A DNA stretch of 64,000 nucleotides, taken from NCBI GenBank assembly GCA_027619415.1, contig JAQCFO010000004.1, positions 1 to 64,000 on the forward strand. The letters run 5' to 3'. How positions within the stretch are numbered: position 1 is the first letter of the stretch; each line of letters starts with the position of its first letter. A program made the position numbers and the translations under genes. The notes under the pieces were generated by a model, which was given only the letters and a program-made list of their open reading frames with translations, was not told the origin of the DNA and searched no databases. Below, piece after piece: positions 1 through 64,000 of the stretch. The DNA comes from Bacteroidota bacterium. GTDB lineage: Bacteria > Bacteroidota > Bacteroidia > Flavobacteriales > Flavobacteriaceae.

Positions 1-260
1 TTGGATGCCCTATCACAATTAAGTTTTTCAATTTTTAGTTTTTTTCACCTTATTAATGAAATCATCATTTAGATAAGAATCTCTATTCTTAATATTTTGA
101 AACATGTAAAAAAGGTAGACCTTTATAATCATTTATTCAAAATTAATAAATTATGAATGAATACAACAATAAAAGAATGTGAATACAAATAGTCCCAATA
201 GAAACAAAAATTTCGAGAGGATATTATTTTGAAGTTATTTTTCTAATTATAAGAGTCAAT
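1..260. other. Non-coding left edge
   Basis: AT-rich sequence with no ORF of useful length on either strand and no recognisable RNA. It lies downstream of the FAS1 lipoprotein gene, which reads leftwards into it. I see nothing in it apart from the hairpin at its right-hand border, listed separately. Confidence 0.5.
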
Positions 261-296
261 AATGAGAGGTTTAATATCAATTTTAAATCTCTCATT
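261..296 (-). terminator. Hairpin downstream of the FAS1 lipoprotein gene
   Basis: Perfect 8-bp arms AATGAGAG and CTCTCATT continue, after one G-T wobble position, into TTTAA/TTAAA, giving a stem of about 14 bp with an 8-nt loop. It starts 11 bp past the stop codon of the leftward FAS1 gene. There is no long T run after the stem on the minus strand (it continues ATTGACTCTT), so it is either a weak intrinsic terminator or an mRNA 3'-end stabilising hairpin. Confidence 0.5.
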
Positions 297-307
297 AAAA
301 GTTAAAA

Positions 308-1273
308 TTAGTTAGGTAAAATCACTTTATCGATTAGATGTATAACACCGTTTGTTGCCTGAATATCAACACCTACAATTTTACTTATTCTGTTATTACC
401 ATCAGTTAAGGTAGCTCCTCCAGAGATGTTTGCAGTTATTACACCTCCTAGGGTGTTTAATTGTAGATTATCAGATAAATCAGTAGATAGAGCATTAGTT
501 CCACTTATTACATGATAGCTTAAAGTAGCTTTTAAAGTAGGCTCATTTATATCTGATAAATTTTGAACACCTAATTCAACAAGTAAGTTTATAAAAGCTT
601 GATCAGTAGGGGCGAAAACTGTAAAAGGGGCAGGGGATACTCCTAATTTAGTACTTAAAGCAGTTACAAAATCAGTAGTTAAATCTGTTCTTGTTAGCGC
701 AGAAGTTAAATTAGATAAACTGGTGTCTGCAGTTACAAAAGTCACTAATGAGGGTAAAGGAATTACTCTGTCTACTGCATGAATAATTCCGTTGGATGCC
801 CTTACATTACCTTGTGTTATTACAGACTCACCATTAATCTTAACCCTCATGTTTACCTGATTAATGTACATTGAAAGCGTATTAACTGAAGCTTCGCTTG
901 GAGCAGCAGTTTTGTAATACCCTGACTCTATATTTTGATACTCTAATTCTCCACCTAAAACATGATTTAAAAGAATTTTCTTTAAAACTTGTAATGGTAC
1001 CTCATCAATATTTTGATAGCCGTTAGTCATTAAAAAACTTCTAAAAGCTATGTTAGACGGTGCCATTAAAGTGTACTTATCTGTTCCCTTTAAAACTGAA
1101 ACAAGATTTGTTTGTTTTAGAGCATAAGATAAAAATGTATAATTCATACTTGAATCAACAATTTCAGCTATTGTTCTTGGAAGCATACCATAATCTTCAT
1201 CATTATCATTTGAACATGATTGAAGAGTGAAAACCAAAATAAGAACTGATAATAATTTTAATATTTTATTCAT
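308..1273 (-). CDS. Two-domain fasciclin (FAS1) lipoprotein
   Basis: Predicted surface lipoprotein of 321 aa. The N-terminus is a hydrophobic signal ending in LQSC, so Cys20 should be lipidated; an acidic Asn/Asp linker follows. Two FAS1 domains are visible, about residues 32-172 and 175-320. Each carries the conserved FAS1 H1 box (YTLMAPSNIAF near 67-77; FTVFAPTDQAF at 217-227) and H2 box (GIIHAVDRVI near 162-171; GVIHLIDKVI near the C-terminus). FAS1 proteins usually mediate adhesion to polysaccharide or other cells; the ligand here cannot be read from sequence. It is divergent from the ABC exporter across about 134 bp and followed by a hairpin. Domain assignment is firm, function is inferred. 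Confidence 0.9.
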   Translation of the reverse strand: MNKILKLLSVLILVFTLQSCSNDNDEDYGMLPRTIAEIVDSSMNYTFLSYALKQTNLVSVLKGTDKYTLMAPSNIAFRSFLMTNGYQNIDEVPLQVLKKILLNHVLGGELEYQNIESGYYKTAAPSEASVNTLSMYINQVNMRVKINGESVITQGNVRASNGIIHAVDRVIPLPSLVTFVTADTSLSNLTSALTRTDLTTDFVTALSTKLGVSPAPFTVFAPTDQAFINLLVELGVQNLSDINEPTLKATLSYHVISGTNALSTDLSDNLQLNTLGGVITANISGGATLTDGNNRISKIVGVDIQATNGVIHLIDKVILPN

Positions 1274-1407
1274 GATTGTTTTTAGTATTTTTAAATTACA
1301 AATAGTGTGCCACTATTGATGTCAAATAGTATTTGATTATTGTATTTTATAATGTATTTATAAGTTAAAGTTATGAACTGTTTTAATTTTATTGTTTAAA
1401 CAATTAT

Positions 1408-3144
1408 ATGAGCAAAAATAATGTTTCCTTTAAGTGGGCTTTTAAAGAGTTTATTTGGCCAAGAAGAAAAGTAGTTTCTTTTGGGCTATTCTTGATAATC
1501 TTTAGGAGTCTTTCAGGACTGGTTTTGCCTTATGCTAGCAAAACACTTATTGATGAAGTAATCCCTTCAAAGGATATTGAAGCTCTTGTCTTCTTGTTAT
1601 CCGTTATTTGTTCTGCATTATTATTTCAATCAATTAGCTCTTTTTCTTTAACACGTATTTTGAGTATTGAAGCACAACACCTAATTTCTGTTCTGCGCGC
1701 AAAAGTTCAGCAAAAATTATTAACTCTTCCTGTTAGTTTTTTTGACAACAATAAATCTGGAGCTTTAGTTTCTCGTGTTATGACAGATGTAGAAGGAGTT
1801 AGAAATTTAGTAGGAACTGGATTAGTACAGTTAATAGGTGGAAGTATTACTGCAATGATTTCTTTGTTTATTTTGATTAGAATTAATGCACAAATGACCT
1901 TGTTTGTATTAGTCCCTGTTGGAATTTTTGCAATAATTGCTTTGAAGGCTTTTGGTTATATCCGTCCTATATTTAGGGCTCGAGGAAAAATTAATGCTGA
2001 AGTTACTGGCCGTCTAACAGAAACTTTAAATGGAATTCGTGTAATTAAAGGATTTAATGCTGAAGCCCAAGAACTTATAGTTTTTAAAAAAGGAGTTGAT
2101 GATTTGTTTCAAAATGTTAAAAAGAGTTTGACAGCTACAGCTTTTATGACGAGTTCTTCTACTTTTTTATTAGGTCTAGCATCGGCTGGTATCATGGGAA
2201 TGGGAGGCTACTTTATTATGAATGATAACATGACTTATGGAGAGTTTGTTTCGTTTACGCTGTTTCTTGGTTTTTTGATTGCGCCCATTGTTCAAATGAG
2301 CAATATAGGCAGCCAACTTACTGAAGCTTTTGCTGGCTTAGATCGAACTCAAGAATTAATGAACTTACCAGAAGAAAATGATCCTGGTATTAGAAATGTA
2401 GTTCTTAAAGAAATTAAAGGTAATGTCTCTTTTAAAAATATTTCATTTAGTTATGATGATAAAACAAGTGTATTACATAATGTTTCATTTGAAGCACCAA
2501 AAGGAAGTGTAATTGCATTGGTTGGTTCTTCAGGATCAGGAAAGTCAACTATCGCTGGATTAGCTACTGCCTTTTTAAATCCAAGTTCTGGTCAAGTGTT
2601 AATTGATGGGATAGATTTGTCTAAGGTAGATCTTCGAAGCTATAGAAGTCAACTAGGTGTTGTGCTTCAAGATGACTTCTTGTATGAAGGAACAATAAGA
2701 GAAAACATTCTTTTCCCTCGACCCGATGCTACAGAAGATGACTTACAGCAGGCTATTCATGGTGCTTATGTTAACGAATTCACAGATCGTTTTGATGATG
2801 GTATAGATACTCTTATAGGCGAGCGTGGAGTTAAATTGTCTGGAGGACAAAGACAGCGAATTTCTATCGCACGTGCATTGTTGGCAAATCCTAAGATTGT
2901 AATTTTGGATGAGGCTACTTCAAATTTAGATACTCAAAGTGAAGCATTTATTCAGAAAAGTTTAGGTTTGTTAATGAAGAATAGAACTACTTTCGTTATT
3001 GCACACCGTTTGAGTACCATACAAAAAGCAGATCAAATCCTGGTAATTGAAAATGGTGATATCGTAGAGCGTGGAAAACACGAAGAATTAATTGTTTCTA
3101 AAGGAAGGTATTATGAGCTATATACATATCAAAGTCGAATTTAA
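1408..3144 (+). CDS. ABC exporter half-transporter (MsbA/BmrA-like)
   Basis: 578-aa fused membrane-plus-ATPase half-transporter, expected to work as an inner-membrane homodimer exporting lipids, drugs or peptides. Residues about 1-320 hold six hydrophobic segments of the ABC type-1 exporter fold. The nucleotide-binding domain follows: Walker A GSSGSGKST at about 373, signature LSGGQRQR at about 477, Walker B IVILDEATSNLD at about 496, and H-loop IAHRLST. No N-terminal peptidase C39 domain is present, so it is not a bacteriocin processor. It converges tail to tail with the ABC-F gene with only 4 bp between them. The substrate is unknown; a lipid A-core flippase role is possible but not shown. 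Confidence 0.93.
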   Translation: MSKNNVSFKWAFKEFIWPRRKVVSFGLFLIIFRSLSGLVLPYASKTLIDEVIPSKDIEALVFLLSVICSALLFQSISSFSLTRILSIEAQHLISVLRAKVQQKLLTLPVSFFDNNKSGALVSRVMTDVEGVRNLVGTGLVQLIGGSITAMISLFILIRINAQMTLFVLVPVGIFAIIALKAFGYIRPIFRARGKINAEVTGRLTETLNGIRVIKGFNAEAQELIVFKKGVDDLFQNVKKSLTATAFMTSSSTFLLGLASAGIMGMGGYFIMNDNMTYGEFVSFTLFLGFLIAPIVQMSNIGSQLTEAFAGLDRTQELMNLPEENDPGIRNVVLKEIKGNVSFKNISFSYDDKTSVLHNVSFEAPKGSVIALVGSSGSGKSTIAGLATAFLNPSSGQVLIDGIDLSKVDLRSYRSQLGVVLQDDFLYEGTIRENILFPRPDATEDDLQQAIHGAYVNEFTDRFDDGIDTLIGERGVKLSGGQRQRISIARALLANPKIVILDEATSNLDTQSEAFIQKSLGLLMKNRTTFVIAHRLSTIQKADQILVIENGDIVERGKHEELIVSKGRYYELYTYQSRI

Positions 3145-3148
3145 AACG

Positions 3149-5011
3149 CTAACTTTCAGATAGTTCAAACCATCTTAACGTTTTTAGCTCTAGTTCTTTG
3201 TTAAGAACTCCAAGTTTAATTGAATATTGCTCTATTTCTTTTTGTTCTAGTGACACATTTGTAAAAAGATTTTGAATTTCATCTTTTTTAGTTTCTATTT
3301 TTTTTATTTCTTTCTCTAATTTTTTAAATTCTTTTTGCTGTTTAAAATTTAAGATTACTTTTTTAGTAGATTTTTTCCAATCACTTTTTGTTTTATTCTC
3401 TAACTTAGGTTTTGATTTTTTTTCTTCAACTTTAGAATTTTCATATGCCCTGTAATCGGAGTAATTTCCAGGAAAACCTTCTATAATCCCTGAGCCTTGA
3501 AATACAAATAAATGATCTACAATTTTATCCATAAAGTATCGGTCATGGGATACAACCAATAAACAACCTGGAAAGTCTAACAAAAAATTTTCAAGTACAT
3601 TGAGTGTAATAATATCTAGATCATTGGTAGGTTCGTCGAGAATTAAGAAATTAGGATTTTGAATTAAAACCGTACATAAATAAAGACGTTTACGTTCTCC
3701 TCCACTTAGTTTATCAACAAAATCATATTGTTTTTTACGATCAAACAAAAAGCGCTCTAACAATTGTTGAGCAGAAATTTTAAGTCCTTTTTTAAGAGGA
3801 ATAAATTCTCCATATTCTCGTATAACATCAATTACTTTTTGTTCTTTTTTAACATTAATTCCTTTTTGAGTGTAGTAGCCGAATTTCAATGTTTCTCCCC
3901 AAACAATTTTTCCTGAATCTATTGTATCATTTGAAGTTAATAAGTTTAAAAAAGTAGATTTACCAGTACCATTCTTTCCTATTATTCCTATGCGATCGTT
4001 CCGTTGAAAGATGTAATCAAAACAATCTAATATGATTTTATCACCAAATGCCTTTTGAACTTTATGCATTTCAATCATTTTGCTCCCCAAGCGTTCCATA
4101 TTAATTTCTAATTGAACTTGGTGTTCATTACGTCTTTGACTTGCTTTTTCTTTTATTTCTTTAAAATCTTGAATTCTAGATTTAGATTTAGTGGTTCTAG
4201 CTTTGGGCTGTCTTCTTATCCAATCTAATTCTTTTTTAAAATGTAACTTAGTTTTATGTGCTTCTACATTTTCTTGAGCAATTCGGGCTTCTCTTTTTTC
4301 AAGGTAATAGGAATAATTTCCTTTGTATGAGTATAGGTTTCCTTCATCTAATTCAATGATTTCATTGCAAACACGCTCTAAGAAATAACGGTCGTGAGTA
4401 ACCATAAGTAAGGTTATTTTTTCTTTGGCAAAATACCCCTCTAGCCATTCAATCATTTCTAAATCTATGTGGTTAGTAGGCTCATCTAAAATCAACAATT
4501 CAGGTTGCTTTAGCAAGGCATTACATAGAGCTATTCTTTTTTTTTGCCCACCAGAGAGACTTCCAACTTTAGCATTTAAATCATCGAGTTTGAACTTGGA
4601 TAATATTTTCTTGTATTGTGTATCGAAATCCCAAGCTTGGGATTGATCCATTGCCTCAAATGCTTTTTGATAAGCATCTTGATCTTCAGGATTTTCTAAA
4701 GCTTTATCATAGTTCGCTATTATTTTTAGAGTAGGATTATCGGCTTGTAAAACACTTTCTTCAACCGTTAAATTGGAGTCTAAATTGGGTTCTTGAGCTA
4801 AATAAGCAACTCGTGTTCCTTTCCTGATGACAACATTACCTTTATCTGGAGTATCTTCTCCAGCTATTATATTTAAAATGGAAGTCTTTCCGCTTCCATT
4901 TTTGGCGATTAAGGCTATTTTTTGACCTTGATTGATTCCGAAAGAAAGAGGTTCAAAAATAACTTTTTCACCATATGATTTCGAAATTCCTTCAACAGAG
5001 AGTAGATTCAT
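3149..5011 (-). CDS. ABC-F family ATPase, Uup-like
   Basis: 620-aa soluble tandem ATPase with no membrane segments, the hallmark of ABC-F proteins that act on the ribosome. NBD1 carries AKNGSGKTS, LSGGQKKR and LILDEPTNHID; NBD2 carries GKNGTGKST, LSGGERKR and LILDEPTNDLD. Between them is the charged linker (RRQPKARTTKSKSR region) typical of the interdomain arm. The last 60 or so residues are Lys/Glu-rich and predicted coiled coil, as in Uup (about 635 aa) rather than EttA. The first Walker A begins with Ala instead of the usual Gly, a tolerated variant. The role in translation or DNA metabolism is inferred from family. Confidence 0.92.
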   Translation of the reverse strand: MNLLSVEGISKSYGEKVIFEPLSFGINQGQKIALIAKNGSGKTSILNIIAGEDTPDKGNVVIRKGTRVAYLAQEPNLDSNLTVEESVLQADNPTLKIIANYDKALENPEDQDAYQKAFEAMDQSQAWDFDTQYKKILSKFKLDDLNAKVGSLSGGQKKRIALCNALLKQPELLILDEPTNHIDLEMIEWLEGYFAKEKITLLMVTHDRYFLERVCNEIIELDEGNLYSYKGNYSYYLEKREARIAQENVEAHKTKLHFKKELDWIRRQPKARTTKSKSRIQDFKEIKEKASQRRNEHQVQLEINMERLGSKMIEMHKVQKAFGDKIILDCFDYIFQRNDRIGIIGKNGTGKSTFLNLLTSNDTIDSGKIVWGETLKFGYYTQKGINVKKEQKVIDVIREYGEFIPLKKGLKISAQQLLERFLFDRKKQYDFVDKLSGGERKRLYLCTVLIQNPNFLILDEPTNDLDIITLNVLENFLLDFPGCLLVVSHDRYFMDKIVDHLFVFQGSGIIEGFPGNYSDYRAYENSKVEEKKSKPKLENKTKSDWKKSTKKVILNFKQQKEFKKLEKEIKKIETKKDEIQNLFTNVSLEQKEIEQYSIKLGVLNKELELKTLRWFELSES

Positions 5012-5344
5012 GTGATTTTGATCCTTTTAAAGAAAAGCAAAAATACACATTCAAAGTGTAGATTGAATCTTTTAATTATAAACATTGTGTTGCAATTAAT
5101 ATGAATAAAAATCGGAAACTAAATAAGAGGTGTTGTACAATGTCGTTATAACTATTAAATTTATTTAAAATTAATAGTTAATTTCGGTCGATAAAAAATA
5201 ATATTTTTCATTCTATTGATTGGATTCTCAATAACTGATTTTAAATCATATTAGGATGCTATTAATAGTGAGATGGAAATACAGTTATCAGTCTAAAACA
5301 TTTAAAGTAGGAAGACTTTTAAAAATTTTAACTAATACTAAAAA
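5012..5344. other. Non-coding gap between divergent genes
   Basis: 333 bp without a gene. On the minus strand TATTTTTG (bases 5038-5045) matches the Bacteroidota -7 box TAnnTTTG ahead of the ABC-F gene, but no -33 TTG lies at the right distance. Around 5130-5155 there is a short palindrome (TTGTACAA) in slightly less AT-rich sequence, possibly a remnant of a dispersed element; I found no second copy in the window. Confidence 0.35.
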
Positions 5345-5575
5345 TTGAATTTGAATCAACAAAATAAACAGTTTCTTATAGATTTAGCTAAAATGAAAAT
5401 GCCATTTGGAAAATACAAGGGTAGATACTTAATTGATCTACCTGAGCATTATTTGATTTGGTATAAAAACAAGGGTTTTCCAAAAGGAAAAATAGGAAAA
5501 CAACTTGAATCAGTTTATGAACTACAATTAAATGGACTAGAAGAAATAGTAAGAGAAGTTAGAAAGAGATATTAA
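5345..5575 (+). CDS. DUF3820 family protein
   Basis: Small 76-aa soluble protein. The core KMPFGKYKGRYLIDLPEHYL is the signature of the DUF3820 family (sometimes labelled quorum-sensing-regulated virulence factor without proof), followed by WYKNKGFPKGKIGKQL and a helical tail. The start is a TTG; a second TTG two codons later is equally possible, and the first ATG lies immediately before the conserved core and would truncate the family N-terminus. It is followed 10 bp later by the small membrane protein gene and is probably co-transcribed with it. Molecular function is unknown. Confidence 0.8.
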   Translation: MNLNQQNKQFLIDLAKMKMPFGKYKGRYLIDLPEHYLIWYKNKGFPKGKIGKQLESVYELQLNGLEEIVREVRKRY

Positions 5576-5585
5576 AAAAAATTAA

Positions 5586-5819
5586 ATGAATACAATATTT
5601 TTAGGGGTGGAGTTAACGGAATGGGTTGGTTATTTAGCAATGACAGTTTTACTAGTCTCGTTTATGATGAAAAACGTAACTAAACTTAGAGTAATTAACA
5701 GTTTTGGTTGTTTCTTTTTTGTAATATATGGTTCGTTAATTTCTCAATACCCAATAGTTATAACAAACGCTGCTATTATTTTAATAAACTTTTATTATTT
5801 ATTTTTTAAGAAGGATTAA
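5586..5819 (+). CDS. Small YgjV-like inner membrane protein
   Basis: 77-aa protein, nearly all membrane: three hydrophobic stretches (about residues 11-28, 36-53, 56-73) separated by the basic loop KNVTKLR and ending in FKKD. The pattern, with SFMMKN and LRVINSFGCFFFVIYG, resembles the YgjV/Imp family of small bacterial membrane proteins, which in Flavobacteriia are often misnamed uroporphyrinogen decarboxylase. No catalytic residues are evident. It stands directly after the DUF3820 gene. Function is unknown. Confidence 0.7.
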   Translation: MNTIFLGVELTEWVGYLAMTVLLVSFMMKNVTKLRVINSFGCFFFVIYGSLISQYPIVITNAAIILINFYYLFFKKD

Positions 5820-5828
5820 TAGTGCTAA

Positions 5829-6875
5829 CTATTTATAATTTTTTATCGCTAAAGCTATTTTTTCTGGACCAAAACGAATAACATCAGTAACAGGAAGATT
5901 GGTTTCTGCTTCCCAAAAATCAATTGCTTTTTGAGCAGCATCTGAGTCTAAACCTACTGTATTCAATGAAATTCCAACAACTTCAACTTTAGTCTTTGAA
6001 AAAGTTCCACAAGCATTTGCCAAAGCTTCGTTTAATTCAATTACTTTATTTAGATTAGGAATTTTTATATGCTCAGCTGGAGGCCTCAGATTGGTCATGT
6101 TAGCTCGATGACATAATATCAAATGAGTAGCACAACTCCCTCTCATTAAAGGTAGGGTAGCACTACTTCCAGGGTGTAATAATGAACCTTGACCTTCAAT
6201 AAAAACCCAATCACTTTTAGACTCTTCTAAAACCATTTGTTCTACTGCTCCACAAGCATGATCTACTTTATAGGCATCCAGAGGAATTCCTTTTCCTGTC
6301 ACGGTAATTCCTATTTGTCCAGTTGCTATAAAACTACTTTTAATTTTATTTTCTTTAGCCCATTTATATAATTCAAGACTTGTAGTCATTTTTCCGCATG
6401 CCATATCTGTTCCGACACACAAAATTCTTTTATTATTTGTTTTTAAAGCTCTAGCCGCTGCTATATTTGGAGTAAACTGTGGAATTCTAACATCCCATAT
6501 CCATTGATTACTGGATAATGAGTTTTTATATTTTATTGCCAATTCATCATGAAGACCGTTAATAATTGACAAGCCCTTAAGTATCGCTGTATCTATTACA
6601 GGAAGCCATGATTTAGGAATTTTTCCTCCTGAACTTGCTATCCCTAAAATAAGAACTTCTGCTCCGTTAAAAATTGCAGCATCAATATCTTTAACAACAG
6701 GCACATTGTTGTCAATCGAAAGGCAATCTTTTATATTCTTTCCAACATTTTCAGAATCAATTACTGCAACAATTGGGTTGGGCAAGTACCTAAGTACTCC
6801 ATGCCCCATCTTTCCATAATCTGTAAATAAATGACCTTCCATGTATATTGCAACTTTGGATGAACTATGTAGCAT
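5829..6875 (-). CDS. dgcN: DUF1611 P-loop protein, DgcN-like
   Basis: 348-aa DUF1611 protein: an N-terminal Rossmann-like domain, then a P-loop domain with GTDMACGKMTT at residues 155-165 and a C-terminal NLRPPAEHIKIP segment typical of the family. In marine bacteria a member of this family, DgcN, is described as acting on D-glutamate (N-acylation) in partnership with an enolase-superfamily racemase, DgcA. That partner lies directly upstream here with overlapping stop and start (TAATG), so the two are translationally coupled. Family membership is clear; the D-glutamate assignment is by analogy with the gene pair. Confidence 0.75.
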   Translation of the reverse strand: MLHSSSKVAIYMEGHLFTDYGKMGHGVLRYLPNPIVAVIDSENVGKNIKDCLSIDNNVPVVKDIDAAIFNGAEVLILGIASSGGKIPKSWLPVIDTAILKGLSIINGLHDELAIKYKNSLSSNQWIWDVRIPQFTPNIAAARALKTNNKRILCVGTDMACGKMTTSLELYKWAKENKIKSSFIATGQIGITVTGKGIPLDAYKVDHACGAVEQMVLEESKSDWVFIEGQGSLLHPGSSATLPLMRGSCATHLILCHRANMTNLRPPAEHIKIPNLNKVIELNEALANACGTFSKTKVEVVGISLNTVGLDSDAAQKAIDFWEAETNLPVTDVIRFGPEKIALAIKNYK

Positions 6876-7921
6876 TATAATGTGTTTTCATCTGTTAAAA
6901 ATGCACCATGACCTGGTGCTATTCTTGGCATTGTGACACCATTAATCATTTTTGCACCTGAAGCAGGATCAGGGTTGAGGTTATAATGAGAATCAAGATC
7001 AATGTGGTCGATGTGACCAGAAATAGATGCTGCTGCAGAAATGGAAATAGAAGATTCACTCATACATCCTATCATTGTTTCTAACCCATAAGCTTTAGCA
7101 GTGGCTAAAACCCTCAATCCTTCTGTAATTCCACCACTCTTCATTAATTTTAAATTAACTCCATCTACCCATTCAGAATACTCAATAATATCTTGGGAAA
7201 ATCGACATGATTCATCAACAAATATTGGTATTAATCTGTTTTCATACAATGTTTTAAGATCTTTTTCCTTACCCTGTGCTATAGGTTGCTCAACATAATC
7301 ACACTGTCTTTTTGACAACCATTCAATCATATGCTTTGCATTTTCAGTATTCCACCCTCCATTTGCATCTACTCGAAGACCAAGATTATATGGTTTCGAA
7401 CTTTCCAAAACTTGTTCGTACATTATTTTATCAGCATCAATTCCTTCTGGAGATCCTAATTTAATTTTAAGGTATTTTGCTGTGCTGTCATCAAATAAAA
7501 GAGGAACTCTCTCTTTAACAGATTCAGAACTCATGATTCCGATAGTTAGAGATGTTTTTGTTTTAGGAACTGGTAGCCCGAGTAGGGCATGAAGCGGCAT
7601 ATTTGCTTTTTTAGCTTTCCAGTCCCAAAGAGCTATATCTAAACCTGCATGTGAACCAGCAGAGATTTTTAATTCCCTTGATAAAGATTCTATTTCAGAA
7701 ATTGATTTATCATTAATATTAGTTTTAATAAGCATTTTAAGTTCGGATATTATCTGTTCTGCATTTTGAGCTCCCGTTTCACCAGGAACAGATTCTCCCC
7801 AACCAACAATACCATCTTTTTCAACCCTTACAAATACATTATAGCAAGATGTGGAAACAAATCTGCTTATTTTAAGAGGAAATCTTTTTTGTAATAAAAT
7901 TTTATGATAACTAACTTTCAT
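6875..7921 (-). CDS. Enolase-superfamily dipeptide epimerase / DgcA-like racemase
   Basis: 348-aa muconate-lactonizing-type enolase-superfamily enzyme. The barrel motifs are readable: KIK at 152-154 (first catalytic Lys), metal ligands in RVDANGG (D185), YVEQPI (E211) and FVDESC (D236), and NLKLMKSGG with the second catalytic Lys at 258. This is the Ala-D/L-Glu (dipeptide) epimerase subgroup, which also contains DgcA acting on N-acyl-glutamate. The operon partner is DgcN-like, and the divergent neighbour is an M19 dipeptidase, so substrates are either murein L-Ala-D-Glu or free D-Glu. It starts 45 bp from the divergent dipeptidase start, implying a shared regulatory region. Confidence 0.85.
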   Translation of the reverse strand: MKVSYHKILLQKRFPLKISRFVSTSCYNVFVRVEKDGIVGWGESVPGETGAQNAEQIISELKMLIKTNINDKSISEIESLSRELKISAGSHAGLDIALWDWKAKKANMPLHALLGLPVPKTKTSLTIGIMSSESVKERVPLLFDDSTAKYLKIKLGSPEGIDADKIMYEQVLESSKPYNLGLRVDANGGWNTENAKHMIEWLSKRQCDYVEQPIAQGKEKDLKTLYENRLIPIFVDESCRFSQDIIEYSEWVDGVNLKLMKSGGITEGLRVLATAKAYGLETMIGCMSESSISISAAASISGHIDHIDLDSHYNLNPDPASGAKMINGVTMPRIAPGHGAFLTDENTL

Positions 7922-7966
7922 TATTAATTTTTGATTTTTAAAATTATAAATTATAAATTTAATAAA

Positions 7967-9157
7967 ATGAAATATATTTTAATATTATCTATCGTTATTA
8001 TGTCCTGTAAATCTTCTTTAAAAAATGAATCTGATCACAATTTATTTAAGGAAATTCATAATGAGTCGATTTTAATTGACACCCATAATGATATTCTTAT
8101 GAAAGCTCTAGACAAAGGATTGATGTTTGATCAGGATTTAACTGGAAAAACACATAGTGATTTGGATCGTTGGAACAAAGGAGGTCTTGATGTTCAAATA
8201 TTTTCGGTGTTTAGCGATGGCGGTGTTAAAAACCCCTATTCAATAGCCAACAGGCAAATGGACATTTTAGATGCTGTAGCAGCACGGAACTCAAATAAAA
8301 TTATTAAAGTAGCCAATGTTAAAGAGATTTTAAAAGCTGTAAAAGAAAAAAAAATTGCTGCTATGTTTGGGGTTGAAGGTGGTCACATGATTGAAGATGA
8401 TCTTCTTAAATTAGAAGCTCTTTATAAGCGTGGTGCTAGATATCTATCTTTAACACACAATACAGCTCCCTCATGGGCAACAAGTGCTGAAGCTGAAACA
8501 ACAAATCCAAACTTACTACAAAAAGGTCTGACTGATTTTGGAATACAAGTGGTAAAAAAAATGAATGGATTAGGCATGATGATTGATATAAGTCACTCTG
8601 GCGATCAAACATTTTGGGATGTGATTAAGATTACTAATAAACCGATAATAGCTTCACACAGTTCGGTCTACACACTTGTGGCGAACCATCGAAATTTAAA
8701 AGATGATCAAATTAAAGCAATTGCCAAAAATGGTGGTGTAATTATGGTAAATTTTCACCCTGGTTTTATTGATGATAGTTTTGATGGGAAAGAGAGAGCT
8801 TTTCTTGAAAAGCACGCTAATGAAGGTGATTCTTTAATAAAAAGCGGAATGGATCAATGGAATACGATTGATTATTTATACAAAAAATATTCGGCTGAAT
8901 CAGAAATAATGAGACCACCATTATCTAAGTTAATCGATCATATAGAATATATTGTTAAACTGGTTGGCGTTGATTACGTTGGTATTGGATCTGACTTTGA
9001 TGGAATTAATCTTACTCCTTTGCAATTGGATGATGTAACCAATTATCCAATAATAACTAAGGTATTAGTTGAAAAGGGATACAGTAAAGAAGATCTTGTT
9101 AAAATTCTTGGAAGTAATTTTTTAAGAGTTTTAGAAGCAAATGAGTTAAAGAATTAA
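7967..9157 (+). CDS. Membrane dipeptidase (peptidase M19), lipoprotein
   Basis: Renal-dipeptidase family (M19) zinc peptidase, 396 aa from the ATG at 7967; the listed ORF start (TTG at 7931) adds 12 unlikely residues before the lipoprotein signal MKYILILSIVIMSC. Metal ligands are visible: IDTHNDIL (His-x-Asp), FGVEGGH (bridging Glu), DISHSGD and IASHSS (His), and GIGSDFDG (Asp). M19 enzymes hydrolyse dipeptides and accept D-residues at the C-terminal position, which fits the divergent DgcN/DgcA pair. It is followed 41 bp later by a class-C serine hydrolase in the same direction. It should act in the periplasm or at the outer membrane. Confidence 0.92.
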   Translation: MKYILILSIVIMSCKSSLKNESDHNLFKEIHNESILIDTHNDILMKALDKGLMFDQDLTGKTHSDLDRWNKGGLDVQIFSVFSDGGVKNPYSIANRQMDILDAVAARNSNKIIKVANVKEILKAVKEKKIAAMFGVEGGHMIEDDLLKLEALYKRGARYLSLTHNTAPSWATSAEAETTNPNLLQKGLTDFGIQVVKKMNGLGMMIDISHSGDQTFWDVIKITNKPIIASHSSVYTLVANHRNLKDDQIKAIAKNGGVIMVNFHPGFIDDSFDGKERAFLEKHANEGDSLIKSGMDQWNTIDYLYKKYSAESEIMRPPLSKLIDHIEYIVKLVGVDYVGIGSDFDGINLTPLQLDDVTNYPIITKVLVEKGYSKEDLVKILGSNFLRVLEANELKN

Positions 9158-9198
9158 CTAATTCTGATTCAAATACGTTATATAAAAAACTAAAAATT

Positions 9199-10785
9199 AT
9201 GAATAAGATATTTTTAAAGTTAATCTGTATTTCAATTTTGACATCAGGCTTGTGTGTCAATAAGTTATTCTCACAAGTTACATCCCAAGAAATAGATGAA
9301 ATCGTTCAAAATGCAATTGACAACTTTACTGTTGCCGGGGTGGCCGTTGCAGTAGTTAAGGATGGTGAAATTGTACATCAAAAAGGATATGGCATAAGAT
9401 CTATTGAGAGTAAAGCGAAGGTAAATGAACATACAAATTTCGGCATTGCATCTAACTCAAAAGCTTTCACTACAGCAGCTCTAGCAATGCTAGTAGAAGA
9501 GGGGAAACTTTCTTGGACAGATAAAGTAGTAGATCATATTCCAGAGTTTAAAATGTATAATGATTATATAACACAAAATTTCAATATTCAAGATTTATTG
9601 ACGCATAGATCTGGTTTAGGTCTAGGGATAGGCGATTTAATGTTTTTTCCTGATGGTTCAGATTTCACAATTAATGATATTATTACGAGTTTCCAACATT
9701 TTAAACCTCAATCTGCATTTCGAACAAAGTTTGATTATGATAATTTACTTTATATGGTAGCTGGAGAAGTAGTTAAAAGGGTAGGAGGTAAATCTTGGGA
9801 ACAGTTTATAAAGGAACGTATTTTTGAACCCCTAGAAATGGATAATTCATTTGCATCTATTACTTATATTGATGACCTGAGTAACGTTGCATCTCCACAT
9901 CTTAATAATGATAAAACTCTCTCAATTGTAGAGCCTGAGCAGTGGGATCCTGAAAAAATAAATGGAGCTGCCGGATCTATTTATTCTAATGTTAATGATA
10001 TTGCCAATTGGATGCTGCTACATCTAAACAAAGGGAAGTATGGTAATGATCTTGAAAAAAATCTTTTTAGTGAAACTAGTCAAAATGAGATGTGGAAAAT
10101 ACATACTACTCTAGAGCCAAACAGAAACCCTCGTTATAATTCTCATTTTAATGGCTATGGTTTGGGTTGGATGTTGAGTGATGTAAAAGGAAACATGGTA
10201 GTATCCCATACAGGAGGTTTAATTGGGATGTTGTCTAAAACTATTTTGATTCCGGATATAAATCTTGGTGTGGTAGTATTGACAAATACGTATTTAGACG
10301 GTGCAGGAGTATTTTCTGCTGTGACTCAATCTATTGTTGACCGTTATTTAGAACTCGATGATTTTGATTGGGCTTCAGCTTTTGCAAAATCTTTTCAAAA
10401 GCGTGATGGAGATGCTAAAGAAGTAGTTGAAAAAATTTGGGAAATTACAAAGGCAGCGAATACTAGTGAGCTTGAATTAAATAATTTCTTAGGAACTTTT
10501 AAAGACCCCTGGTTTGGAAAGATAGTAATCTATAAAGAAGGTAATAAACTCTGGTTTAGGTCACATCGATCTCCAAAATTAAAAGGTCAGATTTTTTATT
10601 ATAAAGCAAATACATTTGTAGCTAAATGGGACGATCCAAGTCTAGTTGATGCAGATGCATTTGTAATGTTTGGATTAGACGAAGAAGGCAAGGCGTTAAA
10701 TATTAAAATGAAAGGCATATCACCAGTTATTGATTTTAGTTATGATTTTCAAGATCTCTACTTTTCTAGAGTTAATAAAAATTAA
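9199..10785 (+). CDS. Secreted class-C beta-lactamase-fold serine hydrolase
   Basis: 528 aa with a Sec signal (MNKIFLKLICISILTSG through LFSQ, cleavage near residue 26). The penicillin-binding fold motifs are S-N-S-K at 85-88 (nucleophile Ser85, base Lys88), Y-D-N at 180-182 and HTGG near 340 in place of KTG. A C-terminal domain of about 100 residues resembles the DUF3471 module often found on these hydrolases. The family includes D-aminopeptidases, esterases and peptidases; its place after an M19 dipeptidase and opposite a D-Glu epimerase suggests a D-amino-acid peptide hydrolase, but the substrate is inferred only. Confidence 0.85.
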   Translation: MNKIFLKLICISILTSGLCVNKLFSQVTSQEIDEIVQNAIDNFTVAGVAVAVVKDGEIVHQKGYGIRSIESKAKVNEHTNFGIASNSKAFTTAALAMLVEEGKLSWTDKVVDHIPEFKMYNDYITQNFNIQDLLTHRSGLGLGIGDLMFFPDGSDFTINDIITSFQHFKPQSAFRTKFDYDNLLYMVAGEVVKRVGGKSWEQFIKERIFEPLEMDNSFASITYIDDLSNVASPHLNNDKTLSIVEPEQWDPEKINGAAGSIYSNVNDIANWMLLHLNKGKYGNDLEKNLFSETSQNEMWKIHTTLEPNRNPRYNSHFNGYGLGWMLSDVKGNMVVSHTGGLIGMLSKTILIPDINLGVVVLTNTYLDGAGVFSAVTQSIVDRYLELDDFDWASAFAKSFQKRDGDAKEVVEKIWEITKAANTSELELNNFLGTFKDPWFGKIVIYKEGNKLWFRSHRSPKLKGQIFYYKANTFVAKWDDPSLVDADAFVMFGLDEEGKALNIKMKGISPVIDFSYDFQDLYFSRVNKN

Positions 10786-10826
10786 CTATCATAAAAATAT
10801 ATATAATTAGTGTTTATTAAGTCAAA

Positions 10827-11729
10827 TTACTTTTTAAAGAATTGTTGAATTTTGTTTTCAGCATAAATTAATATTGCTAATGCTTTATTAACATTACCTT
10901 TTTCTAATTCTTTTTTAGCAAATCTATGAATAGAGTTTAAATCTAATTTTGAAATGTTTTTTTCTTCATTTAGAATATTTTTAATTTCAGATGCATTAGG
11001 AAGTTTTTTTAAATTGGCTAAACGCCCTAAATTATTCCCTGTTAACACCGTACTTTCCTTAATGCTATTAGGCAGTTTATCTACGCCTATTCCTTTACTT
11101 TTAACAGGTTTAGCAATTTCAAATAATGACTCTTTTGTTGCTCTAATGTACCAGTTTTCACCCATTCGACCTACAAGATCTAATAGAGTAGTGTCTAAAC
11201 ATCCCTTATTGTTTAAATACTTTGTATTAACATGAATTAGTTCAACTTTTGCAAGTATAAGATTTCCAGCTCCTGGACCGTTACCTAATTCTATTATTTT
11301 TGAAACAGTACACTCAAATGAAACAGGAGTTTCCTTAACTCTTGGAGGTTTTATTTTTTTACTTGGAATTGGAGTTAACCCGGATTTTACAAACTCATTA
11401 ACACCTTTTTCATAGCTAGTACTAGTTAATGACATTTGTTCTACCATATCATAGTTGACTATATTAATAACTACTTCTGGGATTTCTTTTATGTTTTCAT
11501 GTGTATGTTTTAATGAATTATTTTTTCCACTTCTAGCTGGAGAAAAAATCATCATTGGAGGGTTTGAACTAAAAACATTAAAAAAACTAAAAGGACTTAA
11601 ATTCACATTACCTTTTTTATCTACAGTGCTAGCAAAACATATTGGTCTTGGAGCAATAGCAGAAAGCAGGTAAGTGTGTAATTCTTGTTGAGTTATATCA
11701 CTTGGATCAATTGTTTTTATATTGTTCAT
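10827..11729 (-). CDS. Flavin reductase-like protein with C-terminal extension, last gene of Tyr catabolic operon
   Basis: 300 aa. Residues about 15-200 are a flavin-reductase-like split-barrel domain (AIAPRPICFASTVD, LSPFSFFNVFSSNPP, GNGPGAGNLILAKV). The remaining 100 residues are a helical extension (GIGVDKLPNSI, LTGNNLGRLANLKKLP) absent from simple HpaC-type reductases. It sits 5 bp after fahA, so it is the distal gene of the homogentisate operon. No step of that pathway needs flavin reduction, so its role is open: reduction of flavin or pterin for the hydroxylase is one possibility. Family assignment is good, role unknown. Confidence 0.8.
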   Translation of the reverse strand: MNNIKTIDPSDITQQELHTYLLSAIAPRPICFASTVDKKGNVNLSPFSFFNVFSSNPPMMIFSPARSGKNNSLKHTHENIKEIPEVVINIVNYDMVEQMSLTSTSYEKGVNEFVKSGLTPIPSKKIKPPRVKETPVSFECTVSKIIELGNGPGAGNLILAKVELIHVNTKYLNNKGCLDTTLLDLVGRMGENWYIRATKESLFEIAKPVKSKGIGVDKLPNSIKESTVLTGNNLGRLANLKKLPNASEIKNILNEEKNISKLDLNSIHRFAKKELEKGNVNKALAILIYAENKIQQFFKK

Positions 11730-11734
11730 TCAGT

Positions 11735-12955
11735 TTATTTAGCTGGTAATATTTTTGTTTCAACCTCACCAAATCCAACACGTTGTCCCTTTTTTTGACT
11801 AAATCCACGAAAAGTGATAGTATCACCATCATTTAAAAACTTTCTTTCAGATCCATTTTCCATTTTAATAGGTTTTGTTCCCATCCAAGATAGTTCTAGC
11901 ATTGAGCCATATGAACCAGGCGTTTTCCCAGAAATAGTTCCTGAACCATAAAGATCTCCTACGTTAATATTACATCCACTTACACTTTGATGAGTTAATT
12001 GTTGTACCATATTCCAATATAAATATTTAAAATTAGATTTGGCAACAACTTGATCCTTAGAGTTTTCAGGTCTTATGGATACTTCTAATTCTATATTATA
12101 ATTCTTTTTTCCTTTGTACTTTAAGTACGGTAATACATCAGGATTTTGGTCAGGACCAGTTAACCTAAATTGGTCTAACGCTTCTAATGTTACAATCCAT
12201 GGAGATATAGAAGAAGCAAAACTTTTTGACAAAAAAGGTCCTAAAGGAACATACTCCCATTTCTGAATATCCCTAGCCGACCAATCGTTTAGAAGAACTA
12301 ACCCGAATATATGATCTTCAGCATCTTCAATTGATATAGAATCTCCAAGATTAGATTTTTTACCAGCAATAAAAGCCATCTCTAATTCAAAATCTAAACG
12401 TTCAGTAGCTTTAAATACTGGCTGAGTAGAGTTAAGGGGCAGTATTTGACCTTTTGGCCTATTAATAGACTGTTTACTGATAATAATTGAACTAGACCTT
12501 CCGTGATACCCTACAGGTATATGCTTCCAGTTTGGAAGAAGCGGATTATCTTTATCACGAAACATTGTACCTATATTAGTTGCATGTTCGATACTTGAAT
12601 AAAAATCAGTATAATCCCCAATATTTATTGGCATATGCATTTGTGATTCAGATTGAAGCACAAATAGATTGGATTTGTTTGAAATTGGAGAGCTTTCGTC
12701 TGAAATCCAATGTTGAATAGAGGTTCTTACTTTATTAGTGATTGGTTTTCCTAGAGAAATAAAATCATTTAAGGTGTTTTCATTAAATACAGATGTGTCA
12801 AAATCAAAAACTCCTAATTCGGATAAGGCAACTAAATCTAAAATATGATTACCAATAGCTACCCCAGCTCTAGGAGTTCGTTGTTTTGTTGAGAAAATTC
12901 CAAAAGGAATGTTGTAAATAGAAAAATCTGAATTTTCTGGTATATCAATTATCAT
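11735..12955 (-). CDS. fahA: Fumarylacetoacetase
   Basis: 406-aa fumarylacetoacetate hydrolase, the last step of tyrosine degradation, yielding fumarate and acetoacetate. Family signatures are present in order: DFYSSIEHATNIGTMFR, HIPVGYHGRSSS, ERLDFELEMAFI (metal-binding acidic pair), LNDWSARDIQKWEYVPLGPF, and GSGTISGKTPGSYGSM. The length is the usual 400-420. It lies 6 bp after hmgA and 5 bp before the flavin reductase gene, all in one tight leftward operon. Confidence 0.96.
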   Translation of the reverse strand: MIIDIPENSDFSIYNIPFGIFSTKQRTPRAGVAIGNHILDLVALSELGVFDFDTSVFNENTLNDFISLGKPITNKVRTSIQHWISDESSPISNKSNLFVLQSESQMHMPINIGDYTDFYSSIEHATNIGTMFRDKDNPLLPNWKHIPVGYHGRSSSIIISKQSINRPKGQILPLNSTQPVFKATERLDFELEMAFIAGKKSNLGDSISIEDAEDHIFGLVLLNDWSARDIQKWEYVPLGPFLSKSFASSISPWIVTLEALDQFRLTGPDQNPDVLPYLKYKGKKNYNIELEVSIRPENSKDQVVAKSNFKYLYWNMVQQLTHQSVSGCNINVGDLYGSGTISGKTPGSYGSMLELSWMGTKPIKMENGSERKFLNDGDTITFRGFSQKKGQRVGFGEVETKILPAK

Positions 12956-12961
12956 ATGTTA

Positions 12962-14119
12962 TTATTTTAACCAAGATTTAAAATATTTTCCGTCATCGAT
13001 TTTTAATGCATTTTCAGTCACTTGTAGTGGGCTAAATGTGTCAATCATGACTGCTAATTCATGAGTCTCTTTTTTTCCGATACTTCCTTCATATGTTCCA
13101 GGGTGCGGACCATGAGGAATTCCAGAAGGGTGTACTGAAATGTGACCCGGTTTGATATCAGTTCTACTCATAAAGTCCCCATCTACATAGTAAATGATTT
13201 CATCAGAATCTATATTGGAATGATTATATGGTGATGGAATAGCTTTAGGGTGGTAATCATATAGTCTTGGACAGAAAGAACATATCACAAACGATTTAGT
13301 TTCAAAAGTCTGATGAACTGGTGGAGGTTGGTGAATTCTTCCTGTAATAGGTTCAAAATTATGAATAGAGAAGCCGTAAGGGAAGTTGTAACCGTCCCAT
13401 CCTACAACATCAAAAGGATGAGTGCCGTAGATGATTTCATGTAACATTCCTTGTTTTTTTATTTTTACAAGAAAATCACCTTTTTCATTAAAAGAAACTA
13501 AGTTTTTGGGTAGTTTATAATCACGTTCACAAAATGGAGAATGTTCTGTCAATTGACCAAACCAGTTGCGGTATTTTTTTGGAGTGTAAATAGGATCAAA
13601 TGATTCTGCATATAAAATCCTATTATCTTCACTTTCAAATTCAATTTGATAAATCATCCCTCTAGGGATTATCAAATAATCTCCATATTCAAAAGAAATA
13701 TTTCCTAATAAAGTTTTAAGATTCCCTTTGCCTTTATGAATAAATAACATTTCATCAGCATCTGAATTTTTATAAAAATATGTTTTCATGGATTTTTTTG
13801 GAGCAGCCAGTCCAATATGCACACTTTTATTTACTAGTAAAGTTTGTCTGGAATCTAAAAAATCATTTTCAGGTAAAATGTCAAACCCAATCAATTTTAG
13901 GGATGTGATGTTTTTTTCTATTGCAACTTTTGGAGTTACATCTATACTTTTGTTAATTTTTTTTATCTGAGTAGGCGCGTGCTCATGATATAACAATGAA
14001 GACATTCCTTCAAATCCAATAGTTCCAAATAATTCTTCATGATAAAGAGTTCCGTCAGGTTTATAAAATTGAGTATGTCGTTTACTAGGGGTTTTTCCAA
14101 GAGAATGATATATAGGCAT
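12962..14119 (-). CDS. hmgA: Homogentisate 1,2-dioxygenase
   Basis: 385-aa cupin-fold iron dioxygenase that opens the homogentisate ring to maleylacetoacetate. Recognisable blocks are GTHPFDVVGWDGYNFPYGFS, ITGRIHQPPPVHQTFET, and the C-terminal metal block HPSGIPHGPHPGTYEGS ... KETHELAVMID. It is shorter than the animal enzyme (about 445 aa) but normal for the Bacteroidota version. It is separated from the upstream hydroxylase gene by 4 bp and from fahA by 6 bp. Confidence 0.95.
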   Translation of the reverse strand: MPIYHSLGKTPSKRHTQFYKPDGTLYHEELFGTIGFEGMSSLLYHEHAPTQIKKINKSIDVTPKVAIEKNITSLKLIGFDILPENDFLDSRQTLLVNKSVHIGLAAPKKSMKTYFYKNSDADEMLFIHKGKGNLKTLLGNISFEYGDYLIIPRGMIYQIEFESEDNRILYAESFDPIYTPKKYRNWFGQLTEHSPFCERDYKLPKNLVSFNEKGDFLVKIKKQGMLHEIIYGTHPFDVVGWDGYNFPYGFSIHNFEPITGRIHQPPPVHQTFETKSFVICSFCPRLYDYHPKAIPSPYNHSNIDSDEIIYYVDGDFMSRTDIKPGHISVHPSGIPHGPHPGTYEGSIGKKETHELAVMIDTFSPLQVTENALKIDDGKYFKSWLK

Positions 14120-14123
14120 AGTT

Positions 14124-15869
14124 TTACGATTTATTAGTTTTAATTAAAGCAATTCCATTATTTATAAGATCATAATATTTAGGAAAATTTTTCATTATTT
14201 TATTTAAATATAGTAAAGCTTTTTCGCTATAATCAATAAATGAATTATTTAAACATACTTCATAAAAATTCAGTATAACTAGCCAATCATCTGCAGTTGT
14301 ATTGATTATTTTTTTAAAAAGAATTTCTTTTTCTTTTGAAGAAAATTTAGAGGAGCTAAATTTTTCTACATCTTTATAAAGTTTATTTGATTTAGGAACT
14401 TTTGAAGTCGGAGTACTTTTATAATTACTTTTTTCTATTTTAAATGAGGAGTTGTCAGCACATCCAGAGTATGCAGAAGTGATCTTATTTCCAACAGCCA
14501 TGTCGTAAACCCCCCAATCTGGTTGAAATAAAATTTGATTTTCAAAAGTAACTAGACAATCTTTAAAAGAGATTAGTAAAATTTTTCCAAAAACATTTCT
14601 TATCCCAGTTATAATAGTTCCTTTAACTATCACCCCACTTTCGAATTTAAGAGAGGTTTTTTTTCCTTCAATTATTCCAAATAATTCTAAATCAGAAGGA
14701 GACATATCTTCTATAGCTAAGTTGCTTTTTTTAAGTTTTCCTATTGGAGAACCAAAACCTGAAGAGTGATATTTTATGCTGTGTCCTATCAATTCCTTAT
14801 TTCGATAAGATAAAGCAGTTTTTGAATTGGTAGCTAAGTAAGCTGCTTTTTTATTGTTATTAGGGTTTGAAATACAGTCATTAAAAACACCTGATATTTG
14901 TAATCCTGTACTTAGCTCAATAGTTCCTAGTTGTTTGGAATTAATTAATTTTTTTAAACCCTCTATACCACCTTTTCTTAGAGACATTTGATCGGCTAAT
15001 TCTTCTAGAACTTTACTTAAATGAGAAAAATTTGGAATAACAAATAGCTGAGGTTGTGGTTTTGTGATATCAAATCTTTGATAGGCTGCTTCTAAAGAGT
15101 AAGGTTTTTTAACTACTTTTTTATCCAAACACCATTTGCTTTCACCAATAGATGACAATAAGCCAGCACCATAAATTTTAAAATCTTCTAAGTTTCCTAT
15201 TAGACCATATTCAACAGTCCACCAATGAATATTTCTAATTAGTTCCATTTCAGAAAATTCTTTATTAGTATTTTGAAGCTGTAATACTTTTTCTAGTGAG
15301 ATGTCAATTTCTTGCTTTGTAGAACCTACTGTTTCTTTTAGTATTGATAAATCCCTTATTGCTATGAACATTTCCCAGTCATGAGATGATGAGATTGCTT
15401 TGGAACCTATTTGCCCAAACCTCCTTAAGTATTCCGAATATTCTGGGTGTGCTAAGAATGGGGCATGCCCTGCAGACTCGTGTATTATGTCTGGAGCAGG
15501 AGTATACTCAATATTTTGTAGTTGTCTTATTTCACTAGCTATAATAAGAACATTATAGGATTGAAATTCCATAAATGCTGATGGAGGAATAAATCCGTCA
15601 ACAGCTACAGCAGCCCAACCGATATCTTTTAATATCCGATTCATTCCGTACATACTGGGAATTTTATCAGCTGAAATACATGCTTTTTCTAATCCAGTAA
15701 TATAAAAATCATGCGCGTGTTTTTTTAAAAAAGAAATATTGCTTCGCATAACATACTTCCAAACAGATTGATTTATAGCAGTATAGGATTCATAATTCTG
15801 AGGTTTAATATATTGCTTTAAATGATCTGGTAATTGATCAATTATTGGATTACTTATTTTTAATATCAT
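14124..15869 (-). CDS. Aromatic amino acid (phenylalanine 4-) hydroxylase with long C-terminal extension
   Basis: 581 aa. The N-terminal half is a biopterin-dependent aromatic amino acid hydroxylase: HESAGHAPFLAHPEYSEYL supplies the two iron-binding His and HWWTVEYGLIG the iron-binding Glu. Given the operon it most likely converts phenylalanine to tyrosine. The C-terminal 280 residues are not part of the catalytic fold; they contain beta-rich segments and a helical tail and match the long Bacteroidota form rather than the 260-290 aa proteobacterial enzyme. No pterin dehydratase (phhB) is adjacent. It begins 31 bp downstream of hppD. Confidence 0.9.
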   Translation of the reverse strand: MILKISNPIIDQLPDHLKQYIKPQNYESYTAINQSVWKYVMRSNISFLKKHAHDFYITGLEKACISADKIPSMYGMNRILKDIGWAAVAVDGFIPPSAFMEFQSYNVLIIASEIRQLQNIEYTPAPDIIHESAGHAPFLAHPEYSEYLRRFGQIGSKAISSSHDWEMFIAIRDLSILKETVGSTKQEIDISLEKVLQLQNTNKEFSEMELIRNIHWWTVEYGLIGNLEDFKIYGAGLLSSIGESKWCLDKKVVKKPYSLEAAYQRFDITKPQPQLFVIPNFSHLSKVLEELADQMSLRKGGIEGLKKLINSKQLGTIELSTGLQISGVFNDCISNPNNNKKAAYLATNSKTALSYRNKELIGHSIKYHSSGFGSPIGKLKKSNLAIEDMSPSDLELFGIIEGKKTSLKFESGVIVKGTIITGIRNVFGKILLISFKDCLVTFENQILFQPDWGVYDMAVGNKITSAYSGCADNSSFKIEKSNYKSTPTSKVPKSNKLYKDVEKFSSSKFSSKEKEILFKKIINTTADDWLVILNFYEVCLNNSFIDYSEKALLYLNKIMKNFPKYYDLINNGIALIKTNKS

Positions 15870-15900
15870 TATATCCTATTTTATATGTATAAAAATATAT

Positions 15901-17022
15901 TTACAAAGTCCCTCTAAGTTCTTGTTCTTTTTCAATAGCCTCAAATAGTGCTTTAAAGTTTCCTTTACCAAATGACAAGGCTCCCTTTCTTTGAATAATT
16001 TCAAAAAACATCGTTGGTCTTGGCTCTACAGGTCGAGTGAAAATCTGTAATAAATACCCTTCGTCATCCCTGTCTACCAAAATGTTTAATTCTTTAAGTT
16101 TCGATATTTCTTCATCAATCTCACCAACTCTGTTTAATACCGAATCGTAATAATATGAAGGAACTTTTAAAAACTCAACTCCACGACTTTTTAAATCTGT
16201 AACAGTTTTAACAATATCATCTGTAGAAAGAGCAATATGCTGAATCCCTTCTCCTTCATAAAAATCTAAAAACTCTTCTACTTGAGATTTTTTCTTCCCT
16301 TCAGCAGGCTCATTAATGGGAAACTTTATTTTACCGTTTCCACTACTCATTACTTTACTCATAAGAGCAGTATAATCTGTAGAAATATCTTCATCATCAA
16401 ACGAAAGAATTTGAGAGAATCCTAATACTTTTTGATAAAAACTTACCCATAAATCCATCTTGTTCCAATCTACATTCCCTACCATGTGATCAACAAATTT
16501 TAACCCTGTATTTTGTGGGTTATAATCTGGTGTTTCCCATTTTCTATATCCTGGCAAGAAAATTCCGCTGTAGTTCTTTCTTTCAATAAAAACATGAACA
16601 GTTTCACCATAAGTGTAAATACCAGATTTAACAATCTTTCCTTGATCGTCAGTTTCTGTTTTTGGTGTAAAATAAGATTTGGCTCCATTTTTAATAGCAG
16701 TTTCGTAAGCATAGGTAGCATCATCTACCCAAAAAGCCACCACTTTAACGCCATCGCCATGTTGATCTATATGTAGACCAATTTCTGTTCCGCTTTTTAA
16801 AGGAGAGGTTAGTACTAAGCGAATTTTATCTTGAGCAAGTACGTAACTTTCTCTGTCTTTTATTCCTGTTTCTAAGCCAGAGTAAGCTAAAGATTGAAAT
16901 CCAAATGCAGTTTTGTAATAATGAGCAGCTTGCTTAGAGTTGCCAACGTATAATTCTATGTAATCAGTACCATTTAAAGGCATAAAATCTAACTTACTAT
17001 TGTTTTTTTTTGTTTTTATCAT
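15901..17022 (-). CDS. hppD: 4-hydroxyphenylpyruvate dioxygenase
   Basis: 373-aa enzyme converting 4-hydroxyphenylpyruvate to homogentisate, first gene of the catabolic operon. Two VOC-type halves are visible (NGTDYIELYVGNSKQAAHYY near 18-37 and FVDHMVGNVDWNKMDLWVSF in the second half). The iron ligands fit KFVDHMVGN (His), GEGIQHIALSTDDI (His) and the C-terminal TMFFEIIQRKG (Glu). It is transcribed away from the MarR gene across a region of about 125 bp containing an inverted repeat. Confidence 0.96.
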   Translation of the reverse strand: MIKTKKNNSKLDFMPLNGTDYIELYVGNSKQAAHYYKTAFGFQSLAYSGLETGIKDRESYVLAQDKIRLVLTSPLKSGTEIGLHIDQHGDGVKVVAFWVDDATYAYETAIKNGAKSYFTPKTETDDQGKIVKSGIYTYGETVHVFIERKNYSGIFLPGYRKWETPDYNPQNTGLKFVDHMVGNVDWNKMDLWVSFYQKVLGFSQILSFDDEDISTDYTALMSKVMSSGNGKIKFPINEPAEGKKKSQVEEFLDFYEGEGIQHIALSTDDIVKTVTDLKSRGVEFLKVPSYYYDSVLNRVGEIDEEISKLKELNILVDRDDEGYLLQIFTRPVEPRPTMFFEIIQRKGALSFGKGNFKALFEAIEKEQELRGTL

Positions 17023-17061
17023 TTATGTGTTCTATGTCGTTATATATAAAAATATAAAAAT

Positions 17062-17081
17062 ATTGTTGTCAATGCAACAAT
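17062..17081. promoter_or_regulatory. Inverted repeat, candidate MarR operator
   Basis: ATTGTTG and CAACAAT are perfect 7-bp arms around a 6-bp centre (TCAATG), in the region between the divergent hppD operon and the MarR gene. This arm length and spacing are typical of operators bound by winged-helix MarR dimers. Its position about 40 bp upstream of hppD and 67 bp upstream of the regulator would allow control of both. Binding itself is inferred. Confidence 0.65.
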
Positions 17082-17148
17082 TGGGATGTTTTTTATATTA
17101 TTTTAAATAATTTGGGTTTAAAACATGTTATTATTATATTCACTTTAT

Positions 17149-17607
17149 ATGGATAGAATAGAAGGTTTTGGACTATACTTAGATTTAACTCTAAAAAAAA
17201 TATCTGAGACATATTTAAGAGTATTTAATAATAATAATATAAACCTTACAATAGAGCAATTTGTTATTTTACAGCAAATTGATAGGCTAGGAAATAATGC
17301 TTCGCAAAAAGATATAGTAGAGATTAATTTCAGAAATAGAGCAACTACTTCAAGAGTTATTAGTGGTTTATGTAAAAAAAATTTTGTAAAAAAGAAAAGG
17401 TTTAAAAGTGACTTAAAACGTTACAAACTTATTATATCGGAAGAAGGGTATCTTGAACTAGAAAAGGCTCAACCTTATGTTCAAAAGTTAAGGAATTTGT
17501 CTAAAAAAAATATTAAACAAAAAGATTTTAACGAGTTATTAGTTATTTTGGAAAAAATCAGAAATAATTATGAACTTTTTGATGAAAGTGTAAAACCTAT
17601 TTCATAG
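17149..17607 (+). CDS. MarR family transcriptional regulator of aromatic catabolism
   Basis: 152 aa from the ATG at 17149, which gives the family-like start MDRIEGFGLYLD; the ORF track start (ATG at 17125) adds eight hydrophobic residues and cannot be excluded. The winged helix is clear: LTIEQFVILQQIDRLGN, recognition helix NFRNRATTSRVISGLCKK, and wing FVKKKRFKSDLKRYKLIISEEG. It is divergent from the homogentisate operon, so it probably represses that operon and itself, with an aromatic acid intermediate as ligand. The recognition helix is unusually Lys/Arg-rich. Confidence 0.85.
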   Translation: MDRIEGFGLYLDLTLKKISETYLRVFNNNNINLTIEQFVILQQIDRLGNNASQKDIVEINFRNRATTSRVISGLCKKNFVKKKRFKSDLKRYKLIISEEGYLELEKAQPYVQKLRNLSKKNIKQKDFNELLVILEKIRNNYELFDESVKPIS

Positions 17608-17782
17608 TTCGTTTTTATACATACAGAATAATACTGTTATTTATTCAAATCATTCTAATAAATAAAAAGTTTACATTATTTAATTGATTGGTAAATTATA
17701 AAAGTTATTGATTGATATTTTGTTCAGTTTTTCTACCTTAGTATAAATAAAAAGTTAATTTTATCATTAAAATATAAAATTT

Positions 17783-18391
17783 ATGAAAAATGTAATTCTA
17801 ATTACTTTAATGTTTTTTGTTTCATTTTTATCATTTTCACAAAACGTTACGCAATACTTGAATCCAGTTTCTAGTCCTCAAGCATCTGTAAGTCAGAATG
17901 TAGGTATGACTAATATTTCTATTGACTATTCATCTCCGGGTATTAAAGGAAGGCAAGTTTTTGGCAACCTAGTTCCTTATGATCAACTATGGAGAGCTGG
18001 TGCAAATAGTCCTACTTTGATAAAATTTTCAACTAATGTAACTATTGGTGATAAGACATTAAGAGCAGGTGATTATGCTATTGCTATAACTCCTAGAAAA
18101 GACAGTAAATGGACTATAGATCTAAATTCTGCTGGAAAATATCCTTTTGCTTATATGTTAGGCGGAAAATTAGATATAGAGGCCTATAATAAAGATTTAG
18201 CTGTTAGTTTTGATGTAAATCCAGAATATTGGGATAATGACACGTCTATTGAAAGGTTAAAATATATTATAGATGCAAATGACAACAAGATAGCCATAGT
18301 AACTTTGTTATGGGATAATGTGTTAGTAAGATTTAAGGTTGATACAATGACAGAAAAACATCTTGAAAATTTTTCAAATACATTAAAATAA
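17783..18391 (+). CDS. Exported DUF2911 protein
   Basis: 202 aa with a Sec signal (MKNVILITLMFFVSFLSFSQ). The mature part matches the DUF2911 family: SPQASVSQNVGMTNISIDYSSP, GRQVFGNLVPYDQLWRAGAN and the TLRAGDYAI block. These periplasmic or secreted beta-rich proteins are common in Bacteroidota and have no established function. It converges on the M24 peptidase gene 54 bp away; upstream it has its own non-coding spacer after the MarR gene. Confidence 0.85.
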   Translation: MKNVILITLMFFVSFLSFSQNVTQYLNPVSSPQASVSQNVGMTNISIDYSSPGIKGRQVFGNLVPYDQLWRAGANSPTLIKFSTNVTIGDKTLRAGDYAIAITPRKDSKWTIDLNSAGKYPFAYMLGGKLDIEAYNKDLAVSFDVNPEYWDNDTSIERLKYIIDANDNKIAIVTLLWDNVLVRFKVDTMTEKHLENFSNTLK

Positions 18392-18445
18392 GAAATCAAT
18401 TTTATTTTTGCAGAGGATTATTTATCAAAAATCATTATTAAGGTT

Positions 18446-19900
18446 TTATTTTTTAAGAGGTAAATTTTTTGATGGCCTAAACTCTGTTATTCCTTTTTCT
18501 TTTATCATTTCTTCAATCTTATTTATACTTGAAGGAACAAACTCACTTAAATTTTCAACTCCATTTCTTGTTACTAATGCAACATCTTCAATTCTTATAT
18601 ATAATTTTTCTTCAGGTATCCATATCATAGGATCAATAGTAAAAACCATTCCTTCTTTAAGATTAATTCCATGAACTCTACCAACGTCATGAACTGCCAT
18701 TCCAACAGGATGTTGAAAGTGTCCCCTAAATGATAAGGCATTTTGAACAGCTGTTAAATATCTTGGTTTCGAAAACTTTTTACCCACAAGATATTCTTTC
18801 ATGTCTTTAGATGCTTTCCTCAATACTTCATCTGAATTCACACCAGGTTTTATATATTTAAACAAAGCATTCCTGTAATTGACTATGAACTTATATAATG
18901 CAGCTTGATCTGTATTAAAAACTCCGTTAACAGGCCAGATTCTTGTAACATCACTAGTGTAATTATTGTAATCTGGGGCATAATCCATAAGTACTAAATC
19001 ACCATCTTTTAAAACATCTTTTTTTCTAAAATAATGTCCCATATAAGCATTAGATCCTCCCCCAATGATAGATGGGTATCCATCTCCTTGTGAACCGTGT
19101 TGATAAAAAATATATTTTGCAGCTGCATCAAGTTGATATTCATAAATACCAGGTTTTGTTGAACGCATTGCTTCAATTATTCCTAAACCAGCAATTTCTG
19201 TAGCTTTCCTAATAATTTCAATTTCTTTTGAACTCTTTATTAGACGCATAGAATCTAGTAAAGGAGACAAATTTTTAATTTCAAATTCAGGAAAACGTTC
19301 ATTAATTAGTTTTATAAATCTAGATTCACGTGTAGTATTAGAGTCCCAAGGATCCGCTGCAGCACGCGCATGTCCAGATAAAATTTCATCCCTACTATCA
19401 TTTCCCATTTCTGCTGGACTAAATGGAGTATATAATGTTGGTATAGTACCATTTATAAGACCTGTACTAACTAAGTCGTTTCCAAGAAAATCTAATGATT
19501 TAATATTTTTTATTCCTGTTAGTTTTTTAATTAAATCAGCATCATCAAACGATAGAATTTTTCCTTGACTTTGTTCTCTATTTTTTTCTCTTCTTGGTAA
19601 ATAAATTGTTGTGCTTTTGTTTTTACCATTTAACAATAAGTATGCGTGACCCTCTTCAATTCCACATAGATAATAAAAAGTATTGGTTTGTCTAAAAACT
19701 TTAAAACCAGCAATACTTGCTCCACCTTGAATTAATGCAATTGAATTATCCCCAATTTCTTTAAAAACTTTAGATCTTCTTGCTTCAAATTCACTTATTG
19801 TGAAGTCAGTTTGGTAATAATGTTTTTCTTGAGAATATAGATTATTCCTATTTGATATTAATAAGATGGTTAAAATTAAAAGAAGTTTATTAAAACTCAT
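18446..19900 (-). CDS. Exported Xaa-Pro aminopeptidase (M24B)
   Basis: 484 aa with an N-terminal signal (MSFNKLLLILTILLISN...YSQ). An aminopeptidase-P N-domain (residues about 30-190) precedes the pita-bread catalytic domain. Metal ligands can be read as Asp in LMDYAPDYNNYTSDVTR, His in HPVGMAVHDVG, and Glu in YIRIEDVALVT. The remaining ligand, normally Glu in TVEPG, is Asp here (FTIDPMIW). The enzyme should release N-terminal residues ahead of proline from peptides outside the cytoplasm. It is divergent from an M1 aminopeptidase, together suggesting extracytoplasmic peptide digestion. Confidence 0.9.
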   Translation of the reverse strand: MSFNKLLLILTILLISNRNNLYSQEKHYYQTDFTISEFEARRSKVFKEIGDNSIALIQGGASIAGFKVFRQTNTFYYLCGIEEGHAYLLLNGKNKSTTIYLPRREKNREQSQGKILSFDDADLIKKLTGIKNIKSLDFLGNDLVSTGLINGTIPTLYTPFSPAEMGNDSRDEILSGHARAAADPWDSNTTRESRFIKLINERFPEFEIKNLSPLLDSMRLIKSSKEIEIIRKATEIAGLGIIEAMRSTKPGIYEYQLDAAAKYIFYQHGSQGDGYPSIIGGGSNAYMGHYFRKKDVLKDGDLVLMDYAPDYNNYTSDVTRIWPVNGVFNTDQAALYKFIVNYRNALFKYIKPGVNSDEVLRKASKDMKEYLVGKKFSKPRYLTAVQNALSFRGHFQHPVGMAVHDVGRVHGINLKEGMVFTIDPMIWIPEEKLYIRIEDVALVTRNGVENLSEFVPSSINKIEEMIKEKGITEFRPSKNLPLKK

Positions 19901-20023
19901 TATTACTTGTTTTAGCTGTTTAATATTAGTGATTTTTATTTGTAACTTGATCTAACAACAATTTAATAATAATTTTTAACATTAGTTAGTTTATTAAAAT
20001 ATTTACAAAATGATATATAAGTT

Positions 20024-21685
20024 ATGATAATATTTAAAAACAATATGTCCCTGTTTTTTTTAATTACAATTTCAAGTTTATTAATTAAAACATTTTTTTT
20101 CGATGATAATTACCCGAAAAATCTCAAAATTGATGCCATTAACTATGCTTTTAATATAGAATTATCAGATAAATCAGATCAGATTAGTTGTGAGTTAATT
20201 GTAGATATTCGTTTTTTAGGATCAGGAGTTAAAGAATTAAGATTAGACTTAATAAATGCCTCAAGTAAATTAGGAAATAAAGGTATGGTAGTCAGTGAAG
20301 TTTCTTCAAACGAAAAAATGTTAAGTTTTTCTCACAAGAATGATGAGCTTATAATTCACTTACCAAAACCTTCCTTAATTGAACAATTTTCTAAATATAA
20401 AATTAAGTATAAAGGGATTCCGCAAAGTGGTCTAATAATTGGTGATAATAAACATGGAGACCGTACTTTTTTTAGTGATAACTGGCCTAACTTAACTCGT
20501 CATTGGCTTGCTACTATTGATCATCCTTATGATAAAGCTATGTGTGAGTTTATTGTCACAGCACCAGATCATTATCAAATCGTATCCAATGGCCTTAAAA
20601 TTGAAGAAAGTAATATAAATAACAATAAACGTGTTACTCATTGGAAGCAGTCAGTTCCAATTGCTAGTTGGCTTTTTGTTTTAGGTGCCGCTGATTTTGC
20701 AGTTCAATATGTCGATGAATATGAGGGAAAATCAATTCAAACTTGGGTATTTAAACAAGATAGAGAAGCTGGATTTTATGATTTTTCAGAACCAACAAAG
20801 AAAGTATTGAAATTTTATAGTGATAATATAGGGCCCTTTTCTTATGAAAAACTAGCTAACATACAGTCTAATAGTGTAAGTGGGGGTATGGAGGCTGCTT
20901 CAGCAATTTTGTATAGTGATAATTCAGTTGTAGGCGATCGTAATGTACGATGGAGAAACGTAGTTATTCATGAAATTGCTCATCAATGGTTTGGAAATTC
21001 AGTAACACAATATGATTGGGATGATGTTTGGTTAAGTGAAGGATTTGCTACTTACTTTACTTTGTTATTTATTGAACATGAATATGGAAGGGAAGAATTT
21101 ATAAAAGGACTTGAATCGAGTCAAAAAAGTGTAGATTCATTTTATGATAAAAACCCAAAATACCAAATAGTTCATGATAATTTAAAAAACATGAAAAATG
21201 TGACAAGTTCACAAACATATCAAAAAGGTAGTTGGACTTTACATATGCTTCGAGGTTTTCTAGGTAATGAAGTTTTTTGGGAAGGAATCAAAGTTTATTA
21301 TAACAAGTATAGAGACTTAAATGCAACTACTAGTGATTTTAAAAATACTATGGAAGATGTATCAAACAAAGATTTAAATTTATTTTTTGATCAATGGCTG
21401 TATAACCCAGGGATTTTTAAACTAAAAGGAAATTGGAAATACAACAATAAAAATCAGATAATTATTAATATAAAACAGATTCAAAATGATGGTAGTTTAT
21501 TTAAAATGCCCATTGAGGTCGGAATTATTTATGATGACAATGTAGATCATTTAGAGATAATAGAAGTCAGTAAAAAATCTAATTCATTTGTAATTAATGT
21601 TAAAAAGGAACCAAAAAATGTAATTCTTGATCCAAATTACTGGATTTTAATGAATAAGGATTTTAGAAAAAAAGTTTTTAATTAA
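20024..21685 (+). CDS. M1 family zinc aminopeptidase
   Basis: 553 aa. The N-terminus has a hydrophobic signal or anchor; ATG 20045 (MSLFFLITISSLL) is an alternative start. The substrate-binding loop is present as VSGGMEAAS (GAMEN equivalent), and the zinc site is HEIAHQWFGN with the distal Glu in WLSEGFATYF. The protein lacks the large helical C-terminal domain of PepN-type enzymes and is close to the short M1 form. It should cleave N-terminal residues from oligopeptides in the periplasm. It is divergent from the M24 peptidase and co-directional with the following GMC gene. Confidence 0.9.
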   Translation: MIIFKNNMSLFFLITISSLLIKTFFFDDNYPKNLKIDAINYAFNIELSDKSDQISCELIVDIRFLGSGVKELRLDLINASSKLGNKGMVVSEVSSNEKMLSFSHKNDELIIHLPKPSLIEQFSKYKIKYKGIPQSGLIIGDNKHGDRTFFSDNWPNLTRHWLATIDHPYDKAMCEFIVTAPDHYQIVSNGLKIEESNINNNKRVTHWKQSVPIASWLFVLGAADFAVQYVDEYEGKSIQTWVFKQDREAGFYDFSEPTKKVLKFYSDNIGPFSYEKLANIQSNSVSGGMEAASAILYSDNSVVGDRNVRWRNVVIHEIAHQWFGNSVTQYDWDDVWLSEGFATYFTLLFIEHEYGREEFIKGLESSQKSVDSFYDKNPKYQIVHDNLKNMKNVTSSQTYQKGSWTLHMLRGFLGNEVFWEGIKVYYNKYRDLNATTSDFKNTMEDVSNKDLNLFFDQWLYNPGIFKLKGNWKYNNKNQIIINIKQIQNDGSLFKMPIEVGIIYDDNVDHLEIIEVSKKSNSFVINVKKEPKNVILDPNYWILMNKDFRKKVFN

Positions 21686-21796
21686 TCTAAATATTTAATT
21701 AAAACATACTGTTCTTAATCGTAATGAATTAGAAAAGGCTGGTGTAAAATTCATGTTATTATTAAACTATAATATTATTTTTATTAGATTTAGAAA

Positions 21797-23416
21797 ATGA
21801 GTCAATCATATGATTATATAATTATTGGAGCAGGGTCAGCCGGCTGTGTTTTAGCTAACCGATTGTCAAAAAATCCGAAGAATTCTGTTTTACTATTAGA
21901 AGCAGGAGGGCCAGATAATAGCATGAATATCCATATACCTGGTGCATATTTAAAGGTTCATAAGAGTAAGGAAGACTGGGGTTTTTGGTCTGAAGAACAG
22001 ACAAATATTTTGAATCGAAAAATCTATTTGCCTAGAGGAAAAACCCTTGGCGGTAGTAGTTCTACTAATGCCATGGCTTATGTAAGAGGTAACGTTGCCG
22101 ATTATGATGGCTGGGCAAAACTTGGTAATACGGGTTGGGGTTATAATGACTTACTTCCATATTTTAAACATTCAGAAAATCATGCGCAATTTGATACTAT
22201 GGATGCTGGATATCATGGTAATTCTGGAGAATTGGGAGTTACTCTTCCAGTTAAGTTTAAATCTCCTTATGTTGAAGGATTTATTGCTGCATGTGCAGCA
22301 ATGGGTATTCCCGCTAATTCAGACTATAACGGAGCAAAACAAGAAGGCGCTGGTGTGGTGCAAAGCACTATAACAAACGGAAAACGTGCAAGTGCGGCAA
22401 CTGCTTTTTTAAAACCTGCTCTAGAGCGATCCAATCTGACTGCTGTTTCATATGCACAAGTCGATAAGCTTATTTTTAAAGATAAAAAAGCAGTAGGAGT
22501 CATATATAGTAAAGAAAAAAAAATGATACAAGTACTTGCTAAAAATGAAATTATTCTTTCTGCTGGCACCTTTCATTCACCACAGTTATTAATGCTTTCT
22601 GGTATTGGTGAAGCTTCAGAACTAAAAAAACATGGAATTGAATGCATACATGAATTAAAAGGAGTAGGAAAAAATCTTCAGGATCATTTGTTTTTTCCTA
22701 TTTGTGGTCAAACTAAAACCCAAGAGGGAATCAATCATTACATCCCTCTTTTAAAACAATTCAAAGCTGCTTGGAATTATTTTATTCATAAAAAAGGAGT
22801 TTTTTGTTCTAGTCCACTTGAAGGAATGGCCTTTTTTGATCTCGATCAAAAGGGTAAAGAAGTCAATTTTCAACTTCACTTTTCTCCTATGTGGTTAGGT
22901 AATAAATATGGCTACGATGCTTATGATCTTAATAAATTTCCACGTTCCGATGGTTTTACTATTTTCCCCACTCTGCTACATCCAAAGAGTAGGGGAACTA
23001 TTAGTCTTTCATCTGCAGATCCAAAAGATGCACCAATAATACAACCTAATTTTTTACAAGAGAAAGAAGACTTAGATAAGCTGGTTAAAGGAGGTGAATT
23101 GGTTTTTAGAATAATGGAAGAACAGGCTATGAAAAAACATATTAAAGCAAATGGAATTCCAAATAATCGAACTTCTAAGGACTTACTTATTCAACATATA
23201 ATGAAGACTGTAGAAACAGTTTATCACCCTGTAGGCACTTGTAAGATGGGAAATGATGATATGGCAGTTGTTGATCCTACTTTAAAAATTCATGGTATTA
23301 AAAATCTTCGTGTTGTCGATGCATCTATCATGCCTAAAATTGTTTCCGGAAACACTAATGCTCCTGTTTATATGATTGCTGAAAAAGCAGCTGACATGAT
23401 CTTAATTAAAAGTTAG
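21797..23416 (+). CDS. GMC family FAD-dependent oxidoreductase (choline dehydrogenase-like)
   Basis: 539-aa flavoenzyme. The FAD-binding N-terminus [20 protein letters not shown], the GMC signature [18 protein letters not shown], and the second signature [16 protein letters not shown] are all present. The C-terminal active-site block is [11 protein letters not shown] (catalytic His) with the later [16 protein letters not shown]. It oxidises an alcohol, but the substrate is not determined by sequence. No betaine aldehyde dehydrogenase or transporter is adjacent, so a choline role is not supported. No signal peptide is visible, so it is probably cytoplasmic or membrane associated. Confidence 0.9.
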
Positions 23417-23473
23417 TTTTTAAAAGTTAGTCTATTTTGATAGCATAAAGAATTAATTTAAATTTATAAATAC

Positions 23474-23983
23474 ATGAAAAAAATATTAATTCTAATAATG
23501 CTTTATAATGTTCAAGCATATTCTCAAAATAGTAAGTATACAAAAAATGTGCAATCCATAGATGTTGTCATTGAAACTTTATATGCAGTTATTTCAGGAG
23601 ATAAGGGAGTGGAAAGAGATTGGGATTTATTTACTTATCTATTTCATGAAAATGCAAAGTTGATTCCCATGACAATAAATGAAAAAGGTAAATCAAATAT
23701 TCAATTTTTAAGTCCAAAAGAATATATAGATAATTCAGGAAAATGGTTATTTGAAAATGGCTTTCATGAAAAAGAAATTGGAAGAACAACAGAGCAATTT
23801 GGTAATATTGCTCATGTTTTTTCTAGCTACGAATCTTTTAGAACTAAATATGAAAAAAAACCTTTTAGCAGAGGGATAAACAGTATTCAACTACATTTTG
23901 ATGGTGATCGATGGTGGATATTAAATGTATATTGGATGGCTGAAAACAATAAAAATATAATTCAAGATAAATATTTATTTTAA
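23474..23983 (+). CDS. Exported NTF2-like protein
   Basis: 169 aa with a Sec signal (MKKILILIMLYNVQAYSQ). The mature protein reads as a nuclear-transport-factor-2/SnoaL-like alpha+beta cone: an initial helix (IDVVIETLYAVISGDKGVERDWD), LFHENAKLIPMTI, an EYIDN helix, and a final beta strand pair DRWWILNVYWMAE. Such folds bind small molecules or act as simple enzymes. It lies between the GMC oxidoreductase and the aminotransferase; no specific role can be claimed. Confidence 0.75.
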   Translation: MKKILILIMLYNVQAYSQNSKYTKNVQSIDVVIETLYAVISGDKGVERDWDLFTYLFHENAKLIPMTINEKGKSNIQFLSPKEYIDNSGKWLFENGFHEKEIGRTTEQFGNIAHVFSSYESFRTKYEKKPFSRGINSIQLHFDGDRWWILNVYWMAENNKNIIQDKYLF

Positions 23984-24018
23984 ATATTTATTAAATCGAA
24001 TAATCTAATAATGACAAG

Positions 24019-25233
24019 ATGATGACACTTGATGAAAAATTTAAGGCTATTGAAGCAAATAATGCTCCTGGTCAGGAAGTTCGACAACAAATAGAAAATC
24101 TTAGTACTATTCAACAAGGAGAGAAACTTGACGGAGTTCCTGTAGATTTCTCCCATGGAGATGTAGACGCTTTTCCTCCAACTCCTAGCTCTGAAATAGC
24201 TTGGAAAGATGGTTTTAATAAAGGAGCTTCTCAGGCTTATACTGAGTACAGGGGTTCTGCTGATATAAGAAATAAATTAGCTATTCGTTTAGGTAAGTTT
24301 ACCGGTTATCCGATTGATCCTAACAACGAATTAATTATTACACCAGGAACTCAAGGCGCATTATTTTTGGCACTTGGTGCGATAGTAGGTAACGAGACGA
24401 AAGTTGCAGTAGTTGAACCCGACTATTTTGCCAATCGAAAACTTGTGAAATTTTTTGGCGGAATAATTGTGCCAATCTCTTTAAACTATAAGGATTCACA
24501 ATCAAAAAATAGTCCAGATATTAGCCAAATTGAAGAGGCTTTTAAAAACGGGACAAAGGTTTTAGTTTTTTCAACGCCTAATAACCCAACTGGTCTTGTA
24601 TATTCAAATGCTATCATAAATAAAATAGGTGTTTTAGCACAAGCATATGGAGTTACTGTAATTGTAGATCAACTGTATTCAAGAATGTTATATGGAAAAG
24701 AGGAGTATACTCATCTTTGCTCTTGTGAGATTAAGCCTGAAAATCTGATTACAATAATGGGTCCATCAAAAACTGAATCTCTAAGTGGATTTCGATTAGG
24801 AGTTGCTTTTGGTACACCAAAATTAATTGAAAGAATGGAAAGTCTTCAGGCAATTGTTTCTCTACGTGCTTCAGGTTATAATCAAGCTGTTCTTAACACT
24901 TGGTTTCAAGAACCTTCAGAATGGATGGAAAATCGTATTAAAGAACACGAACTTATAAGAAATGAATTACTGCAGATTTTTAGATCTGCCAATCTTTATA
25001 CAGTAACTCCACAAGCAGGTAGTTATCTTTTTCCACAACTGCCTTCACTTAGCGTAGGATTACATGATTTTGTACGTTTGTTACGTGTTCAAGCAAATGT
25101 GATAGTTACACCAGGCTCAGAATTTGATCCTGCGTGTAGCGATAGTATTCGATTAAACTTTTCACAAGATTATAATAAGGCAGTTTCGGCAGCAAAAAGA
25201 ATTGTAAAAATGGTAAAAATTTACAGCAGATGA
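24019..25233 (+). CDS. Class I/II PLP aminotransferase
   Basis: 404-aa fold-type I aminotransferase. Landmarks are TPGTQGALFLALGA (phosphate loop region), STPNNPTGLVYS (Asn), VDQLYSRMLYG (Asp/Tyr for PLP), MGPSKTESLSGFRLG (PLP-binding Lys in SKTES plus Arg), and a C-terminal SIRLNFS (substrate carboxylate Arg). The start has two adjacent ATGs (24019, 24022). The gene overlaps the following RidA gene by 4 bp (ATGA), so the two proteins are coupled. Substrate is unknown; it could supply the tyrosine aminotransferase missing from the homogentisate operon, but nothing in the sequence proves it. Confidence 0.87.
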   Translation: MMTLDEKFKAIEANNAPGQEVRQQIENLSTIQQGEKLDGVPVDFSHGDVDAFPPTPSSEIAWKDGFNKGASQAYTEYRGSADIRNKLAIRLGKFTGYPIDPNNELIITPGTQGALFLALGAIVGNETKVAVVEPDYFANRKLVKFFGGIIVPISLNYKDSQSKNSPDISQIEEAFKNGTKVLVFSTPNNPTGLVYSNAIINKIGVLAQAYGVTVIVDQLYSRMLYGKEEYTHLCSCEIKPENLITIMGPSKTESLSGFRLGVAFGTPKLIERMESLQAIVSLRASGYNQAVLNTWFQEPSEWMENRIKEHELIRNELLQIFRSANLYTVTPQAGSYLFPQLPSLSVGLHDFVRLLRVQANVIVTPGSEFDPACSDSIRLNFSQDYNKAVSAAKRIVKMVKIYSR

Positions 25234-25658
25234 ATAAAAACAATGAACAACCAATTCCTCAAGGGAAGTACTTGTCAGCTGTTAGGCACGCAGATTTGAT
25301 TTATACTTCAGGAATGACCCCTAGAAAGGCAGGGAACCTTCTTTATGTAGGTAAAATTAGAGTAAAAGATCCTATAGAATCTCATAAAGAGGCTGTTCGT
25401 TTGGCTACTTTAAATGCCATAATTGCTGCAAATGCTTGTTTAAAAAAGGGTGAGAGAATATCCTTAATTCTTCAACTCAATGTTTTTATAAATGCAGAGA
25501 ATGAATTTACAGCTCATTCTGAAATTGCGGATTATGCTTCTGAAGAGTTAATGATAAACTTTGGAGAAAAATGTATAGGAAGTAGGGCGGCTATAGGAGT
25601 TGCTTCATTACCATCAAATGCACCAGTTGAAATAACAATCATAGCGAAAGTGGTCTAG
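25230..25658 (+). CDS. RidA-family enamine/imine deaminase
   Basis: 142-aa YjgF/YER057c/UK114 protein. The IYTSGMTPRKAG start, the central SHKEAVRLATLNAIIAANACL helix and the end block GSRAAIGVASLPSNAPVEI keep the Arg and Glu positions required for imine hydrolysis in RidA. These proteins clear reactive 2-aminoacrylate-type intermediates made by PLP enzymes, which fits its 4-bp translational coupling to an aminotransferase. Family is clear; exact subgroup (RidA versus Rid2-like) is not. Confidence 0.85.
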   Translation: MNKNNEQPIPQGKYLSAVRHADLIYTSGMTPRKAGNLLYVGKIRVKDPIESHKEAVRLATLNAIIAANACLKKGERISLILQLNVFINAENEFTAHSEIADYASEELMINFGEKCIGSRAAIGVASLPSNAPVEITIIAKVV

Positions 25659-25693
25659 TTCCAATTGAAAAATACTATTGAATTTTGTATTTT

Positions 25694-26146
25694 TTAATTA
25701 ATGTTTCTCAAACCCTCATAAACCACAATGCTTACTGCATTTGCTAAATTTAAGCTTCTTACATGAGTGCTGTATATTGGAATCTTATATAGTTTATCTA
25801 AGTTTTTATCAATTAAATTTTTTGATAAACCGACAGATTCCTTTCCGAAAACGAAAAACATATTGTCCTTATAGTCAATAGAACAATAGCTTTTTTTTCC
25901 AAAACTTGACAGATAGACCATATTTTTATCATTATTTATTGATAAAAATTCATTTACACTTTGATAAATCTTTACAGAAATGTGTTTCCAATAATCTAGT
26001 CCAGCTCTTTTTAATCTAGCATCATTTAATTCAAACCCAAATGGCTTTACTAAATGTAAAACTGACCCTGATGCTAAGCTGAGACGGCCAATATTTCCAG
26101 TATTCATAGGTATTTCAGGTTCTATAAGTACAATGTTAAACCCCAT
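25694..26146 (-). CDS. trmL: tRNA (cytidine/uridine(34)-2'-O)-methyltransferase
   Basis: 150-aa minimal SPOUT methyltransferase, the usual size for TrmL, which 2'-O-methylates the wobble nucleotide of leucine tRNAs. The pattern is MGFNIVLIEPEIPMNTGNIGR at the start, LVKPFGFELNDARLKRAGLDYW, and the trefoil-knot motifs FVFGKESVGLSKNLI and IPIYSTHVRSLNLANAVSIV that bind S-adenosylmethionine. It stands alone, converging with the RidA gene. Confidence 0.92.
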   Translation of the reverse strand: MGFNIVLIEPEIPMNTGNIGRLSLASGSVLHLVKPFGFELNDARLKRAGLDYWKHISVKIYQSVNEFLSINNDKNMVYLSSFGKKSYCSIDYKDNMFFVFGKESVGLSKNLIDKNLDKLYKIPIYSTHVRSLNLANAVSIVVYEGLRNIN

Positions 26147-26393
26147 TAATTTTATACTAATCTATATTTAATTATTATTTTAAAACTAATATGGACGCAA
26201 GTGTTTGTGTTTTGTGCTTTTTATTATGTTCTAATTTATAATTCTTTTCTTATAAAATCTTTGCTAAGTTCTATGGCTTTTAAAGGATGTAAATAAAAAA
26301 AGGATTGATTTTTTTAAAACTTTATAAAATTAAATAATTTAAAAAAAGTTGTTCAAAAATAAGGCAGACTAAAATAATAATTTTGAATTTATG

Positions 26394-26675
26394 TTATAAC
26401 AAGTCTTCTATATCTTCGTTTAAATCAATAATATCATTAATCTCGTCGTCCTCGTCGTCGTCAACAAAATTTTCCATTGCTCTTACTAATTGAGTACTAA
26501 TCTTTACTAAATAAATTATATCAGCACTTTTTATTTCAACAGCTTTTATAATCTCACCTTTTTGATTTTTGAATGAAATAATGTTGTGGTCTGAATATCC
26601 ATCTGGATATTTTTCAACTAATAACGATAAAACCTCTTCACTTAATTTTTTAAAATCAACAATTTTACGTATCAT
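26394..26675 (-). CDS. Small acidic protein downstream of the deoxyhypusine-synthase homologue
   Basis: 93 aa, not recognised. The first 70 residues look like a compact alpha+beta domain (MIRKIVDFKKLSEEVLSLL, YSDHNIISFKNQKGEIIKAVEI). The last 25 are almost wholly acidic (VDDDEDDEINDIIDLNEDIEDLL). It lies 10 bp downstream of the deoxyhypusine-synthase homologue in the same direction and is probably the last gene of the polyamine operon. No signal peptide or membrane segment is present. Confidence 0.75.
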   Translation of the reverse strand: MIRKIVDFKKLSEEVLSLLVEKYPDGYSDHNIISFKNQKGEIIKAVEIKSADIIYLVKISTQLVRAMENFVDDDEDDEINDIIDLNEDIEDLL

Positions 26676-26685
26676 ATTGTTTAAT

Positions 26686-27660
26686 TTACATATCCAACAA
26701 ATAGGCGAAAATTAGTGGAGCGACTATTGTTGCATCACTTTCAATTATGAATTTTGGAGTATCAACTCCTAATTTTCCCCAAGTTATTTTTTCATTAGGC
26801 ACTGCTCCAGAATAAGAACCATAGCTTGTTGTTGAGTCACTTATTTGACAGAAATAGCTCCAGAATGGTGTATTTTTACGTTCTAAATCTTGATATAGCA
26901 TAGGGACCACACAAATCGGAAAATCTCCCGCAATTCCTCCACCTATTTGAAAAAAACCAATACCATTTTTTGAATTTTCAGTATACCAGTCAGCTAAAAA
27001 AGTCATGTATTCTATTCCAGATTTCATCGTAGTTGCATTTAACTTTCCTTTAAGCACATAACTTGCAAAAATATTCCCCATAGTACTGTCTTCCCATCCA
27101 GGACATACTATTGGTAAATTCTTTTTTGCTGCTGCATATACCCAAGAATCTTTTAAATCTATTTCATAATATTGCTCTAATATTCCAGATAATAATAGTT
27201 TGTACATATACTCATGGGGTAAGTAACGTTCCCCTTTATCATCAGCTTCTTTCCAAATGGCATAAATATGCTTTTGTAATCTTCTAAAAGCTTCTTCTTC
27301 TGGTATGCAAGTATCTGTAACTCTATTTAATCCTTTTTTTAATAAATCCCATTCTTGTTCAGGAGATAAGTCTCTATAGTTAGGAATTCGTTTGTAATGT
27401 GAATGTGCTACCAAGTTCATAATATCCTCCTCAAGATTAGCGCCAGTACAGGATATGATATGTACCTTATCTTTACGAATCATTTCAGCAAAAATCTTAC
27501 CTAATTCAGCTGTGCTCATTGCCCCAGCTAAGGATACTAACATTTTTGCTTCATTTTCTAATTGGTATTCATAAGCTTTTGCAGCATCAACCAATGTAGC
27601 GGAATTAAAATGCAAATAATATTTATTTATAAAATTTGAAACGGGACCTTTATTCTTCAT
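26686..27660 (-). CDS. Deoxyhypusine synthase-family protein (function uncertain)
   Basis: 324-aa member of the deoxyhypusine synthase fold with NAD-binding motifs (SLAGAMSTAELG, ISCTGANLEEDIMN). The C-terminal active-site block reads GAVPNEKITWGKLG, keeping the Glu, Trp and imine-forming Lys (Lys296 here, equivalent to human Lys329). In the part where eukaryotic enzymes have KHHI and SDSGA, this protein has GDFPI and SYSGA, so a His and an Asp that contact spermidine appear lost. Bacteria lack eIF5A. It overlaps agmatinase by 11 bp. A polyamine transferase role, such as homospermidine-type synthesis, is the best guess. Confidence 0.85.
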   Translation of the reverse strand: MKNKGPVSNFINKYYLHFNSATLVDAAKAYEYQLENEAKMLVSLAGAMSTAELGKIFAEMIRKDKVHIISCTGANLEEDIMNLVAHSHYKRIPNYRDLSPEQEWDLLKKGLNRVTDTCIPEEEAFRRLQKHIYAIWKEADDKGERYLPHEYMYKLLLSGILEQYYEIDLKDSWVYAAAKKNLPIVCPGWEDSTMGNIFASYVLKGKLNATTMKSGIEYMTFLADWYTENSKNGIGFFQIGGGIAGDFPICVVPMLYQDLERKNTPFWSYFCQISDSTTSYGSYSGAVPNEKITWGKLGVDTPKFIIESDATIVAPLIFAYLLDM

Positions 27661-28588
27661 TATTTTTGTTAAATTTTAAAAAGTTACCTAATTTTTTTAA
27701 TTCTTTATAATTTTCTTCATAATTTTCTTCTGTTTCCTGATTATAAAATTTATAGCTTAACATTTTATAATATAATTTAGCCGCAAGAAAATCTGAAGAC
27801 TTCTCACTTATATTTGGACATAGTTCTACAATGTCAAATCCAACAACATTTTTTTCTTTAAATAATTGCTTTAAAAAATATAAAGTTTCAAACCACAACA
27901 AACCACCTGGCTCGGGTGTTCCTGTGCTAGGCAATATAGAATGATCAAAAGCATCTAAGTCGAAAGTAATAAATACATTTTCTGTCATTTGTTCTAAAGC
28001 AGAGTCCATCCATGAATCATTTACAGCCATTTCATGAGCAAAATAGGTTTTATCAAAATCCATTACATTTTTTTCATTAACATTCATTGATCGAATACCA
28101 ACCTGAATCAGATTAGTATTTTGACTTGCTTCATATAATGCACAAGCATGATTATAATTACTTCCGTTATAAGATTTTCTTAAATCAGCATGAGCATCTA
28201 TATGTACAACTGTTAGGTTTTGAAAAACTTCATTAAATGCTCGTATTGTTCCGATTGATATTGAATGTTCTCCTCCAATAATGGTAACAAATTTATTTTT
28301 TTTTATAAACCTTTTAGTTTCTTGATAAACAGCATCTACCATAGCTTCAGGAGTTGAGTTTACCGTAACTGGTTCTGTAAGATATATTCCTTTTTTATAA
28401 ACTTCTGAATCAGTTTCTATATCGTATAATTCCATATTGTTCGAAGCTTCCAAAAATGCTTCAGGACCTTTGTCGGCACCTTTTTGCCATGTACTTGTTC
28501 CATCGTAAGGAACAGGTATCAAAACGATCTTAGAATCTATTATATTTGCATATTTTTCAGGAATTCCTGCGTAAGTTTTATTTTCCAT
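27650..28588 (-). CDS. speB: Agmatinase / ureohydrolase
   Basis: 312-aa ureohydrolase splitting agmatine to putrescine and urea. The binuclear manganese ligands are in GGEHSISIG, VHIDAHADLR and FDLDAFDHS. The N-terminal VPYDGTSTWQKGADKGPEAF is typical of agmatinase rather than arginase. It lies 46 bp downstream of arginine decarboxylase, the enzyme that makes its substrate, and overlaps the deoxyhypusine-synthase-like gene by 11 bp. Confidence 0.92.
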   Translation of the reverse strand: MENKTYAGIPEKYANIIDSKIVLIPVPYDGTSTWQKGADKGPEAFLEASNNMELYDIETDSEVYKKGIYLTEPVTVNSTPEAMVDAVYQETKRFIKKNKFVTIIGGEHSISIGTIRAFNEVFQNLTVVHIDAHADLRKSYNGSNYNHACALYEASQNTNLIQVGIRSMNVNEKNVMDFDKTYFAHEMAVNDSWMDSALEQMTENVFITFDLDAFDHSILPSTGTPEPGGLLWFETLYFLKQLFKEKNVVGFDIVELCPNISEKSSDFLAAKLYYKMLSYKFYNQETEENYEENYKELKKLGNFLKFNKNNEE

Positions 28589-28634
28589 ATAATTTATTAT
28601 CTAATTTAAATTCAAAATTTGAAATTGATTTTTT

Positions 28635-30044
28635 CTATTTATCATGATGATTATTGTAACCTAATATCTTTAACAAGTCTTCACTTTTTTGTTCTTCTCT
28701 AAAAACATAAGTTGTAATATTTCCTGTTTGATCTTTATCGATTATGATATGTTTAGGACCAGGAATTAAGCAATGTTGCAAGCCTCCATATCCACCAATA
28801 TTCTCTTGATATGCTCCTGTATTAAAAAAACCTATATATAAAGGTTTGTCTTTGTTGTATACAGGAAGGTAAATTCCATTAATATGCTGTTCACTATTGT
28901 AATAGTCGTCGCTATCACATGTTAAGCCACCTAATAGCACTCTTTCATAGTTATCATTCCATCTATTAATTGGAAGCATTACAAATCGTTGATTTATTGC
29001 CCAAGTATCAGGAAGTGTAGTGATAAATGAAGAGTTTATCATATTCCATTTTTCTCTATCATTTTGTTTCTTTTGATATAAAACTTCAAAAATAGAACCA
29101 CCACTTTCTCCAGCTGTAAAACTTCCGAATTCTGTAAATATATCAGGAACATCTATCTCTTCTTCCATACAAACTAGCTTGATTTGATTAACTATTTCAT
29201 CAGCCATATATTCATAATCAAAATTAAACCCCAAGGAGTTTTTGATAGGAAAACCTCCACCTATATTTAAACTATCTAGAGATGGACATATTTTTTTTAA
29301 ACCAGAATACACCTTCAGACATTTTAAAAGTTCGTTCCAATAATATGCGTTATCTCTAATGCCAGTATTGATAAAAAAATGAAGCATTTTTAGATTGACT
29401 TTAGGGTTATTCTTAATTTGGTTTTTATAAAATGGAATGATGTTTTTATAACCAATACCCAAACGTGATGTGTAAAACTCAAATTTTGGTTCTTCTTCAG
29501 AAGCTATACGGATACCAATATTAAAATTATCTTTAATTTCATTAGAAAGTAAGTCTATTTCCTCGTAGTTATCTATTATTGGTATGCATTTTTTATGTCC
29601 ATTATTTATCAGTTTTGCTATATTGGTAATATATTTCCCCCTTTTAAAACCATTACAAATAATATAAGTATTATTGTCAATTTTTCTATCTCTTTTTAGG
29701 TTTTCAATAATATCTATATCCGTAGCAGATGAGGTTTCAATATGAATATCATTTTTTAATGCTTCATTTAATACGTGTTTAAAGTGAGAACTTTTTGTAC
29801 AATAACAATAATTGTAACTACCATTATAATTGTGATTCTTATAAGCCTTTTTAAACCAATTCTTAGCTCTATTAATATTATTTGAAATTTGAGGTAAATA
29901 AGTGAATTTTAAAGGAGAGCCATAATCCTTAATTAATTTACTTAAGTCTATGTCGTGGAAATATAATTGGTTTTCTTTCAGTTTAAATTCAGGTTGTGGG
30001 AAATCGAAAGTTTGTTCGATTAAATCAATATATTTAGTGTTCAT
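28635..30044 (-). CDS. speA: Biosynthetic arginine decarboxylase (PLP)
   Basis: 469-aa fold-type III PLP decarboxylase of the compact flavobacterial type, converting arginine to agmatine. The PLP lysine is Lys84 in YCYCTKSSHF; further landmarks are FEFYTSRLGIGYKN, NIGGGFPIKNS (phosphate loop), TEFGSFTAGESG and GGLTCDSDDYY (active-site Cys-Asp from the partner subunit). It is shorter than E. coli SpeA (about 658 aa). First gene of the leftward polyamine cluster. Confidence 0.92.
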   Translation of the reverse strand: MNTKYIDLIEQTFDFPQPEFKLKENQLYFHDIDLSKLIKDYGSPLKFTYLPQISNNINRAKNWFKKAYKNHNYNGSYNYCYCTKSSHFKHVLNEALKNDIHIETSSATDIDIIENLKRDRKIDNNTYIICNGFKRGKYITNIAKLINNGHKKCIPIIDNYEEIDLLSNEIKDNFNIGIRIASEEEPKFEFYTSRLGIGYKNIIPFYKNQIKNNPKVNLKMLHFFINTGIRDNAYYWNELLKCLKVYSGLKKICPSLDSLNIGGGFPIKNSLGFNFDYEYMADEIVNQIKLVCMEEEIDVPDIFTEFGSFTAGESGGSIFEVLYQKKQNDREKWNMINSSFITTLPDTWAINQRFVMLPINRWNDNYERVLLGGLTCDSDDYYNSEQHINGIYLPVYNKDKPLYIGFFNTGAYQENIGGYGGLQHCLIPGPKHIIIDKDQTGNITTYVFREEQKSEDLLKILGYNNHHDK

Positions 30045-30383
30045 TTTATAATTTTATAGAGTTTTTTTTAGAAAGTTTTGATAAAAACTTTAATCTTTGG
30101 ATATAACTTAAATTATAATTTTATAATGTATTTTGGGAACAAAAGATAGTTTGTACTGCGAAGCAATAATTTTAATTTCAGAAGTTAGCTCTAAGTTTCG
30201 GTTACTTATCGAATAAGCAGCTTTTGAATAAGCCTTCCTAAATTTCAAAAGCCCGAAAATAAAAAAATATTTCACTTTGTTCAGCTAAAAGTTTTAATTT
30301 AAAAAACTTACCCTACAAATGAAATAAAAAAATATCAATAAATAAAATATTTTCTCTTAAAATCAAATCATTATATTTAATTT
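30045..30383. other. Non-coding gap between divergent genes
   Basis: 339 bp between arginine decarboxylase and the SMP-30 gene. It has no ORF of note. The stretch around 30150-30290 is slightly richer in GC than its flanks and may be a decayed insertion, but I can name no element and see no exact promoter box. Confidence 0.3.
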
Positions 30384-31361
30384 ATGAAAAGACTTATTTT
30401 ATTTATACTGTTTATTCCTTTTTATTCTTTTTGCCAAAACGATTTTATTGGTTCTGTTGAAAGAATATCAAATGAAATAGATGATTTTATTTCTAAAGAT
30501 TCAAAAATTGAAATTATTGCAAAAGGGTTTAGTTGGTCAGAAGGTCCAGTATGGTCTAAAAAACTAAATGCTGTTCTTTTTTCTGATGTTCCTAATAATG
30601 TTATTTATAAATGGGATGAACTAAATGGTTTGGATGTTTTTTTAAACGAAATTGGATACTCAGGAATTGTTACTAATTCAAAAAAAGATGGTACAAATGG
30701 TTTAACAATTGATCAACAAGGAAACTTAATAATCTGTATGCATGGTGATAGGAGAATAGTAAAACTTGAAGACTGGCAAAGCAATAAAGTTATTCCTATA
30801 GCAACATCATTTAACAGGAAACTGTTTAACAGCCCTAATGATTTAGTATATAACAGCAGAAACGAGTTGTTTTTTACTGATCCACCATATGGATTTAAAA
30901 ATGGGGATAATGATGAATTAAAAGAATTGCAATTCAACGGGGTTTTTAGACTTAGCCCAAATGGTGAATTAAAGCTTTTAATTAAAAACTTATTACGACC
31001 TAATGGTATTGCTATTTCAAAAGATGAGAAAACTTTATATGTTGCTAATTCTGATTCAAAAAATCCTGTAATTATGAAATATCAAATCACTGATGATGGA
31101 GTAGGAAATCCTGAAATATTTTTTGATGGCTCTGTTTTATCGAAAAAAGATATTGGGGCATTTGATGGTTTAAAAATACATCCATCAGGTACTGTTTTTG
31201 CAACAGGTCCTGGTGGGGTTTTGTTGATTAAAAGTGACGGAAATCATATTGGTACAATTCGAACTGAAGTTAGAAGTTCAAACTGTGCTTTTGATGACAA
31301 ATATGAATATCTGTACATGACTTCTCATCAGTATTTAACTAGAATAAAATTGATAAACTAA
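30384..31361 (+). CDS. Secreted SMP-30/gluconolactonase-like beta-propeller
   Basis: 325 aa with a Sec signal (MKRLILFILFIPFYSFCQ). Six-bladed SMP-30/gluconolactonase/LRE family: the metal ligands fit WSEGPVWSKK (Glu), LFNSPNDLVYN (Asn), LLRPNGIAISKDEKTLYVANS (Asn) and GAFDGLKIHPSG (Asp). The family hydrolyses sugar lactones or related esters; the substrate here is unknown. It begins an accessory stretch of secreted proteins and is followed 23 bp later by the first copy of the intergenic repeat. Confidence 0.88.
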   Translation: MKRLILFILFIPFYSFCQNDFIGSVERISNEIDDFISKDSKIEIIAKGFSWSEGPVWSKKLNAVLFSDVPNNVIYKWDELNGLDVFLNEIGYSGIVTNSKKDGTNGLTIDQQGNLIICMHGDRRIVKLEDWQSNKVIPIATSFNRKLFNSPNDLVYNSRNELFFTDPPYGFKNGDNDELKELQFNGVFRLSPNGELKLLIKNLLRPNGIAISKDEKTLYVANSDSKNPVIMKYQITDDGVGNPEIFFDGSVLSKKDIGAFDGLKIHPSGTVFATGPGGVLLIKSDGNHIGTIRTEVRSSNCAFDDKYEYLYMTSHQYLTRIKLIN

Positions 31362-31384
31362 TAGGATAAGGCACCCGCTCTCAT

Positions 31385-31413
31385 TATTATACATAGTCTT
31401 ACAAACACCTCCC
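31385..31413. repeat. Intergenic repeat copy A (partial)
   Basis: 29 bp aligning without gaps to the left end of copies B and C (25 of 29 positions equal to copy C by my count), sharing TATTATAC and ACAAACACCTCCC. The right three quarters of the 104-bp element are absent. It stands between the SMP-30 gene and the short lipoprotein remnant. Confidence 0.6.
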
Positions 31414-31475
31414 GGAGTGCGGTATAACTCATAAATAAATATAAATATTAGATAATTAGTATATTTATGAGATAC

Positions 31476-31595
31476 ATGAAAAAAATCCTTATTCTTTTAT
31501 CAGTTTTATTAATATGGTCTTGTTCTTCAAGTGAGGAAGAAGAGCCAACTTGGAATGAAGATTCATTCTTTAAAAAGTTTAAAAAATATAATTAA
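31476..31595 (+). CDS. Very short lipoprotein ORF, probable truncated N-terminus
   Basis: 39 codons, too short for the ORF track. The product MKKILILLSVLLIWSC then SSSEEEEPTW has a complete lipoprotein signal and lipobox but stops 23 residues after the Cys, following FFKKFKKYN. An in-frame ATG three codons earlier (31467) is also possible. It ends 2 bp before the thioredoxin-like gene. The composition is that of the leader of larger flavobacterial lipoproteins, so I read it as the surviving N-terminal end of a broken gene; a genuine micro-lipoprotein is the alternative. Confidence 0.5.
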   Translation: MKKILILLSVLLIWSCSSSEEEEPTWNEDSFFKKFKKYN

Positions 31596-31597
31596 AA

Positions 31598-32086
31598 ATG
31601 AAAAATTTTATTTATTTAAGTTGTTTGATTTTATTTTTTGGATGTAATTCAAGTATTCCTCAAAATGAAAAGTTGTCTGATATAGAGTCCATGCAACTTA
31701 AAACTTCTTTTGTGGATTTAAAAAACCAAAAAGTAGATTTAACATCCTATAAAGGAAGGAAAATCATCATTAATTATTGGGCTACATGGTGTAAGCCATG
31801 TATAATGGAAATGCCAGGACTTACAAGAGCTCAAGAAATTTTAAAAAATTACAATTACACTTTTTTGTTAGTTTCTGATGAAAGAATTTCAAAAATATCT
31901 AAGTTTAAAAATGATAAAAAATATAATTTTAATTTTTTAAAATCTGTTGGATCAAATGAAACTCTTGGAATCTATTCTTTACCAACAGCATATATTTTTA
32001 ATGAAAAAGGAATAAAAATTGAAACTATTGTCGGAACAATTGTTTGGGATTCTGAGCAAATGATAAAAAAATTAAAAACATTGTAG
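31598..32086 (+). CDS. TlpA-like thioredoxin lipoprotein
   Basis: 162 aa. Lipoprotein signal MKNFIYLSCLILFFGC, so it is anchored outside the cytoplasm. The thioredoxin fold is clear: IIINYWATWCKPCIMEMPG contains the CKPC active site and SLPTAYIFNEKG the cis-Pro loop. It resembles TlpA/ResA-type thiol reductases. The next gene begins one base after its stop codon and encodes a Cys-containing propeller, so the two probably work together. Confidence 0.88.
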   Translation: MKNFIYLSCLILFFGCNSSIPQNEKLSDIESMQLKTSFVDLKNQKVDLTSYKGRKIIINYWATWCKPCIMEMPGLTRAQEILKNYNYTFLLVSDERISKISKFKNDKKYNFNFLKSVGSNETLGIYSLPTAYIFNEKGIKIETIVGTIVWDSEQMIKKLKTL

Positions 32087-32087
32087 T

Positions 32088-33287
32088 TTGAAAAAATTCA
32101 TTATAACTTTAACTTTACTAACTATAATTTCTTGTACAACAAATAAGGTCTTTATAGAGGATATTTCCTTTTTATATGGAGATAATAATGCACAACCTAA
32201 TTTAGTTTATTCCAATGGTACTTTATCATTATCATGGATTTCTTCTAAAAAAGAAGATAAAGCTTCCTTATATTTTAGTCAGTTTAAAAAAGGAAAATGG
32301 ATTAAACCACAAAAAATTGCTTATGGTTCCGACTGGTTTGTTAATTGGGCTGATTTCCCTGCTCATGCAATTAACGAGGATTTAATAATTACAAGCTATT
32401 TAAAGAAATCGGCTTCGGGAACATATACTTACGATGTTATTTTAAATTTACAGAAATTATCTGGAGAGAAAATAAAAGAAGATTTTATATTAAATACTGA
32501 TGGTGCTAAAGCAGAACATGGTTTTGTAAGTATCATCCCTAATAATAATAAAGGGTTTTTTGTTACATGGTTAGATGGAAGAAATACTGTAGAAAAGAAA
32601 CTAGATGGACATCACAAACCAATGACAATTCGTTTTGCAGAAATTACTAATACTGGAGATGTTATAAATGAAAGCGAACTCGATACAGCAGTTTGTGATT
32701 GTTGTCAGACATCAATAGCGATGACTAATAATGGACCTATAATTGTTTATAGGGATAGAAGTGAGAAAGAGGTAAGAGACATTTATACTATCAGAAATAT
32801 AAATGGAGTTTGGGAAGAACCTAATCTGTTACATAATGATGGATGGATAATAAATGGATGTCCTGTAAATGGTCCTAAAGTTGCTGTGAATTCTACAAAC
32901 CTTGCTGTTGCTTGGTTTACGGTAGTTAATAATAATCCTTTAGTGAATGTTTCATTTTCAAAAAATAATGGTGATTCTTTTGGTACTCCATTCAAACTTA
33001 ATGACCATGGTGCAATAGGTAGAGTAGATGTTGCATTTTTAAATAATGAGGAAGTAATAGTTAGTTACATGGAAGTTGATGATATTGGAACGTATTTGAG
33101 AATAAAAAAGGTTTCAGTTAATGGAAAAATTTCTAAGCCAATTACGATATCTAAAATTGATGGTGGAAGAAATACAGGAGTTCCTCAGTTGGAAATAATA
33201 AATAATGAAATTTTTATTGTTTGGACTATTTCTGTAGGAGGAATGAATCAGTTGAAATCTATAAAATTTAACTCGAAAAACATCTAG
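32088..33287 (+). CDS. Sialidase-fold (BNR-like) lipoprotein with CDCC motif
   Basis: 399 aa starting at a TTG immediately after the thioredoxin gene's stop. The signal MKKFIITLTLLTIISC makes it a lipoprotein. The rest is a beta-propeller with repeated strands such as LSLSWISSKKEDKASLYFSQ, FFVTWLDGRNT and VAVNSTNLAVAWFTV, similar to the BNR/sialidase superfamily, but canonical sialidase Asp boxes are weak. The striking element is TAVCDCCQTSIAM near residue 205, with a further Cys in NGCPVNGP. The Cys cluster and the coupled thioredoxin suggest metal or thiol chemistry rather than sialic acid hydrolysis. Confidence 0.75.
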   Translation: MKKFIITLTLLTIISCTTNKVFIEDISFLYGDNNAQPNLVYSNGTLSLSWISSKKEDKASLYFSQFKKGKWIKPQKIAYGSDWFVNWADFPAHAINEDLIITSYLKKSASGTYTYDVILNLQKLSGEKIKEDFILNTDGAKAEHGFVSIIPNNNKGFFVTWLDGRNTVEKKLDGHHKPMTIRFAEITNTGDVINESELDTAVCDCCQTSIAMTNNGPIIVYRDRSEKEVRDIYTIRNINGVWEEPNLLHNDGWIINGCPVNGPKVAVNSTNLAVAWFTVVNNNPLVNVSFSKNNGDSFGTPFKLNDHGAIGRVDVAFLNNEEVIVSYMEVDDIGTYLRIKKVSVNGKISKPITISKIDGGRNTGVPQLEIINNEIFIVWTISVGGMNQLKSIKFNSKNI

Positions 33288-33298
33288 AAAACCCTCAT

Positions 33299-33505
33299 TT
33301 GTGCACATCAGGTGACACACTTAAGTATATTTTGTATGTAGACATGGTAGATGGTAAACAAACACCAGTGGCTGCTTTATCTAACTTAACAACTAAAACA
33401 GCAAGTGTAGCTCTAGAGCCTGCAACCACTTATTACTGGAGAGTGAAGACGTCAGATAGTATAAATTCGAGTTACTCAATTGTGTAGTCGTTTAAAACAC
33501 AGTAA
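33299..33505 (+). pseudogene. Remnant of a fibronectin type III domain lipoprotein
   Basis: Reads GDTLKYILYVDMVDGKQTP ... LEPATTYYWRVKTSD, the end of a typical Bacteroidota FN3 domain, with no start codon of its own in a credible place. The frame is closed by TAG after SSYSIV, where the family has Tyr (a TAT or TAC to TAG change), and continues SFKTQ to a natural TAA at 33503-33505. It begins 11 bp after the propeller gene's stop and is followed directly by repeat copy B. Confidence 0.7.
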
Positions 33506-33512
33506 GGGTTAG

Positions 33513-33616
33513 TATTATACGTACTTATACAAACATCTCCCGTCAAAAGAAAACCGATATTATTTAAGTAGGGTAGCACCAATTAAAAATTACTATTGAG
33601 ATTTTTTTGGTTTTTA
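33513..33616. repeat. Intergenic repeat copy B (104 bp)
   Basis: Aligns without gaps over 104 bp with copy C, about 92 identical positions by hand count (near 88%). The best conserved cores are TCAAAAGAAAACCGATATTA and GAGATTTTTTTGG. It follows the FN3 remnant and precedes the FG-GAP lipoprotein gene. Confidence 0.75.
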
Positions 33617-33711
33617 CTTTTAAATCAGCAACTTCAATTAAGTAGGTTAAACATACAGTTATCTATAAAGGGAGAAGATTAATACGGTCTAGATAATTGT
33701 TAAATTTAAGC

Positions 33712-34920
33712 ATGAAAAAAATTATATTTTTATTTTCTTTACTTATTATAGGGTGCAGTAAAGACTCAGATGATATTTCCCCAAATATTATAAACACAAT
33801 TTCCCCTGAACCATTTATTATATACCCATCTTCTTTTCAAACTCACGAATTTAATCGTGGTTATTTTAGTCTTCATACTACCAAACTTCCCGATAACGGA
33901 AAATTAATTGTTGGGGTAACATATGTTGATTTTAATAATGATGGATATGCTGATATAATTGGTAAGGATGAGAATAATCCTACCGTAGTAAAATTATATA
34001 CAAATGATGGTAATAACAACTATACGGTTTCTGAGTTGATTACCGAAAATAAACAAAATGGTATGCGTAGGGGTATGAGAAAAATCATAACCGCGGATAT
34101 TAATAATGATGGAAAATTGGATATACTTACGGGGTTAGCTCCTGATGTGGAGAATGACCCAAAGGGGTTATTTATTTTACAAAATAAAGGAAACATATTT
34201 TACGAACATACTATATTAAGTGGGGATGATGATTGGATGCATACTATTTCTACAGCAGATATCAATAACGATGGATATGTAGATGTAGTTCCAGGAGGAA
34301 AAAACTTTGTTTTGATGGGTAATGGTGATTTTACATTTGAAAAAAAATATTTACCAAATTATATAAGAAGAGGTACAGCTATAACAGAAGAATTGATTGA
34401 TTTAAATAACGATGGGTATGTAGATATATTAATTGGTCATCACTTAGGTATGTGGGACAATTGGACTGATGATGAATATAAAAATTCAGTAACAATACAT
34501 TATGGAACTGGAGATGAAAATTTATTTACCAGAGGCTATGTGTTAGAATCAAACTACTACGGAACAAATATAACATTAGATTTTTCAGTAATTGATTTTG
34601 ATGGTGATGGTGATTACGATGTATTTGTTAATAGTAATTTTGATTATGGTTCAAAATATGTTATTCAATATCACGAAAATGTTGGTTATATGAATTTTGT
34701 AAATAAATCAAATGATGTGTTTGAAAATGAATGTAATCTTGTAATAAATCATTATGATATCGATTGGATTAAATTTATTGATATGGATGGTACTGGTAAA
34801 AAAGAATTGATGATAGAAGGTGCTAATTGGGATAAAACAAACGCTGAATATAATGAACCAAAATTTAATGGATTCAAATTAAATTCAAATAATAAATTTG
34901 AAAGAGTGTTACTAAAATAG
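33712..34920 (+). CDS. FG-GAP/VCBS repeat lipoprotein (beta-propeller)
   Basis: 402 aa from the ATG at 33712; the listed TTG start at 33697 adds five residues before the lipoprotein signal MKKIIFLFSLLIIGC. The body carries at least six calcium-loop repeats of the FG-GAP type: DFNNDGYADIIG, DINNDGKLDILTG, DINNDGYVDVVPG, DLNNDGYVDILIG, DFDGDGDYDVFVN and the degenerate DMDGTGKKELMIEG. This predicts an integrin-like, calcium-stabilised seven-bladed propeller on the cell surface, used for binding. It lies between repeat B and the serine hydrolase gene. Confidence 0.88.
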   Translation: MKKIIFLFSLLIIGCSKDSDDISPNIINTISPEPFIIYPSSFQTHEFNRGYFSLHTTKLPDNGKLIVGVTYVDFNNDGYADIIGKDENNPTVVKLYTNDGNNNYTVSELITENKQNGMRRGMRKIITADINNDGKLDILTGLAPDVENDPKGLFILQNKGNIFYEHTILSGDDDWMHTISTADINNDGYVDVVPGGKNFVLMGNGDFTFEKKYLPNYIRRGTAITEELIDLNNDGYVDILIGHHLGMWDNWTDDEYKNSVTIHYGTGDENLFTRGYVLESNYYGTNITLDFSVIDFDGDGDYDVFVNSNFDYGSKYVIQYHENVGYMNFVNKSNDVFENECNLVINHYDIDWIKFIDMDGTGKKELMIEGANWDKTNAEYNEPKFNGFKLNSNNKFERVLLK

Positions 34921-35070
34921 ATGGAACTAAAATTGTTGCCCAGATAAAAGAAAACTTTTTATAATTACAATATTTAATCCATTACAAACTTAAAGCCAGT
35001 TGAGATACATCCCTAATTATTTTTCAAATTTGTATATTGTTATAAATATAATATTTAACAAAATACCATT

Positions 35071-36498
35071 ATGAAACTTATTAAGATTTTTATACTTATT
35101 ACTTTATTCATTTCATGTTCAAATGAAGTTGTAGAAAATAATTCAATCTCATTTTCTGAAAAAAACTATGATGAAGCATTTCAATTAATTGAATATTGGC
35201 TTAATGCACAAAAAGATTACGAAAACTTAACAGGCTTAACTGCTATGGTAGGAAGTGAGGATGGAATTATTTGGTCAGAGGCTTTTGGAATGGCAAATGA
35301 AAAGGACTTGATGAGTGTTGAAAATACTTTTAGCATTTGTTCAATTTCTAAATTATTTACATCCATTGCAATAATGAAACTTATAGAAGAGAAAAAAATT
35401 GCTTTAAATGACCCAATAAATAAACTATTGCCGTGGTTTGATTTGAAACAACAGTTTGAAAACTCTCCGCCATTAACAATTAAATCAATATTAACTCATT
35501 CCTCAGGACTTCCTAGAGAATCAAATCACCCATACTGGTCATGGCCTGATTTCCTATTTCCTTCAAAAGAAGATGTGGTAAAAGAGCTTAAAAATCAAGA
35601 AATGTTATATCCAAGTTCCAAATATTATCAATACAGTAATTTAGGGTTATCTCTTTTAGGCTATGTTGTTGAAGAAGTGTCTGGAGAATCTTTTGAAGAT
35701 TATATAGATAAAAATATTTTAGAACCTTTAAAGATGAAAGACACGAAAACTTATATGTCTAAAGAAGATTATGGAGAGGTGTTATCTATAGGGTATTCTT
35801 CAATTAAAAGAGATAGAAATAGAGATAAAGTAAATTTTTTCAATGCTGATGGAATAGCGGCAGCAGCAGGTTTTACTTCAAATGTAGAGGATCTTGCAAA
35901 ATTTGCAGCTTGGCAGATGAAATTATTAAATTCCTTAGAAAAAAATATTATATCATCAGAAACATTAAAGGAAATGCACAAGGTGAGTTGGGACGATGAG
36001 TTGAGTTCCGTAACAAGAGGGTTAGGTTTTGGTGTCTATGACTTTGGCGGAGAAAGTTGGGTAGGCCATGGAGGCTCTTGTCCAGGTTACAGATCTCAAT
36101 TATATCTAAACCCAAAAATGGGAATTTCATACTCTGTAATGATCAATTCAAGTGGAACTAACCCTGAAAAATATATTCAAGGAATTCATCAAATTTTAAA
36201 AAAAGTAGCATTAAAGAAAGAAATACTTTCAAATAAGTTCAAGGAAATTGAAGGGATTTATATAGCTCAACCTTGGGGAAGTGAAACTTATATTCAGTCA
36301 TGGGGAAATCATTTAGCTCTTTTAAAAGTGCCATCAAATTCTCCTGACTTAACTTTATATAAAAAAATAGAAATAGACATTTTTAAAAGAATTTTGAAAA
36401 ATGGTGAATTGGGGGAAAAATTAGAAATATTAAGAGATGAAAAAGAGGGTGTTATTGGATTTAAATCACATCAAAATATATATTCTAAATCAAAATAA
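35071..36498 (+). CDS. Serine hydrolase lipoprotein (class-C beta-lactamase fold)
   Basis: 475 aa. Lipoprotein signal MKLIKIFILITLFISC. Active-site motifs are S-I-S-K at 91-94, Y-S-N at 188-190 and GHGGSCPG in the position of KTG. A C-terminal part of about 90 residues after the catalytic domain is beta-rich and of unknown role. It is a second member of the family already seen at 9.2 kb but differs from it in the third motif and in being a lipoprotein. Its substrate (peptide, ester or D-amino acid) is unknown. Repeat copy C follows it. Confidence 0.86.
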   Translation: MKLIKIFILITLFISCSNEVVENNSISFSEKNYDEAFQLIEYWLNAQKDYENLTGLTAMVGSEDGIIWSEAFGMANEKDLMSVENTFSICSISKLFTSIAIMKLIEEKKIALNDPINKLLPWFDLKQQFENSPPLTIKSILTHSSGLPRESNHPYWSWPDFLFPSKEDVVKELKNQEMLYPSSKYYQYSNLGLSLLGYVVEEVSGESFEDYIDKNILEPLKMKDTKTYMSKEDYGEVLSIGYSSIKRDRNRDKVNFFNADGIAAAAGFTSNVEDLAKFAAWQMKLLNSLEKNIISSETLKEMHKVSWDDELSSVTRGLGFGVYDFGGESWVGHGGSCPGYRSQLYLNPKMGISYSVMINSSGTNPEKYIQGIHQILKKVALKKEILSNKFKEIEGIYIAQPWGSETYIQSWGNHLALLKVPSNSPDLTLYKKIEIDIFKRILKNGELGEKLEILRDEKEGVIGFKSHQNIYSKSK

Positions 36499-36580
36499 AA
36501 AAGACTTAATATGAAATTCAAACCTATTTTGGTTTCCTTCGGATTAGATATATCTTCTTCTAAGACACCCTGAACCTCAC

Positions 36581-36684
36581 TATTATACATCATTATACAA
36601 ACACCTCCCTTCAAAAGAAAACCGATATTATTTGAGAAGGGTAGGAATAATTAATAATTACTCTTGAGATTTTTTTGGTTTTTA
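36581..36684. repeat. Intergenic repeat copy C (104 bp)
   Basis: Same length as copy B with about 88% identity by hand. Within it CCTCCCTTC and GAAGGGTAGG form arms of an imperfect hairpin around the conserved core; copy B keeps the layout but pairs less well. It lies between the serine hydrolase gene and the tRNA-Ser terminator. Confidence 0.75.
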
Positions 36685-36725
36685 GTAATGCTGGCCGTAC
36701 AATAATCGTACAAGTTTTAAAAAGA

Positions 36726-36764
36726 AAAACCCTAATCACTTGTTTATAAAGTAGTTAGGGTTTT
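36726..36764 (-). terminator. Intrinsic terminator of tRNA-Ser
   Basis: Perfect 10-bp arms AAAACCCTAA and TTAGGGTTTT with a 19-nt loop, lying 6 bp past the 3' end of the tRNA in its direction of transcription. On the minus strand the stem is followed by TTCTTTTT, a usable U-rich tail. Confidence 0.85.
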
Positions 36765-36770
36765 ACTAAG

Positions 36771-36855
36771 CGGAGAAGAAGGGATTCGAACCCCTGGTAC
36801 CTTGCAGTACGCTAGTTTTCAAGACTAGTGCATTCGACCACTCTGCCACTTCTCC
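36771..36855 (-). tRNA. tRNA-Ser (anticodon UGA)
   Basis: 85 nt including a G discriminator base. The acceptor arms GGAGAAG and CTTCTCC pair over 7 bp; the T arm contains GGTTCGAATCC. The anticodon stem CTAGT/ACTAG encloses the loop CTTGAAA, giving anticodon TGA (decodes UCA). A long variable arm (GCGTACTGCAAGGTACC region) confirms the class II serine type. The 3' CCA is not encoded. Confidence 0.97.
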
Positions 36856-36864
36856 AATCGGATG

Positions 36865-36895
36865 CAAATATAACTTCATTTTTATTTTGACCCAA
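36865..36895 (-). promoter_or_regulatory. Bacteroidota-type promoter of tRNA-Ser
   Basis: On the minus strand TATATTTG (36872-36865) matches the -7 consensus TAnnTTTG exactly, and TTG (36895-36893) sits 20 bp upstream as the -33 element. The predicted start is a few bases before the mature tRNA 5' end at 36855. Confidence 0.8.
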
Positions 36896-36929
36896 TTTTA
36901 TTTAAAAAATTATATAAATTCCTTTTTAC

Positions 36930-36937
36930 TACATTTG
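36930..36937 (+). promoter_or_regulatory. -7 promoter box of the TSUP transporter gene
   Basis: TACATTTG matches TAnnTTTG exactly and ends only 4 bp before the ATG, which would give a leaderless or nearly leaderless mRNA. No clear -33 TTG is present. Confidence 0.5.
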
Positions 36938-36941
36938 AAAT

Positions 36942-37712
36942 ATGTTTGAATTTGATCAATCATTATGGGTTTATGCATTATTAATATTCGTAGGTTTTAT
37001 TGCTGGATTTATGAATACAATGGCAGGAGGAGGTTCGCTACTAACGCTTCCTTTATTAATTTTTTTAGGATTACCTGCAGCAGTTGCAAATGGAACTAAC
37101 AGAGTAGCTATACTAATGTCTACTTCATCTGCAACTCTTGGTTTTAAGAGCAAGAACGTTTCCACTTATCCATTTAATATTTATTTAGGAATATCAGGTC
37201 TTTTTGGTGCTTTGATTGGTGCAAAATTAGCTATTGAGATAAATGGTGATTTATTTAATAAAATACTAGCTGTTATTATGATTATAGTTGTTGGTTTAAT
37301 TGTATTTAAGCCTAAAATTAATCACAATAATCTGATTGAAAGATTAACAGGTAAACATCTTTTTATTTCTATTCTTGCATTCTTTTTTATTGGTGTTTAC
37401 GGAGGCTTTATAAATGCTGGTATTGGTTTTGTAATTATGTTGTTTTTACACTATTATAATAGATTAAATTTAGTTAAAGTCAATTCAGCTAAAGTTGTAA
37501 TTGTTTTAATATATACTATAGGTGCTTTAGTAACATTTGCTTTAGCAGATAAAGTAAATTGGACTTTCGGTTTATTTCTTGCATCAGGTAATTTTATAGG
37601 TGGTTGGACATCTAGCAGATGGTCTGTTAAAAAAGGTGAGAAATCAATTAAAGTATTTTTAATTGTGATGGTGGTCTTAATGTCAATAAAACTTTGGTTT
37701 TTTAGTAATTGA
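36942..37712 (+). CDS. TSUP/TauE-SafE family permease
   Basis: 256-aa integral membrane protein with about eight hydrophobic segments in two related halves, as in the TSUP family of anion (sulfite, sulfonate, organic acid) permeases. The first half carries the motif [20 protein letters not shown] with [11 protein letters not shown]; the second half repeats it as [16 protein letters not shown] with [15 protein letters not shown]. The substrate is not predictable. Its end overlaps the convergent ribBA end by 11 bp. Confidence 0.9.
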
Positions 37713-38841
37713 TATATTCTACAATTTCTAAACCATAACCAATCATTCCAATCCTTTTTATTTGAGAACTATTTGTTAGTAATTGGATTTTAGAAACTTT
37801 TAGTTCATGGAGTATTTGTGCTCCAATACCAAAATCTTTTTTATCCATCAGAATCGGTGTTGATTTTATTTTATTTTTTGATTGTATAGATTTTAATTTC
37901 TTTAACCTAAATAGTATATTACTAGGGTTGGGTGTTTGATTTATAAAGACAATTACTCCATTTTCGTTTGAATTAATTTTTTTAAAAATATTTTCAAATG
38001 TTTCATCTGAATTAGAGGTTAATGAAGTTAGTAAGTCATTGTTGGTTAATGATGAGTTTATACGCACGTAAACTGGATCATTTATATCCCAGTCACCTTT
38101 AGTTAAAGCTATGTGAACTTGATTATTGTTGGTCTGTTGAAAAGCGTGTAATTTATATTCTCCAAACCTTGTATTAAAGTTAAAACAATCCTTCTTAGAT
38201 ATTAGACTGTCATGTTTCATTCGATATGCTACTAAATCTTCTATGGAGACAACCTTTAAGTTAAGTTTCTTTGCAACTATAATTAAATCAGGTAATCTTG
38301 CCATAGATCCATCTTCTGTCATTATTTCACATATAACACCAGCTGGTGAATATCCAGCAAGTCTTGCAAAATCTATAGCTGCTTCTGTGTGACCAGTTCT
38401 CCGAAGTACTCCTCCATCTTTAGCAATTAATGGAAATATGTGACCTGGCCTAGCTAAATCATCACTTTTCGTACTTTCATCTACTATAGCTCTTATTGTT
38501 TTTGATCTATCTGAGGCTGATATCCCAGATGTAACACCATTCCCCCTCATATCAACTGAAACAGTAAAAGCTGTATCCATAGGATCAGTATTGTTTGACA
38601 CCATTGGATTTAGATTAAGCTTCTTTGATCTACTTTCAGTTAGAGGAACACATATTAATCCCCTTCCGTGCTTAGCCATGAAGTTTATTATTTCAGGTGT
38701 AACTAAATCTGCTGCGCAAATAAAATCCCCTTCATTTTCTCTATTTTCATCATCAACAACTATTATTACTTTACCAGCTTTTATATCTTCTATAGCCTCT
38801 TTAATAGTGTTTAGTTTTATTTTATTATTTGTTATAGACAT
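37702..38841 (-). CDS. ribB: 3,4-dihydroxy-2-butanone-4-phosphate synthase with degenerate GTP cyclohydrolase II domain
   Basis: 379-aa RibBA-type fusion. Residues 1 to about 205 are a complete DHBP synthase (riboflavin pathway): VDDENRENEGDFICAA, HGRGLICVPL, RPGHIFPLIAKDGGVLRRTGHTEA. Residues 206-379 align in layout with GTP cyclohydrolase II, but the zinc-binding Cys motif is missing: where a CxTGDxxxSxRCDC block is expected there is VRINSSLTNNDLLTSL, and the second domain contains no Cys pair. Only the RibB activity is therefore predicted. It is the last gene of the ftsK-lolA-lptF/G-ribBA group, 19 bp after the permease. Confidence 0.9.
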   Translation of the reverse strand: MSITNNKIKLNTIKEAIEDIKAGKVIIVVDDENRENEGDFICAADLVTPEIINFMAKHGRGLICVPLTESRSKKLNLNPMVSNNTDPMDTAFTVSVDMRGNGVTSGISASDRSKTIRAIVDESTKSDDLARPGHIFPLIAKDGGVLRRTGHTEAAIDFARLAGYSPAGVICEIMTEDGSMARLPDLIIVAKKLNLKVVSIEDLVAYRMKHDSLISKKDCFNFNTRFGEYKLHAFQQTNNNQVHIALTKGDWDINDPVYVRINSSLTNNDLLTSLTSNSDETFENIFKKINSNENGVIVFINQTPNPSNILFRLKKLKSIQSKNKIKSTPILMDKKDFGIGAQILHELKVSKIQLLTNSSQIKRIGMIGYGLEIVEYINY

Positions 38842-38860
38842 TTTTTAAATATAAGATGTT

Positions 38861-40312
38861 TTAAATTTTTTTTAACGTTATAATTTTATTTAGAAGAGCT
38901 CTAAAAGGATACGTTATTTTATCAAAATTAATTATTGACCTGTCTGTTGAAGCTCTCCATATTAAATAAATTCCTAATGGCAGCATAATTAAATTTGGAA
39001 TCCAACTAGCTATTAATGGATCCAAACTTCCATCTTCTGCAGCATTCCTGCTAAAAGTTCCTAGAAAATGATAGCTTAAGAATAGTATTAAAGAAATAAC
39101 CATAGGAAGACCAAACCCTCCTTTTCTTATAATAGCACCTAAGGGAGCACCAACAAAAAATAAAATTAATGAACTTAATGCCAATGCGTATTTATCAAAT
39201 AAATTTGATTTATGAAGATTGATAATTTTTTCTTTTATAAAAAATGTGTTTTTTTGGTTAACTAGAACTTGTTTTTGACTATTAAGTACATTTAAAACTG
39301 CATCAACTATATTAATCTGTATGTCTTTAGGATAATCATTTAAATGGCTTCTGTAATCAATATAAAGATCTTTATTTATGCTTTTTATGTTCATCCTAAT
39401 ATTGTTTTGAAAATTTGTTATTCCAGTTCTTGTATAAAAGTTTTTACCAAAATTTTCATATCTAAAAGCTAATTTGTTTGATAACGAGTCAATACTAAAT
39501 TTTAATTGTGATACATTTTGCATTCTATAGGTATTGCTATACTTTTCATCATCAAAATCCACTTGATTAAATCCACTTAAATCTATATTCATTATATACT
39601 TTTCAAAAGAAACATAGGAGTGAGGAACAAACTGTTTGTTATTTGGCCTTGTACTTTCAATGTCTTGATATCTTTTACCATTTTTTAAAATTAGTTGTAA
39701 AAGTTTGTCTGATTCTTCACTGATTAACTCACCACTTTTGGCTTTTATTACAAGTGTGTTTTTTGAATTAGAGTTATTTCTATGAATAATTACATCTTCT
39801 AAAAGCGTGTTGTTTGGTCCATATTTTCTTGCAACCTTAATACTCATCGTGTTGATATCATTAAAAACACCTTCAGTTATTGCTAGAGCTGGCTTTAATT
39901 TTGCTAAATTTTTCCTTAAGTTGTAGGATTTAAATTCAGCAAACGGTATTAAAGTGTTTGCAATAAAAAACATCCCAATGCAAAGAGATAAGTTAAATAC
40001 AACTATACTTTTCATTGCTGTGAAAAGTGACATCCCAGAAGATTTAATTGCTACTAATTCATATTGTTCAGAAAGATTCCCAAATGTCATTATAGAAGCT
40101 AGCAAAACTGTTAAGGGAAGTACTAAGGGTAGCAGCTTTGGAGAGTAATATAATAAGAATTTAAATAAAATTTCAAAATCTATTTCTTTTCCTGCTAAAT
40201 CATCAATAAACACCCATATTATCTGAATTAAAAAAATAAACATCAAGATAAAGAAGAAGCTAAAAAAAATTTTCAGATATGATGTTAATATATATTTATG
40301 AAGAATCTTCAT
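38861..40312 (-). CDS. LptF/LptG-type permease (YjgP/YjgQ family)
   Basis: 483-aa inner-membrane protein: three hydrophobic segments near the N-terminus (KIFFSFFFILMFIFLIQIIW, a segment near LLPLVLPLTVLLASIMTFG, and FNLSLCIGMFFIAN), a long periplasmic beta-rich domain, then three more near the C-terminus. The phrase LSEQYELVAIKSSGMS is characteristic of the family. These permeases extract lipopolysaccharide from the inner membrane for the Lpt bridge. It is longer than the E. coli proteins (about 360 aa) because of the periplasmic part. It lies between lolA and ribBA with 4 and 19 bp spacing. Confidence 0.9.
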   Translation of the reverse strand: MKILHKYILTSYLKIFFSFFFILMFIFLIQIIWVFIDDLAGKEIDFEILFKFLLYYSPKLLPLVLPLTVLLASIMTFGNLSEQYELVAIKSSGMSLFTAMKSIVVFNLSLCIGMFFIANTLIPFAEFKSYNLRKNLAKLKPALAITEGVFNDINTMSIKVARKYGPNNTLLEDVIIHRNNSNSKNTLVIKAKSGELISEESDKLLQLILKNGKRYQDIESTRPNNKQFVPHSYVSFEKYIMNIDLSGFNQVDFDDEKYSNTYRMQNVSQLKFSIDSLSNKLAFRYENFGKNFYTRTGITNFQNNIRMNIKSINKDLYIDYRSHLNDYPKDIQINIVDAVLNVLNSQKQVLVNQKNTFFIKEKIINLHKSNLFDKYALALSSLILFFVGAPLGAIIRKGGFGLPMVISLILFLSYHFLGTFSRNAAEDGSLDPLIASWIPNLIMLPLGIYLIWRASTDRSIINFDKITYPFRALLNKIITLKKI

Positions 40313-40316
40313 TTCT

Positions 40317-40955
40317 TTAAAGAGTTTCTATATAATAATTTTCATAATTACTTTTATCAAAGACAAATGTTTTTTCATCTATCGTAGGATTATAATTAAT
40401 GTTATTTACTTTTAGAATTGTCTTAGTTTTGTTTTTGCCGATTTCAACTAACTTAGAAATATTAAAATTACTAATATTAACTCCTAGAAATAAATGACTT
40501 ATTTCTGAGTCTGAGTCAATAGGAATAAGCTTTACAAATTGAACCTTGTCGTTATTGTTAATTTCAAGTCTATCCCATAACAACATGTATCCACTTCTAT
40601 AAAAATCTAACAATTGAGATGGTCTTATAGTTTGCTGTTCTTCATCGTTCATACTTGAAATTATAACTTCTTCATTTTCTTTTACTATTGTGTATATATA
40701 ATTTGAATCACATATTTGTGTTAAGCCCATAAAATTCAAAACATAACTGTCATCTTTAATTATAATAGAGCCCTTTGAATCCTGATTAATTCCCTCAAAT
40801 TTGTTTTCTAAAGTATAAGTAAAATCAATCTGGTAACTTTTTGCTTCATCAATTTTTTCTGAAACTTTATTTAATAAATTCTCTGCTTTGATATCATTCT
40901 GACCATAAATGAAATTAATGATAAGTAGAGATGTAAATAATAAAACATTTTTCAT
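40317..40955 (-). CDS. lolA: LolA-like periplasmic lipoprotein carrier
   Basis: 212 aa with a Sec signal (MKNVLLFTSLLIINFIYGQ). The mature part is an incomplete beta-barrel of the LolA fold: the helix AENLLNKVSEKIDEAKSYQIDFTYTLEN, then strands GSIIIKDDSYVLNFMGLTQICDS and the C-terminal NNINYNPTIDEKTFVFD. It should carry lipoproteins across the periplasm. Start and ftsK stop overlap by one base, so the two genes are coupled; the LPS permease follows 4 bp later. Confidence 0.88.
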   Translation of the reverse strand: MKNVLLFTSLLIINFIYGQNDIKAENLLNKVSEKIDEAKSYQIDFTYTLENKFEGINQDSKGSIIIKDDSYVLNFMGLTQICDSNYIYTIVKENEEVIISSMNDEEQQTIRPSQLLDFYRSGYMLLWDRLEINNNDKVQFVKLIPIDSDSEISHLFLGVNISNFNISKLVEIGKNKTKTILKVNNINYNPTIDEKTFVFDKSNYENYYIETL

Positions 40956-43291
40956 TAATTATTTTTTTCGTTTTCTAAAAATGCATTTAACGAAGCAAGA
41001 TCAGTTATTAGAACTTCTCTTGCCCTACTCCCGTCAAAAGTTCCGACAATACCAGCTGCTTCTAACTGATCTATTATTCTTCCAGCTCTATTATACCCCA
41101 ATTTCATTTTTCTTTGAATAAGAGATGCAGATCCTTGCTGTGCAATTACTATTACTTCTGCTGCTTCTTTAAACAAAACATCTCTATCATCAATATTATT
41201 ATCCATTGAGTTTGAACTCTCTTCGCCAATATATTCTGGCAATTCATATGCTTTAGCATAAGCTCTTTGTGATCCTATGAAATTTGTAATTTTTTGAATC
41301 TCAGGTGTGTCTACAAAGGCACATTGTATTCTTACAAGCTCATTTCCTTGAGTATATAACATATCACCACGACCTATTAATTGATCAGCCCCTCCGCTAT
41401 CTAAAATCGTTCTTGAATCAATTTTAGAAGTTACCCTAAAAGCTATTCTGGCAGGGAAATTTGCTTTTATAATTCCTGTAATTACATTTACAGAAGGTCT
41501 TTGAGTTGCTATGATTAAATGAATACCAACAGCTCGTGCCAATTGTGCCAATCGGGCTATAGGAGTTTCTACTTCTTTTCCAGCAGTCATTATTAAGTCT
41601 GCAAATTCATCAATAATCAATACTATGTATGGTAAAAAAACATTACCAGCATCTGGGTTTAATTTTCTCTGTTTAAACTTAGTATTGTACTCTTTAATAT
41701 TTCTGCATAGAGCGTTTTTAAGCATTTCATAACGGTTATCCATTTCTATACAAAGAGAATTCAATGTTTTTATTACAGCTTTGTTGTCAGTTATAATTGC
41801 TTCGTCTGTATCAGGAAGTTTTGCTAAATAATGTCTTTCAATTTTATTAAAAAGCGTTAATTCAACTTTTTTGGGATCAACTAATACAAATTTAACTTCT
41901 GAGGGATGTTTCTTGTATATCAGAGATGTTAGTACCGCGTTTAAACCAACAGACTTTCCTTGCCCTGTAGCTCCAGCCATTAGTAAGTGTGGCATTTTTA
42001 CCAAATCAACTACATATGACTCATTACTAATTGTTTTCCCCAACACTAAAGGAAGTTCCATTTCTGATTCTTGAAAGTTTTTAGAAGCAATTACAGAACG
42101 CATAGAAACAATTGTTGCATTTTTATTAGGAACTTCTATTCCAATTGTTCCTTTACCTGGTATTGGCGCTATGATTCTAATTCCAAGTGCAGACAGAGAT
42201 AAAGCTATATCATCTTCTAAATTTTTTATTTTTGAAATTCTAACTCCAGCTTCTGGAACTATTTCATATAATGTAACTGTGGGACCAATGGTCGCTTTAA
42301 TTTGATCAATTTCAATTTTATAATTTTTTAAAGTTTCTATAATTTTCTCTTTATTTTCCTCTAACTCTTCTTCATTAATAGTGATAGTTCCTCCATTGTC
42401 GTAATCTTTTAGTAGATCAATAGATGGTGTTTGAAAGTTTTTAAGTTCAAGAGTATGATCATATTCTCCAAATTTTTTAACTAAATTTTTAGCAATTGAA
42501 TCTTCATCTAATATTTCTTCTTTTTGATTTTCCTTAATTTCAATTTTAATATCTTCTTTTGGGTTTGTTTTATTAATAGAAGAGAAATTTTCTATTGTTG
42601 GTTTGAAACTTTCTTTTTTTATATTAAATTTAGATACCGAATCTAAATCGATAGTAGTATTTATACTTTCTTTTTCAACCTCAATCCTTTCATCTTCATT
42701 GTTAAATGAATTTTTATTTTTAATCAATAGAGATTTGGTCCAACTAAAGACTTTCTCAGGAGTTAAATTTATTCTAATCACTAAGTAAGAAAACAAACCA
42801 AAAACTAATATTGATATTACACCAATATCTCCTACATATATTGATATAAATTCACTTAACTCATAGCCAATAGATCCCCCCAAAAGCTTATTTGAGAAAA
42901 AATATCCAAAGAAAATTGAAAACCAAATCATTATTAATACACCCCAAATCCATTTATTTATGAGTTTTTTAGAATTTGCACCAACAAAATAAGAAAGCCC
43001 AGTTATTAGCAACAAGATTGAAAATATGAATGATGCTATTCCAAACATTCTGTAAATTAAAAAATGACTTAGAATGGCGCCAAACTTTTTTGCAACATTA
43101 ATAGAGTTTACCTCTTTGTTGAAAAAATTTTCAATATCTGATTGATCTACTCTCCAAGTGTTGAAGTAAGATAATAATGAGGCAAAAGTTAAAATTGAAA
43201 ATAAAATCAAAAAAACACCCAGCATTATCTGATGACTACGACTTAATGTGAATGTTTCGTTAAAGTTTAATTTGGTATTAGATTTAGCCAT
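40955..43291 (-). CDS. ftsK: DNA translocase FtsK/SpoIIIE
   Basis: 778 aa. Four or five N-terminal membrane segments (residues about 20-185) anchor it at the septum; a charged linker (about 190-290, rich in Lys and Glu) follows; then the RecA-like motor with Walker A MAGATGQGKSVGLNAV and Walker B IVLIIDEFADL, and ARLARAVGIHLIIATQRPSV. The C-terminal gamma domain (QQGSASLIQRKMKLGYNRAG) is the winged helix that reads chromosome-orienting sequences. The linker is much shorter than in E. coli FtsK, as usual outside Proteobacteria. First gene of a four-gene core operon. Confidence 0.97.
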   Translation of the reverse strand: MAKSNTKLNFNETFTLSRSHQIMLGVFLILFSILTFASLLSYFNTWRVDQSDIENFFNKEVNSINVAKKFGAILSHFLIYRMFGIASFIFSILLLITGLSYFVGANSKKLINKWIWGVLIMIWFSIFFGYFFSNKLLGGSIGYELSEFISIYVGDIGVISILVFGLFSYLVIRINLTPEKVFSWTKSLLIKNKNSFNNEDERIEVEKESINTTIDLDSVSKFNIKKESFKPTIENFSSINKTNPKEDIKIEIKENQKEEILDEDSIAKNLVKKFGEYDHTLELKNFQTPSIDLLKDYDNGGTITINEEELEENKEKIIETLKNYKIEIDQIKATIGPTVTLYEIVPEAGVRISKIKNLEDDIALSLSALGIRIIAPIPGKGTIGIEVPNKNATIVSMRSVIASKNFQESEMELPLVLGKTISNESYVVDLVKMPHLLMAGATGQGKSVGLNAVLTSLIYKKHPSEVKFVLVDPKKVELTLFNKIERHYLAKLPDTDEAIITDNKAVIKTLNSLCIEMDNRYEMLKNALCRNIKEYNTKFKQRKLNPDAGNVFLPYIVLIIDEFADLIMTAGKEVETPIARLAQLARAVGIHLIIATQRPSVNVITGIIKANFPARIAFRVTSKIDSRTILDSGGADQLIGRGDMLYTQGNELVRIQCAFVDTPEIQKITNFIGSQRAYAKAYELPEYIGEESSNSMDNNIDDRDVLFKEAAEVIVIAQQGSASLIQRKMKLGYNRAGRIIDQLEAAGIVGTFDGSRAREVLITDLASLNAFLENEKNN

Positions 43292-43304
43292 AATTGGTGA
43301 ATAA

Positions 43305-43312
43305 CAAAAGTA
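43305..43312 (-). promoter_or_regulatory. -7 promoter box of the ftsK operon
   Basis: TACTTTTG on the minus strand matches TAnnTTTG exactly, 13 bp upstream of the ftsK ATG, in the 41-bp spacer after the nhaC gene. A -33 TTG is not evident. It implies ftsK has its own start point rather than depending on nhaC. Confidence 0.5.
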
Positions 43313-43332
43313 AAGATTTAAATTTAAAATTA

Positions 43333-44799
43333 TTAAACTGTTTTACTATCTAGTTTTTTAATTTTAATATTGAGTCCAGCAAAAATTAAAGTCATAAAAA
43401 AACTAAGCCAGTTAAAAACAGCATAAATAAAATAATCTAATACACTTACTCCTAAAACACTTGATTGGTATGCTCCACAAGTATTCCATGGTATTAAAAC
43501 AGAAGTAACAGTTCCAGTATCTTCAAGTGTTCTACTTAAATTTTCTGGAGCTAGATTTTTTTCTTTGTAGGCTTTTGAAAACATTTTACCAGGAATTACT
43601 ATTGACAAATATTGATCAGAAGCAGTTAGGTTAATCACTAAACAACTTCCTGCTGTACTAGCAAATAATGAAAAAGTAGACTTACCTAATTCTAAAAGAG
43701 AGCTACTTATTTTATTTAACGATCCAATAGCTTCCATAATTCCTCCAAATACCATAGCACATATTACAAGCCAAATTGTATTAAGCATACCTTTCATTCC
43801 TCCACTTGTAAACAAGTCATTTAAATCAGGGTTCCCTGAATCTATAGATATATCAGTTGTGATGGCATTTAATATTGAAACGTATGCATTTTTTATTGTT
43901 AATGTACTCGAGCCTGATATTTGTTTGAGTAATTCAGGTTGAAAAATTACTGCAAATACTCCACCTAGTATTGTCCCTATAAATAAAGCTATTAAAGGAG
44001 GTGTTTTTTTAAATATCATAAAAATCACAATAATTGGCACAATAAAAACTAATGGGTTAATGTTAAATGTATTACTTATGGTATTTATTAATAATTCATT
44101 ATTTGTAGGGCCTGTTGAAACAACAAAAAAGTTTATTATTATAAAGACAATTAAGGTTATAATAATTGTTGGAATTGTTGTAAGAGTTAAGTATTTAATG
44201 TGAGTAAACAGGTCAGATCCTGAAATTGCAGGAGCTAGGTTTGTTGTATCACTCAAAGGAGATAATTTATCTCCAAAATATGCGCCTGAAATAATTGCGC
44301 CAGCTGCCATTCCTGTAGGAATTCCAATAGCTTTAGATATACCAATGAGTGCTATTCCAACCGTTGCAGATGTAGTCCAGCTACTTCCGGTAGCGAGAGA
44401 AATTATTACACATATAATCAAGCAAGAAGGTAAGAAAATTGAAGGGTGAAGTATTTTTAAACCATAATAAATCATTGATGGTATAATCCCGCTAATCAAC
44501 CATGTACCTGATAACGCTCCAACAAACAACAAAATTAATATAGCTCCTGTAATTGACTTTAAATTAGTTGATACAGCATTAATCATAGCGCTGAATTCAA
44601 TGCTTTTTTTAAAACCTATAACTGCAGCAATAGCAGCTCCAATTAATAAAACAAATTGGTTAGACCCTCCCATTGCTTCATCTCCATAAATATTAACATT
44701 ATATGCTAATAAAATAACTAAAAGAAGTACCGGAGTTAGTGCTTCAAATAAAGAAATGTTAAAATTTTTATCACTTGTATTTGAGGATTTTTTAATCAT
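43333..44799 (-). CDS. nhaC: NhaC-family Na+/H+ antiporter
   Basis: 488-aa membrane protein with about twelve hydrophobic segments. Family landmarks are TGSSWTTSATVGIALIGI, GAIISGAYFGDKLSPLSDTTNLAPA and TVTSVLIPWNTCGAY, which place it in the NhaC group that exchanges sodium for protons, consistent with a marine bacterium. It is divergent from lpdA across about 98 bp and upstream of ftsK. Confidence 0.9.
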   Translation of the reverse strand: MIKKSSNTSDKNFNISLFEALTPVLLLVILLAYNVNIYGDEAMGGSNQFVLLIGAAIAAVIGFKKSIEFSAMINAVSTNLKSITGAILILLFVGALSGTWLISGIIPSMIYYGLKILHPSIFLPSCLIICVIISLATGSSWTTSATVGIALIGISKAIGIPTGMAAGAIISGAYFGDKLSPLSDTTNLAPAISGSDLFTHIKYLTLTTIPTIIITLIVFIIINFFVVSTGPTNNELLINTISNTFNINPLVFIVPIIVIFMIFKKTPPLIALFIGTILGGVFAVIFQPELLKQISGSSTLTIKNAYVSILNAITTDISIDSGNPDLNDLFTSGGMKGMLNTIWLVICAMVFGGIMEAIGSLNKISSSLLELGKSTFSLFASTAGSCLVINLTASDQYLSIVIPGKMFSKAYKEKNLAPENLSRTLEDTGTVTSVLIPWNTCGAYQSSVLGVSVLDYFIYAVFNWLSFFMTLIFAGLNIKIKKLDSKTV

Positions 44800-44878
44800 A
44801 ATGCTAATATAAGATTACTTATAAAAATAATTCAATTTTTAATCTACTGATTATAATTAAATAAAATAAAAACATTTG

Positions 44879-44886
44879 TACTTTTG
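44879..44886 (+). promoter_or_regulatory. -7 promoter box of lpdA
   Basis: TACTTTTG matches TAnnTTTG exactly and ends 11 bp before the ATG, so the leader would be only a few bases. An A-rich stretch (AAAAAAAAACA) separates it from the start codon. Confidence 0.5.
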
Positions 44887-44897
44887 AAAAAAAAACA

Positions 44898-46301
44898 ATG
44901 GATCAATTTGATGTTGTGGTTATAGGATCTGGACCTGGAGGTTATGTTTGCGCTATTAGATGCGCTCAGTTAGGCATGAAAACAGCTATAATCGAAAAGT
45001 ATGACACTTTAGGAGGAACTTGTTTAAATGTAGGCTGTATACCTTCCAAATCTCTTTTAGACTCATCTCACCATTATTATGATGCATTAAAACATTTTGA
45101 TTCTCATGGTATAATTATAGATGGTGAATTAAAAGTTGATTTACAAAAAATGATATTAAGAAAAGATTCCGTTGTGGATCAAACTACAAAAGGAATTGAT
45201 TATTTGATGTCTAAAAATAAAATTACTGTTTTTAAGGGTTTAGGCTCTTTTGTTGATTCTTCAAAAATTAACATTAGTAAAGTTGAAAATGATAAGCAAA
45301 TCTCTTTCAAATCTGCAGTAATTGCAACTGGTTCTAAACCATCTTCTCTACCTTTTGCTAAAATTGATAAAGAGAGAATAATCACTTCTAATGAAGCTTT
45401 AAAGCTTAAAGAAATTCCAAAAAAACTTATCGTTATAGGAGGAGGAGTGATTGGATTAGAGTTAGGTCAGGTTTATAATAGGTTAGGATCTGAAGTTTCA
45501 GTAATTGAGTATTCGGACACTATAACTCCATTTATGGATTCTTCTGTGTCAAAAGAATTGATAAGGATTTTTAAGAAACAAAAAATCAAATTTTATTTAT
45601 CTCATAAAGTATTTAATGTTATTTCTTCTGTTGATTCTGTAACTATTCAAGCTGAAGATAGTAATGGAAATAAGGTAACTTTTGATGGTGATTATTGTTT
45701 GGTTTCAGTTGGAAGAATACCATATACTGATGGATTAAACCTTGATGTTATCGGATTAAGTATAAACAACAAAGGTGAAATAGAAGTAAATGAGAATCTA
45801 CAAACTAGTCAAGCTAATGTGTATGCGATAGGTGATGTGATAAAAGGCCCTATGTTAGCTCATAAAGCTGAAGAAGAGGGGGTTATGGTTGCTGAAATAA
45901 TAGCTAATCAAAAACCACATATTAATTATAATTTAATTCCTAATGTCATATATACCTGGCCAGAAGTAGCATCTGTTGGGAAAACTGAAGAACAATTGAT
46001 TCAAATGGGTGTTTCTTTTAAAACAGGGCAGTTTCCAATGCGAGCTTTAGGAAGAGCTAGAGCTAGTATGGATGTTGATGGTTTTGTAAAAATATTAGCA
46101 GACAGTAAGACTGATGAAATATTAGGAGTTCACATTATTGGAGCTAGAGCTGCGGACTTAATTGCCGAAGCAGTAACGGCAATGGAATTTAGAGCTTCTG
46201 CAGAAGATTTATCCAGAATGAGCCATGCACATCCAACATATGCCGAAGCTATTAAAGAAGCTGCTTTAGCAGCTACTGAAAATAGGCCTCTACATATTTA
46301 A
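44898..46301 (+). CDS. lpdA: Dihydrolipoyl dehydrogenase (E3)
   Basis: 467-aa flavoprotein disulfide reductase. FAD motif VVVIGSGPGGYVCAIRCAQ, redox pair Cys42/Cys47 in GGTCLNVGCIPSKSLL, NAD motif VIGGGVIGLELGQVYNRLG, second FAD motif VYAIGDVIKGPMLAHKAEEEG, and C-terminal catalytic His-Glu in SHAHPTYAEAIKEA. It is the E3 subunit shared by 2-oxo acid dehydrogenases and glycine cleavage; no E1 or E2 gene is adjacent. It converges on argH with 1 bp between the stop codons. Confidence 0.96.
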   Translation: MDQFDVVVIGSGPGGYVCAIRCAQLGMKTAIIEKYDTLGGTCLNVGCIPSKSLLDSSHHYYDALKHFDSHGIIIDGELKVDLQKMILRKDSVVDQTTKGIDYLMSKNKITVFKGLGSFVDSSKINISKVENDKQISFKSAVIATGSKPSSLPFAKIDKERIITSNEALKLKEIPKKLIVIGGGVIGLELGQVYNRLGSEVSVIEYSDTITPFMDSSVSKELIRIFKKQKIKFYLSHKVFNVISSVDSVTIQAEDSNGNKVTFDGDYCLVSVGRIPYTDGLNLDVIGLSINNKGEIEVNENLQTSQANVYAIGDVIKGPMLAHKAEEEGVMVAEIIANQKPHINYNLIPNVIYTWPEVASVGKTEEQLIQMGVSFKTGQFPMRALGRARASMDVDGFVKILADSKTDEILGVHIIGARAADLIAEAVTAMEFRASAEDLSRMSHAHPTYAEAIKEAALAATENRPLHI

Positions 46302-46302
46302 T

Positions 46303-47583
46303 TCAATAAGTATTTTTCATTTTTAATTTTATTTCTTTTAAACACAGATTACCTATGCTTCCTTTTAAGGTGTGATTAAATTTTCTATTTGGTTTAAACT
46401 TATTTAGTTCAATTTCATTTGAAATTTTTAAATATGCATCTCTAAATGTCATTCCTTTAGAAACAAGATCGTTAATATTTTCTACTGAAAACATATATTT
46501 ATACTTTTCATCATCAACTATTTTTTCTCTTATTTGTATTTTTTGAATTGTATAAGAAATTATTTTTATGCAGTTTTTAATTTCATTAACAGATTCTATT
46601 ATTTTTCCTTTAAAAACCTGCATATCTCTATGATATCCACTGGTTAAGTTTGTTGAAACTATAGTAAACTCATTTGATAATGATTGAATTATATTACACT
46701 TAGCTCTGATTAATTCAAAAACATCTGGATTTTTTTTATGCGGCATTATACTAGAGCCAGTTGTAATTTCATTTGGAAAAGAAATGAAATTTAGTTCTTG
46801 AGTCATGTAAAAGCATATGTCAGCTGAAAATTTAGATAAAGTATGAGCAATAGATCCTATAGCAATTGCTACAGACTTCTCTGATTTTCCTCTATTCATT
46901 TGAGCTGAAACTACATTATACTTTAAGTCACTAAAACCTAACTCTTTTGTCGTGAAATCTCTGTCTATTTTAAAAGAACTTCCATATCCTGCTGCACTTC
47001 CAAGAGGATTTTGATCATTAATTTTAAATGCAGTATTTATGTAGAGTATGTCATCAATTAGACATTCTGCATATGCAGAAAACCAAAGTCCAAATGATGA
47101 TGGCATAGCAACTTGCATATGTGTATATCCTGGAATTAAATTTTCTTTATTTTCATTGGAAAGTTTTATTAATATATCAAATAATTCTTTTGTCAATAAT
47201 TTAATTTCACTCAATTCGTCTTTTAAATACAATTGAGTTGCAACTAGTACTTGATCATTTCTAGATCTACCAGTATGAATTTTCTTCCCGACATCTCCAA
47301 GTTTTTCAGTTAAGATGTATTCAATTTTTGAATGAACATCTTCAAATATTTCTTCAATTTCAAATGTCCCATTATTAATGTCATTATTAATTTTTTTTAA
47401 TTCATTTAACAATTTATTTAATTCATTAGTATTTAAAATATTTATTTTACATAACATTTTAGCATGAGCTATAGATCCTATTATATCATATTTAGCTAAA
47501 TACAAGTCATTTATCCTGTCATTTCCGATAGTAAAATTTTCTATTTTTTTATTCAATTCATCATTTTTATTCCAGAGTTTCAT
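46303..47583 (-). CDS. argH: Argininosuccinate lyase
   Basis: 426-aa fumarase/aspartase-superfamily enzyme, the last step of arginine synthesis (argininosuccinate to arginine and fumarate). The signature GSSIMPHKKNPDVFELIRAK with the flexible catalytic loop is present, as are DVHSKIEYIL, GRSRNDQVLVA and YTHMQVAMPSSFGLWF. It is slightly shorter than the usual 450-470 aa at the C-terminus. Last gene of the eight-gene arginine operon, 11 bp after the M20 deacylase. Confidence 0.95.
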   Translation of the reverse strand: MKLWNKNDELNKKIENFTIGNDRINDLYLAKYDIIGSIAHAKMLCKINILNTNELNKLLNELKKINNDINNGTFEIEEIFEDVHSKIEYILTEKLGDVGKKIHTGRSRNDQVLVATQLYLKDELSEIKLLTKELFDILIKLSNENKENLIPGYTHMQVAMPSSFGLWFSAYAECLIDDILYINTAFKINDQNPLGSAAGYGSSFKIDRDFTTKELGFSDLKYNVVSAQMNRGKSEKSVAIAIGSIAHTLSKFSADICFYMTQELNFISFPNEITTGSSIMPHKKNPDVFELIRAKCNIIQSLSNEFTIVSTNLTSGYHRDMQVFKGKIIESVNEIKNCIKIISYTIQKIQIREKIVDDEKYKYMFSVENINDLVSKGMTFRDAYLKISNEIELNKFKPNRKFNHTLKGSIGNLCLKEIKLKMKNTY

Positions 47584-47594
47584 AATTATTTTTT

Positions 47595-48650
47595 TTAAAT
47601 AATATTATTTAATAATTTTAAATAAATAGGTATTGCTTTTTTAATTTCATCGATATAGATAAATTCATTTGCAGTATGAGACCTAGTTGAATCACCTGGA
47701 CCAATTTTAATTGAAGGAAATGAAATTTTAGATTGATCAGATAAAGTAGGTGAGCCATATTTTTCAATTTTTAACTTATTTGCTGCTATAACTACAGGAT
47801 GGTTAGTATAAATAGTAGATGAATTTAGATTCAAGGATCTAGGTTTGATTTCACATGGCGCTTCTTTTTTTAAAATCTCATAAATTTCATTGTTTGTATA
47901 ACAGTCATTTACTCTAACATCTAATACCAATTCTAATTCTGAAGGAACGACATTGTGTTGATTTCCTGATTTAATTTGAGTTACTGTAACTTTGGTTTCT
48001 CCAAGAAATTTAGATTTCTTTTCAAAACGTATATTGTTGATCCAATTTAAAACTTCAATAGAATTAATTATCGGATTATCGTTGTTTTCATGTGCAGCGT
48101 GACTTGACGTTCCTTTAATTTTTAAATCAAACACAATCAAACCTCTTTCTGCAACAGCCATTTTCATTAGAGTTGGCTCACCTACTATAGCAAAATTAAT
48201 TTCAGGAATTAAAGGAATAATTGAAGTAATACCATTATTCCCAGAAGATTCTTCTTCTGCAGATGCTAAGATTATAATATTATATTTTAATTTTTTCTTG
48301 TTATATAAATATGTAAAAACAGCTATTAATGATACAAGCGCACCTCCTGCGTCATTACTTCCTAAACCGTATAATTTCCCTTTGTCAATACTGTTGTCAA
48401 AAGGATTTCTGGTGTATCCTTTGTTTGGCTTTACCGTATCATGATGAGAGTTTAAAAGAATTGTTGGCTTATTTATATCAAAAAATTTATTTTTAGCGTA
48501 GACATTGTTTTTATTTCTATTGAATTCAATGTCATATTTTTTAAACCACTTTTCAATAATATTGGCTGTTTTTTCTTCGTTAAACGAAAACGATTCTTCT
48601 GCAATTAAATCTTGTAATAATTTTATTGCATTTAAAATTAATTTTTCCAT
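47595..48650 (-). CDS. M20 deacylase, N-acyl-citrulline/ornithine type (ArgE-like)
   Basis: 351-aa zinc metallopeptidase of the M20 family. Metal ligands fit LLNSHHDTVKPN, GLGSNDAGGALVSL, ASAEEESSGNNG (general base Glu and ligand Glu) and the C-terminal GPGDSTRSHTANEFI. Because the operon encodes an N-acyl-ornithine carbamoyltransferase, the expected substrate is N-acyl-citrulline, giving citrulline for ArgG. It overlaps argB by one base. Confidence 0.88.
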   Translation of the reverse strand: MEKLILNAIKLLQDLIAEESFSFNEEKTANIIEKWFKKYDIEFNRNKNNVYAKNKFFDINKPTILLNSHHDTVKPNKGYTRNPFDNSIDKGKLYGLGSNDAGGALVSLIAVFTYLYNKKKLKYNIIILASAEEESSGNNGITSIIPLIPEINFAIVGEPTLMKMAVAERGLIVFDLKIKGTSSHAAHENNDNPIINSIEVLNWINNIRFEKKSKFLGETKVTVTQIKSGNQHNVVPSELELVLDVRVNDCYTNNEIYEILKKEAPCEIKPRSLNLNSSTIYTNHPVVIAANKLKIEKYGSPTLSDQSKISFPSIKIGPGDSTRSHTANEFIYIDEIKKAIPIYLKLLNNII

Positions 48651-49429
48651 TATTCTAAAGTTAATTTAGTACAATTATTTTCTTCGTTAATAATATTGTG
48701 ATTTCCAATAAACACATTCTCCACACCTTTTTCCAAAGCAGAAAAACAATTTTCAATTTTCGGAATCATTCCATCAGTAATTATATTTTTATTTATTAAA
48801 TCCTTGTATTCAGATAGTCTAATATATTTCTTTATACTACTTTCGTCATTTTGATCAATTAATAAACCTGGTTTGTCAAAACAATATTTTAGAGTAACAT
48901 CAAATTCTTTTGATAATGCAATAGAAACAACAGAAGTAATTGAGTCAGCATTAGTATTTAAAATTTGTCCTTGACCATCATGTGATAATGAACAAACAAC
49001 AGGTGTTATATTAGAGTTTAATAAAATTTTAATAATATCTACGTTAACTTCTTCTATATCTCCGACAAAGCCATAATCTATTTCATTAATAACTCTTTTT
49101 TTAGCTCTGATTAAATTGCAATCAACTCCAGACAAGCCTATTGTATTGCAATTGTATTTTTGAAGTTTAGCAACAATATTTTTGTTTAACAATCCCGCAT
49201 AAGTCATTATGATTACATCTAAAGTTTTACCGTCTGTAATTCTTCTTCCATTTATTAATTTCGCGTCAATTCCAAGTTTGTTTAAGTTATCTGAAGCTAC
49301 TAAACCACCTCCGTGAACTAGTAATTTCATTCCTTCAATTTTAGAAAAATCTTTTAAAAATTGATTTAAAATAATTTTATCATTTATTATGCCTCCTCCA
49401 ACTTTAACTATTGTTAATTTATTTCTCAT
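48650..49429 (-). CDS. argB: N-acetylglutamate kinase
   Basis: 259-aa amino acid kinase: IVKVGGGIINDK at the N-terminus (phosphate-binding Lys and Gly), LLVHGGGLVASDNLNKLG, VNVDIIKILLNSNITPVVCSLS, LNTNADSITSVV and KYIRLSEYKDL...ITDGMIPKIENC. It phosphorylates N-acyl-glutamate. It overlaps argF' by 11 bp at its start and the deacylase by one base at its stop. No arginine-inhibition N-terminal helix is visible, as in linear-pathway kinases. Confidence 0.93.
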   Translation of the reverse strand: MRNKLTIVKVGGGIINDKIILNQFLKDFSKIEGMKLLVHGGGLVASDNLNKLGIDAKLINGRRITDGKTLDVIIMTYAGLLNKNIVAKLQKYNCNTIGLSGVDCNLIRAKKRVINEIDYGFVGDIEEVNVDIIKILLNSNITPVVCSLSHDGQGQILNTNADSITSVVSIALSKEFDVTLKYCFDKPGLLIDQNDESSIKKYIRLSEYKDLINKNIITDGMIPKIENCFSALEKGVENVFIGNHNIINEENNCTKLTLE

Positions 49430-50369
49430 TAGTAATCATTTTTTTTAAAATAATTTGAGCTGCATATGTTCTATTGTTAGCTTGTTGAATTACTAATGAA
49501 TTATCTGAATCAATTACCTTGTCTGAAACAATTACATTTCTTCTTACAGGGAGACAATGCATGAATTTTGCATTATTAGTTAATTCCATTTTTTCCGTAT
49601 TAATTAACCATGAATTATCATTGAGCAATATTTTCCCGTAATTGTCATAGCTGGACCAATTTTTTGCATAAATAAAATCAGCATTTTTAAATGCTTTTTT
49701 TTGATCATAAATAACCTTTATTCCTTGAGTTATTTCTGGATTTAGATTATAACCTTCAGGATTAGCAATAACAAACTCATAATCAGTAACCTTCATCATA
49801 TTAACAAATGAATTTGCAACAGCATGTGGAAGAGCTTTTGGGTGAGGCGCCCAGCTCAAAACTACTTTTGGTTTAGATGTTTTAATGTTTTCTTTAATTG
49901 TTATCGCATCAGCTAATGCTTGTAAGGGATGAGCTATAGAGCTCTCCATGTTTAATACTGGTACTGTCGCGTATTTTAAGAAAGAGTTTATTATTTTTTC
50001 TCCTTCATCATCAACTTTGTTTGTAAGAGTTGCAAATGCTCTAATTGCAATAATATCACAATATTGAGAAATAACTTTAGCTGCTTCTTTAATGTGTTCA
50101 GCTTTATCACCAGACATTATCGATTGATCTTCAAATTCAAGATTCCATCCTTCATTATTAAAATTCATGATCATGGTATTTAAACCTAAAAGTGAAGCGG
50201 CTTTTAAAGTGCTCAACCTGGTTCTAAGACTTGGGTTAAAGAATATCATGCCTAAAATTTTATTTTCTCCAATTTTTTTAAAAGCATGTGAATTGTTTTT
50301 TAAAAATATCGCTTGTTTAACAAGAGATTTATAATCCACTACATCATTAATGTTTATAAAATTTTTCAT
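49419..50369 (-). CDS. argF': N-acyl-ornithine carbamoyltransferase
   Basis: 316-aa transcarbamylase. Carbamoyl-phosphate motif FFNPSLRTRLST, the ornithine-side motifs HPLQALADAITI and MHCLPVRRNVIVSD. It has the Bacteroidota features of the N-acetyl/N-succinyl-ornithine group: an insertion with GWNLEFEDQSIMSGDKAEHI and no SMG ornithine loop. The position that in Bacteroides is Pro (GDKPEHL) is Ala here. It forms N-acyl-citrulline and so bypasses free ornithine. Overlaps argD by 4 bp and argB by 11 bp. Confidence 0.92.
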   Translation of the reverse strand: MKNFININDVVDYKSLVKQAIFLKNNSHAFKKIGENKILGMIFFNPSLRTRLSTLKAASLLGLNTMIMNFNNEGWNLEFEDQSIMSGDKAEHIKEAAKVISQYCDIIAIRAFATLTNKVDDEGEKIINSFLKYATVPVLNMESSIAHPLQALADAITIKENIKTSKPKVVLSWAPHPKALPHAVANSFVNMMKVTDYEFVIANPEGYNLNPEITQGIKVIYDQKKAFKNADFIYAKNWSSYDNYGKILLNDNSWLINTEKMELTNNAKFMHCLPVRRNVIVSDKVIDSDNSLVIQQANNRTYAAQIILKKMITNEK

Positions 50370-51493
50370 GATAATTCTATTTTTAAAGCATCATAAAGCA
50401 TATCGATATGTTTTTTTTTAATATTTAAAGGAGGAAGTATTCTTAATAGATTTTTGTTTGAACTCCCACCAGTAAAAATTTTATGTTTAAAAATTAATTT
50501 TTTTCTCAGTTCTTTTACTTCAAAATCAAATTCTAAACCAAGCATTAAACCTCTTCCTTTAATATTCATTACTGATTTAATATTTGATATTTTTTTTATA
50601 AAATAGTTGCCTAATTCTTTTGAATTATTCATTAGTTGTTCATTTTCAATTGTTTGTAAAACTGCAATGACTGCTGAACAAGCGAGGTGATTTCCTCCAA
50701 AAGTTGTTCCTAACATACCGAATTGAGCATTTATTTTTTTACTTATTAATACTCCACCAACAGGAAAGCCATTTCCCATTCCTTTTGCCATAGAGATAAT
50801 ATCTGGCTCGATTCCATGTTTTTGAAATGCAAAAAAGTCACCAGTTCTTCCAAAGCCTGATTGAACTTCATCAGCAATAAGGCACACATTACTTTTTTTA
50901 CATATATCAGCTAAGAATTTAACAAAATCTGTATCAGGCTCATTTAAACCGCCAACTCCCTGTATAGATTCAATTATTACTGCACACACATCCTTTTTAC
51001 ATATTTCTTTTTTTAGATTTTCTTTATCGTTAAAATTTAAAAAAGTCACATTAATTGAATTATTAAGTTTGGATTTTATACTTAAGTTGTCCGTTGAAGC
51101 TAAAGCAGCATTACTTCTCCCATGAAATGAATTTTTAAATGCAATAATTTTTGATTTTCCTGTATTAAAAGAGGCTACTTGTAAAGCATTTTCATTTGCT
51201 TCTGCTCCAGTACTACACATGAATAGATTATAATCTACGCAGTTAGACTGTTTTATAATTTCATCTGCAACTTTTTGCTGTAGCTCGTTAATTATATAAT
51301 TTGAATAAAAACCAATTTTATTTAATTGATTTGATAATTCTTTAATATATAATGGGTGACTGTGTCCGATTGAAATAACCGCATGACCACCATATAAATC
51401 AAGAAATTTTGTACCATCCTTGTCATATACATAACATCCTTTAGCATGTGATGGTATAATTTGATATAAAGGATAAACATTGAATAAATTCAT
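50366..51493 (-). CDS. argD: N-acyl-ornithine aminotransferase
   Basis: 375-aa class III PLP aminotransferase converting N-acyl-glutamate semialdehyde to N-acyl-ornithine. Landmarks are LDLYGGHAVISIGHSHP, NSFHGRSNAALAST, IADEVQSGFGRTGDFFAFQ and the PLP lysine in SMAKGMGNGFPVGGV. It lies 2 bp after argC and overlaps argF' by 4 bp. Confidence 0.93.
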   Translation of the reverse strand: MNLFNVYPLYQIIPSHAKGCYVYDKDGTKFLDLYGGHAVISIGHSHPLYIKELSNQLNKIGFYSNYIINELQQKVADEIIKQSNCVDYNLFMCSTGAEANENALQVASFNTGKSKIIAFKNSFHGRSNAALASTDNLSIKSKLNNSINVTFLNFNDKENLKKEICKKDVCAVIIESIQGVGGLNEPDTDFVKFLADICKKSNVCLIADEVQSGFGRTGDFFAFQKHGIEPDIISMAKGMGNGFPVGGVLISKKINAQFGMLGTTFGGNHLACSAVIAVLQTIENEQLMNNSKELGNYFIKKISNIKSVMNIKGRGLMLGLEFDFEVKELRKKLIFKHKIFTGGSSNKNLLRILPPLNIKKKHIDMLYDALKIELS

Positions 51494-51495
51494 AT

Positions 51496-52494
51496 TTAAA
51501 ACATTGAACTTTTTAATTTTAATCCTGCATTTTCATTTAATTTGAACATTAAATTCATGTTTTGAATTGCTTGACCTGAAGCTCCTTTTATTAAATTATC
51601 AATAATTGAAGTGATTAATATTTTGTCATTACTCTTACTTATATGAATTAGACATTTGTTAGTGTTTATAACTTGTTTTAAATGAATTTCATTTTCAGAA
51701 ATCACAACAAATGGATGGTTTTTATAAAATATTTTGTATAAATCTTTTATTACATTTAGATCAACATCACTGTTAAAATAACTAGTACAGAATATTCCTC
51801 TAGTAAAATTACCTCTAACTGGTAAGAAATTAATTTTATTGGATTTGTTAGATATTTTATTAAATGAAAAATAAATTTCTCCTAGATGTTGATGAGTAAA
51901 GGGTTTGTACCAAGAAACATTGCTGTTTCTCCAATTGAAATGTGATGTATTGTTAAGCTTTATTCCTGCTCCAGTACTTCCTGTTATGGCGTTGGTGTGA
52001 ATTTCACTATTTATAAAATTATTTTTTATTGCGGGAATTAAACCCAACTGTATTGCAGTAGCAAAACATCCTGGATTTGAAATGTTTTTTGCATTTTTAA
52101 TTTCTTCTTTTTGAAGTTCTGGTAAGCCGTAAACAAAGGATCTGGTTGTATTGGTATTTTTTTTTACAAATGAGTTTTCAAGTCTAAAATCTTGACTTAA
52201 ATCAATTATTCTAGTTTTAGGGTTTATATTGTGGTTATTTAAAAACTTATTTGAATTACCATGACCTAAGCATAAAAATAATACATCAACATTGTCAACT
52301 AGTTTGTTTACAAATTTCATATTTAATTCACCTGTTAGGTCTTGATGAATATCAGAAATATACCTTTCATTATTGACATTACTATACGCAAAAATTAGTT
52401 CAGATTCTGGGTGGTTTATTAGTAACCTTATAAGCTCCCCACCTGTATATCCAGATGCACCTACAATCCCAATTCCAATTTTATTTATTGACAT
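51496..52494 (-). CDS. argC: N-acetyl-gamma-glutamyl-phosphate reductase
   Basis: 332-aa NADPH-dependent reductase. The Rossmann start GIGIVGASGYTGGELIRLL, the catalytic Cys in ISNPGCFATAIQLGLIPA and TPFTHQHLGEIY-type block (KPFTHQHLGEIYFSF) are clear. Its start overlaps the end of argG by 14 bp. Confidence 0.94.
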   Translation of the reverse strand: MSINKIGIGIVGASGYTGGELIRLLINHPESELIFAYSNVNNERYISDIHQDLTGELNMKFVNKLVDNVDVLFLCLGHGNSNKFLNNHNINPKTRIIDLSQDFRLENSFVKKNTNTTRSFVYGLPELQKEEIKNAKNISNPGCFATAIQLGLIPAIKNNFINSEIHTNAITGSTGAGIKLNNTSHFNWRNSNVSWYKPFTHQHLGEIYFSFNKISNKSNKINFLPVRGNFTRGIFCTSYFNSDVDLNVIKDLYKIFYKNHPFVVISENEIHLKQVINTNKCLIHISKSNDKILITSIIDNLIKGASGQAIQNMNLMFKLNENAGLKLKSSMF

Positions 52495-53659
52495 GTTTAT
52501 ATATTTTATTTTGATTAGAAGTAATTTTTATAAAACCTTTCGCATCTTCAGCAGTCCATTTTTTATTTACTTCTCCGTAAGAACCAAAACCTGAATTCAT
52601 AAGATCGTTATTTGATCTTATTCCATTTAATTCGAATCTATATGGGCTAAGAGTAGCAAATACTTCTCCGTTAACATTTTTTTGACTACTATCTAAAAAG
52701 CTTTCAATATCTCTAATTACAGGTTCTAAATACTGACCTTCATGAAGAAGCATGCCATAAAAATTTGATAATTGTTCTTTTTGGAATTGCTGCCATTTTG
52801 TTAACGTGTGTTTTTCTAATAAATGATGAGCTTTTAAAATTAACATTGGTCCTCCAGCTTGAAAACCAACTCTTCCTTTAATACCAATAATTGTATCACC
52901 AACGTGTATGTCTCTACCAATACAATATCGATCACAAATTTTTGATATTTTTTCTATGCATTCGACCGGATCATATTGCTGATCGTCTATTCCAGAGATC
53001 TCTCCTTTATTAAAACTTAATTTAATTTCTTTTTTAAATGTGTTCTTTAGGCTGTTAGGATATGCTTCTTCTGGTAATTTTCTTTCAGAAGATAAAGTTT
53101 CGTAACCACCAATACTAGTACCCCAAAGTCCTTTATTTATAGAATATTTTGCTTTTTCCCAATTAAATTTTACTCCATTATTTTTTAAATATTTAATTTC
53201 ATCCTGCCTTGATAAATTACCATCTCTAATTGGAGTTATTATTTTAATTTCTGGAGCAATTACTTGAAAAACCATATCAAATCTAACTTGGTCATTTCCA
53301 GCTCCAGTGCTTCCATGAGCTAGATGGGTTGCATTATGTTTTTTTGCGTATTTCGCTATTTCTAAAGCCTGTATAGTTCTTTCAGCACTTACTGAAAGAG
53401 GGTAGGTATTGTTCCTAAGTACATTTCCAAAGACTAAAAATTTAATTATTTTATTGTAATATGATTGAACAGCATTAATTGATTTAAACTGAAATGCACC
53501 CATTTTAATTGCTTTTTCTTTAATTTTTTCAGTTTCACTTATTGTAAAGCCGCCAGTATTTATGTTAATCGCATGAACTTCATTTCCTTCTTTAGAAAGC
53601 TTATTAAGACAATATGAAGTGTCAAGACCTCCACTATATGCTAATATTATTTTTTTCAT
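52481..53659 (-). CDS. argG: Argininosuccinate synthase
   Basis: 392 aa from the ATG at 53659; the ORF-track start (53701) lies inside the upstream acetyltransferase gene and adds 14 residues absent from the family. The start chosen gives MKKIILAYSGGLDTSYCLNKL with the PP-loop ATP site at the extreme N-terminus, and its ATG overlaps the acetyltransferase stop as ATGA. Further signatures are HGSTGAGNDQVRFDM, ITPIRDGNLSRQDEI and IGIKGRVGFQAGGPM. It joins citrulline and aspartate. Confidence 0.94.
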   Translation of the reverse strand: MKKIILAYSGGLDTSYCLNKLSKEGNEVHAININTGGFTISETEKIKEKAIKMGAFQFKSINAVQSYYNKIIKFLVFGNVLRNNTYPLSVSAERTIQALEIAKYAKKHNATHLAHGSTGAGNDQVRFDMVFQVIAPEIKIITPIRDGNLSRQDEIKYLKNNGVKFNWEKAKYSINKGLWGTSIGGYETLSSERKLPEEAYPNSLKNTFKKEIKLSFNKGEISGIDDQQYDPVECIEKISKICDRYCIGRDIHVGDTIIGIKGRVGFQAGGPMLILKAHHLLEKHTLTKWQQFQKEQLSNFYGMLLHEGQYLEPVIRDIESFLDSSQKNVNGEVFATLSPYRFELNGIRSNNDLMNSGFGSYGEVNKKWTAEDAKGFIKITSNQNKIYKHVNK

Positions 53660-54186
53660 TTGTTTGATTTTGAATTGTAAAGCATCCCTGTGCAAAGGCA
53701 CATTTCTCTTTTGGTTCTAATTAATACATCATAATTTTTACATGTTTGACAGCCTTTCCAGAATTCATCATCATCTGTCAACTCAGAGAAAGTCACTGGC
53801 TTGTATCCTAATTCGTAATTAATTTTCATAACTGGTAGACCAGTTGTTATCCCAAATATTTTGGCATCTGGATATTTTTTTTTTGAATGATTGAAAATCA
53901 GAGTTTTGATTTTCTTAGCTAACCCATTTCCTCTAAATTTTGGAGCAACGATTAACCCTGAATGAGCAACATATTTTCCATGACTCCATACCTCTATATA
54001 GCAAAAACCTGCAAATTCATTATTGTTAATAGCTATTATGGCATTTTTATTTTCAATTTTAGTTCTTATATATTGAGGAGTCCTCAAAGCAATGCCAGTT
54101 CCTCTGACCTTGGCAGATAAACTAATAGTTTCTGAAATTATGTTACAATATTTAATGTGCTTCAATGAAGCAATGAGGATTTTCAC
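53656..54186 (-). CDS. GNAT acetyltransferase heading the arginine operon
   Basis: I place the start at the GTG at 54186 (MKILIASLKHIKYCNIIS), 176 aa; the ORF-track start at 54270 adds a hydrophobic 28-residue piece with no family likeness. The GNAT core is clear: AIIAINNNEFAGFCYIEVW, GLIVAPKFRGNGLAKKIKTLIF (acetyl-CoA loop) and KINYELGYKPVTFSEL. The C-terminus has a Cys pattern, KGCQTCKNYD ... MCLCTGML. As the first gene of an operon with every later arginine step but no argA or argJ, it is a good candidate for N-acyl-glutamate synthase. Confidence 0.8.
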   Translation of the reverse strand: MKILIASLKHIKYCNIISETISLSAKVRGTGIALRTPQYIRTKIENKNAIIAINNNEFAGFCYIEVWSHGKYVAHSGLIVAPKFRGNGLAKKIKTLIFNHSKKKYPDAKIFGITTGLPVMKINYELGYKPVTFSELTDDDEFWKGCQTCKNYDVLIRTKREMCLCTGMLYNSKSNK

Positions 54187-54467
54187 GATGATTTTAAAAA
54201 AAAAAATAATTAAGATTGAATTTGAAATGAAACTGGACTCACCTAGTTTCTTAAATAGAAAAAGACCCAATAGGGCGGGCGCGACGTGAAACGCGAGTTA
54301 TAGTAATGGCTATATATATTCTATTTATAAAATTCACAAAAGCAAATATGAAATATTTTTTTGTATTTACAAAATTTTATTTTGAGTATCAATATCTCTA
54401 AATTAAAAGCATTTAGGGTAGGCAAGAGACTAATTAGAATGGGACTGCTTATTATTTTGAATTTATT
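54187..54467. other. Upstream region of the arginine operon
   Basis: 281 bp without a supported gene. A 24-bp stretch, GGGCGGGCGCGACGTGAAAC and onward near 54276-54299, is strikingly GC-rich against the surrounding AT-rich DNA. The rest is AT-rich. I find no clear -7 box and no arginine-repressor palindrome by eye. Confidence 0.4.
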
Positions 54468-54935
54468 TTAGCAACAAGTTCCTAATGTTGAACAAGAAGA
54501 TTGATTATTTAAATCGGATAATTTTATTTTTTGTATTTCCAAAGGAATTCCACAATTATCTTTTGACAAACAATCAGTTTGTTTAGATTTTAATAAAAAA
54601 TTTTTTCCATCAAAATCAAGTGCAAATTTACTAATGCTTTCTGCTTGATATTCAACTTCTATATCTAAATCATCTATTTTTAAAATTTTTTCTGATAATT
54701 TGATAATTTTTAATAACCTTTTCGGATGCAATCTATGGTCAAAATCATTTGCATTCCAAAGTTGAAAATTTACAATTTCTTCATTTCTTAAGTTTCCACC
54801 ACAATCAATAAAATTTTTAGTGATTTTACCAACTTCTGTAATATGAAAGTGCTTAGGAACAAATTCCTTATTCGGCAATTTAAACTCTATTATTTCCAAT
54901 TTTAATAAAACTAATTTTAATTCTGATAATTTCAT
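54468..54935 (-). CDS. DUF6428 family protein
   Basis: 155-aa soluble protein recognised by the block FVPKHFHITEVGKITKNFIDCGG and NFQLWNANDFDHRLHPKRLL, which define a Bacteroidota family of unknown function often found beside arsenic or metal-stress regulators. The C-terminus has a Cys pattern: KQTDCLSKDNCGIP followed by SSCSTLGTCC. That suggests thiol metal or metalloid binding. It stands alone here, with no ArsR gene next to it. Confidence 0.8.
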   Translation of the reverse strand: MKLSELKLVLLKLEIIEFKLPNKEFVPKHFHITEVGKITKNFIDCGGNLRNEEIVNFQLWNANDFDHRLHPKRLLKIIKLSEKILKIDDLDIEVEYQAESISKFALDFDGKNFLLKSKQTDCLSKDNCGIPLEIQKIKLSDLNNQSSCSTLGTCC

Positions 54936-54939
54936 AATG

Positions 54940-54947
54940 CAAATATA
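54940..54947 (-). promoter_or_regulatory. -7 promoter box of the DUF6428 gene
   Basis: TATATTTG on the minus strand is an exact TAnnTTTG match ending 4 bp before the ATG, again suggesting an almost leaderless transcript. The -33 element is not clear. Confidence 0.5.
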
Positions 54948-55115
54948 TACGTTGCTGAATTAAAAAATAAAATATTCCTATATAGATTGAATTAGGATTA
55001 GTTGCTTTAAAAGTTGTATTTGTAAAATTCACTTTGCTAATATTAAAAAAAAATCAAATTAAACTATTGATAAGAATACTATTAGTTAAATTAGCTATAA
55101 ATAAATATTCCTTAA

Positions 55116-56402
55116 TTGATTAGAGTTTCTAGATCCTTTAAATTAAAAGATGTCAGTTCTTTTAAGAAAAAACTTTTTAAATGGTCCGCTAATTCGGATA
55201 TTTCAGTTTTTTTAAATTCCAATAATTATGAGTCTGACATAGGTGAGTATGATGCGATTTTAGCCATAGGACTTCATTCAAAAACTCAATTTACTAAACA
55301 AAATTCTTTAACAAAATTAGACGATTACATTAATCAAACTAAAGATTGGGTTTTTGGATATTTATCTTATGATTTGAAAAATGAATTAGAAAAACTTAAT
55401 AGTAAAAACATTGATAGTTTTTTCCTGCCAAATTTATTTTTTTTTCAACCAAAAAAAATATGGTTAGTTTCTAAACATTCAGTTGAGGCACTTTATTTAG
55501 ACGGAAGTCTAATTCAAGACGATTGGATTGAAATTAACGAAACATCTCCTTTTTATAATTTTTCAAAGTCAAACAAAATAAAATTAAAAAAAAGATTGAA
55601 TAAAAATCAATACAAAAATAACATTTGCTTATTATTAAATCATATTAACAGGGGGGATGTGTATGAGGCTAATTATTGTATGGAATGGTTTTCTGAAAAT
55701 TCCGTGATAATTCCAGAAGAAGTATACCTTAAACTTAACGAAATTTCTACAACACCTATGAGTGCTTATTTTAAAAATAAGAATCTTTACCTGTTGTCTT
55801 CTTCACCTGAAAGATATATTAAAAGAATTAATGACAGGATCGTAAGTCAACCCATAAAAGGGACTTCCAGAAGAGATCAAAATAATTTGATAGATTCAAA
55901 ATTAATGAAAGAACTAGAGCTTAATGTTAAAGAAAGATCTGAAAATATAATGATTGTTGATCTAATTCGTAACGATCTTTCTAGATTTTCTATTCCGGGA
56001 TCTGTTAAAGTTAATGAGTTATGTAAAGTGTATCCTTTTAAACAAGTTCATCAAATGATATCAACTGTAGAATCTAAAGTTCAATCTAATTTAAGTTTTG
56101 CAGAAATTATAAAATCTACTTTTCCTATGGGAAGTATGACAGGAGCACCTAAAGTAAGAGCAATGACTATTATTGAAAATTTGGAAGTTTCTACTCGTGG
56201 TTTATATAGTGGTGCATTAGGTTACATAAAGCCAACAGGTGATTTTGATTTTAATGTAGTTATAAGGTCTCTGATTTATGATTCAGACACTAAATATCTT
56301 TCTTTTCATGTTGGTAGCGCTATCACTTCTAAATCAGAAATTTTAAAAGAATATGATGAATGCTTGCTTAAGGCAAAAGCAATGATTTCCGTGTTAAAAT
56401 AA
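55116..56402 (+). CDS. pabB: Chorismate-utilising enzyme, aminodeoxychorismate synthase component I type
   Basis: 428 aa from a TTG start. Family signatures are PIKGTSRRDQ, NVKERSENIMIVDLIRNDLSRF, TFPMGSMTGAPKVRAMTIIENLE and GLYSGALGYIKPTGDFDFNVVIR. The size and the lack of an adjacent trpG/trpD favour the folate branch (p-aminobenzoate) over anthranilate synthase. It is followed 37 bp later by tilS in the same direction. PabB versus TrpE cannot be settled from motifs alone. Confidence 0.82.
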   Translation: MIRVSRSFKLKDVSSFKKKLFKWSANSDISVFLNSNNYESDIGEYDAILAIGLHSKTQFTKQNSLTKLDDYINQTKDWVFGYLSYDLKNELEKLNSKNIDSFFLPNLFFFQPKKIWLVSKHSVEALYLDGSLIQDDWIEINETSPFYNFSKSNKIKLKKRLNKNQYKNNICLLLNHINRGDVYEANYCMEWFSENSVIIPEEVYLKLNEISTTPMSAYFKNKNLYLLSSSPERYIKRINDRIVSQPIKGTSRRDQNNLIDSKLMKELELNVKERSENIMIVDLIRNDLSRFSIPGSVKVNELCKVYPFKQVHQMISTVESKVQSNLSFAEIIKSTFPMGSMTGAPKVRAMTIIENLEVSTRGLYSGALGYIKPTGDFDFNVVIRSLIYDSDTKYLSFHVGSAITSKSEILKEYDECLLKAKAMISVLK

Positions 56403-56439
56403 TTAATTTTTATATATTAAAAACGTAATATTGCTTTTG

Positions 56440-57723
56440 ATGATTGATCAATTTGAAAAACATATCTATAATGAATTTCCTTTTTTAAAAAATTCAAAAC
56501 TACTTGTTTGTGTTAGTGGTGGCGTTGATAGTATGGTTCTTTCTAATTTGTTATTACAATTAGAATATAAAATTGGTATTGCACACTGTAATTTTAATCT
56601 ACGAGGAAGTGAAAGTGACTTGGATGAAGAGTTTGTTAGAGAATATGCTAAAAACAAATCTATTGTATTTCATTTTAAATCCTTTAAAACTAAACTTGCT
56701 AAGCACTCTACTCAAATGGCGGCAAGAACTTTAAGGTATGATTGGTTTAATTATCTTTTGCATTCAAAAGAATATGATTATATTTTAACAGCACATCATT
56801 TAGATGACTCTTTAGAGACGTTTATTTTAAACTTAAGTAGAGCTTCAGGGATTGAAGGTTTGTTAGGGATAAAGCCTATTAATAACAACTTAATTCGTCC
56901 ATTATTAATATTTTCAAAAGAAAATTTAATTAGTTATGCAATAGAAACCAATATTAAATGGAGAGAAGATTCTTCAAATATAAAAGACGATTATTTAAGA
57001 AATAAAATAAGAAATAATATAATTCCTCAATTAAAAGAATTAGATCCAAATTTTTTGATTCAATCTAAAAAATCTATGAACTTCCTTAGAGAATCAAATG
57101 AAGTTTTAAAAAGATACGTGAATGAATTTAAAAATGAACATTTTATTAATATAGATAATCAAATTAAAATTTTTAAAACTTCAATTATCAAAATAGAATC
57201 TGAAAATTTTATTTATGAGTTATTTAAAAAATATGGTTTTAAATCACCTAAAGAAATCTTGAGTTTGTGTAAATCAATTTCAGGAAAAATGATTAAATCA
57301 AGTGAGTACACATTATTAAGTGACAGAGATTTTTTAATTATAAAACTGAGCAACCTTGTTGATAATAATAAATATAATGTTGGGCTTGATGGAATTCAAG
57401 AACCTATTAAATTAACTGTTTCAAAAGGGGTTTTTAATGAAGATTATAATTCTAATATATTATTTTTGGATATAAAAGAAATTAAACTTCCTTTAATTCT
57501 AAGGAAATATAAAAAGGCTGATTTTTTTTATCCTAATAAAATGAATGGAAAAAAAATGATTTCTAAGTATTTTAAAGACGAAAAAATGTCTTACTTTGAC
57601 AAACAAAATCAATGGTTATTGTGTGACGGTTCGGAGATCTTGTGGGTAGTTGGCATGAGATTTGATAAAAGAAAATACATAACTAAAAATGCTAATATTA
57701 AAATTGAATTCAATGAAGTTTAG
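56440..57723 (+). CDS. tilS: tRNA(Ile)-lysidine synthase
   Basis: 427 aa from the ATG at 56440; the listed TTG at 56431 adds three residues. It modifies C34 of tRNA-Ile(CAU) to lysidine. The PP-loop is LLVCVSGGVDSMVLSNLL, followed by AHCNFNLRGSESDLDEEFV and TAHHLDDSLETFILNLSR; the C-terminal TilS domain has ILRKYKKADFFYPNKMNGKK. Its last 11 bases overlap the start of dsbD. Confidence 0.93.
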   Translation: MIDQFEKHIYNEFPFLKNSKLLVCVSGGVDSMVLSNLLLQLEYKIGIAHCNFNLRGSESDLDEEFVREYAKNKSIVFHFKSFKTKLAKHSTQMAARTLRYDWFNYLLHSKEYDYILTAHHLDDSLETFILNLSRASGIEGLLGIKPINNNLIRPLLIFSKENLISYAIETNIKWREDSSNIKDDYLRNKIRNNIIPQLKELDPNFLIQSKKSMNFLRESNEVLKRYVNEFKNEHFINIDNQIKIFKTSIIKIESENFIYELFKKYGFKSPKEILSLCKSISGKMIKSSEYTLLSDRDFLIIKLSNLVDNNKYNVGLDGIQEPIKLTVSKGVFNEDYNSNILFLDIKEIKLPLILRKYKKADFFYPNKMNGKKMISKYFKDEKMSYFDKQNQWLLCDGSEILWVVGMRFDKRKYITKNANIKIEFNEV

Positions 57724-59665
57724 ATTACTACTTTTTATTTTTTTTATTTTTTCTCAATTTAGTTTTTCTCAAGAACCTGTATCTTTTTCCACATCTGTTA
57801 AAAAGGTTTCTGATGATACATATGAACTAATCACTAATTCAAAAATCGAATCTAATTGGCGTTTGTATTCTCAAAATTTAATTGATGGCGGAGCAATTCC
57901 AACAGAATTTATTTTTAACGATTCTGATAATTATGATTTAATAGAAGGTGTTAAAGAATCTAAATCGATAACAAAGTTTGATCCGATATTTGGTATAGAT
58001 CAATCATATTTTATAAATGAATCTTCGTTTATTCAATCTGTTAAGATTATTGATAAATCTATAAACACAATTAAAGCAATTATTGCATATCAAGCCTGTG
58101 ATGATATGGTTTGTATTTTTAGAGAAGCAGAGTTGGTTTTTAATTTAGATGGGTCTGTTAACGCAATAGTTAATGAAAACCTGACAACGGATTTAGTTAT
58201 TGACAAGTCTAATCCGTTAGTTTTAGATTTAAAAAATACAGATGTCTTAGAATCTTATTCATCTTCAGAAAACTTGTCTTCAAACCCATATTTAAATTTA
58301 CTTATTTTAGGGTTTTTAGGTGGCTTACTAGCCCTGTTAACACCTTGTGTTTTTCCGATGATCCCTTTAACAGTTTCTTTTTTTACAAATAAAGGTTCGG
58401 ATTCTTCCTTAAATGCTTTTATTTATGGGAGTTTTATAATTTTAATTTACATTTCTTTAAGTATTCCATTTCATTTTATAGATTCATTAGATCCAGAAAT
58501 ATTAAACAGTATTTCTACTAACGCTGTACTAAATGTTTTATTTTTTATAGTGTTTGTTGTTTTTGCTTTTTCTTTTTTTGGATTTTATGAAATCACAATT
58601 CCATCAAGCTGGATAAATTCTATTGATTCTAAGTCTAATAGTATTGGAGGTTTTATAGGGGTGTTTTTTATGGCCTTAACATTGGTATTAGTTTCTTTTT
58701 CATGTACCGGACCAATACTTGGTTCACTTTTAGTAGGATCAATTTCATCTCAAGGAGGAGCGATGCAATTAACAATAGGAATGCTAGGTTTTGGAATAGC
58801 CTTGGCTCTTCCTTTTACACTATTTGCATTGTTCCCTAACTTATTAAATTCATTACCTAAGTCAGGAAGATGGATGAATACTTTTAAAGTGATTTTAGGC
58901 TTTCTTGAATTAGGTTTTGCATTTAAGTTTTTGTCTAATGCCGATTTAGTAGAGCATTGGGGAATACTTAAAAGAGAAATATTTATTGGTATTTGGGTTT
59001 TGGTTTTATTATTATTATTTTCTTATCTGATAGGACTTTTTAAATTCCCTCATGAAAGTCAGAAAATAAAGCAATCTAAGTTTAATGTAGTACTTAGCAT
59101 ATTATCTCTGTCATTTGCGGTTTATCTTTCTCCTGCCTTATTGCCTGATGGGTCTAATAAAGCAAGACTTTTAAGTGGATTTACACCACCATCATTTTAT
59201 AGTGTGTATTCTAAGACTTCAGATTGTCCACTAGGTTTTCAATGTTTCAAAGATTTCGAATCTGGATTAGAGTTTGCTAAAGCTAATAATAAGCCAATTT
59301 TATTAGATTTTACAGGTTGGGCTTGTGTAAATTGTAGAAGAATTGAGGAAAACGTATGGACTGACCCTGCAATATTCAATTTAATTAATGATAATTTTGT
59401 TTTAATTTCTTTATATGTTGATGATAGAAAAGAATTAGATGAAAAAGATAAAATTTCTTTGAAATATAAATCTGGAAAAATCAAGGAAATAAATACAATA
59501 GGAGAGAAGTCCGCTACTTTTCAAGCATTGAATTTTAAAAGTGCATCACAGCCTTTTTATGTTCTATTAGATACTGATCTAAGAATACTAAACAGTCCAA
59601 TACAATACACTTCAAAGGATATATATAAAGCTTGGCTTGAGGAAGGGTTGGAGAATTTAAAGTAA
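57713..59665 (+). CDS. dsbD: Thiol:disulfide interchange protein DsbD
   Basis: 650 aa from the ATG at 57713; the listed start (57689) lies inside tilS and precedes the signal peptide MKFRLLLFIFFIFSQFSFSQ. Domains in order: periplasmic alpha domain with the Cys pair in AYQACDDMVCIF; CcdA-like membrane part of eight segments with LTPCVFPMIPLT and SFSCTGPILGSL (redox Cys); C-terminal thioredoxin with CVNC in TGWACVNCRRIEENVW. It moves electrons from cytoplasmic thioredoxin to periplasmic thiol proteins and could feed the TlpA-like lipoprotein at 31.6 kb. Confidence 0.93.
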   Translation: MKFRLLLFIFFIFSQFSFSQEPVSFSTSVKKVSDDTYELITNSKIESNWRLYSQNLIDGGAIPTEFIFNDSDNYDLIEGVKESKSITKFDPIFGIDQSYFINESSFIQSVKIIDKSINTIKAIIAYQACDDMVCIFREAELVFNLDGSVNAIVNENLTTDLVIDKSNPLVLDLKNTDVLESYSSSENLSSNPYLNLLILGFLGGLLALLTPCVFPMIPLTVSFFTNKGSDSSLNAFIYGSFIILIYISLSIPFHFIDSLDPEILNSISTNAVLNVLFFIVFVVFAFSFFGFYEITIPSSWINSIDSKSNSIGGFIGVFFMALTLVLVSFSCTGPILGSLLVGSISSQGGAMQLTIGMLGFGIALALPFTLFALFPNLLNSLPKSGRWMNTFKVILGFLELGFAFKFLSNADLVEHWGILKREIFIGIWVLVLLLLFSYLIGLFKFPHESQKIKQSKFNVVLSILSLSFAVYLSPALLPDGSNKARLLSGFTPPSFYSVYSKTSDCPLGFQCFKDFESGLEFAKANNKPILLDFTGWACVNCRRIEENVWTDPAIFNLINDNFVLISLYVDDRKELDEKDKISLKYKSGKIKEINTIGEKSATFQALNFKSASQPFYVLLDTDLRILNSPIQYTSKDIYKAWLEEGLENLK

Positions 59666-60136
59666 ATTTTTAATTAATCCATTTTGATAAATTAAAGGTT
59701 TTAACAAGTTTTCATTTAATTCACCTTCAAGTACCTTACCGACATATATGTAATGATCACCTGCCTCTATTTTTTCAGTTACTTGGCATTCTAAAAATGC
59801 AATTGAATTTGATATTTTTTTAATTTGATTATTAGAATTTATTGTATCAACACCCTTAAATGTTTGTTCAGGCTTAAGCTTGTTATTAGCAAATTGATTA
59901 CAAATGTTTATTTGTTTTTCATTAAGAATATTAACTATAAAGAAGTTCTTTTTTTTTAAAGCAATATTAGATTTTGCCTCTTTATTTAAGCAAAATAAAA
60001 TTAAAAAAGGATCAATTGAAACTGAAGTGAAAGAACTGGCAGTAAACCCATAATCTGTCATTTTATCATTTGATGTAATTACTGTAACACCTGTTGTAAA
60101 ACTTCCACAAATTTTTTTAAAGAGATCTTTTTCCAT
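59657..60136 (-). CDS. Flavin reductase family protein (HpaC-like)
   Basis: 159-aa split-barrel flavin reductase of normal length: KKICGSFTTGVTVITSND, YGFTASSFTSVSIDPFLILFCLN, and ECQVTEKIEAGDHYIYVGKVLEG. It should reduce free FMN or FAD with NAD(P)H. Unlike the 10.8-kb paralogue it has no extension. Its stop overlaps the convergent dsbD stop by 9 bp; upstream (16 bp) is a nitroreductase gene, so the pair may form a flavin-dependent redox operon. Confidence 0.85.
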   Translation of the reverse strand: MEKDLFKKICGSFTTGVTVITSNDKMTDYGFTASSFTSVSIDPFLILFCLNKEAKSNIALKKKNFFIVNILNEKQINICNQFANNKLKPEQTFKGVDTINSNNQIKKISNSIAFLECQVTEKIEAGDHYIYVGKVLEGELNENLLKPLIYQNGLIKNLL

Positions 60137-60151
60137 GTATATAATTTTTGA

Positions 60152-60871
60152 TTAAATATACTTATAAACCATTTCAAAAGGAACTCTAAATTGAGGTCCG
60201 TAAACACCTTTTTTTTCTCTTTCCCCACAACCAATAACCATGTTAATTTCAGACCCTCTAGGTAGTTTTAATATTTTTTTAACAATTAGACTATCAAAAC
60301 CTTCCATTGGACAAGTGTCATATCCAATCTCTGACATACTGATCATAAAATTTTGTGAAGCTAAACCAGCACTTTTATGCGCTACAATTCTCAAATCGCT
60401 ATTTAAGGTTTGTCTAACAACTGGAGTGAACAGTCCTACAATTTGAAACATTATATATTTAAAAAGACCTAGAATTCCTAAAAAATCAAAATAAAGAATT
60501 GGTATTAGTTTTGAATAGTAATTTAAAGCAAGTTTATATCTTTTTGTTGTTATTGAATTTTCTTTATACTGTTTGTTTAGAAATTCTATATTCTTTTTCG
60601 CTCTCTTTCGCCAGAGATTTTTTCTTGTTACTACAACTACAATTTGAGAAGCTGTTTTTGCTGCACTTTGGTTCATGCAGGCTTTAGAAAGTTTTTTTAA
60701 GTATAAAGGATCATTTACGTGAATAAACTCCCATAGTTGAAGGTTACTGCTGTTAGGTGCTAAAGTTGCATTGTGGATACATTCTTTAACTTTATTACTT
60801 TCAATTTTACTGTCTTTAAAAATTCTTACTGACCTTCTATCTTTAATTGCCTGAGATACTGTTTTTTCCAT
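60152..60871 (-). CDS. Nitroreductase family protein
   Basis: 239-aa FMN-dependent oxidoreductase. The N-terminal VSQAIKDRRSVRIFKDSKI and ATLAPNSSNLQLWEFIHV are the flavin-binding signatures, and GYDTCPMEGFD with a later VIGCGERE closes the fold. A central insertion (about residues 80-140, KLALNYYSKLIPILYFDFLG) is longer than in typical 200-aa members. The physiological substrate is unknown. It stands between an aldehyde dehydrogenase (35 bp upstream) and a flavin reductase. Confidence 0.87.
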   Translation of the reverse strand: MEKTVSQAIKDRRSVRIFKDSKIESNKVKECIHNATLAPNSSNLQLWEFIHVNDPLYLKKLSKACMNQSAAKTASQIVVVVTRKNLWRKRAKKNIEFLNKQYKENSITTKRYKLALNYYSKLIPILYFDFLGILGLFKYIMFQIVGLFTPVVRQTLNSDLRIVAHKSAGLASQNFMISMSEIGYDTCPMEGFDSLIVKKILKLPRGSEINMVIGCGEREKKGVYGPQFRVPFEMVYKYI

Positions 60872-60906
60872 TTATTTTTTAAATTAGGCTTCCAAAATAC
60901 CATTAA

Positions 60907-62289
60907 TCACTGAATTAACTTAAGTAGTTTTTTTAAAAAATTAATTTTGTTTTTAAAGGGGGGGTATCTTAATGGGGGATCTATCCACAACGGTTTTGAT
61001 AAATATGGTTTAAAATGTGAAAATGTTTTGAATGTTGATTCTCCATGATATTTTCCCATACCACTTTGTCCGATTCCTCCAAAAGGCAATCTATCATTAG
61101 CTATATGAATAACCGTGTCATTAATAGCTCCTCCTCCAAATGGATAAGATTCTAAAAATTTTCTTCCAAAGGCGATGTTTTTAGTAAATATATAGAGAGC
61201 TAATGGATGAGAATATTTTTTAATAACTTTATCAACTTCATTAAAATCATCGTATCCTATAATTGGAAGTATAGGGCCAAATATTTCGTCCTGCATTAGT
61301 TTAGAATCTAGATTATCTAATTCAACAAGTGTGGGTTGAAAATATTTTTTATCAATATCAGTATTTCCACCATAAAGTATTTTTTGATTTTCAATTAATG
61401 ATGATAAATAGTTCATGTGCTTTTCGCTTATTATTCTTCCGTATTCAACTGATTCAATAGGTTTCTCTCCATAAGTTTTAATTATTTGGTTTTTTAACTC
61501 TGTAATTAACTTAGATTTAATCTTGTTATCCACAATTAAAAAATCTGGAGCAATACATGTTTGACCGCAATTCGTGAATTTTCCCCAAACAATTCTTTTT
61601 GCAGTAACCTTTAATGAAGCTGTTTTGTCAATTACACAAGGGTTTTTTCCCCCTAATTCAAGTGTGACTGGCGTTAAATTTTTTGCTGCTTCTTTTGCTA
61701 CTATTTTACCAACGCTAACACTTCCAGTGAAGAAAATGTAATCCCATTTAAACTTTAATATTTCAGATGCAATTTCTGGACCTCCTTGAACAACCTTAAC
61801 AAAACCATCATCAAAAACACTAGATAATATTTTATTTAAAATTTTAGATGTGTTTACAGAATATTCAGATGGCTTTAATAAAACTGTATTTCCAGCTGCA
61901 ACTGCGCCAATTAATGGAGCAATTGCTAATTGAAATGGATAGTTCCATGGAGATATGTGTAATGTGTTTCCATAAGGCTCGGCTATAATATAATCAGATG
62001 AAGGAAAATTAAGTAATGATGATCTGACTGGCTTTCTTTTAACCCATTTTTTGATATTTTTTAAAGCTATTTTAATTTCAAAATAAACAAATGCAATTTC
62101 AGTTAAATAGCTTTCTCCACTAGATTTGCCTAAATCATTATTTAAAGCATTTTCAATATCTTTTTCATTGAGTTCTATCTCTTTTTTTAAATTCTTTAAT
62201 AATGATATTCTAAAATTTATATCAATAGTTTTTTTTGAATCAAAATAATTTTTTTGTTTATCAATTATTCTTTTTAATGTATTATCCAT
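60907..62289 (-). CDS. Aldehyde dehydrogenase (ALDH3-like)
   Basis: 460-aa NAD(P)-dependent aldehyde dehydrogenase. Landmarks are HISPWNYPFQLAIAPLIGA, FFTGSVSVGKIVAKEAA, catalytic Glu in TPVTLELGGKNPCVID, and nucleophile Cys in GKFTNCGQTCIAPDFLIV. The length and C-terminus (FKTFSHFKPYLSKPLW then a hydrophobic-basic tail) resemble the fatty-aldehyde/ALDH3 group. It is divergent from ilvD and first in a possible ALDH-nitroreductase-flavin reductase operon. Confidence 0.9.
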   Translation of the reverse strand: MDNTLKRIIDKQKNYFDSKKTIDINFRISLLKNLKKEIELNEKDIENALNNDLGKSSGESYLTEIAFVYFEIKIALKNIKKWVKRKPVRSSLLNFPSSDYIIAEPYGNTLHISPWNYPFQLAIAPLIGAVAAGNTVLLKPSEYSVNTSKILNKILSSVFDDGFVKVVQGGPEIASEILKFKWDYIFFTGSVSVGKIVAKEAAKNLTPVTLELGGKNPCVIDKTASLKVTAKRIVWGKFTNCGQTCIAPDFLIVDNKIKSKLITELKNQIIKTYGEKPIESVEYGRIISEKHMNYLSSLIENQKILYGGNTDIDKKYFQPTLVELDNLDSKLMQDEIFGPILPIIGYDDFNEVDKVIKKYSHPLALYIFTKNIAFGRKFLESYPFGGGAINDTVIHIANDRLPFGGIGQSGMGKYHGESTFKTFSHFKPYLSKPLWIDPPLRYPPFKNKINFLKKLLKLIQ

Positions 62290-62349
62290 AATAAAGGGTA
62301 AAATAATTATGTCATTATTGACGAATCAATAAAAATATACATTATAAAA

Positions 62350-62378
62350 TTGTTAAGAGTAAAAAATAAATACTTTTG
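62350..62378 (+). promoter_or_regulatory. Promoter of ilvD
   Basis: TTG at 62350-62352 and TACTTTTG at 62371-62378, 18 bp apart, fit the Bacteroidota -33/-7 consensus. The predicted start near 62384 leaves a leader of about 80 nt ahead of ilvD, long compared with the other genes here and containing a terminator-like hairpin. Confidence 0.65.
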
Positions 62379-62422
62379 ATTAATTTTATATTAATAAATA
62401 ATACAAATATTTTATAAATATA

Positions 62423-62453
62423 TCCTTCTCTTAATTATGTGAAGGGTTTTTTT
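62423..62453 (+). promoter_or_regulatory. Terminator-like hairpin in the ilvD leader (candidate attenuator)
   Basis: CCTTC (62424-62428) and GAAGG (62441-62445) pair, extendable by an outer U-G pair, and are followed by seven T residues on the plus strand. It lies 13 bp before the ilvD ATG and downstream of the predicted promoter, and no plus-strand gene ends here, so its placement suggests attenuation rather than termination. I find no obvious leader peptide. Confidence 0.5.
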
Positions 62454-62466
62454 ACTGTTTTTATAA

Positions 62467-64000
62467 ATGAAATTAAATAAATATAGTTATGTTGTAACTC
62501 AGGATTCATCTCAACCGGCAGCTAAAGCTATGTTGCATGCCATTGGTTTGTCTGAAGATGATTTAAACAAACCTTTTATTGGTATTGCTAGTACTGGATA
62601 TGAAGGCAATCCTTGCAATATGCACTTAAACGATTTGTCGAAATCAATAAAGGAAGGAGTAAATAATGCTGAAATTAATGGTCTAATTTTTAACACCATT
62701 GGAGTTAGTGATGGTATTTCAATGGGAACACAAGGGATGCGTTACTCTTTACCTTCAAGAGATATTATAGCTGATTCCATAGAGACAGTTGTTCAAGCTA
62801 TGGCTTACGATGGGTTAATTACAGTAGTTGGTTGTGACAAAAACATGCCAGGCGCGTTAATAGCTATGATAAGACTTAATAGACCCTCTATTTTAGTTTA
62901 TGGTGGAACAATTGCTCCAGGTTGTCATAATAACAAGAAACTCGATGTTGTATCAGCTTTTGAAGCTTGGGGGGAGAATGTAGCTGGAAAAATTGATGAA
63001 ACTGAATTTAAAGCAATTGTAAAAAATGCATGTCCTGGAGCTGGAGCATGTGGAGGAATGTATACTGCTAATACAATGTCTTCAGCTATTGAAGCTATGG
63101 GGATGTCTCTTCCTTATAGTTCATCGAACCCAGCAATCAGTTCTGAAAAAAATAATGAATGTAATGAGTTAGGTAAAGCGGTAAAGAATCTTTTAATTAA
63201 AGATTTAAAACCTTTGGATATAATTACTAAAAAATCTTTAGAAAATGCTGTAAGATTAATAACTGTTTTAGGTGGATCAACAAATGCTGTATTGCATTTG
63301 TTAGCTATTGCTAAAGCGGCAAAAATTAAATTTTCAATTGACGATTTTCAAATTATTTCCGAAACAACACCTTTTTTAGCGGATCTAAAACCTAGCGGAA
63401 AATTTTTAATGGAAGACCTTCACAATGTAGGCGGAATTCCTGCTGTAATGAAATATATGTTAGATAACAATTATCTTGATGGAGATTGTATGACTGTTAC
63501 AGGTAAGACTATTTCAGAAAATTTATCTTCAGTAAAGGCACTTTCTTCAAATCAAAAAATAATTAAACCTTTTAATAAACCAATAAAAAAAACAGGTCAT
63601 ATTAGAATATTATATGGAAATTTAGCAATAAATGGTTCTGTAGCTAAAATTACTGGAAAAGAAGGATTATATTTTACTGGTTTAGCAAAAGTTTTTGATT
63701 GCGAAAATGAAGCAAATGATGGAATTAAAAAAGGTCTAGTTAATAAAGGAGATGTTGTTGTGATTAGATATGTTGGTCCTAAAGGAGGACCTGGAATGCC
63801 AGAAATGCTAAAACCAACTTCAGCTATAATGGGATGTGGTTTAGGTAAAGATGTTGCTTTAATTACTGATGGAAGATTTTCAGGAGGAACACATGGCTTT
63901 GTAGTAGGTCATATTACACCAGAGGCTCAAGATGGCGGAAATATTGCTTTAATTAAAAATGGAGATAAAATAGTTATTGACGCCGTAAGCAATACCATAA
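62467..64000 (+). CDS. ilvD: Dihydroxy-acid dehydratase, 3' end outside the window
   Basis: Open from the ATG at 62467 to the window edge, 511 codons of an expected 555-565; missing from the ORF track because it has no stop in the window. It performs the penultimate common step in valine and isoleucine synthesis. The iron-sulfur cluster Cys are Cys50 ([10 protein letters not shown]), Cys123 ([11 protein letters not shown]) and Cys195 ([16 protein letters not shown]). Later blocks [19 protein letters not shown]-like and [19 protein letters not shown] confirm the family. Other branched-chain genes (ilvB, ilvN, ilvC) are expected to follow beyond the edge. Confidence 0.97.

Follow-up and report, generated by a model that had tools for sequence, protein, structure and literature searches.

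An enolase-superfamily epimerase (EPI) and a DUF1611 protein form a true unit that is kept across uncultured marine Flavobacteriaceae. Judged from the sequences, this pair is a parallel relative of the DgcN-DgcA system, not DgcN-DgcA itself. By analogy it probably turns D-Glu from bacterial cell-wall debris into usable L-Glu. In the window, i.e. the whole stretch of 64,000 nucleotides that was analyzed, the pair is adjoined by the genes of two exported hydrolases. These are real, but they are part of the arrangement in just two closely related species. That all four proteins act in one route, by which a marine flavobacterium would salvage D-residues, is a tentative proposal, to which we give somewhat less than an even chance.

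Organization of the locus

The four genes are grouped around a very AT-rich divergent intergenic region of 45 bp (7922-7966). On the minus strand EPI (6875-7921, 348 amino acids) is the first gene of the pair and is followed by the DgcN-like DUF1611 protein (5829-6875, 348 amino acids). The stop codon of EPI and the start codon of DUF1611 share TAATG (6877-6873 on the minus strand). The Pfam matches were above curated cut-offs for both proteins (MR_MLE_N and MR_MLE_C in EPI, PF07755 and PF17396 in DUF1611). On the plus strand an M19 membrane-dipeptidase family lipoprotein (7967-9157, 396 amino acids) is separated by 41 bp from a secreted PF00144 serine hydrolase with a C-terminal DUF3471 (9199-10785, 528 amino acids; PF00144 208 bits, DUF3471 55 bits, both exceeding the curated cut-offs). 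For M19, ATG at 7967 was favored over an alternative in-frame TTG at 7931, as this ATG is where the lipoprotein signal MKYILILSIVIMSC starts. Open reading frames, Pfam domains and the sequence itself all agreed with the original prediction of four genes around a 45-bp divergent start region.

An identical four-gene order was present in the uncultured Flavobacteriaceae FRAM18_bin141 (locus L017, genome G313), with proteins 89-94% identical. Because the arrangement recurs in a separate genome of the genus, it is no assembly artefact. Promoter-like matches around the 45-bp gap were at or below the expectation from shuffled sequences, and an upstream alignment did not reveal a clear conserved box. 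A transporter or regulator that would tie the parts together was not seen at the window locus.

EPI and DUF1611 are a conserved pair

In an even sample of the order (298 genomes) window-type EPI, defined by E <= 1e-60, and window-type DUF1611 occurred in the same four genomes and were adjacent in each of them. A scan of named genomes yielded 34 loci, nearly all from uncultured marine Flavobacteriaceae plus two from Lentisphaerae. EPI preceded DUF1611 with a near-overlap in 33 of them, and the remaining locus was cut by a contig end. The predicted coupling of DUF1611 to the epimerase was thus borne out, both by the stop/start overlap in the window and by the conservation of pair order and near-overlap. 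Within the genus, whose genomes are mostly incomplete, EPI was found in 12 of 22 members. One genus genome has a second EPI copy, which lacks DUF1611 and is followed by an exported M24 peptidase. DUF1611 as such is more widely distributed across Bacteroidota (70 of 396 genomes); its partners there belong to at least three epimerase subfamilies or are a PLP racemase.

Active sites and folds of the pair

By alignment the conserved residues of EPI are K152/K154, D185, E211, D236, K258/K261 and D308-L-D310. This is the enolase-superfamily set of a KxK motif, D/E/D metal ligands, a second-side lysine and DxD. Arg20 (in ISR) is common to EPI, DgcA of Pseudoalteromonas sp. CF6-2 and E. coli YcjG, and it is missing in the other Flavobacteriaceae subtype. 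In B. subtilis AEE the corresponding arginine presumably contacts the Glu side chain. The DLD motif presumably binds the ammonium group of the dipeptide in the B. subtilis enzyme. DxD was considered as a discriminator between dipeptide and N-acyl substrates and was dropped: CF6-2 DgcA has it too, and because both kinds of enzyme carry the motif it cannot decide between an X-D-Glu dipeptide and N-acyl-D-Glu. The AlphaFold model of EPI (pLDDT 93) best matched 3iji/3ijq (TM 0.87-0.88), a dipeptide epimerase of B. thetaiotaomicron in complex with L-Ala-D-Glu.

DUF1611 contains a P-loop, GTDMACGK, at 155 and EGQGS at 227. It has kept the residues shared invariantly with DgcN (G155, T156, D157, G161, K162, T185, G186, Q187, E227, G228, Q229, G230, H256 and N305), and 31 alignment columns were invariant across the window type, DgcN and other DUF1611 subtypes. 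The model (pLDDT 92) was closest to 2obn (TM 0.92), followed by DgcN (7xrj, TM 0.80). Further fold matches were TM0796 and, more weakly, P-loop enzymes including BioD.

The exported hydrolases and the neighborhood of the pair

Both flanking hydrolases retain catalytic motifs and export signals. The M19 protein scored 338 bits against PF01244 (cut-off 26) and has the metal-ligand motifs DTHND, VEGGH, SHSG, SHSS and GSDFDG. Its best PDB relative, at 188 bits, is the dipeptidase 3id7, which belongs to the renal dipeptidase family. It is the only M19 gene found in the window genome, which is 86% complete. The serine hydrolase has SNSK at 85, YDN at 180 and HTGG at 337, i.e. SxxK, YxN and HxG; PDB relatives are 4gdn (Flp) and, second-best, 2qmi (Pab87). 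At 65 bits it is far from the cut-off of 443 for the D-aminopeptidase family NF009622, and its assignment is to superfamily PF00144 with the SxxK/YxN/HxG motifs only. PF00144 is a functionally diverse family. The window genome has about ten PF00144 matches, this serine hydrolase included; five to ten per genome are usual across the genus.

The original prediction had taken the four genes for a pathway of Bacteroidota. As such the module did not hold up: it was found in two genomes of the genus, the window genome and its congener FRAM18_bin141, compared with 12 of 22 with the epimerase, and it was not found in any other lineage. An M19 gene was found in 5 of the 22 genus members. It adjoins the pair in these two genomes, is four genes off in a third (G309) and is located elsewhere in G303 and G304, where it lies away from the pair and beside another PF144 gene. 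M19 genes in the L030 and L019/L020 clades are on the same contig as the pair, 12-18 kb off and not in the same operon; they were not counted because fatty-acid, sugar-transport, SSS or other genes intervene. Neighbor conservation limited to this strain had been named as the finding that would speak against the prediction. The full module comes close to just that, whereas the pair withstands it.

Other peptidases are located beside the pair in other lineages. In the L030 clade a divergent operon encodes PF00144, S9, M81, PF00144, SusC, SusD and an S9-like protein, and locus L041 is flanked by PF00144 and M81. M81 is a distinct gene beside the pair in both. The M81 protein of the L030 clade is MlrC-related (84.7 bits, PDB 7ylq) and far below the MlrC cut-off (999). 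In G109 the sole S58 gene of the 3.9-Mb genome directly follows DUF1611. In the L024/L039 lineage the pair comes after the gene of an alanine-type sodium symporter, in some cases together with a class V aminotransferase. Taken together, the target families M19, PF00144, M81 and S58 occupied 26 of 238 gene positions at a distance of 1-4 from the pair and none of 119 beyond. A target family was within three genes of the pair in three of eight lineages, where about 4% would be expected for each (P about 0.003-0.008). When the window lineage, from which the idea of the test came, is omitted, P is about 0.025-0.05. The enrichment is suggestive only: some of the families were picked with the loci already in view, and the loci are not independent of each other. 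In the majority of pair-bearing lineages such a hydrolase is missing from the nearest three genes. The predicted D-residue route built from pair and exported hydrolases gains from the different peptidases (M81, S58, PF00144, M19) near the pair in other lineages and loses from the restriction of the M19/serine hydrolase flank to two genomes.

A candidate route and its alternatives

Outside the cytoplasm, the PF00144 hydrolase would trim peptides with D-residues, and the lipoprotein M19 would split L-X-D-X dipeptides and release D-amino acids including D-Glu; both steps are modeled on the activities of the families. D-Glu would enter by some carrier. DgcN is a D-Glu N-acetyltransferase, and in the cytoplasm DUF1611 may likewise N-acylate D-Glu, as suggested by DgcN/DgcA and by the active sites. 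EPI would then invert the alpha carbon of N-acyl-D-Glu at a bound metal ion by a 1,1-proton transfer, for which the alignment points to K154 and K261 as the two lysines, and deacylation, again by analogy to DgcN/DgcA, would yield L-Glu. Substrates, direction and the joint action of the four proteins are thus putative, and we infer the coupling of the outer to the inner steps from the gene neighborhood.

Possibly the pair does invert D-Glu as a unit, but M19 and the serine hydrolase are general peptide-scavenging genes that came to lie beside it in one lineage by chance or with a loose relation to it. We consider this rather unlikely. It would explain why the arrangement is present in two genomes only and why sister lineages carry sulfatases, an AAA ATPase, a fucosidase or unrelated genes at this place. 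Further, the two genus members which have M19 and another PF144 gene apart from the pair indicate that M19 and PF00144 also associate away from the pair. However, the decay of the target families with distance speaks against chance neighbors, different hydrolases of D-, beta- or gamma-peptides recur in other lineages, and M19, a single-copy gene in the window genome, is at most four genes from the pair in another genus member, G309.

The pair itself may be read differently. In the classical murein-peptide route EPI would epimerize imported L-Ala-D-Glu to L-Ala-L-Glu, and DUF1611 would have a role other than N-acylation of D-Glu. The closest structure, with L-Ala-D-Glu bound, and the DLD motif of EPI are as expected for such an enzyme; yet DLD is also present in DgcA and does not discriminate, and the strict coupling to DUF1611 is left unexplained. 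Moreover, M19 would use up the dipeptide outside, and an NlpC/P60 or LD-carboxypeptidase gene was not seen among the annotated neighbors. We regard this route as quite improbable. We see even less reason to assume that the pair inverts another D-amino acid or dipeptide, e.g. D-Asp or a D-Ala dipeptide, or serves synthesis instead of breakdown. Here, the partners of DUF1611 elsewhere are to be considered: a PLP alanine/ornithine racemase, other epimerase subfamilies and a lysine-pathway operon. Because they differ so widely, the substrate of DUF1611 evidently is variable, and dipeptide epimerases vary in specificity as well (PMC13338154). Against this, EPI has the arginine common to Glu-handling enzymes, and the exported peptidase neighbors fit breakdown.

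A bolder version of the salvage route is a long shot. Because the nearest folds outside DUF1611 include the dethiobiotin synthetase BioD, this DUF1611 subfamily might be an ATP-dependent amide ligase, which joins an L-amino acid or an acyl group to D-Glu and so makes the dipeptide or N-acyl substrate of its coupled epimerase. Marine Flavobacteriaceae would then combine this inversion core with exported D-peptide hydrolases that are interchangeable, and one clade would have built it into a SusC/SusD locus that has MlrB/MlrC-type peptidases.

As a part of peptidoglycan debris, D-Glu is counted as marine organic matter that is used slowly, and what is known of the DgcN-DgcA route comes from other bacteria and from archaea. 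If the proposed salvage route is true, recycling of D-residues extends to uncultured marine Flavobacteriaceae by way of a parallel pair, which is drawn from other subfamilies, has a reversed order and is repeatedly located beside exported peptidases. The locus provides a concrete gene set for assay. The repeated pairing of DUF1611 proteins with D-amino-acid enzymes is a lead to their general chemistry.

Relation to known systems

EPI shares the fold, KxK, the metal ligands, the second-side lysine and DxD with the L-Ala-D/L-Glu epimerases of B. thetaiotaomicron (3ijq), E. coli (YcjG) and B. subtilis (1jpm), to which it is 28-31% identical. Its partner is DUF1611, whereas theirs is an endopeptidase or an LD-carboxypeptidase.

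The serine hydrolase is reminiscent of Pab87 (2qmi), a CubicO protease of Pyrococcus abyssi (PF00144/S12) that is specific for D-amino-acid peptides and was proposed to process environmental D-peptides (PMC2651629). Common to both are the catalytic motifs, an extra C-terminal domain and a gene context of amino-acid metabolism. The window protein differs in being secreted and in carrying DUF3471. In the mlr cluster for microcystin degradation, the M81-type enzyme MlrC releases Adda from Adda-Glu peptides, and the MlrB enzyme is of the PF00144 type (PMC12474180). Not the window but the L030-clade locus resembles this cluster, with two PF00144 genes and the MlrC-related M81 beside EPI-DUF1611; it differs by SusC/SusD and S9, and MlrA and MlrD were not recognized in the stretch.

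Another close counterpart is DgcN-DgcA of Pseudoalteromonas sp. CF6-2 with its N-acetyl-D-Glu route (EC 2.3.1.312 and 5.1.1.25), in which a DUF1611 protein and an enolase-fold racemase are likewise coupled (background on DgcN-DgcA and dipeptide epimerases is in part from the secondary papers PMC10845958, PMC11747546 and PMC13338154). Invariant residues and folds are common to both pairs. However, against the NCBIfam equivalogs DUF1611 reached 219.5 bits for DgcN (NF041892, cut-off 480) and EPI 189.3 bits for DgcA (NF042940, cut-off 400). The DgcN and DgcA references, taken from annotated plasmids, were from CF6-2, Sphingobium and Pantoea. Their DgcA proteins, 23-26% identical to EPI, grouped with E. 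coli YcjG (100/100) in a tree that placed EPI outside this clade, with the deep placement uncertain because of several long branches. DUF1611 was 46% identical to the cyanobacterial protein Ava_3511 of Anabaena vs 33% to CF6-2 DgcN. In addition, the gene order is reversed, with EPI first in the window, and a DgcR-like LysR regulator is not alongside the pair. Of the names DgcN and DgcA given in the original prediction, the kinship in active site and fold stands and the strict assignment fails. With both proteins below the cut-offs, EPI outside the DgcA/YcjG clade, DUF1611 nearer to a cyanobacterial protein and the gene order reversed, the sequences argue that the window pair is related to DgcN-DgcA in parallel and does not copy it.

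Adjoining the four-gene stretch is a minus-strand run of tyrosine-breakdown genes for a flavin reductase, a fumarylacetoacetase and a homogentisate dioxygenase (window 10827-14119), which the locus comparison also located in L017 of the congener FRAM18_bin141. As far as can be told, this run is not related to the association of the enolase-superfamily epimerase (EPI) and DUF1611 with exported hydrolases.

In five loci of relatives (L030:1-6877, L146, L152, L155 and L156), the EPI-DUF1611 pair was adjoined by a divergent SusC/SusD locus encoding two PF00144 enzymes, an M81 peptidase resembling MlrC, and S9 peptidases. This looks like a locus for the utilisation of peptides that bear D-Glu. The genus member G313 carries an additional EPI copy without DUF1611, with an exported M24 peptidase following it (L096:8229-10612).

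DUF1611 was also encountered in other company. A second recurring cassette (L110:5651-11313, L013, L014, L115, L120) combines a PLP (PALP) enzyme, DUF1611, a creatininase, which in L110 is fused to a large unknown domain, and a different epimerase. In other Bacteroidota families (L121:6765-12657, L122:3651-8356), an epimerase is absent from the operon. There, DUF1611 is accompanied by genes for an aspartokinase, a decarboxylase of the diaminopimelate/ornithine type and a semialdehyde dehydrogenase, and this shared operon hints that DUF1611 may act in lysine or diaminopimelate metabolism. Lastly, at L109:6537-8731, L052:6860-9174 and L054:5953-8204 the coupled partner of DUF1611 is a PLP-dependent enzyme of the alanine/ornithine-racemase type; the fold differs and the racemase type is retained. 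This coupling exists in Bacteroidota and also in Vibrio and Phaeobacter plasmids.
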